From an uncultured Prochlorococcus sp. (GTDB taxonomy: Bacteria; Cyanobacteriota; Cyanobacteriia; PCC-6307; Cyanobiaceae): a DNA stretch of 40,700 nt. Position numbers and translations under genes: made by a program. Below, piece after piece: positions 1 to 40,700 of this stretch. The notes below the pieces were generated by a model. That model saw only the letters and a list, made by a program, of their open reading frames with translations, made no database searches and was not told the DNA's origin. Numbering within the stretch: position 1 is the stretch's first letter; each line of letters begins with the position of its first letter. The stretch lies in contig CACOFO010000006.1 of NCBI GenBank assembly GCA_902626435.1, forward strand, positions 1 through 40,700, written 5' to 3'.

Positions 1-5
1 AAATT

Positions 6-1112
6 ATGAATAAGAAAGCCCTCATTACTGGAGTTACAGGGCAAGACGGTAGTTATCTTGTAGAATTTCTACTCCATAAAGATTATGAAGTTCATGGTAT
101 AAAAAGACGTAGCAGCAGCTTAAATACGCAAAGAGTTGATCACTTGTATCAAGATCCTCATGAAAGTAACAGAAAATTTTTTATGCATTATGGAGATCTT
201 ACAGATAGTACAAATTTGATAAGGCTTATAAAAGAGATTGAACCCGACGAAATTTATAATCTTGGCGCTCAAAGCCATGTAGCTGTTAGTTTCGAGACTC
301 CCGAATATACAGCAAATTGCGATGCCTTGGGAACTTTAAGAATATTAGAAGCAGTAAGGATATTGGGTCTAACAAAAAAAACAAAAATTTATCAAGCCAG
401 TACAAGTGAATTATATGGCTTGGTTCAGGAAACGCCTCAGAACGAAAAAACTCCTTTCTATCCTAGAAGTCCCTATGGTGTAGCAAAATTATATGCATAT
501 TGGATTACTGTCAACTATAGAGAGGCATATGACATGTATGCTTGTAATGGGATTCTTTTTAATCATGAAAGTCCAAGGCGAGGAGAAACCTTCATAACAA
601 GAAAAATCACAAGAGGTCTTGCTAGAATAGATGCGGGTTTAGAAAAATATCTTTTCTTAGGAAATCTAAATTCAAAAAGAGACTGGGGACATGCTAGGGA
701 CTATATTGAAATGCAATGGCTTATGCTACAACAAAAGATCCCTAAAGATTATGTTATCTCCACTGGCAGAGCAGAAAGTGTTAGAAAATTTGCAGAATTA
801 AGTGCTTATTATTTAGGTTGGAGCAAAAATGGCGACTCAGGGATCATATGGGAAGGTGATGGAATAAATGAAGTAGGAAGAAGAGCTGATACTATGGAAA
901 TAGTTATAAAAGTTGATCCAAGATACTTTAGACCAACTGAAGTAGATTTTCTTCTTGGTGAATCAAAAAAAGCCTCCACAGAATTAGGTTGGAACCCAAA
1001 AACATCACTTGAAGAATTGATCAAAGAAATGGTTAATTCTGATAAGGAAGAGGCAAGGAAAGACTCTATTTTAAAAAAATCAGGTTTTAAAATAAATATT
1101 TCCAAAGAGTAA
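6..1112 (+). CDS. gmd: GDP-mannose 4,6-dehydratase
   Basis: Converts GDP-D-mannose to GDP-4-keto-6-deoxy-D-mannose in the cytoplasm, the first step to GDP-L-fucose. The 368-aa protein is full length for the family. It is an extended SDR: NAD(P)-binding motif GVTGQDG at residues 9-15, the GMD-typical arginine stretch near 34-44, and the catalytic set T133, E135, Y157 and K161 (STSELYG, then YGVAK), each one residue off the E. coli numbering. The family motif [11 protein letters not shown] is at 186-196. The second enzyme, fcl, lies at 2536 with one sugar transferase between; GDP-mannose would come from manC at 19941. Only five bases precede the start, so promoter and upstream neighbour are unseen. 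A GDP-heptose 4,6-dehydratase (DmhA-like) is a less likely alternative, raised only by the heptose genes at 8294-11153. Confidence 0.95.
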
Positions 1113-1165
1113 AAATAGTTTTTCTAAAAATAATTCATGATTTTAAATACCCTTTATAGAACAAT

Positions 1166-2524
1166 ATGAAATTAAAGTTTTCATGGTTAAATGCCAGAAA
1201 AAATCTCTTTCTTTGTTCACTAGTTGACTTTGTTTTATTTATTTATTTATTTTTTAGGATTTTTAAAGACTCAATTTCATATCAACTCGTATTCATATTT
1301 TTAACTCTATTTAGTGCACTAATATGGATTATTTCAAGTTATATAATTGGTCGTTATGCAAATTTAAATGTGGAGAAAGTCCAAATTATTTTAAAACAAT
1401 TTATTAAAACATTTTTAAATATATGCTTTAATATTTTTTTTACTCAAGTTCTGTTCAGAATATTCTGGAACTGGAACTATATGAATTTCGAATCCTTTTC
1501 TGATTTTCTGAATGATTTCTCATCTTTTTATATAAAAGTTTTTGTCTTTAGTGGTTTATCTCAATTATTATTTGGTATTTATTTATCAAAAAATTTTTCT
1601 AATAAGTCAGTTTGGTATTTTTTAGGTGATAAAAATAAAGAAAAAATTTTTAATGAGATTATAGGCTCCAAAGCCAAATATAAAGTTTTAAACTTTGAAA
1701 AAGCAGATTTGAGTGGCCAAATTGTTGCGAAGGGAATAATAATTGATGATGAAAAATTACTTAAAAAAAATAATATGAAATTTTTATTCGAACTTAATAA
1801 TAAAGGAATGAAATTCATGAAAGTTTCAAACTGGTGCGAAAGATATCTAAATAGATATCCTTCAGAATTAATTCAAGTTAATGACATAATAGAAGGAATA
1901 TTTACATATGATGAAAATAGTTTTAAGGCCAGAATAAAAAGAATAATAGAGACAATTTTAAGCCTTTTCATTTTAATTTTTACCTTTCCATTAATAATAA
2001 TTGCTGCCTTTTTAATAAAGTTAGAAGATAAAGGTCCAATTTTCTATACGCAAATTAGAAATGGATTTGAAGGAAGACAATTTAAAATTATAAAACTTAG
2101 AACAATGATAATAAATGCAGAAAAAGATGGAATTCAATGGTCTAAAAAATCAGATGATAGAATTACTAAAATCGGAAGAATTTTAAGAAAGCTCAGAATT
2201 GATGAATTACCTCAATTATTGTTGGTTTTATCTGGGGAAATGAGCTTAATTGGTCCTAGACCAGAAAGACCCAAGTTTGATGATTTACTTAGAGAACATA
2301 TTCCTAATTATGATTTAAGATATTCAATAAAACCTGGAATCAGTGGTTGGGCTCAAGTCAATTTTCCTTATGGTGCATCAATTGAAGATTCAAAACTAAA
2401 GCTAAGTTATGATATTTATTACATTAAAAATTTTTCGATATTTCTGGATTTTATGATATTTTTTAAAACTTTAAAACTTGTTTTAAATGGTAAAGGTTCT
2501 ACCCCTATAAATAAAAACAATTGA
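1166..2524 (+). CDS. Polyprenyl-phosphate hexose-1-phosphate transferase (WcaJ/WbaP type)
   Basis: Inner-membrane initiating enzyme predicted to move a hexose-1-phosphate from a sugar nucleotide to undecaprenyl phosphate, starting a repeat unit. The 452-aa protein has four N-terminal hydrophobic segments (about 14-32, 38-62, 84-100, 121-141), a poorly conserved middle, then the bacterial sugar transferase domain (PF02397 type) from about 255. That domain has its membrane-inserted helix near 262-285, the stretch GPIFYTQIRNG at 290-300, KIIKLRTM at 307-314, the catalytic-region DELPQ at 346-350, GPRPERP at 363-369 and KPGISGWAQVNFPYG at 389-403. It lies between gmd and fcl, 53 nt after gmd and 11 nt before fcl, so probably in one transcript. 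The donor sugar (Glc, Gal or a deoxy sugar) cannot be read from the sequence. An unrelated initiating enzyme is at 32541. Confidence 0.9.
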   Translation: MKLKFSWLNARKNLFLCSLVDFVLFIYLFFRIFKDSISYQLVFIFLTLFSALIWIISSYIIGRYANLNVEKVQIILKQFIKTFLNICFNIFFTQVLFRIFWNWNYMNFESFSDFLNDFSSFYIKVFVFSGLSQLLFGIYLSKNFSNKSVWYFLGDKNKEKIFNEIIGSKAKYKVLNFEKADLSGQIVAKGIIIDDEKLLKKNNMKFLFELNNKGMKFMKVSNWCERYLNRYPSELIQVNDIIEGIFTYDENSFKARIKRIIETILSLFILIFTFPLIIIAAFLIKLEDKGPIFYTQIRNGFEGRQFKIIKLRTMIINAEKDGIQWSKKSDDRITKIGRILRKLRIDELPQLLLVLSGEMSLIGPRPERPKFDDLLREHIPNYDLRYSIKPGISGWAQVNFPYGASIEDSKLKLSYDIYYIKNFSIFLDFMIFFKTLKLVLNGKGSTPINKNN

Positions 2525-2535
2525 ATTATATTTAA

Positions 2536-3534
2536 ATGAATTTACTAAATAAAGAAGATAAAATATTTATAGCTGGTAGTAGTGGCATGGTTGGTAGTGC
2601 GATTAAAAGAAAATTAAATAATTTAGGATTTAAAAATTTAATTTACCCAAGCAGATCAGAACTTGATTTAAAAAACACAGACTTAGTATTCAGATGGTTT
2701 AAGGATAACAAGCCTGAAATAGTGATACTAGCGGCTGCTAAAGTTGGCGGAATATTTGCTAATGATTCATATCCAGTTGATTTTTTACTAGATAATCTAA
2801 AGATTCAAAATAATATAATCGAAGCTGCATGGAAAAATAAAGTAAGAAGACTACTTTTTCTTGGAAGCAGTTGTATTTATCCAAAAGAGTCAAATTACCC
2901 AATAAAAGAGGATGAATTATTAAAAAGTTCTCTCGAGAAAACTAATGAATATTATGCATTAGCAAAAATTAGCGGAATTAAATTATGTCAAGCATTACGG
3001 AAACAATATAAATTTGATGCAATCTCTCTTATGCCAACTAATCTCTATGGCAAAGGCGACAATTATCATCCATACAACAGCCATGTTCTTCCTGCACTTA
3101 TTGATAGATTTCATTCTCACAAACTTGCACAAAAAGACTACATAGAATGTTGGGGCACAGGAAATCCGAGAAGAGAATTTATGCACGTTGATGATCTTGC
3201 AGATGCTTCTATATTTGCTTTAGAAAATTGGGATCCTAATCAGGATGATGCTCCTAGAGATCAAACGGGAGATCCATTAACTTGGCTCAATGTTGGAACG
3301 GGAATTGATTTAAGCATAAAAGAACTTGCTGAGATCATTGCTGATGTAACTTCATTCAAAGGCAAAATCATTTGGAATAAAGATAAACCTGATGGGACAT
3401 TTAGAAAACTATTAGACAACTCAAAAATAGAAAAATTAGGTTGGAAATCAAAAATATCTTTGTTTGATGGGATTAAAATGACCTACAAAGATTATAAAGA
3501 AGAAGTAAAAAATAATAAATTAAGAACAAGATAA
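2536..3534 (+). CDS. fcl: GDP-L-fucose synthase
   Basis: NADPH-dependent 3,5-epimerase/4-reductase that turns the GMD product into GDP-L-fucose; also named wcaG. The 332-aa length is usual. The Rossmann motif GSSGMVG is at residues 14-20. The catalytic region GSSCIYP is at 110-116, with the serine and the cysteine matching the positions of E. coli S107 and C109, and Y140/K144 form the YxxxK pair. A short segment near 230-250, rich in Asp and Pro, sits before the conserved NVGTG. It is the third gene of the leading plus-strand set. Its stop is only 2 nt from the stop of the convergent GT11-like gene, a likely user of the fucose. I am confident of the function. Confidence 0.94.
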   Translation: MNLLNKEDKIFIAGSSGMVGSAIKRKLNNLGFKNLIYPSRSELDLKNTDLVFRWFKDNKPEIVILAAAKVGGIFANDSYPVDFLLDNLKIQNNIIEAAWKNKVRRLLFLGSSCIYPKESNYPIKEDELLKSSLEKTNEYYALAKISGIKLCQALRKQYKFDAISLMPTNLYGKGDNYHPYNSHVLPALIDRFHSHKLAQKDYIECWGTGNPRREFMHVDDLADASIFALENWDPNQDDAPRDQTGDPLTWLNVGTGIDLSIKELAEIIADVTSFKGKIIWNKDKPDGTFRKLLDNSKIEKLGWKSKISLFDGIKMTYKDYKEEVKNNKLRTR

Positions 3535-3536
3535 AC

Positions 3537-4469
3537 TCAATTCCAATTCAGATTTGCTGGATAAGAGATATGAGCATCTTCTATAAATACTTTTTGATAA
3601 TCTTTTTGTCTAGATGGTAAATAAACATTTTCATGAAATAAAAAAGATGCACTTAAAACTAAACTAGAGCAGTTACAAATTACTGAATTAGCATGAGAAA
3701 TATAACTAAAAAATAGTTTTAGGAAAATAGACTTACCTTTTGAATCTGGAATTACAACATTTATATGCTGATCTTTTAAATTATTAATAAGGTTGATACT
3801 TATATTTGAATCACTAAAAATTACAACTGAATTAATAAACTTATTTTGGCATAATTTTAAGATTGACTTAAACCATATTTCATCATTGAAATTCAAATCT
3901 TTATATTCACTAATTTCTAAAAAATCTGTTCTTCTTATATGTACTAATAAATAATCATTTCCAGGAAAAGTTTTATCCTTTAGAAAATTTTTAATACCTC
4001 TAGTTAAATGGGTTATAATTTTCTTTTTGTTTTTGTTTACAAGTTCCCAGTCTCTTAATCCCCAACCACTTATGACAACGTTATAAATTTCAGCTTCTTT
4101 GATCAATTTCTTAATAGAAAATCCATTTTTTAATTGTTTTCCAAGAATAAATTTTGGATAATTATTTTCAGATCCAATTTTATAAGATTTGGCCTTTAGT
4201 GAGATACAAAAGTATATATGTAAGAAACGGATGAAAATTTTTTGTAAAATTTTATATTTAAAACAATTATCAATAGAATAATTATTTATTTGCCAGTTAA
4301 CTTTTTTTAGGTCAATACCATACATTAAGGCTTTATCCTTTGAAGTCAAAAAAGAATCATTTAGCTTTAGAATTTTGATATTATATTCTTCTGATAAAGC
4401 AATTAAATGAATAAGATTTAGGATTTGATTACCTAATCTACCTCCACCAGATGCAAAAATTAAAGCCAA
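3537..4469 (-). CDS. GT11-like glycosyltransferase (possible alpha-1,2-fucosyltransferase)
   Basis: Predicted cytoplasmic glycosyltransferase of 310 aa. The N-terminus has a glycine-rich loop, GGGRLGNQ at residues 8-15, corresponding to the GGLGNQ start of GT11 fucosyltransferases. HIRRTD at 177-182 matches the GT11 HxRRxD motif, where the arginines contact GDP-fucose. A predicted strand VVIFSDS follows near 214-220, as in the family. These motifs plus the adjacent gmd and fcl genes point to transfer of L-fucose from GDP-fucose, but the rest of the protein is divergent, so the linkage and acceptor are unknown. It is convergent with fcl and 30 nt downstream of the glycosyltransferase that ends at 4500, on the same strand, so the two are probably co-transcribed. 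Confidence 0.78.
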   Translation of the reverse strand: MALIFASGGGRLGNQILNLIHLIALSEEYNIKILKLNDSFLTSKDKALMYGIDLKKVNWQINNYSIDNCFKYKILQKIFIRFLHIYFCISLKAKSYKIGSENNYPKFILGKQLKNGFSIKKLIKEAEIYNVVISGWGLRDWELVNKNKKKIITHLTRGIKNFLKDKTFPGNDYLLVHIRRTDFLEISEYKDLNFNDEIWFKSILKLCQNKFINSVVIFSDSNISINLINNLKDQHINVVIPDSKGKSIFLKLFFSYISHANSVICNCSSLVLSASFLFHENVYLPSRQKDYQKVFIEDAHISYPANLNWN

Positions 4470-4499
4470 TATTTTATATAAAATGCTTTTCTATAATAA

Positions 4500-5477
4500 C
4501 TATTTATTGTTTAATTTATAATATTTTCTAAATATAAATCTTTTTATTTGGCGAAGAAAAAAAATTAGAGCATAAGATAGATATTTAAAAAACTCATATA
4601 TCTTAAAAGGCCAGAAAAAATTCTTTCTTATTTGAAAACCACATTTTTTTAAAATTGAAAGATTATTTTCAAAATTAATTTTTACAGACGAACAATCAAT
4701 TTTTCTCTCATTAAATAAATTAAAATTAATTCCAATAGAACTTTCATTAATTGTATGTGTTGCTGAATTATCAAAACCATAAACAAAAGTATTTATCCCT
4801 CCCAAAGTTAAGGAGTACTTGGAATTTACTACATGTGTAAAATTAAATTCATAATCCCAAGCATCCAACAAATTCAATTGACTTGATTTTACAAGTTTTA
4901 CTGTTTCAATCGATCTTAAGTGCCTTGGCATTAATTCACATAATTCCCACATATTAAAATCTTTTATTTTTTTTGAAAACTCGAGGTGAGTTAACCATCT
5001 ATCGGCCCACGAGGCCCAACCCCAACTTCTCCAAACAGGCAAGGAATATATTGACTCGATACTATTATTGGAAAATTCATTGAAGGAGGAAAGTGACATA
5101 TATTTATTATTATTTTGATGTTTTTCAAGTAAGAATGAAAAAGCTTGCATTGCTTTTTTTGAAATAATTACATCATCTTCAAGTATTACTCCATATCTAT
5201 TTTCACTAAAAAACCATGATATCCCCTCTAACGGTCCCTCTCTACATCCATGATTATAGTTTAATTGCCTAATTTTAATTCCCAAATCAAGATTGTTATT
5301 TAGGCAAAAATTATGAATTCTTTCTTGAATTATTAAATCATTTTTGTTTTTAGGGCCATCAATTGATAGAAATATTTTTTTAATACCTTGTTTATAAAGT
5401 GTATTAATACATCTTTTGAATTTATCAAATCTATTATAAGCTAATATTAAAACGGGCAAGTTTGATATATCACTCAT
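4500..5477 (-). CDS. GT-A fold glycosyltransferase with SWGWASW motif
   Basis: A 325-aa predicted glycosyltransferase. I use the ATG at 5477: an upstream in-frame start at 5585 would add a hydrophobic 36-residue tail and run into the divergent gene, while the protein from 5477 begins MSDISNLPVLILAYNR, a typical GT-A first strand. The next landmarks are SIDGP (second strand), VILEDDVIIS with the metal-binding acidic cluster, and WRSWGWASWADRW. The last two are shared with the protein at 14873-15838 (ILEDDCIP, SWGWATWKNRW), so the two are paralogues. Relatives in marine cyanobacteria are often labelled hemolytic protein HlpA-like, from memory, which I regard as uninformative. The C-terminal 40 residues are basic and aromatic, which suggests membrane association. 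Donor and acceptor are unknown. Confidence 0.75.
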   Translation of the reverse strand: MSDISNLPVLILAYNRFDKFKRCINTLYKQGIKKIFLSIDGPKNKNDLIIQERIHNFCLNNNLDLGIKIRQLNYNHGCREGPLEGISWFFSENRYGVILEDDVIISKKAMQAFSFLLEKHQNNNKYMSLSSFNEFSNNSIESIYSLPVWRSWGWASWADRWLTHLEFSKKIKDFNMWELCELMPRHLRSIETVKLVKSSQLNLLDAWDYEFNFTHVVNSKYSLTLGGINTFVYGFDNSATHTINESSIGINFNLFNERKIDCSSVKINFENNLSILKKCGFQIRKNFFWPFKIYEFFKYLSYALIFFLRQIKRFIFRKYYKLNNK

Positions 5478-5541
5478 ATATATTAAACGCTTTATAAAAA
5501 TTATAATGGTATAATTTTTTGCAAATAAGAAAACTAATAAA
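5478..5541. promoter_or_regulatory. Divergent promoter region with overlapping TATAAT boxes
   Basis: This 64-nt gap separates two divergent glycosyltransferase starts. It holds two TATAAT matches on the plus strand (5502-5507 and 5510-5515) and one on the minus strand (5505 down to 5500), all within 16 nt, because ATTATAAT reads similarly in both directions. A plus-strand start of transcription near 5522 would give a leader of about 20 nt before the GTG at 5542; a minus-strand start near 5493 would give about 16 nt before the ATG at 5477. No good -35 box is evident on either strand, so this is a sequence match only. Confidence 0.4.
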
Positions 5542-6372
5542 GTGAGAAACAATAATATACAATTAACAATTATTACACTTACCAAGAACGATAATAATAA
5601 ATTTCTAAGGACACTAAAGAGTATAAATTCTCAACAAATATCTTTAAAAATTGAATGGCTTATAATAGACGGATCTTCAAAAATCAAACAAGAAAAAAAT
5701 AATACATTAATTAAAAGATTCTGCGATGAAAATAAAGAAAAAAATATTTTAATAAAGCATATTGATACAAAAAAAAGAAAGATATTTGGAATTTACCCAT
5801 GTATGAATTATGCAAAATATATTGCTGCAGGAAAATTCATAATGTTCTTAAACGGTGGAGATCAATTTTATAATGATAATTCATTAAAAATTATTTTAGA
5901 AAATACTCTTTCTGAAACGCCTAAAAATACTCTCATCTTTGGTCAGGCAAATAACATTGCTTCAAATAAATTAAATTGGTTTTTTCCAGGAAGTAAATTA
6001 AGTAACTTTGAAAAATGGATTAAGCTTTTTGAACCTAATCACCAAGCCATGATAATTTCTAATAAGCTTGCTAAAATTAATGAATTTCCAACAAATTTAG
6101 AATCAATTTCTGATGGATATTGGAAAAGATTAATAATAGAAAATGCTCAAGAAATTATTTATATAAAAAAACCAATTATAAATTTTTTCTTAGATGGAGT
6201 TTCCTCTATAAAACCTACAAGAAAAGAATTAATCAAAATTATAAATAATAAAAATATAAAGTTAATTAGAAAATTAATTTTTTTAATTAAGTATTTTTTA
6301 CCAAAACGTCTATTTTTCTTATACCATCTATTACAAAAATATAAATCTTTATTAGTAGATTTTATCTTTTGA
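5542..6372 (+). CDS. Glycosyltransferase family 2 (WcaE-like)
   Basis: A 276-aa GT2 enzyme expected to add one sugar to the lipid-linked repeat unit on the cytoplasmic face. The start is a GTG, the only good choice: an in-frame stop lies at 5512-5514, and the first GT2 strand (IQLTIITLTKND) starts at residue 6. The second strand gives WLIIDGSS near 39-46. The acidic metal-binding region is MFLNGGDQFYND near 96-107, and a downstream NHQAMII occurs near 166-172. The pattern YPCMNYAKYIAAG followed by NGGD is typical of the WcaE-like subgroup. The C-terminus is basic with a hydrophobic stretch. It is a lone plus-strand gene between two minus-strand blocks, with a 3-nt gap to the convergent epimerase gene. 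Confidence 0.82.
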   Translation: MRNNNIQLTIITLTKNDNNKFLRTLKSINSQQISLKIEWLIIDGSSKIKQEKNNTLIKRFCDENKEKNILIKHIDTKKRKIFGIYPCMNYAKYIAAGKFIMFLNGGDQFYNDNSLKIILENTLSETPKNTLIFGQANNIASNKLNWFFPGSKLSNFEKWIKLFEPNHQAMIISNKLAKINEFPTNLESISDGYWKRLIIENAQEIIYIKKPIINFFLDGVSSIKPTRKELIKIINNKNIKLIRKLIFLIKYFLPKRLFFLYHLLQKYKSLLVDFIF

Positions 6373-6375
6373 AGT

Positions 6376-7317
6376 TTATCTAAATCTTCTTGATTCATCA
6401 GAAATTAAATATCTCACAGTTTCTCTAATTCCATCTTCAATACTTATTCTGGGATACCAACCATAATCTTTTGCCCTATTAGTATCTAAATGCACCAAAG
6501 GAGAATCACCAATCCAACCTCTTTTACCTCCTGTAAATTCATATTGTACTTTTTCTAAATTCATTTCATCACAAACAATATCAGCTAATTTTATTACATT
6601 CATTACTTCATCATGACCTAAATTAAAAACACATGATTTCTTATTGTGTAATGCGGATATATCTAATACACCTTTTACCCCATCTCTAACATCTAAATAT
6701 GATTTAATCTGATTTCCATCACCCAATATTTCTAATTTATTTTCATTTTTCAACAATTTTTCTACAAAATCATAAATGACTCCATGAGAATAACCTTTAC
6801 CTATCCAAGATACGAATCTAAATATAGTTGACTTAAAATAATCATAATTTGAATATGCTTGAATAAAGGCTTCGCATGAAATCTTACTAGCACCATACAA
6901 AGATGTTTGACTAAAAATACAATCTTCTTTTGTAGGGAAAATATTGGGTTCTCCATAAACTGTTGCACTACTAGCAAATACAAAGTCTAAAATATTATTT
7001 TCAATAGCATAATCACAACAATTTTTAGTAACTAATAAGTTTTCAGTTATATCAACTTCATGATTCTTTAATCCACCTCTAACATCTGCATTTGCGGCAA
7101 AATGATAAAAAGTTGAAGCTTCTATTTTAGGCCATTTCCTATAATCATCTTTTAGGTCTATTTTATGCAAATTTACACGATTTAAGTCTAGATTCTTCTT
7201 ATTACCAGTAGAGAGGTTATCAAATATATGAATATTTACCCCTCTTTCAATCAAGGTTGAAACTATATTTGAACCTATAAAACCGGCACCGCCGGTGACG
7301 ATTACATCTTTTTTCAA
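6376..7317 (-). CDS. NAD-dependent sugar-nucleotide epimerase/dehydratase
   Basis: A 313-aa extended SDR of the UDP-glucose 4-epimerase superfamily. The NAD motif GGAGFIG is at residues 9-15, an SSATVYG strand at 116-122 supplies the catalytic Ser/Thr, and Y141/K145 form the YxxxK pair. The start is TTG, whose second and third bases plus the next A form the TGA stop of the preceding gene (a TTGA overlap), which fixes it firmly. It is the last gene of the five-gene heptose unit. That position suggests, but does not prove, that it acts on the GDP-heptose made upstream or on a sugar joined to it. A UDP-sugar 4-epimerase role is the alternative; a separate galE is at 21488. Its stop is 3 nt from the convergent GT2 gene stop. 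Confidence 0.8.
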   Translation of the reverse strand: MKKDVIVTGGAGFIGSNIVSTLIERGVNIHIFDNLSTGNKKNLDLNRVNLHKIDLKDDYRKWPKIEASTFYHFAANADVRGGLKNHEVDITENLLVTKNCCDYAIENNILDFVFASSATVYGEPNIFPTKEDCIFSQTSLYGASKISCEAFIQAYSNYDYFKSTIFRFVSWIGKGYSHGVIYDFVEKLLKNENKLEILGDGNQIKSYLDVRDGVKGVLDISALHNKKSCVFNLGHDEVMNVIKLADIVCDEMNLEKVQYEFTGGKRGWIGDSPLVHLDTNRAKDYGWYPRISIEDGIRETVRYLISDESRRFR

Positions 7318-8297
7318 GAAATAAAATTCGATTGTTTTTTTATATTTCTAAAAATACTTATAAAACCCCATAGAATACCTAATATCCATAAAAATTGACA
7401 CAAAGTTGCATAAAAAGGTAAGACAAATTTAGCCTTTCGCCCATATGATATTATCTCGCCTAAAAAATTTATTCCTAAAAGTATTAGGGGTAAGAGCAAT
7501 ACTAAAACTAAAGAAAATTTAAAACTTAAAATTAAAAATAAAATAAAGCATATAAATATAAAAAAATGTCTTGCAGAAATAAATATTTTTCTTGAAACTA
7601 TTATTGTATTAGCTCGACAAAAACCATAAGTGTTAAATAATTTAAGAATATTTTTAAATGATGATCTACTTACATAAGAAAGTTTAATCGAGGATGATAA
7701 ATAAGCCTTGTATCCTTTCTCAAGAAAATCATGAATTATTAATGAGTCTTCTGATATAAGAGCCTCTTTCTCATTAAATCTAATTTCCCTTAAAGTTTTT
7801 GTTCTAAAACAACCTAAATATATTGATGAAGCATATCCAGAATAATTTATATTTTTATGCTTGGGATAAAAATATATATAAGGTCTTTTCAATATTTGAG
7901 AACATATAGTTGCTTCAAAGTTATTTGTTTCTGGAATCACATTTGGAACTCCACCAACTACTTCAACAATAGAGGATTTATCATTAAAGATTTTTAAAGC
8001 ATTTTCTGCATAATTTTTTGAAAATCTTGATCTTGTGTCATATCTAAAAGAATATTCAGAGCTTGAACAATCAATTGCAATATTTAATGATTTTACTCTA
8101 TTTAATTTTTTCATAATATAAACCAACTCAATATTACTATTAATTAATTTATTTAAAATTTTTTTCTCTATATCTTTTCTCCCTGAGTTTACTAAAATAA
8201 GCTGTTTTGGTTTTTTTGTCTGTTCTAAAATTGTTTGTAAACATTCAAATAATTGTTCATAATCATTCGAACATGTTCCAAAAAATGAATATTTCAT
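7314..8297 (-). CDS. Membrane-anchored glycosyltransferase family 2 (ExoA-like)
   Basis: A 327-aa GT2 enzyme. The catalytic domain covers about 1-220: first strand YSFFGTCSNDYEQL, QLILVNSGRKD near 32-42, and RYDTRSRF near 79-86, which takes the place of the usual DxD as in ExoA-type enzymes. GGVPNVIPE follows near 114-122. From about 240 the protein is strongly hydrophobic, with two or three predicted membrane helices between 243 and 315, so the catalytic domain should sit on the inner face of the membrane. It overlaps its neighbours by 4 nt on both sides within the heptose unit, which makes it the best candidate heptosyltransferase of the island. GT2 membership is clear; the heptose donor is inferred from context only. 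Confidence 0.8.
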   Translation of the reverse strand: MKYSFFGTCSNDYEQLFECLQTILEQTKKPKQLILVNSGRKDIEKKILNKLINSNIELVYIMKKLNRVKSLNIAIDCSSSEYSFRYDTRSRFSKNYAENALKIFNDKSSIVEVVGGVPNVIPETNNFEATICSQILKRPYIYFYPKHKNINYSGYASSIYLGCFRTKTLREIRFNEKEALISEDSLIIHDFLEKGYKAYLSSSIKLSYVSRSSFKNILKLFNTYGFCRANTIIVSRKIFISARHFFIFICFILFLILSFKFSLVLVLLLPLILLGINFLGEIISYGRKAKFVLPFYATLCQFLWILGILWGFISIFRNIKKQSNFIS

Positions 8298-9538
8298 AAA
8301 TTCTTTACATTAATAAATTTGCAACCTGAATTTTCTGCCGCCTTTAAATCAACTTCCGAATCACCTATCATTAATGAATTTCCAAGATCTATATTTCTTA
8401 AAAAAGCTTGTTCTAAAATCATTCCTGGATTTGGTTTTCTACAAAAACAATCCTTTTTCAAAATTGAAATCTCATTTTCAAATCCTTTATGAGGATGATG
8501 AGGGCAAAATGTAACTACATCAATTTTCAAACCTTTTGAAAGACAATGCTTTATTACAGTACTATTAATGCTATCTAATCTTTCCATAGATAATTTACCC
8601 ATAGAGATACTAGGCTGATTTGTTACTAAACAAACAAAATCATATTTTTTAGCAATATTACTAATTCGAATTATATTCTCTTCCATAAATTTAATATCAT
8701 TTTCTCGTAAAATGTATTCTCCCACTTGGCATTCAATAATTGTATTATCTCTATCTAAAAACAAAGCACTTTGTTGATTTAAATAATTCTTTAATTTGAC
8801 TTTGCCTAATTCTAAATCTTCTTTTACTTTTCTCAATCTTTTAGGAGTTCCCATATCTTTTATGTATTCAGTTGTGTTATAGGAATATATATCAATGTCC
8901 ATTTCAAAAGCATTTTTTACGATATGGTGAAAGACTGAACTTAAAATTTTTTCTTTTGGTTCCTTAATTTTATTTAATAAATCTTTCTTAATTACGCAAA
9001 TTCCAGAATTACCTAAATATGCATTTTTTTCTTCAAATTTTTTTGAATTCTTTAAAAAGATCTTTTCTATCAATGAGCCATTAGGTACTGACACCAAATC
9101 AGAATCATCAGGATGATCACTTGTATGTGTTACCAAAGTAAGATTTGAAGATAATCTTTGATGAAAATAAATTAATCTATCAAAATCCAAAGAATATATT
9201 AGATCTCCATTTATAAAAAAGAATTCTTCAGATAAATTATCCTTTATTTTCCATAAAACACCGCATTCACCAAGAGGCTTTTCTTCTATAAATGTATCTA
9301 TATTAATACTATATTTTCCCTCTAGTTTATTTATAAAATCTATGAAATAATCATTTTTGTATCCTAAGGAAATAAGAATATTATTAATAGAGTGATTATT
9401 TAATTCAGATATACATCTTTCAAGGGTCGATTTCCCATTAATAGGATACAAAGCTTTAGGGATATCTTTTGTGATTTTTTTTAGTCTTGTTCCTAGACCT
9501 CCACAACTTACAACAGCACTATATTTTTTTTGTATCAT
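8294..9538 (-). CDS. Fused heptose-1-phosphate guanylyltransferase and heptose-1,7-bisphosphate phosphatase
   Basis: Two-domain enzyme of 414 aa. Residues 1-250 are a nucleotidyltransferase of the HddC type: GGLGTRL at 13-19 with the lysine of DIPKALYPING (25-35), EKPLGECG at 86-93, and metal-binding NGD at 110-112. Residues 257-414 are a GmhB-type HAD phosphatase: catalytic DRD at 262-264, TNQPS at 306-310, zinc ligands in CPHH at 345-348 and CFC at 364-366, K368, and GDSEVD at 392-397. It should remove the C7 phosphate of D-glycero-D-manno-heptose-1,7-bisphosphate and then make GDP-heptose from the resulting 1-phosphate. The zinc motif separates it from generic HAD proteins. It sits directly after the kinase gene with an ATGA overlap. 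That the nucleotide is GTP rather than another is inferred from HddC resemblance. Confidence 0.88.
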   Translation of the reverse strand: MIQKKYSAVVSCGGLGTRLKKITKDIPKALYPINGKSTLERCISELNNHSINNILISLGYKNDYFIDFINKLEGKYSINIDTFIEEKPLGECGVLWKIKDNLSEEFFFINGDLIYSLDFDRLIYFHQRLSSNLTLVTHTSDHPDDSDLVSVPNGSLIEKIFLKNSKKFEEKNAYLGNSGICVIKKDLLNKIKEPKEKILSSVFHHIVKNAFEMDIDIYSYNTTEYIKDMGTPKRLRKVKEDLELGKVKLKNYLNQQSALFLDRDNTIIECQVGEYILRENDIKFMEENIIRISNIAKKYDFVCLVTNQPSISMGKLSMERLDSINSTVIKHCLSKGLKIDVVTFCPHHPHKGFENEISILKKDCFCRKPNPGMILEQAFLRNIDLGNSLMIGDSEVDLKAAENSGCKFINVKNL

Positions 9539-10527
9539 ACTTTTAAAATAGAGGCCCCCTCATCTGAAATAGTTGCTTTAAAAATTCCTTTTAAACATTT
9601 ATTATTTGATAATTCATTTACTTCTTTTTCATTAATTTTTGATGATATTAGAAAATAACCTCCCTGACCTGCGCCAACAAGTCTAATCCAGTGATTTGGG
9701 ATTAATTTGTTTATTTCTTCATACTGCTCAGATAAAGTTATTGTCATTACGTTAGACATAGATTTCTTAATTTCCCATGAATCCCTTATAGAATTATGAA
9801 AAAGTTCTTCAATCATATGGTTACGGTCATCTTTAAAAGATATAAATTTACTTGCTATTGATCTTATTTCAAGAATCTTTTCTAAAGAATTTTCATGACT
9901 TTTAATTTTAGATAATACAGAATCAGAATTCCTTGTTTTGTAAGTTGGGATAAGATAAAAATTATTTACTAATTTTCGCAAAGTCAGTAACATACTTTTT
10001 GATAAATAATTTTCTTTTACCTTATTATCATCATAAAAATTAAAAGAACTAAATCCTTTATTAGCGCAAAGATATTGATCTTGCTTTCCTATTGGTTTGT
10101 TTAATTTATTAATCTCAATAAAACATGCTTTTTCAATAATTTCATTTAAGTTTAAATTAAGTTCAAAAGCTGAACATAAAGAAGATACTAATGAAATTAT
10201 AAAAGATGCTGAACCCCCTAAACCAGCCCCTCCACTTGCGAATCCAAAAGTTTTTAATTCAATAAAACTTGGTAAATTGAGATCAATTAATACCTCCCTA
10301 ATTATAGGATGAACTATATCATTTACATTTGAATAAGTTTCTCTAGTAGAATATTCAAGAATCCCTTTCTTTGCATTTTCAGGAAGCAAATTTATAACTG
10401 AATAGGAATATTGATTTAGAGAAAATCCTAAGCATAGACCAAAACCTTTTTCCTTGACAAACCAACTTAAATCTGAACTACCACCCAATAGAGATACTCT
10501 ATAAGGACATTTCCCAATTATTATCAT
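9535..10527 (-). CDS. hddA: D-glycero-alpha-D-manno-heptose-7-phosphate kinase
   Basis: GHMP-family kinase of 330 aa predicted to phosphorylate C1 of D-glycero-D-manno-heptose-7-phosphate using ATP, giving the 1,7-bisphosphate. Family marks: an N-terminal substrate-loop motif CPYRVSLLGGSSDLSWF at residues 7-23, the phosphate-binding GGAGLGGSAS at 99-108, and the C-terminal GAGQGGYF near 284-291. The length is normal. GHMP kinases acting on fucose or other sugars share these motifs, so specificity rests on the flanking gmhA and hddC-gmhB genes, which supply its substrate and use its product. It overlaps each by ATGA, which suggests translational coupling. Confidence 0.88.
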   Translation of the reverse strand: MIIIGKCPYRVSLLGGSSDLSWFVKEKGFGLCLGFSLNQYSYSVINLLPENAKKGILEYSTRETYSNVNDIVHPIIREVLIDLNLPSFIELKTFGFASGGAGLGGSASFIISLVSSLCSAFELNLNLNEIIEKACFIEINKLNKPIGKQDQYLCANKGFSSFNFYDDNKVKENYLSKSMLLTLRKLVNNFYLIPTYKTRNSDSVLSKIKSHENSLEKILEIRSIASKFISFKDDRNHMIEELFHNSIRDSWEIKKSMSNVMTITLSEQYEEINKLIPNHWIRLVGAGQGGYFLISSKINEKEVNELSNNKCLKGIFKATISDEGASILKV

Positions 10528-11153
10528 GAAATAAGATCCTCAGTTGTCCTTTTTCTATATTTTGTCAAATCAACCTCGTTAAATAAGGCGCTATATTTAT
10601 CCATCAGTCTTTGTTTTATATAATGAAAAATTGACAATTGAATATCTTCAGATATTTCCATATCATCAAAATTTACATGTACTGGGAAATCTACAATTTC
10701 TTTTAGTGCTCCTCCAGTAAATCCCACAATTGCAGCTTGCTTTATATTCGCATTTAATGCTTTCCTTGCACATTTAACAAGATTAAGGGAGTTACCGCTT
10801 CCAGAAAGATAAATAATAAAATCATCTTTATCTATTATATTATTTACTAATATTGCATAAGAATCTTCATAAGAAAGATCATTTGATGCCGCAGTCAGAT
10901 GACAAACATTATCAGCCAAGCAAGAAATCTTAAGTTTCAATCCAACTATTGAGAAAGTTTTAATAAAGTCTCCTGCTATATGATGAGCATTTGCCTGGCT
11001 ACCGCCATTTCCCAATAAAAAAATATTTGAATTTGTCCCTATAATTTTATCTATTTGATTAAACAATTCATCAACAGCATTTTGATCTACTTTTTCTAAT
11101 GCCTGAATAATTTTTAGAGAATAATCTTTAAATAAGTATTTATGATATTTCAT
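10524..11153 (-). CDS. gmhA: Phosphoheptose isomerase
   Basis: SIS-domain isomerase of 209 aa that converts sedoheptulose-7-phosphate from the pentose-phosphate or Calvin pathway into D-glycero-D-manno-heptose-7-phosphate. The phosphate-binding GNGGS is at 48-52, followed by the metal-ligand region ANAHHIAGDF (54-63), SGSGNS at 117-122, and a C-terminal SEDIQLSIFHYI region carrying the second catalytic Glu and His. It is the first gene of the five-gene minus-strand unit, so the promoter should lie in the 160-nt divergent gap up to 11313. A GAGAG Shine-Dalgarno-like sequence lies about 6 nt before the ATG. Next to hddA and hddC-gmhB, the heptose role is very likely. Confidence 0.92.
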   Translation of the reverse strand: MKYHKYLFKDYSLKIIQALEKVDQNAVDELFNQIDKIIGTNSNIFLLGNGGSQANAHHIAGDFIKTFSIVGLKLKISCLADNVCHLTAASNDLSYEDSYAILVNNIIDKDDFIIYLSGSGNSLNLVKCARKALNANIKQAAIVGFTGGALKEIVDFPVHVNFDDMEISEDIQLSIFHYIKQRLMDKYSALFNEVDLTKYRKRTTEDLIS

Positions 11154-11313
11154 AAAAAACTCTCTTAATTATTCTATTTTAACTTATTCACCAATTAAAC
11201 AAAAAAACATTACCTATGATTAAAAATTAATACTTTTATTCTTTTATTATTATTTGGATCATATCCTCATTTAAAGTACAATCCACGTATAACAAAAACA
11301 TAGGAATTTATAT
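11154..11313. promoter_or_regulatory. Divergent intergenic region, heptose operon and methyltransferase gene
   Basis: This 160-nt AT-rich gap separates the heptose unit (minus) from the methyltransferase run (plus). On the plus strand TATAAC at 11288-11293 is a reasonable -10 box, and AGGA near 11302 is a weak Shine-Dalgarno sequence about 9 nt before the ATG at 11314. On the minus strand a TAGAAT-like box and a GAGAG sequence precede gmhA. I see no long inverted repeat or conserved operator. The assignments rest on short matches in an AT-rich background. Confidence 0.35.
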
Positions 11314-12216
11314 ATGCAAATAAAATATGACCAGCAAAATAAAGAATGGTCAGAATGTATATCTAATAAAGAGAAAAGGAAGCATTCAAAACAGTGGCTT
11401 AAAAAAAATACTCTTGATTACTGGAGACATAAAAGAATGCTTGAAACTATAAAACCATTCATCAAAAAGGATGAGCACTGGTTAACGATAGGAGATGGAC
11501 GATATGGTACCGAGGCAAATTATATTATGACCAATGGTGCTAATGCTTTAGCTACAGATTATTCAGATAAATTATTAAAAATTGGGAAAGAAATTGGTTT
11601 TATTAATGAATATAAAAAAGAAAATGCTGAATCATTAAGCTTTCAAGATAATTCATTTGATTATGTACTGATAAAAGAAGCTTTTCACCATTTCCCTCGG
11701 CCATGGATTGCTCTTCATGAAGCTTTTAGAGTTTGCAAAAAGGGAGTAATTTTAATTGAGCCAAATGATCAGGTGTCCCATAGATTAAATTCTTTCTCTA
11801 AATTATTAAAAAAAATTCTAAATTTTTATAAATTTATAAAAGGTAAAAATTTCAATAAAGATTGCTATTCATTTGAAGAAGTTGGAAATTTTATTTATAC
11901 AACAAATAGGAGAGAATTAGAAAAATTCCTCTTAGGAATGCACTACAGAGATATAGGATTTATAGAATTAAACGATCACTACATTAAAGGTGTAGAGTAT
12001 ATAGAATTACATGACAAGAAAATATCAACTAAAATTAAAATTACTATATTTAAGGCAATCATTTACTCAAAAGACATTTTAAGCAAATTAAAATTACTAA
12101 ATAATTCATTAAATATTAATATCCTTTTTAAAGAAAAACCTGATAATAATCTGTTAAAAGAAATGAAACTCCATAAATGGAATCACAAAGAACTCCCTTT
12201 AAACCCTTACTTGTAA
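11314..12216 (+). CDS. SAM-dependent methyltransferase (class I, Methyltransf_11 type)
   Basis: A 300-aa class I methyltransferase. Motif I is WLTIGDGRYGTEA near 52-64, with GDG standing for the usual GxGxG SAM loop. ALATDYS near 73-79 is the second-strand acidic region, followed by LSFQDNSFDYVLIKEAFHHF and a post-motif region ending VILIEPND, as in Methyltransf_11 proteins. The last 150 residues are lysine-rich and unrecognised. It leads a plus-strand run of five genes (GT32-like, ABC exporter, glycosyltransferase, AsnB-like), so it probably O-methylates a sugar, either on a nucleotide sugar or on the growing chain. The acceptor is unknown. The next start follows its stop after one base. Confidence 0.82.
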   Translation: MQIKYDQQNKEWSECISNKEKRKHSKQWLKKNTLDYWRHKRMLETIKPFIKKDEHWLTIGDGRYGTEANYIMTNGANALATDYSDKLLKIGKEIGFINEYKKENAESLSFQDNSFDYVLIKEAFHHFPRPWIALHEAFRVCKKGVILIEPNDQVSHRLNSFSKLLKKILNFYKFIKGKNFNKDCYSFEEVGNFIYTTNRRELEKFLLGMHYRDIGFIELNDHYIKGVEYIELHDKKISTKIKITIFKAIIYSKDILSKLKLLNNSLNINILFKEKPDNNLLKEMKLHKWNHKELPLNPYL

Positions 12217-12217
12217 T

Positions 12218-13078
12218 ATGAAGGAAAGCTTTTTTTTTACAGAATTTGCGAAATCATGTAAATTTAAATGGGATTTTGTACATAAAATAGAAGATGTTAA
12301 TAAATGGCAGCATCTTGCCGATAATTTTGAAATTCATCTGCAAAAATTTAAAAAAAAGTCGAACTTAGATAAGAAAATCCCAAAAAGAATTCATCAAATA
12401 TGGATTGGCCCAAAGAAAATTCCAAAAAAGTATTTAGATTGGGGTAAAACTTGGAAAAAAAATCATCCTGGGTGGGATTACAAGTTATGGACAAATGATG
12501 ATCTAAAAAATTTTCCGATGCAAAACAGATATATTTTTGATTCATCGGATAATATAGGTTTTCAAAGTGATCTAGCTCGATATGAAATTCTCTATAAATA
12601 TGGTGGGATTTATATTGATACTGATTTTGAATGTTTAAAAAAAATTCCTGATGAATTAAGAGATTATGATTTTGTATCTTGCATAGGATTTAATTACACA
12701 CCCGAAGTATTAAACGGGTTTTTAATGGCATCTCGCCAAAGTAAAATGATGCAAGAATTGATAACTAGTCTTAAATTACCACAAGATACAACAGATCCAA
12801 TGTCAATAATAAATCTATCGGGTCCAAAAAAGTTAACAGAATTATATTTTAAAAATTATGCTCTTAATAATTGCATGATATTACCATCTAACTATTGCTA
12901 TCCATACCCTTATTTTTTGATAAATAGTTCAGTAAAAGAAGAGAATGAAATTGTGTCAGAATCATTTGCAATTCATCATTGGGAAATGAGCTGGATGAAA
13001 GGTAGCTATATAAAAAGATTAATAAACAAATTTATTTACATTTTTAAATATCTAAGAAACAAGAAAAATTTAATATAA
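12218..13078 (+). CDS. GT32-like glycosyltransferase with DXD motif
   Basis: A 286-aa glycosyltransferase of the capsular/OCH1-like type (Gly_transf_sug family). The landmarks are IPKRIHQIWIGPKKIP at 54-69, the tryptophan-rich HPGWDYKLW at 83-91, and SDLARYEILYKYGGIYIDTDFE at 117-138 (split by the helix boundary), where DTD at 134-136 is the metal-binding DXD. Near the C-terminus AIHHWEMSW is the family His/Trp motif. The N-terminal 50 residues are not recognised. Nine consecutive T bases at 12230-12238 encode three Phe at residues 5-7, a possible slippage tract. The gene lies between the methyltransferase and the ABC exporter, with gaps of 1 and 8 nt. Sugar donor unknown. Confidence 0.82.
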   Translation: MKESFFFTEFAKSCKFKWDFVHKIEDVNKWQHLADNFEIHLQKFKKKSNLDKKIPKRIHQIWIGPKKIPKKYLDWGKTWKKNHPGWDYKLWTNDDLKNFPMQNRYIFDSSDNIGFQSDLARYEILYKYGGIYIDTDFECLKKIPDELRDYDFVSCIGFNYTPEVLNGFLMASRQSKMMQELITSLKLPQDTTDPMSIINLSGPKKLTELYFKNYALNNCMILPSNYCYPYPYFLINSSVKEENEIVSESFAIHHWEMSWMKGSYIKRLINKFIYIFKYLRNKKNLI

Positions 13079-13086
13079 GAATATTT

Positions 13087-14847
13087 ATGTATAGGCCAAA
13101 TATTATAAATTCCATTCTCAATTTATATGAAAATATTGACTTTAAAAGAAGATTTCAATTAATAATTTTAATTTTTTTAAATTTAATAAATGGGATACTA
13201 GAGTTTGTAACACTATCGTCTGCCAGTTTATTTCTTGAATCATTAATTAACCCTATTTCAGTAATAGAGAAAATAAAATGGACAGAATCATTCTCCTTAT
13301 ACTTATCAAATAATATAGTACAAAAAACAACATTTATCTTTATATTTTTAATCATTCTAAGTACATCATTAAGAATATTTAATTTATGGATTAGTATGAA
13401 ATTTAGAGTCTCATTATTAGTTTATCTTGAAAGTAAAGTATTTAAAAATATTATCCATCAAGAATTAGATTATCATATAAATACTAGCTCAACAAAAATA
13501 ATAAATGATCTTACGAAGAATATAGATAAAGCAAATTTCTTTATTGAAAATTTACTATCATTAATAACTTGCATTATTCTTTCAATAAGTTTAGTAATTG
13601 GTCTTATTAATCTTAGCTTTTCAATAACAATTTTTACTGTTATTATGCTATCTATTCTTTATACTTTTATTGGCATAATAACAAGCAAAAAAGTTAAAAT
13701 ATACGGAAAATATGAACTCAGATCTAGTCAAGAATTCTTGCAAATTATTCAAGAAAGTTTAGGAGCGATTAAAGAAATAATTCTTAGCGGAAAACAGAAA
13801 TTTTTTCTCGAAAAATATAATGAAGCAAGTTACATTTCTAGGAAATATCAAGGTTTAAGTGGATTCGTTACGACTTTCCCAAGATATCTATTTGAAGGTG
13901 TAGGACTAATAGTTATTGGACTAGCAGGCTATATAGTTTTTTCAAATATGGGGAAAGATATTGTTCCACTTATTGGAACTTTTGCGCTAGGAGCTCAAAA
14001 ACTATTACCATCTATGCAAACAGTTTATAGATCTTGGCAATTATTATTTTTTTATGATGAAGGTTTAAAAAGAGTTCTTAAATTAATTAAATTAAGATAT
14101 CAAAAACTAGATAAGAAGAAAATCAATTCAATAAAGTTCAATAAAGAAATTATCATAAAAAATTTGTTTTACAAGTATAAAAATTCCGATTCTTTCTCAC
14201 TAAAAAATATAAACCTCGCAATAAAGAAAGGAGAGAATATAGGAATAATGGGAATTACAGGAAGTGGTAAAACAACGTTTATAAATATACTTATGGGGTT
14301 ACAAAAACCCTCTGGAGGGGAAATACTTGTAGATGGTCGGAATATTTTTGAGTCCAAAAATCTCGATTGTCTTTATTCATGGAGAAAAAATATTAACCAT
14401 GTTCCTCAAAAAATATATTTAACAAATTCTACTTTGGTAAATAATATTGCATTAGGTATTCCACAACCCAAAATAGATTTAAAAAAAATAAATTTTTCAA
14501 TAAAAAAAGCATGTTTGGAAGATTTAATAAGACAGCGAAATAGTAATATTTTTCTTCTGGTTGGCGAAGATGGAATTAAATTAAGCGGAGGACAAAAACA
14601 AAGAATAGGAATAGCGAGGGCTATATATAATGATCTAGATATAATCATATTGGATGAGTCAACCAATGCGCTTGATCATGATACTGAAGCAGCAATAATG
14701 AAAAATATTTATAATTTGCCAAATAAAAAGACTACTATAACGATAAGTCATTCAAAAAATGCACTATTAAACTGTGATAGGATTATTGAGTTTAGAAAAG
14801 GCAAGATTTATAAAATAACTTCAAAAGAAGAATTTACAACTAATTAG
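13087..14847 (+). CDS. ABC exporter, fused permease and ATPase (PglK/MsbA-like)
   Basis: A 586-aa half-transporter that would act as a homodimer in the inner membrane. Residues 1-320 hold about six hydrophobic segments, and residues about 355-586 hold the ATPase: Walker A GITGSGKTT near 389-397, Q-loop HVPQ near 439, signature LSGGQKQRIGIARA near 498-511, Walker B IIILDES near 519-525 and the H-loop ISHS near 553-556. Export of a lipid-linked oligosaccharide, as done by PglK, or of a lipid A-type core, as by MsbA, are the likely roles; peptide export is less likely among sugar genes. No Wzx flippase gene is seen, so this protein may supply the flipping step. The tail of a second ABC transporter survives at 29897-30040. 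Confidence 0.85.
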   Translation: MYRPNIINSILNLYENIDFKRRFQLIILIFLNLINGILEFVTLSSASLFLESLINPISVIEKIKWTESFSLYLSNNIVQKTTFIFIFLIILSTSLRIFNLWISMKFRVSLLVYLESKVFKNIIHQELDYHINTSSTKIINDLTKNIDKANFFIENLLSLITCIILSISLVIGLINLSFSITIFTVIMLSILYTFIGIITSKKVKIYGKYELRSSQEFLQIIQESLGAIKEIILSGKQKFFLEKYNEASYISRKYQGLSGFVTTFPRYLFEGVGLIVIGLAGYIVFSNMGKDIVPLIGTFALGAQKLLPSMQTVYRSWQLLFFYDEGLKRVLKLIKLRYQKLDKKKINSIKFNKEIIIKNLFYKYKNSDSFSLKNINLAIKKGENIGIMGITGSGKTTFINILMGLQKPSGGEILVDGRNIFESKNLDCLYSWRKNINHVPQKIYLTNSTLVNNIALGIPQPKIDLKKINFSIKKACLEDLIRQRNSNIFLLVGEDGIKLSGGQKQRIGIARAIYNDLDIIILDESTNALDHDTEAAIMKNIYNLPNKKTTITISHSKNALLNCDRIIEFRKGKIYKITSKEEFTTN

Positions 14848-14872
14848 ATATCTGACTTTATTAACACAAGTA

Positions 14873-15838
14873 ATGAATTATTTGAAAACACCAATTCTAA
14901 TAACGGCTTGGAACAGACCAGAGAAAATAAGAATATTGATAAATTCTTTAAAAGTTTTAAAACCTGAAAACTTATATTTTTCATGCGATGGACCAAGGAA
15001 TGAAATCAGTAAAGAAATAGAAAAAACAAATCAAACCAGAAAAATAATTAACGAAAATATTGACTGGAAATGTAATGTAAAAAAGAATTTTAATGATACA
15101 AACTTAGGCTGCAGGCTTAATATGATAAAAAGTATTAATTGGATTTTCGAAAGTAATGAGATGGCGATTATTCTTGAGGATGACTGTATACCTAAACCTG
15201 AGTTTTTCAAGTTTTGCTATTTACTGTTAAAAAAATATGAAAAAGACTTTGAGATCTGGAATATAAATGGAACAAATCTTCAAAATGGTAACTTGCGTGG
15301 TGGTAGTAGTTATTACTTTAGTAAATATTTCCACTCTTGGGGTTGGGCTACTTGGAAAAATCGTTGGTTAAGGATTGACGATAACCTAGATACTTATGAA
15401 TCTTTCAAAAATCTCCATAACAAAAAACAATATTTCTTAAACAACTCTGAAGAAAAATATTGGTTAAAAATTTGGGATAATTTAAAATATCATGAAAAAC
15501 CAGATTCTTGGGCATACAGATGGCTTTATACCTGTATTTCAAATAAAGGACTAAACATCACTCCAAATATTAATTTGATAAATAATATTGGTTTTGATAT
15601 GGAGGCCTCTAATACAAAAATCAGGATAAATAAATTTAGAAAAAAGAAAAATATAAAAATATTTTCAAAAAATGGTTTATTAAATCACCCAAAAACAAAA
15701 ATAATTAATTTTAAAGGAGATAAATACACTTTTGATAATTCATTTAAAATTTCATTATTAAAAAAAATCTACTTAATAATTTCAAATCCAAATTATTACA
15801 TAAGAAAAATCTATAAATTAATTAAATCTTTAGTTTAA
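14873..15838 (+). CDS. GT-A fold glycosyltransferase with SWGWATW motif
   Basis: A 321-aa glycosyltransferase and the second copy of the type seen at 4500-5477. Shared landmarks in order: a first strand PILITAWNRPEK near 7-18, SCDGPRNE near 35-42, ILEDDCIPKPEFF near 100-112 with the acidic metal-binding cluster, and FHSWGWATWKNRW near 154-166. WAYRWLYTC follows near 216-224. The C-terminus is basic with a hydrophobic stretch that may touch the membrane. It lies between the ABC exporter and an asparagine-synthase-like gene, ending one base before the latter starts. Donor and linkage are unknown. Whether the two copies arose by duplication or separate import cannot be judged here. Confidence 0.75.
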   Translation: MNYLKTPILITAWNRPEKIRILINSLKVLKPENLYFSCDGPRNEISKEIEKTNQTRKIINENIDWKCNVKKNFNDTNLGCRLNMIKSINWIFESNEMAIILEDDCIPKPEFFKFCYLLLKKYEKDFEIWNINGTNLQNGNLRGGSSYYFSKYFHSWGWATWKNRWLRIDDNLDTYESFKNLHNKKQYFLNNSEEKYWLKIWDNLKYHEKPDSWAYRWLYTCISNKGLNITPNINLINNIGFDMEASNTKIRINKFRKKKNIKIFSKNGLLNHPKTKIINFKGDKYTFDNSFKISLLKKIYLIISNPNYYIRKIYKLIKSLV

Positions 15839-15839
15839 T

Positions 15840-17741
15840 ATGTGTGGAATTGCTGGGTTAATAGGTAGAAAATCGGCTAAATTTGCAGATAAAGTTTTAG
15901 AGAAACTTAGCCATAGAGGACCTGATGCATTTGGGCAATGGATTTCAAGCGAAAATAATTATCCAGTTAATTTATGCCATACAAGATTAAATATTATTGA
16001 CAAGACAAATAAAGGTAATCAACCATTTATCTCAAAAGATAATAGATATATTTTCATATTTAATGGCGAAATATATAATTTCCTAGAGTTAAAGAAAGAT
16101 TTAGAAAATAAAGGAAGTTTTTTTATATCAAGAACAGATACAGAAGTATTTATGGAGGGTCTAATAAAAGAAGGACCTAGCTTCCAGTTTAAGTGTAATG
16201 GTATGTGGGCTTTTTGTCTTTGGGATAAAAAACTAAATAAAGCAATACTTGGAAGAGATAGATTCGGGGTGAAGCCACTTTATTACTCTACTTTAAATGA
16301 TCATAGTCTAATATTTGCATCTGAAATGAAAGCAATTACTCCATTCCTAGATGAAATCACACCTTCAGAAAACATAGAAAAACATTTGAATAATGTATTT
16401 GATTATGAATATACAAGTTCTTGTGTAATAAAAGGAATTAAGAGAATACTACCAGGACATTATGTAATTTACCAAGATCAAGTTTTAAAAGAATATCAAT
16501 ATTGGAATACATTGGATAATATAAATTTCAATAAAAATTCATACGAGAATCAAGTAGATGAATGGAGAGAATTATTTTTAGACTCTGTAAAAATAAGGAT
16601 GCGTTCTGACGTGAAAATAAGTTCTACACTAAGTGGAGGTTTAGATTCCAGTTCAGTTGTTGCAGCGATGAAATATATAGGAAAGGAGACTAATCCAATT
16701 CAAAAAAATTGTAATGAGACTTTTTGTAGTTCTTACGGGAAAAGTGATTTAGATGAGACTAATTGGGCAAGAGAACTATCTAATAATTTATCAATAAACT
16801 TCAATGAGGTGAAAATAAATCCCAATTCTTCTCAATTAAATCTAATTGATAGCATTGCGATGGTTGAAGATCCATACATATCACTACCTCATCCAATGCT
16901 TCAAACGTATGCAGCAATAAATCGTAAATCAATAAAAGTTTCTATTGATGGGCATGGATCAGATGAATTATTTATTGGATACGGTCATATAAAAAAATTA
17001 ATGATTAAATCTAAAAACCTTTCGGAATTTAGAGAATTAATCTCAATAAATGAATCTACAAAAAGTGGGATATATTCAACAAATGAGAAAAAAATAAAAA
17101 GGAAATGGGTAAAATATAAATTTATCGAATACTTCAAATCATCAATAAATAATTTATTAATAAGTTCAAATAACCTTGGATTTAATGATGACTTCGAAAA
17201 TACAAAAAATGAAATTTTAAAAAAAGTAAGAACTCATAATTGCTTTGAAGAGATGGATGGGTTAACTCAAGCATTATATGAAATATTTCATTTCACAACC
17301 TTACCAACCTTACTTAGAAATTATGATAAGTATTCTATGGCAAATAGCGTAGAGGTAAGGATGCCTTTTATGGATTGGAGATTAGTATGTTATGTTTTTT
17401 CACTCCCATTAAAAAGCAAATTAGGAAACGGTTTTACGAAGAGAATCCAAAGAGATGCTCTAAAAGGAATTTTAAAAGATAACATAAGGCTTAGACGAGA
17501 CAAAATTGGTTGGAATTCCCCAAGCCACGAGTGGTTTAAAAACACAATGAAAGATGAATTATTAATATTACTGAAAGATGAAAAATCTAGAGGCTTAAAT
17601 ATTTATCGAAATAAGGCAAAAGATTCTTTTAACAAATTTCTTAATTTAAAAAATCCAAACTTCTCAGATGGTTATAGAGTTTGGTTAAAAATACAACCTT
17701 ATTTATGGAGAAGAAGTTTGACATCCAAATTATGGAAATAA
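15840..17741 (+). CDS. Glutamine-dependent asparagine synthase-like amidotransferase (copy 1)
   Basis: A 633-aa class II amidotransferase of the AsnB family. The N-terminal nucleophile is intact (MCGIAG, Cys2 after Met removal), with HRGPD near 28-32 and FNGEIYN near 72-78 in the glutaminase domain. The synthase domain starts near 250 and has the ATP-binding PP-loop LSGGLDSSS near 263-271 and DGHGSDELFIGYG near 371-383. Housekeeping asparagine synthase is possible. Inside polysaccharide loci, however, relatives such as WbpS of Pseudomonas aeruginosa O6 are linked to amidation of uronic acids, and genes for uronic acid synthesis lie at 30052-32464. I favour sugar amidation, as inference. It closes the plus-strand run; its stop is 3 nt from the convergent GT4 gene stop. 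Confidence 0.85.
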   Translation: MCGIAGLIGRKSAKFADKVLEKLSHRGPDAFGQWISSENNYPVNLCHTRLNIIDKTNKGNQPFISKDNRYIFIFNGEIYNFLELKKDLENKGSFFISRTDTEVFMEGLIKEGPSFQFKCNGMWAFCLWDKKLNKAILGRDRFGVKPLYYSTLNDHSLIFASEMKAITPFLDEITPSENIEKHLNNVFDYEYTSSCVIKGIKRILPGHYVIYQDQVLKEYQYWNTLDNINFNKNSYENQVDEWRELFLDSVKIRMRSDVKISSTLSGGLDSSSVVAAMKYIGKETNPIQKNCNETFCSSYGKSDLDETNWARELSNNLSINFNEVKINPNSSQLNLIDSIAMVEDPYISLPHPMLQTYAAINRKSIKVSIDGHGSDELFIGYGHIKKLMIKSKNLSEFRELISINESTKSGIYSTNEKKIKRKWVKYKFIEYFKSSINNLLISSNNLGFNDDFENTKNEILKKVRTHNCFEEMDGLTQALYEIFHFTTLPTLLRNYDKYSMANSVEVRMPFMDWRLVCYVFSLPLKSKLGNGFTKRIQRDALKGILKDNIRLRRDKIGWNSPSHEWFKNTMKDELLILLKDEKSRGLNIYRNKAKDSFNKFLNLKNPNFSDGYRVWLKIQPYLWRRSLTSKLWK

Positions 17742-17744
17742 AAA

Positions 17745-18914
17745 TTACTTAATATTTGAAAGTAACAAAAACCGTTTAGCAAAATTTTGCATTAAAATTT
17801 TATGTTTTTTAGCAAATAAATTTTCTTCATTTATATTAGGTCCAGGTCTAAATTTTTCAAAAGCATAAGATATTTTTAAAGCCAAATCTTCGTAAGAATT
17901 TCTTTGAAAAAATATTGATCTACTAAAGTTTTGTTCTTTATGTACATCTAAATCTGAGAGTATAATATTTTTACCAATTGATCTTGATTCCTCAACTATA
18001 GTACTCCATCCCTCAAAAAGAGAGGGCTGTATTATTGCTATACTTTTTCTCATCAAAAGAAACTGATCCTTTTTTGGTATTAAACCTAAAATAAAAATTT
18101 GATTATTTATATTAAGTTTTTTTATTTCCGCGATAATTTCTTTTCCATATGAATCATCACCATAAAATAATTTACCTGTAAAAACTATTATCGGTTTAAT
18201 ATTTTTTTGATTTTTCAAATAATCTAATGCCTTAAAAACTAATAAATGATTCTTATGTTTCCAAAATTGATTTGAAATAAGAAAAAATTTTTCAGGTAAA
18301 TGATATTTTTTAATAGTTTGTTCGGGATTTTCTTTGAGCCATAATCTATTTAAATTAGCCCTAAAATTTAGAACAAAAACTTTTTTATTCTCTTTTTGAT
18401 AAAATTTATTTAGATCTTTTCTACTATCCTTACTACTTAAAACGAGTAATGATGAATTCCTTACAATTTTTTTAAACTTATAATTCCTATATTGAATTTC
18501 TTTATTAGAAAAAAATTTCTCTAAATAATGATGCTGAAAATCAGGGATCCATAATGCTGAATTTATGCCTAAACAAGATAAATAATTTGGGAAAGGAAAA
18601 ACAAAATTCATCTTCCATCTCAATACAGTTAAAAAAGTAAAGATAAATTCTTTAAGCTTATTAAATCTTTTTTGTTTAAAGAGTTTGCTTATGAAAAGTG
18701 GACTTAAATTATCATAAGTATGTAGATAATCGTAATATTTTTCTAAGCTTTTATTAAAGTTTTTATTTTCAAAAGATATTAAATGTAACTCAACTTTTTT
18801 TCTATCATTTATTTCTAAATATGAGAAAGAAAATAAAATATTTTTAATATATTCTGCACCACCTGTCCAGCCTTGATTATTTTTCATAATTAAACATATT
18901 TTATTTTTTTTCAT
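17745..18914 (-). CDS. Glycosyltransferase family 4 (GT-B fold)
   Basis: A 389-aa GT-B enzyme of the GT4/Glycos_transf_1 type. The N-terminal half contains GGAEYIKNILFSF near 18-30, corresponding to the GGxxxy acceptor-domain loop. The C-terminal half shows FWKHKNHLLVFKAL near 217-230, FILGLIP near 275-281, and PSLFEGWSTIVEESRSIG near 297-314, where the two glutamates form the EX7E motif of retaining GT4 enzymes. It follows the epimerase gene with a one-base TAATG overlap, so the two are translationally linked, and the epimerase may make its donor sugar. The donor is not identifiable. Confidence 0.85.
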   Translation of the reverse strand: MKKNKICLIMKNNQGWTGGAEYIKNILFSFSYLEINDRKKVELHLISFENKNFNKSLEKYYDYLHTYDNLSPLFISKLFKQKRFNKLKEFIFTFLTVLRWKMNFVFPFPNYLSCLGINSALWIPDFQHHYLEKFFSNKEIQYRNYKFKKIVRNSSLLVLSSKDSRKDLNKFYQKENKKVFVLNFRANLNRLWLKENPEQTIKKYHLPEKFFLISNQFWKHKNHLLVFKALDYLKNQKNIKPIIVFTGKLFYGDDSYGKEIIAEIKKLNINNQIFILGLIPKKDQFLLMRKSIAIIQPSLFEGWSTIVEESRSIGKNIILSDLDVHKEQNFSRSIFFQRNSYEDLALKISYAFEKFRPGPNINEENLFAKKHKILMQNFAKRFLLLSNIK

Positions 18915-19834
18915 TAAAATTTAAATTCTTTTTTATACCAATTAATATAATTTCTTATCCCATTTTCAAAAGCAATACTTTTATAAAAACCAATATTTTT
19001 TAACTTAGTTATGTCTGATTTCCAGTTTAAAGGGATACCTTTATTTCTAATATTATCAAATTTTATAATTTTTTTTGAGTTCAAATAATCTGAAATTAAT
19101 CTTGAAATATTTTCAATAGAGATTTCTTCACCATTTCCAATATTATAAATTTCTAAAGATTTATTTTTATTATTCATAATAAATTCTATAGCTCTACAAA
19201 TATCGAAAACATGAATAAAATCTCTAGACTCCTTTCCCGTGCCTCTTAGTATAATTTCTTCATCATTATTAAATTTACGCATTAAATCATAAAAGATTTG
19301 TCTTTTTAAACCTTCACCATAAGCTGAAAAAATTCTTAAAACAACAATATCCAAAGAATATAATTTAGAGAATTCATCACACATTTTCTCAGAAAGATAC
19401 TTATGGAATCCATATGGAGATAAAGGATTTGGCAATTCAGTCTCTTTTATAGGAAGTGTCGGTGGATCTCCATAAACTGCTGCGCTTGAAAAAAAGTAAA
19501 ATTTACTACTAGGAGTAAATTCCCTTATTAAATTTAGAAACTCAAAAGTCAGATAACTATTATTTTGAAAATCATCTAAAGGGTTTTTGATGGAGTTTTG
19601 AATTGATGAATTGCCAGCACAGTGAAAAATATAATCAGGCTTTTTTTCTTTTAAAAATTTCTTAATTTTTCCTCCTAAAACTTCCTCACCTATATATTCT
19701 CTGAAGAAAATTAAATTACTTGCTTTAGGAGGATTTTTACCTACTCCATAAATAATATAATCCTTTTCATAGAAATATTTTGAAAGATGCGTCCCTATGA
19801 ATCCATTGGAACCAGTTATTAAAATTGATTTCAT
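18914..19834 (-). CDS. NAD-dependent sugar-nucleotide epimerase/dehydratase
   Basis: A 306-aa extended SDR. GSNGFIG at residues 8-14 binds NAD(P); FFSSAAVYGDPP near 114-125 supplies the catalytic Ser region; YGFHK near 141-145 gives the Tyr/Lys pair; FIHVFDI near 212-218 is typical of the WcaG/GalE-like subgroup. The exact reaction (4-epimerisation, 4-reduction or dehydration) is not clear from the sequence. The downstream GT4 gene overlaps it by one base, so the two probably form a unit for making and adding one sugar. It starts 106 nt from the divergent manC gene. It is distinct from the epimerases at 6376, 21488 and 31433. Confidence 0.8.
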   Translation of the reverse strand: MKSILITGSNGFIGTHLSKYFYEKDYIIYGVGKNPPKASNLIFFREYIGEEVLGGKIKKFLKEKKPDYIFHCAGNSSIQNSIKNPLDDFQNNSYLTFEFLNLIREFTPSSKFYFFSSAAVYGDPPTLPIKETELPNPLSPYGFHKYLSEKMCDEFSKLYSLDIVVLRIFSAYGEGLKRQIFYDLMRKFNNDEEIILRGTGKESRDFIHVFDICRAIEFIMNNKNKSLEIYNIGNGEEISIENISRLISDYLNSKKIIKFDNIRNKGIPLNWKSDITKLKNIGFYKSIAFENGIRNYINWYKKEFKF

Positions 19835-19940
19835 AGAAAGAATTATTGTCTATACTATAAAGGCTCTAAAGGTTTAATTTTTAATTAATTGAATTAAAAA
19901 AAATCTTTGTAGTAATATTTAATTAATAAGTTTATAAATA

Positions 19941-21389
19941 ATGGCACAAAAAATAATTCCAATTATTCTTTGTGGAGGGAAAGGTACACGTTTATGGCCT
20001 TTATCCAGGGAAAGTTATCCAAAACAATTCTTAGCAATTACAAGTAACAGTAATAAGAGTCTTCTTCAACAAACGCAAGAAAGAATATCAGATCTAGATA
20101 ATATTGATAATCCAATAATAATTTGTAACGAAGAGCATAGATTTTTAGTAGCAGAGCAAATGAGAAATATTGGGGTAACCCCTAAAGCTATTATTTTAGA
20201 AAATATTGGAAGGAATACAGCCCCTGCAATAGCACTTGGAGCAATTACAGCTTCCAAAATGGGGGGAATGGATAGTCTTTTATTAATTCTCTCTGCTGAT
20301 CATATTATAGATAATATTGGAAATTTTCATAAAGCTTTAAATACCAGTTTTAAATATGCATTACAGGATAAGTTAATAACCTTTGGAATAATTCCTTATT
20401 ATCCTGAGACTGGTTACGGATATATTGAAAGTGTAGATAATATAAATGATGGAGACATAGAAGTATCAAAAATAAAGAAATTCATAGAAAAACCGAACAG
20501 AGAAGTTGCTGAAAAATTAATCAAAAGTAATAAATTCACATGGAATAGCGGTATGTTTATTTTTAAAACCAGATTAATTTTAGAAGAGCTTGAGAAGCAT
20601 TCTCCAACTATCATTAAACAATGTAAGGATGCAATTAATAATAGTATTAAGGATCTTGACTTTATAAGAATAGATCCTCTGAAATTCTCAAAATGTCCGA
20701 ACATTCCAATTGATGTAGCTGTTATGGAGAAAACAACAAAGGGTTTAGTTATAGGACTTGATGCAGGATGGAGTGATATTGGTTCTTGGAAGTCTCTATG
20801 GGAAAAAGAGAAAAAAGATTCACGAGGAAATGTAATCAAAGGAAAAATCATCGATGTTAATTCAAATAACTGTTACCTAAGAAGTGAAAATAGGTTATTA
20901 GTAACTCTAGGTTTAAGCAATACTATTGTCGTTGAAACAGCAGACGCCATTTTGATTGCTAATAAAGAAAATTCTGATAATCTAAAATCTGTTGTTGGTG
21001 AATTAGGTTCAAAGGGTTATAAGGAAGGTTTACTACACAAGAAAATTTATAGGCCATGGGGTTCATACCTTTCCCTTGTAGAGGATAAAAGATGGCAAGT
21101 TAAAAGAATAGAGGTTACTCCAGGTTCTTCACTATCCTTACAAATGCACCACCATAGGGCAGAACATTGGACAGTTGTTGAAGGTACCGCAAAAGTAGAG
21201 ATAGATGATAATATTTTTATACTCTCGGAAAATCAAAGCACTTTTATTCCGCTGGGTGCCAAACATAGATTATCGAATCCAGGGAAAATTACTCTTACAC
21301 TTATTGAAGTTCAGAGTGGTGATTATTTAGGTGAAGATGACATAATCAGATTTAAAGATGAATATGGAAGAAATCAACATGGCAAGTAG
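19941..21389 (+). CDS. manC: Mannose-1-phosphate guanylyltransferase / mannose-6-phosphate isomerase
   Basis: Bifunctional type II enzyme (ManC/CpsB/AlgA family) of 482 aa, usual length. The N-terminal guanylyltransferase domain has CGGKGTRLWPLSRESYPKQF near 12-31, the signature nucleotide loop with catalytic Arg and Lys, and FIEKP near 180-184. A linker leads to the C-terminal cupin isomerase domain from about 370, which starts RPWGSY and carries the metal-binding QMHHHRAEHW near 404-413. It supplies GDP-mannose, the substrate of gmd at 6 and so of the fucose module, and possibly of mannosyltransferases. It is a single plus-strand gene facing minus-strand genes on both sides, probably with its own promoter in the 106-nt gap before it. 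No phosphomannomutase gene is in the window. Confidence 0.95.
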   Translation: MAQKIIPIILCGGKGTRLWPLSRESYPKQFLAITSNSNKSLLQQTQERISDLDNIDNPIIICNEEHRFLVAEQMRNIGVTPKAIILENIGRNTAPAIALGAITASKMGGMDSLLLILSADHIIDNIGNFHKALNTSFKYALQDKLITFGIIPYYPETGYGYIESVDNINDGDIEVSKIKKFIEKPNREVAEKLIKSNKFTWNSGMFIFKTRLILEELEKHSPTIIKQCKDAINNSIKDLDFIRIDPLKFSKCPNIPIDVAVMEKTTKGLVIGLDAGWSDIGSWKSLWEKEKKDSRGNVIKGKIIDVNSNNCYLRSENRLLVTLGLSNTIVVETADAILIANKENSDNLKSVVGELGSKGYKEGLLHKKIYRPWGSYLSLVEDKRWQVKRIEVTPGSSLSLQMHHHRAEHWTVVEGTAKVEIDDNIFILSENQSTFIPLGAKHRLSNPGKITLTLIEVQSGDYLGEDDIIRFKDEYGRNQHGK

Positions 21390-21452
21390 AAACCAAGAAA
21401 TTTAAAAACCAATTTTGAATTTTTAAAAATTTTCCATAATAAAAAGACCTTA

Positions 21453-21476
21453 TCTTCTATGAAATAGAGGATTTTT
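21453..21476 (+). terminator. Possible intrinsic terminator after manC
   Basis: In the 98-nt convergent gap between manC and galE, TCTTCTAT (21453-21460) can pair with ATAGAGGA (21464-21471) around a 3-nt loop, with one G-T pair, and is followed by five T at 21472-21476. The stem is short and AT-rich, so it is weak. It is the only stem followed by a T run that I noticed in this gap. An A run before the stem (21441-21445) gives a matching U run on the other strand, so it could work in both directions. Confidence 0.35.
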
Positions 21477-21487
21477 ACAACAATCAT

Positions 21488-22531
21488 TCAAAATCCCTGT
21501 AAATTATTTTTCTTCCAATTCCATCCGTCTTGGCACATGTCTTCAAGACTTCTTTTAGGTGTCCATTTTAATAAACTTTTGGCTAAAGAATTATCAGCTA
21601 TAACAATACCGTAATCTCCTTTTCTTCTATTAGTGAATTCATAATTAATTTTTACTTTATTAACATTCTCAAAAATCCTTATCAAACCTAGTACACTTGT
21701 GCCCTTGCCAGTTCCAATATTGAGATTCAAAATTTGTGGTTCATTATTTTCTAAATATTCAAGAGCTTTGATGTGACCTTCAGCTAAGTCCATCACATGT
21801 ATAAAATCTCTTATACCAGTACCATCATGAGTAGGCCAATTATTGCCATAGATTTTCAGCTTTTCGATTTCTCCAATTGCCACTCCATTTAGGATTGGAA
21901 AAATATTATTTTTTATACCTTTTGGATTTTCACCAATTAAGCCAGATTTGTGTGCTCCAATTGGATTGAAATATCTTAAATTTGCAATCCTCCAATCATT
22001 ACCTTTATCAAAAAGATCTTTCAATAATCTTTCAATTGCAAGTTTGGTTTGACCATAAGGATTAATAGGATTTATTGGGCTACTTTCATTTAGTAATTTA
22101 TCTTCATTAATTTGATATATGGTTGCACTACTACTAAAAATAACTGTTCTACATTCATATTTTTCCATTAATTTAAATAAGATTATTGAACCTCCTACAT
22201 TGTTATGCCAATATTGCACAGGATTTGAAAGAGATTCAGAAACAGACTTTAATCCTGCAAAATGCATAACACAAGAAATAGGTTCATATTTCTCTTTAGC
22301 AAGCTTAAAAATGTTATCCAATAATTTTTCATCATTTATATCACCTTTTATAAAGGTCAAATTGTTATTTATATTTTTATCATTTAATAAAAAATTTATC
22401 TTGCTAATAACTTTTTCTGAACTATTCACTAAAGAGTCCAATATTATAACTTTATATCCTTTCTTTAAAAGTTCAAGACAGGTATGACTTCCTATATATC
22501 CAGTTCCTCCTGTAGCAAGAATAGATTTCAT
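21488..22531 (-). CDS. galE: UDP-glucose 4-epimerase
   Basis: Interconverts UDP-glucose and UDP-galactose (or the N-acetyl forms) in the cytoplasm. The 347-aa protein is the usual GalE length. It shows GGTGYIG at 7-13, FAGLKSV near 96-102 (the GalE-specific loop), SSSATIYQ near 132-139 for the catalytic Ser/Thr, and NPYGQTKLAIE near 155-165 with the Tyr/Lys pair. RYFNPIGAHKSGLIGENP near 192-209 and YPTHDGTGIRDFIHV-like residues (WPTHDGTGIRDFIHVMDL) near 233-250 are close to canonical GalE. It is a single minus-strand gene, convergent with manC and divergent from rfbF. Of the four epimerase-like genes here it is the only one I can name confidently. Confidence 0.93.
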   Translation of the reverse strand: MKSILATGGTGYIGSHTCLELLKKGYKVIILDSLVNSSEKVISKINFLLNDKNINNNLTFIKGDINDEKLLDNIFKLAKEKYEPISCVMHFAGLKSVSESLSNPVQYWHNNVGGSIILFKLMEKYECRTVIFSSSATIYQINEDKLLNESSPINPINPYGQTKLAIERLLKDLFDKGNDWRIANLRYFNPIGAHKSGLIGENPKGIKNNIFPILNGVAIGEIEKLKIYGNNWPTHDGTGIRDFIHVMDLAEGHIKALEYLENNEPQILNLNIGTGKGTSVLGLIRIFENVNKVKINYEFTNRRKGDYGIVIADNSLAKSLLKWTPKRSLEDMCQDGWNWKKNNLQGF

Positions 22532-22833
22532 TTCTGATTTAATTATTCTTAGTTTTTATTTCTTAGAATTAAATAATTATACTTTTCAAAAGTAGAATAT
22601 TTGCAAAATAGATAAAGGTTGAGATAAAGCTAAAAATTTAAAGATTTTTCATTTATTAACCAAATAATTTTATTACTGAATCTAATACATGAACTTATTC
22701 ATAAATAACTTGATTGAAGAGAGTTTTTTTATAGCTCCTTACAAGATTTTAAAAACTATTAAGAAATTTTTTTAATTTTTGTTGTTAATAAAACTGCTAT
22801 ATCTTTATAATTACATTAATTTAAAAGAAAAGA
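22532..22833. promoter_or_regulatory. 302-nt divergent intergenic region between galE and rfbF
   Basis: The longest gap in the window. For rfbF, TTGTTA at 22782-22787 and TATAAT at 22806-22811, 18 nt apart, form a good sigma-70-type promoter, with transcription expected near 22818, about 16 nt before the ATG. For galE, TATAAT on the minus strand at 22581-22576 has a possible TTGCAA -35 (22606-22601) at a long 19-nt spacing. A 28-codon open frame (22689-22775, MNLFINNLIEESF onward) has no Shine-Dalgarno sequence and no resemblance I recognise; I do not call it a gene. I see no RNA gene or long repeat in the rest. Confidence 0.45.
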
Positions 22834-23607
22834 ATGAAAGCGGTTATATTAGCAGGAGGTTTAGGGACTCGTTTATCTGAAGAAACGCACCTAAGGCCAA
22901 AGCCAATGGTAGAGATAGGTTCTAAACCTATTCTATGGCATATAATGAAAATCTTTAGCTCCTACGGAATTAAAGAATTTATAATATGTTGCGGATATAA
23001 AGGATATATTATAAAAGAATATTTTTTTAATTACTCTCTTCATCTTTCAGATTTAGAAATAGATTTAGAATCTAATGAGGTTAATATTCTTAATAAAAAA
23101 GGTGAAGATTGGAAAGTAACTGTTCTAGATACTGGTGAAAAAACTCAAACTGGAGGGAGATTAAAAAGAGCGTATGAATTACTCAAAAATGAAGAAAGTT
23201 TTTGTTTTACTTATGGTGATGGATTGGCAGACATAAACATATCAGATCTAATTTCTTATCATAATAGTCATAAAAAGCTCGCAACCATTACTGCTGTGCT
23301 CCCTCCTGGCAGATATGGAGCACTTAATTGTGAAAATAATTTAGTAAAGAGCTTTCAAGAAAAACCTAGAGGAGATGGAGGGAGAATTAATGGAGGATTT
23401 TTTGTATTATCGCCTAAATGTATTCCTCTAATAAAAGATGATAATACTGCTTGGGAAGAGTATCCCCTCAAAAAACTAGCTGAGAAAAGAGAGTTAATGG
23501 CCTATACACACGATAATTTCTGGCAGCCAATGGATACTTTGAGAGAAAAAAATCTTTTGGAACAGTTATGGAAAGAAAATAAAGCCCCATGGAAAACTTG
23601 GAGTTAA
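22834..23607 (+). CDS. rfbF: Glucose-1-phosphate cytidylyltransferase
   Basis: Makes CDP-glucose from CTP and glucose-1-phosphate, the entry to CDP-3,6-dideoxyhexoses and CDP-linked branched or heptose-like sugars. The 257-aa protein has the full family length and motifs: LAGGLGTRLSEETHLRPKPM near 6-25, with catalytic Arg and Lys, TGGRLKRAYELL near 108-119, TYGDGLADI near 128-136, and NGGFFVL near 187-193. The HLRPKPMVEIG variant is specific to RfbF rather than glucose-1-phosphate thymidylyltransferases. The usual partner rfbG (CDP-glucose 4,6-dehydratase) is not next to it and not elsewhere in the window. It stands alone on the plus strand between galE (divergent) and an asnB-like gene (convergent), so it looks like an isolated remnant or a gene whose partners lie elsewhere. 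Confidence 0.93.
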   Translation: MKAVILAGGLGTRLSEETHLRPKPMVEIGSKPILWHIMKIFSSYGIKEFIICCGYKGYIIKEYFFNYSLHLSDLEIDLESNEVNILNKKGEDWKVTVLDTGEKTQTGGRLKRAYELLKNEESFCFTYGDGLADINISDLISYHNSHKKLATITAVLPPGRYGALNCENNLVKSFQEKPRGDGGRINGGFFVLSPKCIPLIKDDNTAWEEYPLKKLAEKRELMAYTHDNFWQPMDTLREKNLLEQLWKENKAPWKTWS

Positions 23608-23657
23608 TAACTAAACTTCTGAAAATTTAATTAGTTCATATTTGAATCATAACAATA

Positions 23658-25628
23658 CTATTTTTTTAATAGTTCCATATCAGCAAGCCAAGATTGCCAC
23701 ATCAATAGTGTCCATAATCTTGAGGAATTATCTTTTTTACAACTCAAGTGAGTTGTCAAATAATTAGATACGATTTCTGAATTCAAATAACCTTGTCTTT
23801 TAATAGTTGATTCTGCAAGCAGATCACAAGCCCAATCTTTCAAAGGTCCTCTCAACCAATTATTAATGGGTATTGCAAAACCTTTTTTATCATTTTTAAT
23901 TAAAGAATTAGGTAAATAATTACTTAAAATCTTCTTAAGTATCCATTTTGTTTTTCGATTTCTTATTTTCATAGAAAGTGGCAATTTCCAAGCCAACTCA
24001 GCGACTCTATGATCTAAGAAAGGAGCTCTTACTTCTAAACCAGTTGCCATTGAGGCTCTATCAGTTTTTACAAGAATATCCGAGTGAAGATAATTTTGAA
24101 CATCAGCAAGCATTATTCTTTCAGCAATTGAGGTTGCAGATGGTAAAGTTTCTTTCTTCTCTTGACTAGGGTTAAGAAATTCTTCTTTGATTAAATATGG
24201 TTTATCACTCGATTCACAAGTTAAAGAATTATAAATAGACTCTAAGTTTTCGGCATGTAAAATAGATTTTGATAACTTTTGCATTTTTTGTTGAGATAGA
24301 CCTATATTCTTATTTGGTAAATTTATTAATAAGCTACTAATTAAAGATCTAACTGGATAGGGAAAGTCTTTGAAAATTTTATGTATTTTTGGTATTAAAT
24401 AATGACGATTGTATCCGCCAAATAGTTCATCAGCTCCATCCCCAGATAAAACGACTTTTAGACCATTTTTAAAAGCTTCTCTACAAATTAAATATGTAGG
24501 GATTTGAGATGAATCCGCAAATGGTTCTGTATAAATACTTGATAAAGAGGGAATTAATTTGATCAGATCCGAGGATGAAAGAGACACTTCATTATGATTT
24601 GTCCCTAAATAAGAGGCTATCAATTTTGCAGCGGGACCCTCGTCAAAACCCAATTCCCCCTGATTATTATCCGGGAAAGAGATAGTAAAGCTATTTATAG
24701 GTTCTTTAGAGGAGTGCATTAATAAAGAACAAATCAGGGAGGAATCAATCCCGCTAGATAGAAAAACACCGATCGGTACATCAGAAATTTTCTTTTCCTC
24801 TACAGATCTTAATAGTGAATTATTGACTTCACTAATAACAATATCATCATCACTAGGATTCAATTTAGAACTATTCTGAGAAATTTTTAGAGGATCCCAC
24901 CACATTATAGGATTTATACTTTTAAGCTCTAATCTTTCAATATTTTCATAGTTAATTTCCAAATAGTGGCCTGGCCTCAGTTGATTAATATCATCTTCAA
25001 TCGACAAAGGTGCAGAAATAAAACCTTGATTCATAAAAGATTCAAATGCAGATGGATTTATTTTTATTTGATAGCCTTTTAGCGCCCTAAAAGCGCTTAA
25101 ATCTGAAGCAAATAAAAAACTTTTTTTGCTTCTATTATTAAATTTCTTAAAACCATAGTATAGAGGTTTTTCTCCAAATCTATCTCTTACCAAATAAATA
25201 GATCGTTTTTTTCGATCCCATAATGCAAAAGAAAACATTCCTGCAAATTTGTCTAATGCAGAATTCAATCCCCAAGTTTCAATACAGGCAAGAAGTGTTT
25301 CTGTATCAGAATTTCCTCTCCAAAAAAGATTTCCTGTGCTGGATTTAGAAAGATCTTTTCTCAATAATCTATGGTTATAAATTTCCCCATTAAAAACAAT
25401 TACATATCTACCTGATTGACTTAAGAAAGGTTGGTGTCCATTTTTACTTAAATCTTGAATTGCCAATCTTCTATGAGATAATGCAATGCCAACTTTTTCA
25501 TCAATCCAACATCCAGAACTATCAGGACCTCTTGCCTTAATATTTTTAGCCATATCATTGACTTCTTTAGCCAAAAGATCTCCAGAAGTACCATTATTAA
25601 AATCCCATATACCAGCTATTCCGCACAT
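23658..25628 (-). CDS. Glutamine-dependent asparagine synthase-like amidotransferase (copy 2)
   Basis: A 656-aa AsnB-family enzyme. Nucleophile Cys2 (MCGIAGIWDF), RGPDSSGCW near 34-42 and FNGEIYNHRLL near 78-88 mark the glutaminase domain. FLSSGIDSSLICSLL near 288-302 is the PP-loop, and LSGDGADELFGGYNRHY near 395-411 is the second ATP-binding region. DRASMATGLEVRAPFLDHR near 522-540 matches the active-site region of canonical asparagine synthases better than copy 1, so this one could be the real asnB. It is last in the minus-strand run that starts with the uronic-acid genes, which also fits sugar amidation. The ATG is fixed by the need for Cys2. Confidence 0.87.
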   Translation of the reverse strand: MCGIAGIWDFNNGTSGDLLAKEVNDMAKNIKARGPDSSGCWIDEKVGIALSHRRLAIQDLSKNGHQPFLSQSGRYVIVFNGEIYNHRLLRKDLSKSSTGNLFWRGNSDTETLLACIETWGLNSALDKFAGMFSFALWDRKKRSIYLVRDRFGEKPLYYGFKKFNNRSKKSFLFASDLSAFRALKGYQIKINPSAFESFMNQGFISAPLSIEDDINQLRPGHYLEINYENIERLELKSINPIMWWDPLKISQNSSKLNPSDDDIVISEVNNSLLRSVEEKKISDVPIGVFLSSGIDSSLICSLLMHSSKEPINSFTISFPDNNQGELGFDEGPAAKLIASYLGTNHNEVSLSSSDLIKLIPSLSSIYTEPFADSSQIPTYLICREAFKNGLKVVLSGDGADELFGGYNRHYLIPKIHKIFKDFPYPVRSLISSLLINLPNKNIGLSQQKMQKLSKSILHAENLESIYNSLTCESSDKPYLIKEEFLNPSQEKKETLPSATSIAERIMLADVQNYLHSDILVKTDRASMATGLEVRAPFLDHRVAELAWKLPLSMKIRNRKTKWILKKILSNYLPNSLIKNDKKGFAIPINNWLRGPLKDWACDLLAESTIKRQGYLNSEIVSNYLTTHLSCKKDNSSRLWTLLMWQSWLADMELLKK

Positions 25629-25693
25629 TTAAGAAACAAGAGCTTTATTTATACTATTACAAATGCTTATGAGAAATAATCAAGGTTTATAAT

Positions 25694-26821
25694 TTAAAAA
25701 TTTTCGTATAAACTCATTGTTTGAGAAATCACGATTTCAGAGTTGAATTTTTTCATAGTACTTAGTCTTGCATTCTTCCCAAATTTCTCTGAAATCATAG
25801 GATTATTAATTAAAAATAATATAGCTAGCTTAATCGAAACAGAATCATGCGGAGGAACTATCAAACCTGATTCTCCATGCTTCACAACATCATTACAGCC
25901 GGGAACATTTGTTGTGATTATTGAACATTCCATTGCTGAAGCCTCCAATAATGCCATTGATAGGCCTTCTCTCCAAGATGGTAAAATAACAATATTTGAA
26001 TTTTCGTAAGTAGGCTTTAAATCAGATAATTGACCAAGTAATTTTATCCAACTTTTATTTTTTAATTTGTTAATTTCTTTCTTAGAAAGAAAGCTTCTAT
26101 TATGGAAAGATAAATCACTTGGTATATATAAATGCAAGTCAACATTTTCATCAATTAGACTTTGACATGCCTCTAAAAGTTCAATAATACCTTTTTCCTT
26201 CATAATCCTTGAAGGGAAGAATATTTTAATAGTTTTTTTAAGATCAATTTTTTTAATTTCTTTTTCCCTCTTGTAATAATTCACATCTACTCCTGAACCC
26301 CTTATAAGAAAAGACTTATTTTTTGTAATTATTTTCAAATTTTGAAAAAATTTACTATCTTCTAAGTTCTGAAAAATCAGATTTGAAGATTTATGATTAA
26401 AAACTTTTCGATAAATAAATACCATCACTATTTTATATATAAATGCATTTGTATTTTTAGCCAGAAATACATGTCCTAGGCCTGTAATGGCATTAAAAAT
26501 TTTCTTTAATCCAACTATTCTTCCAGCTATAGTTCCATATAAACAGGCTTTAATAGTAAAATGATGAGCTATTTCAGGTTTAATTTTCAAGTAAATATTG
26601 ATCAAATCAAATATGGAAAAAATTTCTAATAAAGGATTTATAGAATTTCTATTGAGTTTCCAATTTATTATTTCACACCCAGTCTTTTTGAGAGGATTAG
26701 AATAACAATCAAAAGGGAATACTAAAGTAACAGCATATTTCTTTGATAATTCATTAATTAACTTGAATCTAAAATTATATAAATACCATCCTGTATTTGA
26801 TACGATAACTATTTTTTTCAT
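25694..26821 (-). CDS. Glycosyltransferase family 4 (PglA-like)
   Basis: A 375-aa GT-B enzyme. The N-terminal domain begins IVIVSNTGWYLYNFRF and contains HHFTIKACLYGTIAGRIVG near 90-108, followed by NAITGLGHVF, which is characteristic of the PglA / UDP-sugar undecaprenyl-PP-saccharide transferase subgroup. In the C-terminal domain FPSRIMKEKGIIELLEA near 202-218 binds the nucleotide, and PSWREGLSMALLEASAME near 281-298 carries the EX7E motif, followed by NVPGCNDVV. It should add a hexose, N-acetylhexosamine or uronic acid to a lipid-linked acceptor. It lies between the EpsG/Wzy-like gene (85 nt upstream) and the AsnB-like gene (65 nt downstream), in the same orientation. Confidence 0.87.
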   Translation of the reverse strand: MKKIVIVSNTGWYLYNFRFKLINELSKKYAVTLVFPFDCYSNPLKKTGCEIINWKLNRNSINPLLEIFSIFDLINIYLKIKPEIAHHFTIKACLYGTIAGRIVGLKKIFNAITGLGHVFLAKNTNAFIYKIVMVFIYRKVFNHKSSNLIFQNLEDSKFFQNLKIITKNKSFLIRGSGVDVNYYKREKEIKKIDLKKTIKIFFPSRIMKEKGIIELLEACQSLIDENVDLHLYIPSDLSFHNRSFLSKKEINKLKNKSWIKLLGQLSDLKPTYENSNIVILPSWREGLSMALLEASAMECSIITTNVPGCNDVVKHGESGLIVPPHDSVSIKLAILFLINNPMISEKFGKNARLSTMKKFNSEIVISQTMSLYENF

Positions 26822-26906
26822 TAATCTAAAAGATATTTAAAGATGTAAAAATATAGATTAATTTTTTCAAAATTTTCATAAATGTAAGAAATTACCACGC
26901 TATATT

Positions 26907-27956
26907 TTAAAGAATTATATTCTTATATGGAATCCAACAATATGAGTGTTCAGCAAATAGAAACCAAGTAGAAAGAACAAAAAATACAAAAAATACTATT
27001 AAAACCTTAGAAGCAAATTTATTTAATTTTAAAATACCAATATCTGGCAAATGAGAAGCAACCAATAGTTGAATAGGTAAAAAATTTAAAGCCACCCTAT
27101 CAACGGCAGTAGATGAAGGAACAAGTGGTAGAGCAATTAAGGCAACGATTGACATCCATGATATAGCCAAAAATATTTTCTTAGAAATATTTGATATTTT
27201 AAATTTATTTAAATTAAAAATAAATATAACTGAAGGGATAACTAATAAAATAATTCTAATTAATGCACCTCCTGAGGACATGTTAGCATTCAAATAACCT
27301 TGTACGAATTGGTCCCAGTAAGAAATTATAAATTCAGATATAAAGTAATAACCAATTGGAATGATTAATAAAATTTTCAAAAGATTATTGGATCTTGAGC
27401 TTTGAAATGTATAAATAAGTGGAGCGAAAAAAAATAAACCACCTGAGCGATGGAATAACATTCCTAAAATTATAATAAAAATACTTTTATAAAATTGACC
27501 TTTTTCTAAAACCAACAACGCTAATAAAAATAGTGAAATAGATACCGATTGCCTTGTATAACCCATTGATACAACTGTAATAAGATAAGGAAAAGCAACA
27601 CTTAAACCCAACCAAGGTCTGGGAAGGCTCTCGCAAAATTTAATTAAACAATATGAAAATATTAAGGCACAAACTGCATTGACCAAATAAATACCAAATT
27701 CGAAAGGTGAAAAAATTGAATTAATGAAGAAATATGCAGGCTCCAGAGTATACCATTCTATTGATCCAAATCGAATTTCATCAAAAATAAATAAATATTG
27801 AGACCAGTCACAACCAACTTCATTCCTTAACCCAATAAATAAAGAGAAAAATATTATTAATAAATTTTGGGTTACTTTTTTAAAAGTATTAAATGCTTGT
27901 GTTTCCTCAAGTGATTTGAAAGCTAAGAAAAAATAAAGAAGATAATAGGAAATCAT
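26907..27956 (-). CDS. EpsG/Wzy-like polysaccharide polymerase
   Basis: A 349-aa integral membrane protein with about nine or ten hydrophobic segments across its whole length. GLRNEVGCDWSQYLFIF near 42-58 and SMGYTRQSVSISLFLLAL near 130-147, then GMLFHRSG near 165-172, match the EpsG family pattern, in which arginine and histidine positions between helices are conserved. It probably polymerises lipid-linked repeat units at the periplasmic face of the inner membrane. It is in the same run as the carbamoyltransferase (141 nt upstream) and GT4 gene. It is the only Wzy candidate I see in the window; an O-antigen ligase of the WaaL type cannot be excluded, but the EpsG pattern is better. Confidence 0.8.
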   Translation of the reverse strand: MISYYLLYFFLAFKSLEETQAFNTFKKVTQNLLIIFFSLFIGLRNEVGCDWSQYLFIFDEIRFGSIEWYTLEPAYFFINSIFSPFEFGIYLVNAVCALIFSYCLIKFCESLPRPWLGLSVAFPYLITVVSMGYTRQSVSISLFLLALLVLEKGQFYKSIFIIILGMLFHRSGGLFFFAPLIYTFQSSRSNNLLKILLIIPIGYYFISEFIISYWDQFVQGYLNANMSSGGALIRIILLVIPSVIFIFNLNKFKISNISKKIFLAISWMSIVALIALPLVPSSTAVDRVALNFLPIQLLVASHLPDIGILKLNKFASKVLIVFFVFFVLSTWFLFAEHSYCWIPYKNIIL

Positions 27957-28097
27957 TATATTTTTTAGTCAATTAATTAAGTTCAAAAAAATCAAATTAA
28001 ATACTATTTCATTTTTGTTTTATTTATATTCAAGATATTAGTTCCTAAGAATATTACCAATTTTCCTTTTTAAAAATTTATTTGTTGCCATATTCTT

Positions 28098-29840
28098 TTA
28101 AATCTTAATTTTCTTTAATATAAAACTTTCTATAACCAAATAGTTTAGACCGCTATTCTTAAAAACGGAAATCGCATCTTCAAAAGAATAAACCAATGGA
28201 AAACCATGCAAATTGAATGAAGTATTTAATATACAAGGGGTACCTGACATTTTATAAAAATCATGAATTAATTCCCAATATTCTGGATTCATTAATTTAT
28301 CCACTATCTGAACTCTTGCTGTTTTATCCCTTGGGTGGATAGCTGCACATATTTCACTCTGAGCTAATTCTGTAGTATCAAATGCCAACATCATGTAGGG
28401 AGAAAACAAATTTTTAGGATTAACAATATATTTAGAAGCTTTTTCTTTTAATAATGATGGAGCAAATGGCATCCAAAAATCTCTTTTTTTTATTTTGGAA
28501 TTTATTTTTTCAACGTTTGACCAGTCTTTAGGATTTGCTAAAATTGATCTATTACCTAATGCTCTTGCACCCCATTCCATTTTTCCGCTACATCTTGCAA
28601 TAATATGATTGTTCATAATAATTTCTGCAGTGTCTCGAGAAATATTCTCAGATTTATTTATAGATATGTCATCTTCTTCATTTATGTGTTTAGATATAAT
28701 TTTTTCAATATTACCTTCGTAACAAAGACCGCCTAAATATAAATTCTTGAGAGAATCTATAGGTTTTAATTGTTCTTTTTGTTTTAATTCTTCTTTTTGT
28801 TTCAATAATTCTGAATATTCAATCCAAGATGCCCCAAGAGACAAAGATTCATCTCCACAACTGGGGAAAATAAATAATTCTTCCAGTCCATCTATCTCAG
28901 AAATTATTTTATTAGCTTTTACATTCATAAAAACTCCTCCTCCACAAACTACTCTTTTTATTCCAGTTTTTTTTATAATTCCACCGACCCAAGTTCTTAG
29001 TATTTCCTCAGTAAACGTCTGCACTCCCCCTGCAATAGCATCAAATCTCTTACATTCAAATTTTTCTCTCAAAAATTCATATATGTAACTACATTCATGT
29101 TCGCTGCCTAATTCAAAATTAAAACCATCTTTAGATACTTTTAGGAGTTCATCCAAAATTTTTTTTATCTCCAAAGCAAATTTATTTTCAGAGTAAGGGG
29201 CTAATCCCATAACTTTATATTCATGCTCCCAAGGTTTTAAACCAAGCATATAAGTAACTCTTGAATAAATTTTACCAACAGATGCTTTTCTATTAGTCGA
29301 TGAAATCCTTTTAATTTCTAGTCCATTACCTATTGAGACTGTTGCAGATAAACCATCTCCAGCACCATCACAAGTCAAAATTAAAGTCTCCTCATTTAAA
29401 TCAAAAGGAGAGCCAAAATAAGCTGCAGATGCATGAGATAAATGATGATCTTGAAATCTTATATTATTTTTATTTATATTTATATGTTTACAAAGTTGAT
29501 CTATTCTTTCTTTTCTTCTCTGATCAAAAACAGCTTTTAAATATGACGGTTCCCTTTTTGAATCTTTTATAAAATCAGCTTTGCCAGCTTTATACCATTC
29601 TGATGCATTCTCCAAATAGGATGCAGAATGCATAAATTTACTTGCATAAACTGCTATGTCAATATCATGGGTATCAATATTTGCTAGTTTTAAAACCTCT
29701 TCAATTGAAAGCTTAGGATAACCAATTTCATTTTTTTTTCTTGTTAACCTTTCTTCACTTATAGAATATTTTATCTGTCCATCTTGAAGAATTGTAGCTC
29801 CACTATTATGACCATCATGAATACCTAAAATTGTTATCAA
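28098..29840 (-). CDS. NodU/CmcH-family sugar O-carbamoyltransferase
   Basis: Transfers a carbamoyl group from carbamoyl phosphate, through a carbamoyl-adenylate, to a hydroxyl, here presumably of a polysaccharide sugar. The N-terminal TsaD/Kae1-like domain has GIHDGHNSGA, EERLTRKKNEIGYP near 29-42, the metal-binding HHLSHASAAYFG near 131-142, GDGLSA, and CGGGVFMNVKANK near 298-310. The C-terminal domain has KMEWGARALGNRSILANP and NTSFNLHGFPL. Length is about 580 aa. I chose the TTG at 29840, which starts MITILGIHDGHN as in relatives and follows GGGA by 7 nt; a TTG five codons upstream (29855) is the alternative. No in-frame ATG is available. A fragment of an ABC transporter lies just upstream. 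Confidence 0.9.
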   Translation of the reverse strand: MITILGIHDGHNSGATILQDGQIKYSISEERLTRKKNEIGYPKLSIEEVLKLANIDTHDIDIAVYASKFMHSASYLENASEWYKAGKADFIKDSKREPSYLKAVFDQRRKERIDQLCKHININKNNIRFQDHHLSHASAAYFGSPFDLNEETLILTCDGAGDGLSATVSIGNGLEIKRISSTNRKASVGKIYSRVTYMLGLKPWEHEYKVMGLAPYSENKFALEIKKILDELLKVSKDGFNFELGSEHECSYIYEFLREKFECKRFDAIAGGVQTFTEEILRTWVGGIIKKTGIKRVVCGGGVFMNVKANKIISEIDGLEELFIFPSCGDESLSLGASWIEYSELLKQKEELKQKEQLKPIDSLKNLYLGGLCYEGNIEKIISKHINEEDDISINKSENISRDTAEIIMNNHIIARCSGKMEWGARALGNRSILANPKDWSNVEKINSKIKKRDFWMPFAPSLLKEKASKYIVNPKNLFSPYMMLAFDTTELAQSEICAAIHPRDKTARVQIVDKLMNPEYWELIHDFYKMSGTPCILNTSFNLHGFPLVYSFEDAISVFKNSGLNYLVIESFILKKIKI

Positions 29841-29896
29841 GATTTTTTCCCACAATATATAACCATAATAATATATTGCCCTTTATTTTTTAATTA

Positions 29897-30040
29897 TTAA
29901 AAAGTTTTTAATCTTCTATCAGAAGACTTTATCCTAATAAGTTTTCCATTTTTTACCCGGAATATTTTATTACAGAACTTAAGATTATTAATACTATGAG
30001 TAATCATGATCATTATTAATTCATGTTCATTGAGGTTAGA
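29897..30040 (-). pseudogene. C-terminal remnant of an ABC transporter ATPase domain
   Basis: Reading the minus strand in the frame bounded by TAA stops at 30041-30043 and 29897-29899 gives 47 residues without a start codon at the head. They begin SNLNEHELIMIMITHS, continue NNLKFCNKIFRVKNGKL and end KTF. This is the last part of an ABC exporter ATPase: a hydrophobic strand, the H-loop THS, then the CNKIFRVKNGK segment. It lines up with the intact protein at 13087-14847 (TTITISHS, LLNCDRIIEFRKGKI). Walker A, Walker B and the signature are missing. The stretch fills most of the gap between the TviB-type dehydrogenase and the carbamoyltransferase. I read it as the tail left after a deletion that removed the rest of an ABC transporter gene. 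Confidence 0.75.
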
Positions 30041-30047
30041 TTATTCA

Positions 30048-30076
30048 GACTTTAAATCCTCATTGGATTTAAAGTC
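30048..30076. repeat. Perfect 12-bp inverted repeat across the dehydrogenase stop codon
   Basis: GACTTTAAATCC at 30048-30059 and GGATTTAAAGTC at 30065-30076 are exact reverse complements with a 5-nt loop. The stem contains the last codons and the TAA stop (30052-30054) of the TviB-type gene. No run of T follows on either strand, so it is not a classical intrinsic terminator, though it could still stabilise or end the transcript. It lies 7 nt from the edge of the truncated ABC transporter frame. Confidence 0.7.
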
Positions 30077-31395
30077 CGAGGTATTATTCCTTTAAGGTCA
30101 AACAATAATGAATCATTATGTATTAAACCTTTCCACTGCTGCATAGTGAGGTTAACAAATTTTTCATGAGCTACTAAAAGTAAAACAACTTCATAACTTT
30201 CTTCAAAACTAATCTCATTACTATACTCAATATCTAATTCCATATTTGTATCTTCAGTGATATATGGATCAACTACTTTTAGCTTGAATGGATATTTTGA
30301 AAATTTTTTTAAAATATCAAAAACCTTAGAATTTCTCATATCAGGACAATCTTCCTTAAACGTAATTCCTAAAATTAAGATTTTTAGTCCTTTTTTAAAA
30401 AGACACTTTTCAACTATCTTTAAAATTATCCTATCTACAAGTCGATCACTAACTTTATCATTAATCTTTCTACCAGAACTTACTATTAATGGCTCATAAC
30501 CTAACTGATTAGATTTATACGTTAAATAATAAGGGTCTACACCAATACAATGACCTCCAACTAATCCAGGTTTAAAAGGTAAAAAATTCCATTTTGTGCT
30601 TGCTGCATTAATGACATCTAGAGTATCTATTTTTAAAAGGTTGCAAATAAGCGATAATTCATTCATCAAAGCAATATTAATATCTCTTTGAGTATTTTCT
30701 ATAATTTTTGCTGTTTCAGCAACCATAATGCTTTCTACTTTATATGTGCCTGCATTAATAATTGAGCCATACAAAAGATTAATCCATTCTGCGGCATCTT
30801 CATTTGAACCACTTGTGATTTTAACTATATTGGTCAATGTATTTTTTTTATCTCCAGGATTAATTCTTTCAGGACTATATCCACAAAAATAATCTTCATT
30901 TAGTTTTAAATCTGAGGATTTTGATAAAAGAGGTATACAAACATCTTGGGTAGCACCGGGGAAAACTGTACTTTCATATATAACTATGGGTTTAGACTTT
31001 TTTATTTTTTTTGATAAAGCCTTACCTACAAAAGTACTTGCCTCTTTTAATGCTGTCAGGTCAGGTATATTAAATTCATCTATTGGAGTAGGAACAGTAA
31101 TAATAAATACATCTGCCTCCCTAAGAAGTTCTTCTTCAAGAGTAAATTCTATATTTTTTAAATCTTTTAATTCTTTTTTTGAAAATTGGTTTGTATAGTC
31201 ATAAAAATTTCTAAGTCCATATATTCTTTTTTTACTAATATCAAATCCAATAACTTTTCTTTGTAATTTTTTCCCAGTAATCAAGCAATTACTATTTTTA
31301 GAAAACTCAATTGCCAATGGTAATCCGACATAACCAAGGCCTATTATTGCTATCTTACACTTCTCGTTAATGGGTAGAGACAATTCTTCTTTCAA
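30052..31395 (-). CDS. Nucleotide sugar dehydrogenase (TviB/WbpO-like)
   Basis: A 447-aa UDP-sugar 6-dehydrogenase that oxidises C6 of a UDP-hexose or UDP-N-acetylhexosamine to the uronic acid, using two NAD. GLGYVGLP near 19-26 is the NAD-binding site, VPTP at 101-104, a YSPERINPG stretch at 173-181, and catalytic C283 sits in GGHCIGVDPYYLTYK (280-294). The form FDISKKRIYGLRNFYDYTNQF near 51-71 is typical of the Vi-antigen TviB / WbpO subgroup, suggesting UDP-GlcNAc or UDP-GalNAc as substrate, although UDP-glucose cannot be excluded. The upstream gene encodes a matching C4 epimerase, 37 nt away. The stop codon lies in a perfect hairpin. Confidence 0.9.
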   Translation of the reverse strand: MKEELSLPINEKCKIAIIGLGYVGLPLAIEFSKNSNCLITGKKLQRKVIGFDISKKRIYGLRNFYDYTNQFSKKELKDLKNIEFTLEEELLREADVFIITVPTPIDEFNIPDLTALKEASTFVGKALSKKIKKSKPIVIYESTVFPGATQDVCIPLLSKSSDLKLNEDYFCGYSPERINPGDKKNTLTNIVKITSGSNEDAAEWINLLYGSIINAGTYKVESIMVAETAKIIENTQRDINIALMNELSLICNLLKIDTLDVINAASTKWNFLPFKPGLVGGHCIGVDPYYLTYKSNQLGYEPLIVSSGRKINDKVSDRLVDRIILKIVEKCLFKKGLKILILGITFKEDCPDMRNSKVFDILKKFSKYPFKLKVVDPYITEDTNMELDIEYSNEISFEESYEVVLLLVAHEKFVNLTMQQWKGLIHNDSLLFDLKGIIPRTLNPMRI

Positions 31396-31432
31396 AATCT
31401 TAAATATGATTTGATTACTTTAATAATAGGCT

Positions 31433-32464
31433 TTAATCATAACTAATTTTATAAAATTCTTTATACCACTTTACAAATTCTTTTATACCATTTTCTATGG
31501 GTGTATTTGGCCTATAGTTAATATAATCTTCTAAAATAGTCGTATCTGATTCTGTAGCCCTTACATCACCACTTTGCATTGGGAGATAGTTTATATTTGC
31601 TTTTACACAAAGGATTTCTTCAAGTACTTTCAAAAAATCAAGAAGTTTAATTGGTTTCGAATTACCTACATTAAAGATTTTGTGAGGAGCCCAACTATTT
31701 TCAGGTGTAAAGCCTGATTTTTCTAAAGCTGAATTTTTCCTTGGCGGTTTATTTAATACTTTAATGATGCTATTTACAACATCATCAATGTAAGTAAAAT
31801 CTCTGATCATATTGCCATTATTATAAACATCTATTTTCTCACCTTTGATCATTGACTTTGTAAATAAAAACAAAGCCATATCTGGCCTTCCCCATGGGCC
31901 ATATACAGTAAAAAACCGTAACCCAGTAGAAGGTAAGTTATATAAATGACTATATGAATGAGCAATTAACTCATTTGCTCTTTTAGTCGCAGCATACAAG
32001 CTAACAGGATGATCCACAGGATCTTTTTCTGAGAGTGGTAACTTTGTATTGCCGCCATAAACTGAACTACTGCTAGCATAAACAAAGTGTTCTATTTTGT
32101 ATTTAATGCAATTTTTAAGAATATTACCAAACCCTATTAAGTTTGAATTGTAGTAGGAATCTGGGTTTATCAATGAATACCGTACCCCTGCTTGGGCTGC
32201 TAAATTGATAACCTTTGAAGGTTTATAAATTTCAAAAATTTCTTTAAGAAAAATATTTTCAGTTATATCACCTTTGAAAAATGAAAAAAGATTTTTATAT
32301 TCTTTTGATTTTGATTTGAGTTTCTCTAAACGAGCTTCTTTAAGATTTAAATCGTAATAATCATTTAAAGAATCAACTCCAATTACCCTTACCCCATCTT
32401 CAATGAGCCTTTTGCATGTATGAAAACCTATAAAACCTGCCGCCCCAGTTACCAAAACAACCAT
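31433..32464 (-). CDS. UDP-glucuronate 4-epimerase-type protein
   Basis: A 343-aa extended SDR. I chose the ATG at 32464: the protein then opens MVVLVTGAAGFIG and an AGGAG sequence lies 11 nt upstream; a TTG at 32497 would add 11 residues of no family resemblance. Motifs: GAAGFIG at 7-13, DSLNDYYDLNLKEARL near 36-51 (a hallmark of the GAE/LpsL group), SSSSVYGGNTKLP near 125-137, YAATKRANE with the Tyr/Lys pair near 151-159, and TVYGPWGRPDMALF near 178-191. The GAE group interconverts UDP-glucuronate and UDP-galacturonate; TviC/WbpP-type N-acetyl forms are a second possibility given the TviB-like partner. It starts the long minus-strand run. Confidence 0.88.
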   Translation of the reverse strand: MVVLVTGAAGFIGFHTCKRLIEDGVRVIGVDSLNDYYDLNLKEARLEKLKSKSKEYKNLFSFFKGDITENIFLKEIFEIYKPSKVINLAAQAGVRYSLINPDSYYNSNLIGFGNILKNCIKYKIEHFVYASSSSVYGGNTKLPLSEKDPVDHPVSLYAATKRANELIAHSYSHLYNLPSTGLRFFTVYGPWGRPDMALFLFTKSMIKGEKIDVYNNGNMIRDFTYIDDVVNSIIKVLNKPPRKNSALEKSGFTPENSWAPHKIFNVGNSKPIKLLDFLKVLEEILCVKANINYLPMQSGDVRATESDTTILEDYINYRPNTPIENGIKEFVKWYKEFYKISYD

Positions 32465-32540
32465 ATTATATTTATCTCCTAAAGTATTTAAAGCCAATCA
32501 ATATTATATAATAAACTAATGTGGGAGAAGTATTAAATAA
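32465..32540. promoter_or_regulatory. Divergent promoter region of epimerase and WecA-like genes
   Basis: This 76-nt gap contains AATATTATATAATAAA, which gives TATAAT on the plus strand (32507-32512) and on the minus strand (32508-32503). Starts near 32519 and 32496 would leave leaders of about 22 and 32 nt. Shine-Dalgarno-like sequences occur on both sides: AGGAG on the minus strand about 11 nt before the ATG at 32464, and GGGAGAAG on the plus strand before 32541. No clear -35 is seen on either strand. Confidence 0.4.
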
Positions 32541-33533
32541 ATGTTTTTTGAATCGTTTATTTTATTTTTAATAAATTTTATAATAACCTCTTGCCTATCG
32601 CCAATACTTCAAAAATTTGGCTCCAAACTAGGTTTAATTGATAGGCCTGACTTTAGAAAAATAAACAAAAGATCGTTGGTTCGAGTAGGAGGTATATCTT
32701 TTATCGTAAGTTTTTTAATTAGCTGTGTTATTTTAGTTTTTTTTACAAAAAATAATTTATTAATAAATAATGAGTACCAAAACTTCTTTACAATTTCAAT
32801 AATAATTAGTCTTTTATCTTTCTTATTAGGATTTGCAGATGATTTAAAAAGTTTATCTCCTTTTTTTAGATTATCTATGCAAATCATAATTTCAGCATTT
32901 GTCTGGACTTGTGGTATCCAGATAACTAATATTGATATATCTTTCTTAAGATTAGATACTGAATTTATACAATTAAGTAGATTCATAAGTTTTTTGCTGA
33001 CAATCATTTGGATAACAGGCATAACAAATGCAATTAATTGGATTGATGGTCTTGATGGCCTTGCTAGCTCTATAGTTGGGGTTAGTGCTATAAGTCTTGG
33101 AGTATTATTTATAGGCGAGGGTAACATTCAAGAAGGATTAGTTTTAATAGGAATATCAGGTTCATGCCTTGGATTTTTAATATTTAACCGATATCCAGCA
33201 AAACTAATAATGGGCGATGGAGGATCTTATTTCTTAGGATTTAATTTAGGATATCTAAGCATTTTAGGGAGTAGCTCTTTTTTAGTTTCGGACTCATTTA
33301 ATATTCATACTCAAAAACTTCATATTTTTATTTTAATATTTCTCATTCCTCTTTTTGATATGGCCTATGTCATATTAGTAAGATTATTAAAAGGATTATC
33401 ACCTTTTTACCCAGATAATAATCACATACATCATAGATTAATTAATTTTGGCCTGACTCACGATAAGGTAGTAAGGTTTTTGACAGTAATAAATATAATT
33501 ATTTGTATTTCTAGTTTAGTTATTATATTGTAG
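32541..33533 (+). CDS. WecA/MraY-family polyprenyl-phosphate sugar-phosphate transferase
   Basis: Integral membrane initiating enzyme of 330 aa with about nine or ten predicted membrane segments. It should transfer an N-acetylhexosamine-1-phosphate to undecaprenyl phosphate. The family motifs are all present: GFADDLKSL near 93-101 (the catalytic DDxK), NAINWIDGLDGLASS near 162-176, MGDGGSYFLGF near 224-234 and NNHIHHRLI near 293-301 (the HxHHR). The HIHHRL motif supports a WecA/TagO-type enzyme rather than peptidoglycan MraY. It is a different, unrelated solution to the initiating step from the PHPT protein at 1166. It stands alone on the plus strand, divergent from the uronic-acid genes and convergent with a GT2 gene 34 nt away. 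Confidence 0.9.
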   Translation: MFFESFILFLINFIITSCLSPILQKFGSKLGLIDRPDFRKINKRSLVRVGGISFIVSFLISCVILVFFTKNNLLINNEYQNFFTISIIISLLSFLLGFADDLKSLSPFFRLSMQIIISAFVWTCGIQITNIDISFLRLDTEFIQLSRFISFLLTIIWITGITNAINWIDGLDGLASSIVGVSAISLGVLFIGEGNIQEGLVLIGISGSCLGFLIFNRYPAKLIMGDGGSYFLGFNLGYLSILGSSSFLVSDSFNIHTQKLHIFILIFLIPLFDMAYVILVRLLKGLSPFYPDNNHIHHRLINFGLTHDKVVRFLTVINIIICISSLVIIL

Positions 33534-33567
33534 AAATTTTATAAACCTCTTTATCTTAATTAAGAAT

Positions 33568-34584
33568 TTATTTTAGAAGGTTCTTAAAACTACTAACTAT
33601 AAATGCAGCTAATTTAATTGAGTCAATTGTGATATTTATGAAAATAAAATGAACCCAATTTATAAAATTAAGATTTTTAAGATTAAATCCTTTAATTAAA
33701 GGTAACCAAATAATTCTTATAACAGTATATATTAAAACTATAGTAGTGAGCATTATTTTGGTTACGTGCGGAAAATAAAAGATGCTATCTTGTTGCCATT
33801 GAGAAAACATATAATTCCAATTAAAGGAAATAAAAATTAAGCAAACAGCAATAAAGAAAAAATAAAGATATTTCTGTCTTTGAAAAATTTGAACCTCGGC
33901 AGAAGAGGAAGAGTAATATTTATACCATTTTTTGCAAAGAAAGGAAAATTTCTTATTTCGCAAGCCAAAATAGTTAATTACTGGGCATTTTTTGTTTTTG
34001 ATATTTTTTTTAAATAGTAAACATCTTTTAATCCAATCTGAATCTTCTCCAGATCTTACGAAAGGTAAAAACCATCCAATTTTGGCAAATAAATCTTTTT
34101 TGATTAATGATCCAGGAATCGTATATAAGGGTTTAAAGCCATATGTCGCACCAATAAATAATTTCTCAAAATCATTTGAATATTTATAAATTGTTCTACC
34201 TAAAAATCCATCTGGATTATCAACAAGCAACTTTATAGAATTCTCCAACCAGTTTGATTCAGGAATAGTGTTTACATCTAAAAAGGCAATATAATTTCCT
34301 TTGGAAATATTAAGACCAATATTTCTTGCCTCTCCTGGACAAAGTTTTTTATTTTCATAAATATTGATCAACTTTCCATTAGTTATTAGCTTGAGTTGAT
34401 CCATATTAAATTTTTTTTTAAAATAAGCGCAATTGTTTATAACAGCAATAATCTCATAAGTATAATCAACATTTTTTTTTAAATTTTCTATTAAAAAAAT
34501 AAATTTTTCTATGTCTTTTAATGATACCGGAATAACTAAAGAAACTTTTATTTGAGAAGTTACACCTGATTGATTATTGACCAT
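33568..34584 (-). CDS. Membrane-anchored glycosyltransferase family 2
   Basis: A 338-aa GT2 enzyme. The N-terminal domain shows VSLVIPVSLKDI near 14-25, IIAVINNC near 45-52, then CPGEARNIGLNISKGNYIAFLD near 82-103, in which GEARNIG is the classical GT2 helix and FLDVNT (101-106) replaces the usual DxD region. VRSGEDSDWIKRC near 181-193 carries the EDxxW-like catalytic base region. From about 230 there are two or three predicted membrane helices. It follows the Wza-like gene by 17 nt on the same strand, so the two are probably co-transcribed. The donor sugar is unknown. Confidence 0.82.
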   Translation of the reverse strand: MVNNQSGVTSQIKVSLVIPVSLKDIEKFIFLIENLKKNVDYTYEIIAVINNCAYFKKKFNMDQLKLITNGKLINIYENKKLCPGEARNIGLNISKGNYIAFLDVNTIPESNWLENSIKLLVDNPDGFLGRTIYKYSNDFEKLFIGATYGFKPLYTIPGSLIKKDLFAKIGWFLPFVRSGEDSDWIKRCLLFKKNIKNKKCPVINYFGLRNKKFSFLCKKWYKYYSSSSAEVQIFQRQKYLYFFFIAVCLIFISFNWNYMFSQWQQDSIFYFPHVTKIMLTTIVLIYTVIRIIWLPLIKGFNLKNLNFINWVHFIFINITIDSIKLAAFIVSSFKNLLK

Positions 34585-34601
34585 ATAAAAAAATTCACTA
34601 A

Positions 34602-35690
34602 TTAGTCATTAATTAGTTTATAAAATGTTATTCCAGTTATAAGATCACTAAATGGTGAGATTATAGTCTTCATACCTCTACTAAATTTTGCGTAATTACC
34701 AGCATTAACGTTAATAATATCTCCATCTTTTAATATTGGATTATTTTTAATTGAATTATTTTTCTTGATATTGTATTTATAACTTGATACATTTATTGCT
34801 CCAGATTCATCTTCCCTAATTAATTGTATATTCTGCCTATTTGCTTGCCAATCAACTGGACCTCCAGCAATCATAATAGCTTCAATTAATGAAATTCCAG
34901 AAATAACGATTTTTTCTCCCGGTTGTTTAACTTCGCCAACAACAGTAATGCCTATTTTAGCTGGAGCCAAAGTGGCCTTAGCAAGTTTATATTGAGTTTT
35001 ACTAAATTGACTTGTCGAATTAATTTTCAGAACATCCCCATGGCTTAATTTAATATTATGAGACTGATCTCCCTCTTCAACTAATGATGTCAGATTTAAA
35101 GATGTAATTTTTTTTATTAATTCTCCATCCTCTTTGAAAACCCTTATCAATTTGACATCTTCTAAATTTGATTTACTTGTAATTCCGCCAGCTAGTTGTA
35201 ATCCATCAACTAATTTTGGTGGATTTCCTAAAATATCTTTAATTTGGTACAAACCAGGTTTTTGAACTTCCCCAATTATTGAAATATCTAAAGGCCTTGA
35301 ATAACTTAGATTCAATTGAAGATCAGGAACAATCAATTCTTTAGAATATTTGGATATCAAATCATTTCTCGCTTCTTCTAAAGTTTTATTCTCGATAAAG
35401 TAGTTTCCAATAATGGGGAGAAAAATCCATCCGTCACTTAAGACTTTAAATTCACCGTTATAGTTAGAAATTTGAGGATCACTAAATTTTAATTGTAAAA
35501 TATCTCCTGATCCAATAAGGTAATTATATCCATGACTTGGTTTGGAATTCTCTAAATTTTCTTTATTACTTTCTTTCCCTGAATCAATAGAAGAATTTAC
35601 TTTTATGTCCTCAGATACCACAGGTAAAATTGGTAGAGATATATTAAAGATTCCTATAAATATAAACGTAAAGAAAATATTCTTACTCAT
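34602..35690 (-). CDS. Polysaccharide export protein (Wza-like, SLBB domains)
   Basis: Predicted outer-membrane or periplasmic export channel subunit of 362 aa. A signal peptide covers about 1-26 (hydrophobic FFTFIFIGIFNISLPILP). Next comes the export domain with YLIGSGDILQLKF near 56-68 and the strand pattern DGWIFLPIIGNY, then SLBB-type segments: IIGEVQKPGLYQI near 134-146 and VVGEVKQPGEKIVI near 248-261. There is no cysteine anywhere in the protein, so it cannot be acylated the way E. coli Wza is. It is divergent from the Wzc-like gene at 35814, the expected partner, with a shared 123-nt control region. The length and domain order fit polysaccharide export. Confidence 0.88.
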   Translation of the reverse strand: MSKNIFFTFIFIGIFNISLPILPVVSEDIKVNSSIDSGKESNKENLENSKPSHGYNYLIGSGDILQLKFSDPQISNYNGEFKVLSDGWIFLPIIGNYFIENKTLEEARNDLISKYSKELIVPDLQLNLSYSRPLDISIIGEVQKPGLYQIKDILGNPPKLVDGLQLAGGITSKSNLEDVKLIRVFKEDGELIKKITSLNLTSLVEEGDQSHNIKLSHGDVLKINSTSQFSKTQYKLAKATLAPAKIGITVVGEVKQPGEKIVISGISLIEAIMIAGGPVDWQANRQNIQLIREDESGAINVSSYKYNIKKNNSIKNNPILKDGDIINVNAGNYAKFSRGMKTIISPFSDLITGITFYKLIND

Positions 35691-35813
35691 AAATCCAAAT
35701 CAAATTTCCAAATTTGCTTGTATTTATATTATCAGAAAACGATTAGTTTATTAATAATATGGTAAATTAATCCTATAAGAGAAATATCTAAAATTAAAAA
35801 TCCTTAAAATTAA
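35691..35813. promoter_or_regulatory. Divergent wza/wzc control region with inverted repeat
   Basis: The 123-nt gap between the export gene and the BY-kinase gene holds an inverted repeat, CAAATTT (35701-35707), CC, AAATTTG (35710-35716), which is a perfect 7-bp dyad 10 nt before the export gene's ATG. A TATAAA-like box on the minus strand near 35726-35733 would place the dyad within the transcribed leader. On the plus strand TATAAG near 35774 is a weak -10 candidate. The dyad may be an operator or only an AT-rich coincidence. Confidence 0.3.
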
Positions 35814-38111
35814 ATGGATAAAAATATAAATCTAAAAGAGAATTCAAGTAATGATGAAGAAAATTTAACCTTATCTAAAATTATTTCTATCCTAAAAAGA
35901 AGGACAAAAATATTTAGCATAGTTACCTTATTCTTTTTCTCTGGATCAGTTTTATTTACTGTATATCAGCGCATCACAAATCCAATTTACAGAGGTACTT
36001 TTACTATCTTGACCAAGGACCCTGTAGAGAGTGATGTTTCAATTGGCTCGGAATATTCAGTTGCATTAAAGACATTAAGTGGTGGATCTAATATTAATTT
36101 TCCAACTCTAAAAATATTTCTCAAAAGTGCATTAGCGTTAAGCTCATTGGCAGATGAGATGAATCTACCTGTTCAGTATTTAGAGAAAGTAATTTACATC
36201 GAAGATGAAAGAAAGACGAGAACTGAAGGGAATGTAATTAATGTATCTATTAATGTAAAAGATTATGAATTAGGAAAAAAATTAATTTCTAATCTTTCAG
36301 ATACTTATTTGCAATTAGCAGTTGAAATGAGGCGAAAAAGATTAACTGATGGACTAGAATTTTTAAATTCTCAGTTACCTGGAATAAAGGAAAGTGGTAG
36401 CATAATTAAATCACAATTATCTGATTTCAGAAAAAAGAATACTTTCATTGACCCAAATCTTGAGGGATTAGGTATCAAAAATAATATAAAACAATATAAC
36501 CAATCTATCAAAGATATAAATCTACTCTTAGCCAACCTAGAAGAACTTAAAAATGATGTTGAATCAAGAAGATTAACATCAGTAGGGTTTAAAGAAAGAT
36601 TCGGAGGTGATGTAAGTGGACTTGGATTTGAGGTCAAAAATGCTAACTCCCCAATTATTAAAGAAGCATTGAAATTAGAGGAAAAACTTGAAATGCAAAA
36701 AGGTATATTTACAGATAAATCTTTAGTTGTTCAAAATATACAAAACCATTTAGATTCAATAAGACCTTCTGTAATAAAATCCCAATTACAGGCTATAGAT
36801 TCTGCTTCAAAATTTTATAAAGATCAATTATCAACTTATAAGCTTGCAATAGACAATCTCAAGAATGAATTTGTTGTGCAACCCGACATAATAAAAGGCT
36901 TTGAGGATATTCAGCAAAAAGTCAAAATAAATGATGAAGAATTCATATCACTTATAAAAGCTAAAGATGTTTTTAGACTTCAAATAGCTCAAGAGACACC
37001 TCCATGGACTTTAATTTCTCCTCCGAGAATGTATCCAAACCCTATTGGCCCAAATATATTAAAATATCTTCTTTGGGGAGCCTTCATAAGTATTTCATTT
37101 GGAGGATTAATTACTTACATTAGAGACAGGTTGGATAATGTTTACCATGATCCAGCCACAATTATTGACAATGTAGGTTCTATAAGTTTAGGTCTTATTC
37201 CATATATATCTTTTTTTGAGGGTATTAGAGAACAAAAGAAATTTATTTTAAAAAACTTAGACAAACAAATAGAAGATAATAATCTTAATAATGACAAAGA
37301 ATCTGTAACTTCCAGTAAAGATGAAAGTATTAGTAGTTATCAAAGATTCTTTTATCAAGAAGCTTTTAGAAATATCCTCACATCTATAAGATTTCTTGAA
37401 AGTGATAAAGAAATAAATGTAGTTACAATTACTAGTTCTATCCCTGCCGAAGGTAAAACCTTAGTCAACATATTATTAGCAAAAACATATAGTGAACTTG
37501 ATAAAAAAGTTTTACTTATTGATGGTGACATGAGAAAACCACAATTACATTATAGATTGGGTATGAATAATATTTTAGGCCTTTCCAATATCCTCACAGA
37601 TTCTTCATTAGATGTCTCTAAAGTTATAAAAAAAGTCGAAGGTTATGAAAACTGGGACGTTATAACTTCGGGTTTTGTACCACCTGACCCTACAAGACTT
37701 TTAAGCTCTGATCGAATGAATCAATTTATTACTACTTTAAAAAATTCAAAAAAATATGACATAGTAATATTTGATTGCCCTCCAGTGATTGGATTAGCAG
37801 ATGCTTCTTTAATTTCTGAAAAAACAGATGGTATGATTCTTTTGGTTTCGTTAGACAAAGTACCTTTTGGTCTTCCTTTGGAATCTAAAAGAATTATGAA
37901 AAATAGCGGAGCCGAATTTTTAGGAATAATAATTAATTCAACGAAAGAAAGTAATAATGATTTGCTTACTAATAAAGGTTATGGTTATGGTGATATTTAC
38001 GCACAATATGCAGAAGAAGAGAATGTTTCAGAAGAATTAACCTCAAAACAAATTATACTAAACAAGATTCAAGAGTTTTTGAAGAAATTTTTAAATTGGT
38101 TAGATAATTAA
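35814..38111 (+). CDS. Wzc-like BY-kinase and polysaccharide co-polymerase
   Basis: A 765-aa inner-membrane protein that sets chain length and links polymerisation to export. The N-terminus has a Wzz domain with a first membrane helix near 38-55, a long periplasmic coiled-coil region of about 180-390, and a second helix near 415-437 preceded by a proline-rich PPRMYPNPIGP (about 402-412) typical of co-polymerases. The cytoplasmic BY-kinase domain has Walker A SSIPAEGKTLVN near 542-553, Walker A' VLLIDGDMRKP near 566-576, and Walker B IVIFDCPPV near 650-658. The C-terminus holds a tyrosine cluster, GYGYGDIYAQY near 721-731, which are the usual autophosphorylation sites. A phosphatase gene follows after 8 nt. 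Confidence 0.93.
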   Translation: MDKNINLKENSSNDEENLTLSKIISILKRRTKIFSIVTLFFFSGSVLFTVYQRITNPIYRGTFTILTKDPVESDVSIGSEYSVALKTLSGGSNINFPTLKIFLKSALALSSLADEMNLPVQYLEKVIYIEDERKTRTEGNVINVSINVKDYELGKKLISNLSDTYLQLAVEMRRKRLTDGLEFLNSQLPGIKESGSIIKSQLSDFRKKNTFIDPNLEGLGIKNNIKQYNQSIKDINLLLANLEELKNDVESRRLTSVGFKERFGGDVSGLGFEVKNANSPIIKEALKLEEKLEMQKGIFTDKSLVVQNIQNHLDSIRPSVIKSQLQAIDSASKFYKDQLSTYKLAIDNLKNEFVVQPDIIKGFEDIQQKVKINDEEFISLIKAKDVFRLQIAQETPPWTLISPPRMYPNPIGPNILKYLLWGAFISISFGGLITYIRDRLDNVYHDPATIIDNVGSISLGLIPYISFFEGIREQKKFILKNLDKQIEDNNLNNDKESVTSSKDESISSYQRFFYQEAFRNILTSIRFLESDKEINVVTITSSIPAEGKTLVNILLAKTYSELDKKVLLIDGDMRKPQLHYRLGMNNILGLSNILTDSSLDVSKVIKKVEGYENWDVITSGFVPPDPTRLLSSDRMNQFITTLKNSKKYDIVIFDCPPVIGLADASLISEKTDGMILLVSLDKVPFGLPLESKRIMKNSGAEFLGIIINSTKESNNDLLTNKGYGYGDIYAQYAEEENVSEELTSKQIILNKIQEFLKKFLNWLDN

Positions 38112-38119
38112 GAAATAAA

Positions 38120-38569
38120 ATGAGCTTGAGTAAATTTAAAATCAATTGGGTTCTTAATGAAGAACTTGCTGTGGGAACAGCTCCTCAAAAGCAAAAACAC
38201 TTAAAAAAATTAGCCGATGAAGGTATTAAGTCAATATTTAGTCTTTGCGGCGAAAATGAATTAAAAAATGATCTTAATTTGGATGAACTTTTTGATCATA
38301 AAAGATATGTATTACCAGATCACAAGACAGGGAAGATTCTTACTTGTATTGAATTAAATGAATCATTAGAAATTTTAAGAAATTTACTTAAGTCTGGCCC
38401 TGTTTTTGTTCATTGTTATGCTGCAGTCGAAAGATCTCCTTTAGTTTGCATGGCATGGTTAATAAAGGAGCATCAGTTAACCCTTCAGCAATCCCTTGAT
38501 TATTTAATGCAAACAAATCCTGGGACAAATCCCTTACCAGGTCAACTGAGAGTGCTCAAAGAAATATAA
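38120..38569 (+). CDS. CX5R dual-specificity-type protein phosphatase
   Basis: A 149-aa protein of the dual-specificity/tyrosine phosphatase superfamily. HCYAAVERSP at 98-107 is the HCX5R phosphate-binding loop, with nucleophile C99 and R105. D67 in LPDHKTG is a plausible general acid at the usual distance. It starts 8 nt after the BY-kinase gene, whose product has a tyrosine cluster, so it is probably the cognate phosphatase that resets that kinase. In the enteric system that job is done by Wzb, a low-molecular-weight PTP of an unrelated fold, whose CX5R motif sits at the N-terminus; here it is in the middle. Target is inferred from position. Confidence 0.85.
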   Translation: MSLSKFKINWVLNEELAVGTAPQKQKHLKKLADEGIKSIFSLCGENELKNDLNLDELFDHKRYVLPDHKTGKILTCIELNESLEILRNLLKSGPVFVHCYAAVERSPLVCMAWLIKEHQLTLQQSLDYLMQTNPGTNPLPGQLRVLKEI

Positions 38570-38583
38570 AACATACCTGCAAA

Positions 38584-39333
38584 ATGTACTTTATAAGTAA
38601 ATTTGTTCCACTTTTAATTCTTCCCCTAGGCTTAACATTAATATTTTTAATAATCTTTGCAAAAAAAAAATCCTCAATTTTATTAGTTCCAACAATATTT
38701 CTTTCATTTTTTAGTAATGGTATTGTCTCGGAAATGTTATGGAGATATATAGAGTCTCCATGGGAAAGATTGAGTTTAAAAGAAATGCCTAAAGCCGATG
38801 CGATTGTAGTTTTGAGTCAAAAAAGGCATTTACCACCTGGTAAAAGTAAAATAATCGAGTGGTGGCATGATCCTGATAGATTTATGTCTGGATTAATGCT
38901 TTTAAAAGCAAAAAAAGCAGAAAAAATAATTTTTACAGGTGGGTCTAGTCCATATCTTCCTGAATTGCCTCCTGAAGGAAATATTTATAAGCAAGAAGCG
39001 ATATCATTTGGAATCGAACCTAATAAAATTTTAACTACAAGTCCTGTAAGTAATACCATGGAAGAATCCAAAGCGGTTAAATCCATACTTGGTAAGAAAA
39101 AGTCAACAATATTATTAGTAACAAGTGCTTTCCATATGAAAAGAGCAAAAAAATTATTTGAAAAAGAATCAATTGTTGTTATTCCTTACCCTGTAGACTT
39201 CAAATCAAGTAAATACTTTGGGAGGAAAAAATTATTAAATCCATATAATATTTTTCCTAATGCAAGCAGTTTACACTCAAGTTCTAAAGCTATTAGAGAA
39301 ATTATGGGAAGATTAAAATACAACACTTTTTAA
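38584..39333 (+). CDS. DUF218 (YdcF/ElyC-like) envelope protein
   Basis: A 249-aa protein with two N-terminal membrane segments (about 4-27 and 31-54) and a DUF218 domain from about 75. The conserved strands are ADAIVVLSQ near 76-84, IIFTGGSS near 117-124, NTMEESKAVK near 156-165, and ILLVTSAFHMKRAKKLF near 176-192. Relatives such as ElyC and SanA are linked to envelope integrity and lipid carrier metabolism, but the biochemical activity of the family is not settled. It is the third gene of the run beginning with wzc, 14 nt after the phosphatase. A run of ten A at 38661-38670 lies in its coding sequence (residues 26-29). Confidence 0.85.
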   Translation: MYFISKFVPLLILPLGLTLIFLIIFAKKKSSILLVPTIFLSFFSNGIVSEMLWRYIESPWERLSLKEMPKADAIVVLSQKRHLPPGKSKIIEWWHDPDRFMSGLMLLKAKKAEKIIFTGGSSPYLPELPPEGNIYKQEAISFGIEPNKILTTSPVSNTMEESKAVKSILGKKKSTILLVTSAFHMKRAKKLFEKESIVVIPYPVDFKSSKYFGRKKLLNPYNIFPNASSLHSSSKAIREIMGRLKYNTF

Positions 39334-39363
39334 AGAGATAAAATTTCATTTGCTTAATTAAAA

Positions 39364-39981
39364 ATGGAAAATTATTTAAATTTATTAATCATAGATGCAG
39401 AATGGACTGCGTGGGAAGGTTCAATGGAGAGAAATTGGAGCTTAGAAAATGAATATAGAGAAATAGTACAAATATCAGCCATTAAAATTTATGATTTAGA
39501 AACACTCCATAATACAAAATTTTTCTCAATTTATATAAAGCCTAAAATAAATAGTACATTAAGTGATTATTTTATAAATCTAACCGGTATAAAACAAAAA
39601 GATATAGAGACAAATGGTATTGATATAGTATCAGGTTCAAAATTACTTTCTGAATTTATTCAAAATTGTCATTGTCTATCATGGGGAAATGATATAAAAA
39701 GAATAAATGATAATCTAGCTTTGATTTCATCAAAATTTAGAATAGAACCTTCAAAATCTTCAGATATAAGAGAACTATTTAGACTTTATGGAGTTAATAC
39801 TTCAGATTATACTTCTGGATTAATTGACAATTATAGTAATGAAAAAAGCATAATTAAACCAGGAAGTAACCATAACGCATTATCAGATTGTATCTCAATG
39901 GTTTCTGCATTATCAAAATTCGAAAGGTCTCAGGGGAAAGAGGTTTTAAATAATTATTTAAGCAAACTAAAAGAATTATAA
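39364..39981 (+). CDS. DEDDh 3'-5' exonuclease (ERI-1-like)
   Basis: A 205-aa exonuclease-fold protein. Exo I is IIDAEWTAWEG near 9-19 with the D11 and E13 pair. Exo II lies in CHCLSWGNDIKRINDN near 101-116, with D109. Exo III is SNHNALSDCISMVSAL near 173-188, with the family His and Asp. The region LTGIKQKDIE near 73-82 is typical of the ERI-1/KapD subgroup, which trims RNA 3' ends or structured RNA. The gene is on the same strand as the wzc run, 30 nt after the DUF218 gene. It has no obvious link to polysaccharide; it probably marks the edge of the island. It ends 2 nt from the convergent gene's stop. Confidence 0.82.
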   Translation: MENYLNLLIIDAEWTAWEGSMERNWSLENEYREIVQISAIKIYDLETLHNTKFFSIYIKPKINSTLSDYFINLTGIKQKDIETNGIDIVSGSKLLSEFIQNCHCLSWGNDIKRINDNLALISSKFRIEPSKSSDIRELFRLYGVNTSDYTSGLIDNYSNEKSIIKPGSNHNALSDCISMVSALSKFERSQGKEVLNNYLSKLKEL

Positions 39982-39983
39982 AT

Positions 39984-40655
39984 TCATCTTTTAATACAAT
40001 ATCCAATTGCAATATCAATAGAATGTGATATGGATATTTCTAAAAATATTTTTGGATAATTTTTTAAAATTACATAAGGTTTACCATTAGGATAATGTCT
40101 TATTTCAATAAAATTGTATTTGATTTTATTTTTATTATTTAACGCTTTTATGACTGCCTCCTTAGCAGCATATATGCCTAATAAAGTTATTTTAGGATCT
40201 GGACGAGAAAGTGAATAGACCACCTCTAGCTCAGTAAACAACGAAGATCTCAAACTTATATTATCTGATGAAAATATATCATCAGGGAAAGAAGACAAAT
40301 GTTGTATGTCTACTCCAATACCAATTTCATTTGAATTATGATTTTGTCCATTAATATTAGAATCAAAATAAATATTTAAATCTTTTTCTATATAACTTTC
40401 TTTATTATTTTTTGGGAGACCTTGATTTTTTTCAATGTTATAAAGAATCTCTCTTATTGTAGTTTCCGCTGTTATTTCTTCAAATTCAGTTTGGGGGAAT
40501 ACTTCTTCTAATCTAACTTTAACCCTTTCTGCCAATAGGGAACTAAAAAGATTTATTAATTCCCATAATTTTGATTCTTCTGTTATCTTTACATTTTTAT
40601 TTAAAGGAAATTGTTTAATTACTTCAACTAAATTGTTATAAGTATTTTTTTTCAT
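39984..40655 (-). CDS. ACP-like domain fused to a holo-ACP synthase (phosphopantetheinyl transferase)
   Basis: A 223-aa protein with two parts. The C-terminal part (about 110-223) resembles AcpS: IGIGVDIQ near 111-118 with D116, FTELEVVYSL near 140-149, and YAAKEAVIKAL near 162-172 with E166. The N-terminal part (about 1-80) lines up with acyl carrier proteins: a first helix (YNNLVEVIKQF), then SSLLAERVKVRLEEVF near 38-53 in place of the DSLxxxELxxxLEEEF helix, then EITAETTIREILYNIEKN near 60-77 as the ITTVxxxIDYI helix. The phosphopantetheine Ser would be S39, with Ser rather than Asp before it. A linker rich in Asn joins the two parts. I chose the ATG at 40655: a GGGGGGGTGG run is 5 nt upstream, while an ATG at 40676 would translate that run. 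The nearby biosynthetic partner is outside the window. Confidence 0.7.
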   Translation of the reverse strand: MKKNTYNNLVEVIKQFPLNKNVKITEESKLWELINLFSSLLAERVKVRLEEVFPQTEFEEITAETTIREILYNIEKNQGLPKNNKESYIEKDLNIYFDSNINGQNHNSNEIGIGVDIQHLSSFPDDIFSSDNISLRSSLFTELEVVYSLSRPDPKITLLGIYAAKEAVIKALNNKNKIKYNFIEIRHYPNGKPYVILKNYPKIFLEISISHSIDIAIGYCIKR

Positions 40656-40700
40656 TATTACCACCCCCCCAAACATAAGTCACAAATATATCTCGCATTA

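Follow-up and report, generated by a model that had tools for sequence, protein, structure and literature searches.

Our analysis indicated that a 223-residue protein encoded near the end of a contig from an uncultured Prochlorococcus sp. probably arms its own carrier domain and, together with its own ligase, serves glycan acylation. The stretch of DNA analyzed here (the window) is one whole contig of 40,700 bases from a genome that is 65% complete. The initial annotation had placed the protein at 39984-40655 without naming a strand; an intact reading frame was confirmed there and assigned to the minus strand (Table 1), and the plus strand over the same interval contained stops throughout. Numbered from the ATG at 40655, the SSL motif falls at residues 38-40, with VRLEEVF and TTIREIL downstream, exactly where these elements had been placed. 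This ATG is our preferred start, with an in-frame ATG at 40676 as a possible alternative; the closest relative carries TTG at the position equivalent to 40655 and ATG at that equivalent to 40676. An RNase T-like exonuclease gene ends at 39981, tail to tail with the fusion gene. The order of a Wzc-like gene followed by dual-specificity-phosphatase-like, DUF218, and RNase T-like genes (38120-39981, plus strand) was common to the window and to a related genome, G004.

Table 1. Positions in the window of the fusion gene, its parts, and the end of the adjoining ligase gene.
Feature	Coordinates	Strand	Basis or remark
Gene for the carrier-like/AcpS didomain protein, 223 aa	40655..39984	minus	Intact ORF; stop codon 39984-39986
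Carrier-like domain, residues 1-80	40416..40655	minus	Low-confidence helices and carrier profiles; no PF00550 match
S38-S39-L40	40536..40544	minus	S39 (40539-40541), proposed phosphopantetheine site; S38 at the ACP Asp position
Variable linker, residues 81-110	40326..40415	minus	pLDDT <50 over 80-111
AcpS-type phosphopantetheinyl transferase domain, residues 111-223	39987..40325	minus	PF01648, fold, catalytic residues
End of ligase gene, last 13 codons (NARYICDLCLGGW) and stop	40658..40699	minus	Cut by contig end
Run of seven G inside ligase tail	40664..40670	minus	Probable ribosome-binding site of carrier gene

Among 266 genomes of the genus, the fusion was found in three (the window's own, G004, and G086), and in one of the 87 with at least 90% completeness and at most 5% contamination. 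A family search of 400 genomes identified it in the window's own genome and G004 only; a phylum search of 377 genomes matched 87, with full-length sequences free of stops in the same two genomes only. Two narrow peptide patterns searched against genome contigs returned one locus, in G086. A weak match in G133, interrupted by four stops, was set aside as chance. No homologues of the fusion were detected in viral contigs or in phages, plasmids yielded three matches, all confined to the AcpS half, and neither the carrier protein nor its ligase matched the defence-system library.

Profile, fold, and catalytic residues firmly support assigning the C-terminal half to the AcpS-type phosphopantetheinyl transferases. 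The Pfam ACPS family (PF01648) scored 40.8 bits against a cut-off of 25 over residues ~112-210, and 44.2 and 38.1 bits in the two relatives' fusions. The closest PDB sequence was B. subtilis AcpS (E 1.6e-11), followed by fungal fatty acid synthase (FAS) alpha subunits. In the predicted model of the fusion, the C-terminal half matched 1f7l in Foldseek (E 1.3e-6) and aligned to 5xuk with VIA-align (Z 15.3; rmsd 2.1 over 108 residues), and AcpS and fungal-FAS transferase chains topped the fold comparisons. The catalytic Asp8, Lys57-Glu58, Lys62, and Ser-X-Ser-His (AcpS numbering) were retained in all three fusions, corresponding in the window to D116, K165, E166, K170, and S208-I-S-H211; the Asp and Glu metal ligands that the initial annotation had assigned to this half are therefore present as D116 and E166. 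The dN/dS ratio of this half between the window and G004 was 0.10, indicating purifying constraint. The domain shares its fold, length, and catalytic residues with AcpS holo-ACP synthases (PF01648; B. subtilis AcpS, PDB 1f80), but differs from them in sitting behind a carrier-like domain, in lacking Arg14 and Arg53, and in scoring far below the NCBIfam acpS equivalog cut-off (26.5 versus 59.8 bits).

We judge the N-terminal half to be carrier-like and weakly ACP-like rather than a proven ACP. PF00550 gave no match on the fusion protein at E<=10, residues 1-80 included, and a phmmer search of the N-terminus against PDB sequences returned nothing at E<=10. The AlphaFold2 model, built from a three-row alignment (mean pLDDT 64.5), placed N-terminal helices at 2-14, 30-33, 41-52, and 67-77; comparison with PDB structures barely covered residues 1-36. 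In E. coli ACP, the helices lie near 3-15, 36-50, 56-61, and 65-75, and Ser36 opens the second helix. The predicted layout thus fits an ACP at low model confidence. As to the expectation that S39 would stand at the start of a helix, the model places it just ahead of helix 41-52, but residues 37-39 have pLDDT <50, and the ACP fold of residues 1-80 was predicted at low confidence.

Conservation centers on the proposed attachment site. The SSL motif was identical in all three homologues, as anticipated for S39. The N-termini of the window protein and its G086 counterpart are identical at 32 of 80 positions, and LINLFSSL (residues 33-40) is the longest identical run between the two across the whole protein. 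Profile-profile comparison of the three N-termini (three homologues in all, two of them 91% identical) with 36 carrier domains gave a score of 17.92, reached by 2 of 400 column permutations, with an alignment in the expected register (SSL on DSL, LEEVF on LEEAF). With an ACP-only profile of 15 sequences, the score was reached by 9 of 400 permutations and the register differed. Scored singly with the broad profile in a set of 5774 real and shuffled sequences, the window, G004, and G086 N-termini ranked 34th, 4th, and 2036th; for the ACP-only profile, the set numbered 5928 and the ranks were 59th, 45th, and 83rd. The N-terminal dN/dS ratio was 0.42 between the window and G004 (6 synonymous and 11 non-synonymous changes), a weaker constraint than that on the AcpS half. 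The ACP pattern originally proposed for residues 1-80 was borne out only in part: the place of SSL and the broad carrier profile agree with it, whereas PF00550 and the register of the ACP-only profile do not.

Residues through which AcpS recognizes its partners were replaced on both sides of the fusion. According to the accessible part of one study, Arg14 of B. subtilis AcpS contacts Asp35/Asp38 of ACP and helps to orient Ser36 (PMC3447402). In B. anthracis AcpS, Arg53 contacts the CoA 3'-phosphate. In all three fusions, the Arg14 position is serine (S122 in the window) and the Arg53 position is isoleucine (I161); the ACP Asp35 position is taken by S38, and the Asp38 position by leucine or isoleucine. 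The missing aspartate before the serine, already remarked on in the initial annotation, recurred as SSL instead of DSL in every fusion. As judged from these alignments, the aspartate missing from the putative carrier is matched by the Arg14 missing from the transferase, and isoleucine at the Arg53 position could mean weaker CoA use by the fusions.

As a control, 35 free AcpS-like proteins were examined out of the 85 non-fusion genomes matched in the phylum search: the first 18 all came from one family (18/18 with Arg14), and the addition of 17 from 13 families brought the count to 31/35. Arg53 was present in 32 of the 35, and B. subtilis and E. coli AcpS also carry Arg14. The exceptions at Arg14 had Glu (L089, L094), His (L100), or Gln (L091), the last also lacking the catalytic Asp and Glu. 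Since Arg14 is absent from 4 of 35 free proteins, its loss is not special to the fusions. Both printed alignments of fungal FAS transferases show Ala at the Arg14 position and Thr at the Arg53 position, so loss of both arginines is compatible with an integrated transferase. On the carrier side, the ACP of CalE8 reads HMSSI, in which Ser970 stands in the place of Asp and function depends on Ser971 and not on Ser970, as stated in the available text (PMC3107222). The alternative that the N-terminal half is a degenerate domain was accordingly weakened, since the Asp loss is accompanied by Arg14 loss and CalE8 has the same Asp-to-Ser replacement before its modified serine (PMC3107222, available text).

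Free AcpS-like proteins without Arg14 and Arg53 were also encountered at two loci in other cyanobacterial genomes (L107, 3995-7952, minus strand; L106, 4881-8688, plus strand). These are the two proteins with Glu at position 14 noted above (L089, L094), which have Leu or Thr at position 53. Both loci contain a small protein with the motif NSIDLM, a ferritin/desaturase-like gene, the AcpS, a thioesterase, and an AMP-binding ligase. The small NSIDLM protein topped the weak carrier-profile scores (3.2 and 2.6 bits; E 0.45 and 0.72) and had no Pfam match; reading by eye suggests that it may be a carrier. If so, Arg14 loss would follow dedication to a special carrier, fused or free. A plasmid match in Nostoc sp. 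ATCC 53789, annotated 'holo-ACP synthase | acyl-ACP desaturase', may represent the same kind of locus. We tentatively suggest, with somewhat more doubt than confidence and jointly with the minimal self-arming carrier set out below, that a carrier can do without the aspartate once its transferase is dedicated to it or tethered, as fungal FAS would illustrate on the transferase side, CalE8 on the carrier side, and the cyanobacterial free-AcpS locus possibly on both.

An adenylate-forming partner, which the initial annotation had sought beyond position 40700, lies directly upstream on the same strand in both relatives (811 residues in G004, L007 631-3066, and 786 in G086; 45% identical to each other). 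The last 13 residues of the G004 ligase, NARYICDLCLGGW, are encoded identically by the last bases of the window, so the end of the partner gene was already in the window. From the ligase stop to the carrier start there are 2 bases in G004 (to TTG), 4 in G086, and 2 in the window (to ATG). The ligase comprises PF00501 and AMP-binding_C domains, and its best NCBIfam relative is AcsA (TIGR02188), at 320.9 and 290.9 bits, far below the cut-off of 724.95. It shares with AcsA the catalytic Lys (Lys609 in E. coli Acs), but has Phe for Trp414 of the acyl pocket, FEDLS/FEELS for FGGFS, and an additional domain ending in CxxC...CxxC. The Arg191-Arg194 loop was gapped in both ligases in the alignment with E. 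coli Acs, and another alignment aligned the loop without loss; the ordinary chromosomal Acs of G004 has Val at 584 and Lys at 194. In the accessible part of PMC10455477, Arg191 and Arg584 contact the CoA phosphates and Trp414/416 sets acyl size. The pocket changes hint at a small acid and a non-CoA acceptor, with CoA avoidance a weak indication. A precedent for such a loading step is AasR, described in the available text as acylating only its own ACP (AcpR) and not CoA (PMC9386255).

The C-terminal extension of the ligase, ~250 residues ending in CxxC...CxxC GW (L007, 634-1389, minus strand; L008, 19146-19883, plus strand), matched no Pfam family over cut-off and no plasmid. Among the 266 genomes of the genus, with the window's own contig cut, it was strongly matched in G004 and G086 only; matches in G144 and G080 were set aside as chance. 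The structure model of the ligase (mean pLDDT 33.6) was unusable. A -1 ribosomal frameshift at the run of seven G, which would fuse the ligase with the carrier (whose frame is -1 to that of the ligase), was rejected as a shared feature because G086 has no such run, though G004 keeps G6C. The run is not rarer than chance, being present in 44 of 100 shuffles of the window.

The genomic setting bears on the possible acceptor. As initially annotated, the fusion adjoins a polysaccharide island in the window, and in both relatives NeuB, NeuC, and PseF-like cytidylyltransferase genes, together with a hexapeptide (LbH) acyltransferase gene, are close neighbors of the fusion-ligase pair. The presence of nonulosonate genes and the acyltransferase fits the island setting. 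In G086, a NeuD/PglD-type LbH gene lies directly downstream of the pair; in G004, a WbbJ-like LbH gene lies directly upstream on the other strand, and the two belong to different families. G086 also carries a formyltransferase-domain gene. Elsewhere in the window, a single ORF (8294-9538, minus strand) combines nucleotidyltransferase and HAD-type hydrolase domains and adjoins a GHMP kinase gene and an SIS-domain gene (Pfam); by eye, this set looks like heptose activation with two steps fused. The island of the window also contains two different asparagine-synthase-like genes and a carbamoyltransferase gene (15840-17741, plus; 23658-25628, minus; 28098-29855, minus). A free 88-aa ACP containing LLDSM (L024, 1468-1734, minus strand), seen in the Prochlorococcus genome G041, lies between genes named by eye as asparagine-synthase-like and NeuB-like.

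The host appears to possess a transferase and a carrier of its own. G015 has a 218-residue chromosomal transferase that matches PF01648 and that we call Sfp-like from its length; all eight genomes tested, the window's included, carry a homologue of it. A canonical ACP was found in seven of the eight, and none was seen in the window's own incomplete (65%) genome. G004, which is 99% complete, has one PF00550 match, an 80-aa ACP; a carrier as diverged as that of the fusion would escape this profile.

In the mechanism we propose, the AcpS half would take phosphopantetheine from CoA and attach it to Ser39 in the N-terminal carrier domain of the same protein. The AcpS-Arg14/ACP-Asp35 contact, absent on both sides, may have been dropped because the two partners are tethered to each other or have evolved together as a dedicated pair, and its loss would keep the pair apart from the host fatty-acid ACP and the separate Sfp-like transferase. 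The upstream acetyl-CoA-synthetase-like ligase would adenylate a small carboxylic acid and transfer it to the carrier arm instead of free CoA. Finally, in what is the weakest step, the nearby LbH acyltransferase might pass the acyl group on to a sugar; plausible acceptors in the surface polysaccharide would be a nonulosonic acid or some other amino sugar. The fuller version of this proposal, namely a minimal freestanding self-arming carrier of 223 residues that is orthogonal to the fatty-acid ACP through removal of Asp35-Arg14 on both sides, is loaded by an AcsA-derived ligase switched from CoA, and acylates surface glycans, is plausible but falls a little short of what we would call probable.

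A self-arming carrier could instead work in a lipid or small-molecule pathway and merely lie beside the polysaccharide genes. The AcpR/AasR pair serves sphingolipid synthesis, according to the accessible part of PMC9386255, and the two cyanobacterial loci with Arg14-less free AcpS contain a ligase, a thioesterase, and a ferritin/desaturase-like gene, not glycan genes. We nevertheless consider this rather unlikely, given that the pair occurs among NeuB/NeuC/cytidylyltransferase genes with an LbH acyltransferase in both relatives, and next to the polysaccharide island in the window. A different division of labor, in which the AcpS half is dedicated to a carrier whose gene lies elsewhere and the N-terminus is a docking or regulatory domain with S39 unmodified, would account for the lack of a PF00550 match, the weak and partly inconsistent carrier-profile results, and the lower N-terminal constraint. 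It does not sit well with SSL/LINLFSSL being the most conserved stretch of the domain, with a host that already has its own transferase, or with the 80-aa ACP as the sole PF00550 carrier of G004 (an equally diverged carrier would escape the search), and we regard it as distinctly unlikely.

Decay was also considered, that is, an AcpS without Arg14 and Arg53 and a carrier without its aspartate that no longer form a working system. The loss of both arginines and the rarity of the fusion (3/266 genomes of the genus) could be taken in this sense. Retention of the catalytic residues in every fusion, the dN/dS of 0.10 in the AcpS half, and the persistence of both the open frame and the adjoining ligase gene at 43% identity all argue against it, as do the functional fungal FAS transferases that likewise lack both arginines; decay is thus highly improbable. 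The best reading remains a carrier that arms itself and, with a ligase of its own, serves the acylation of glycans.

Same-chain carrier transferases are already known in large synthases (fungal FAS and enediyne polyketide synthase), and carrier-integrated transferases are a recognized class in fungal FAS, as the available text of PMC5605751 describes. The fungal type I FAS alpha subunit likewise holds transferase and carrier in one chain, with the transferase C-terminal and no arginine at the Arg14 and Arg53 positions, but its synthase chains span 1,700-1,900 residues (PDB) against 223 residues without synthase domains here. CalE8 has serine in place of Asp before the functional serine and its own transferase domain in the chain (accessible part of PMC3107222), but it is a large polyketide synthase, compared here on its carrier side. 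In the AcpR/AasR system, an ACS-like ligase is encoded with a dedicated carrier, comparable to the adjacency observed in both relatives and the ligase tail in the window; in contrast, the available text describes no carrier-transferase fusion there and a different pathway (PMC9386255), and the ligase of the fusion is of AcsA type with a 250-residue extension. A literature search for such fusions at the level of listings, with most subscription papers outside its reach, found no description of a small ACP-AcpS fusion. What would be new is a freestanding carrier-transferase of 223 residues that has a ligase of its own and lies in a glycan island. If the proposal is true, the fusion would be the smallest system for studying how carrier and transferase co-specialize and avoid cross-talk with the essential fatty-acid ACP. 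From the loss of the contact on both sides, the fusion is predicted to leave the host ACP unarmed, and its carrier to be a poor substrate for the host transferase or AcpS. The proposal would also suggest that the surface polysaccharide of Prochlorococcus bears an acyl decoration not described so far.
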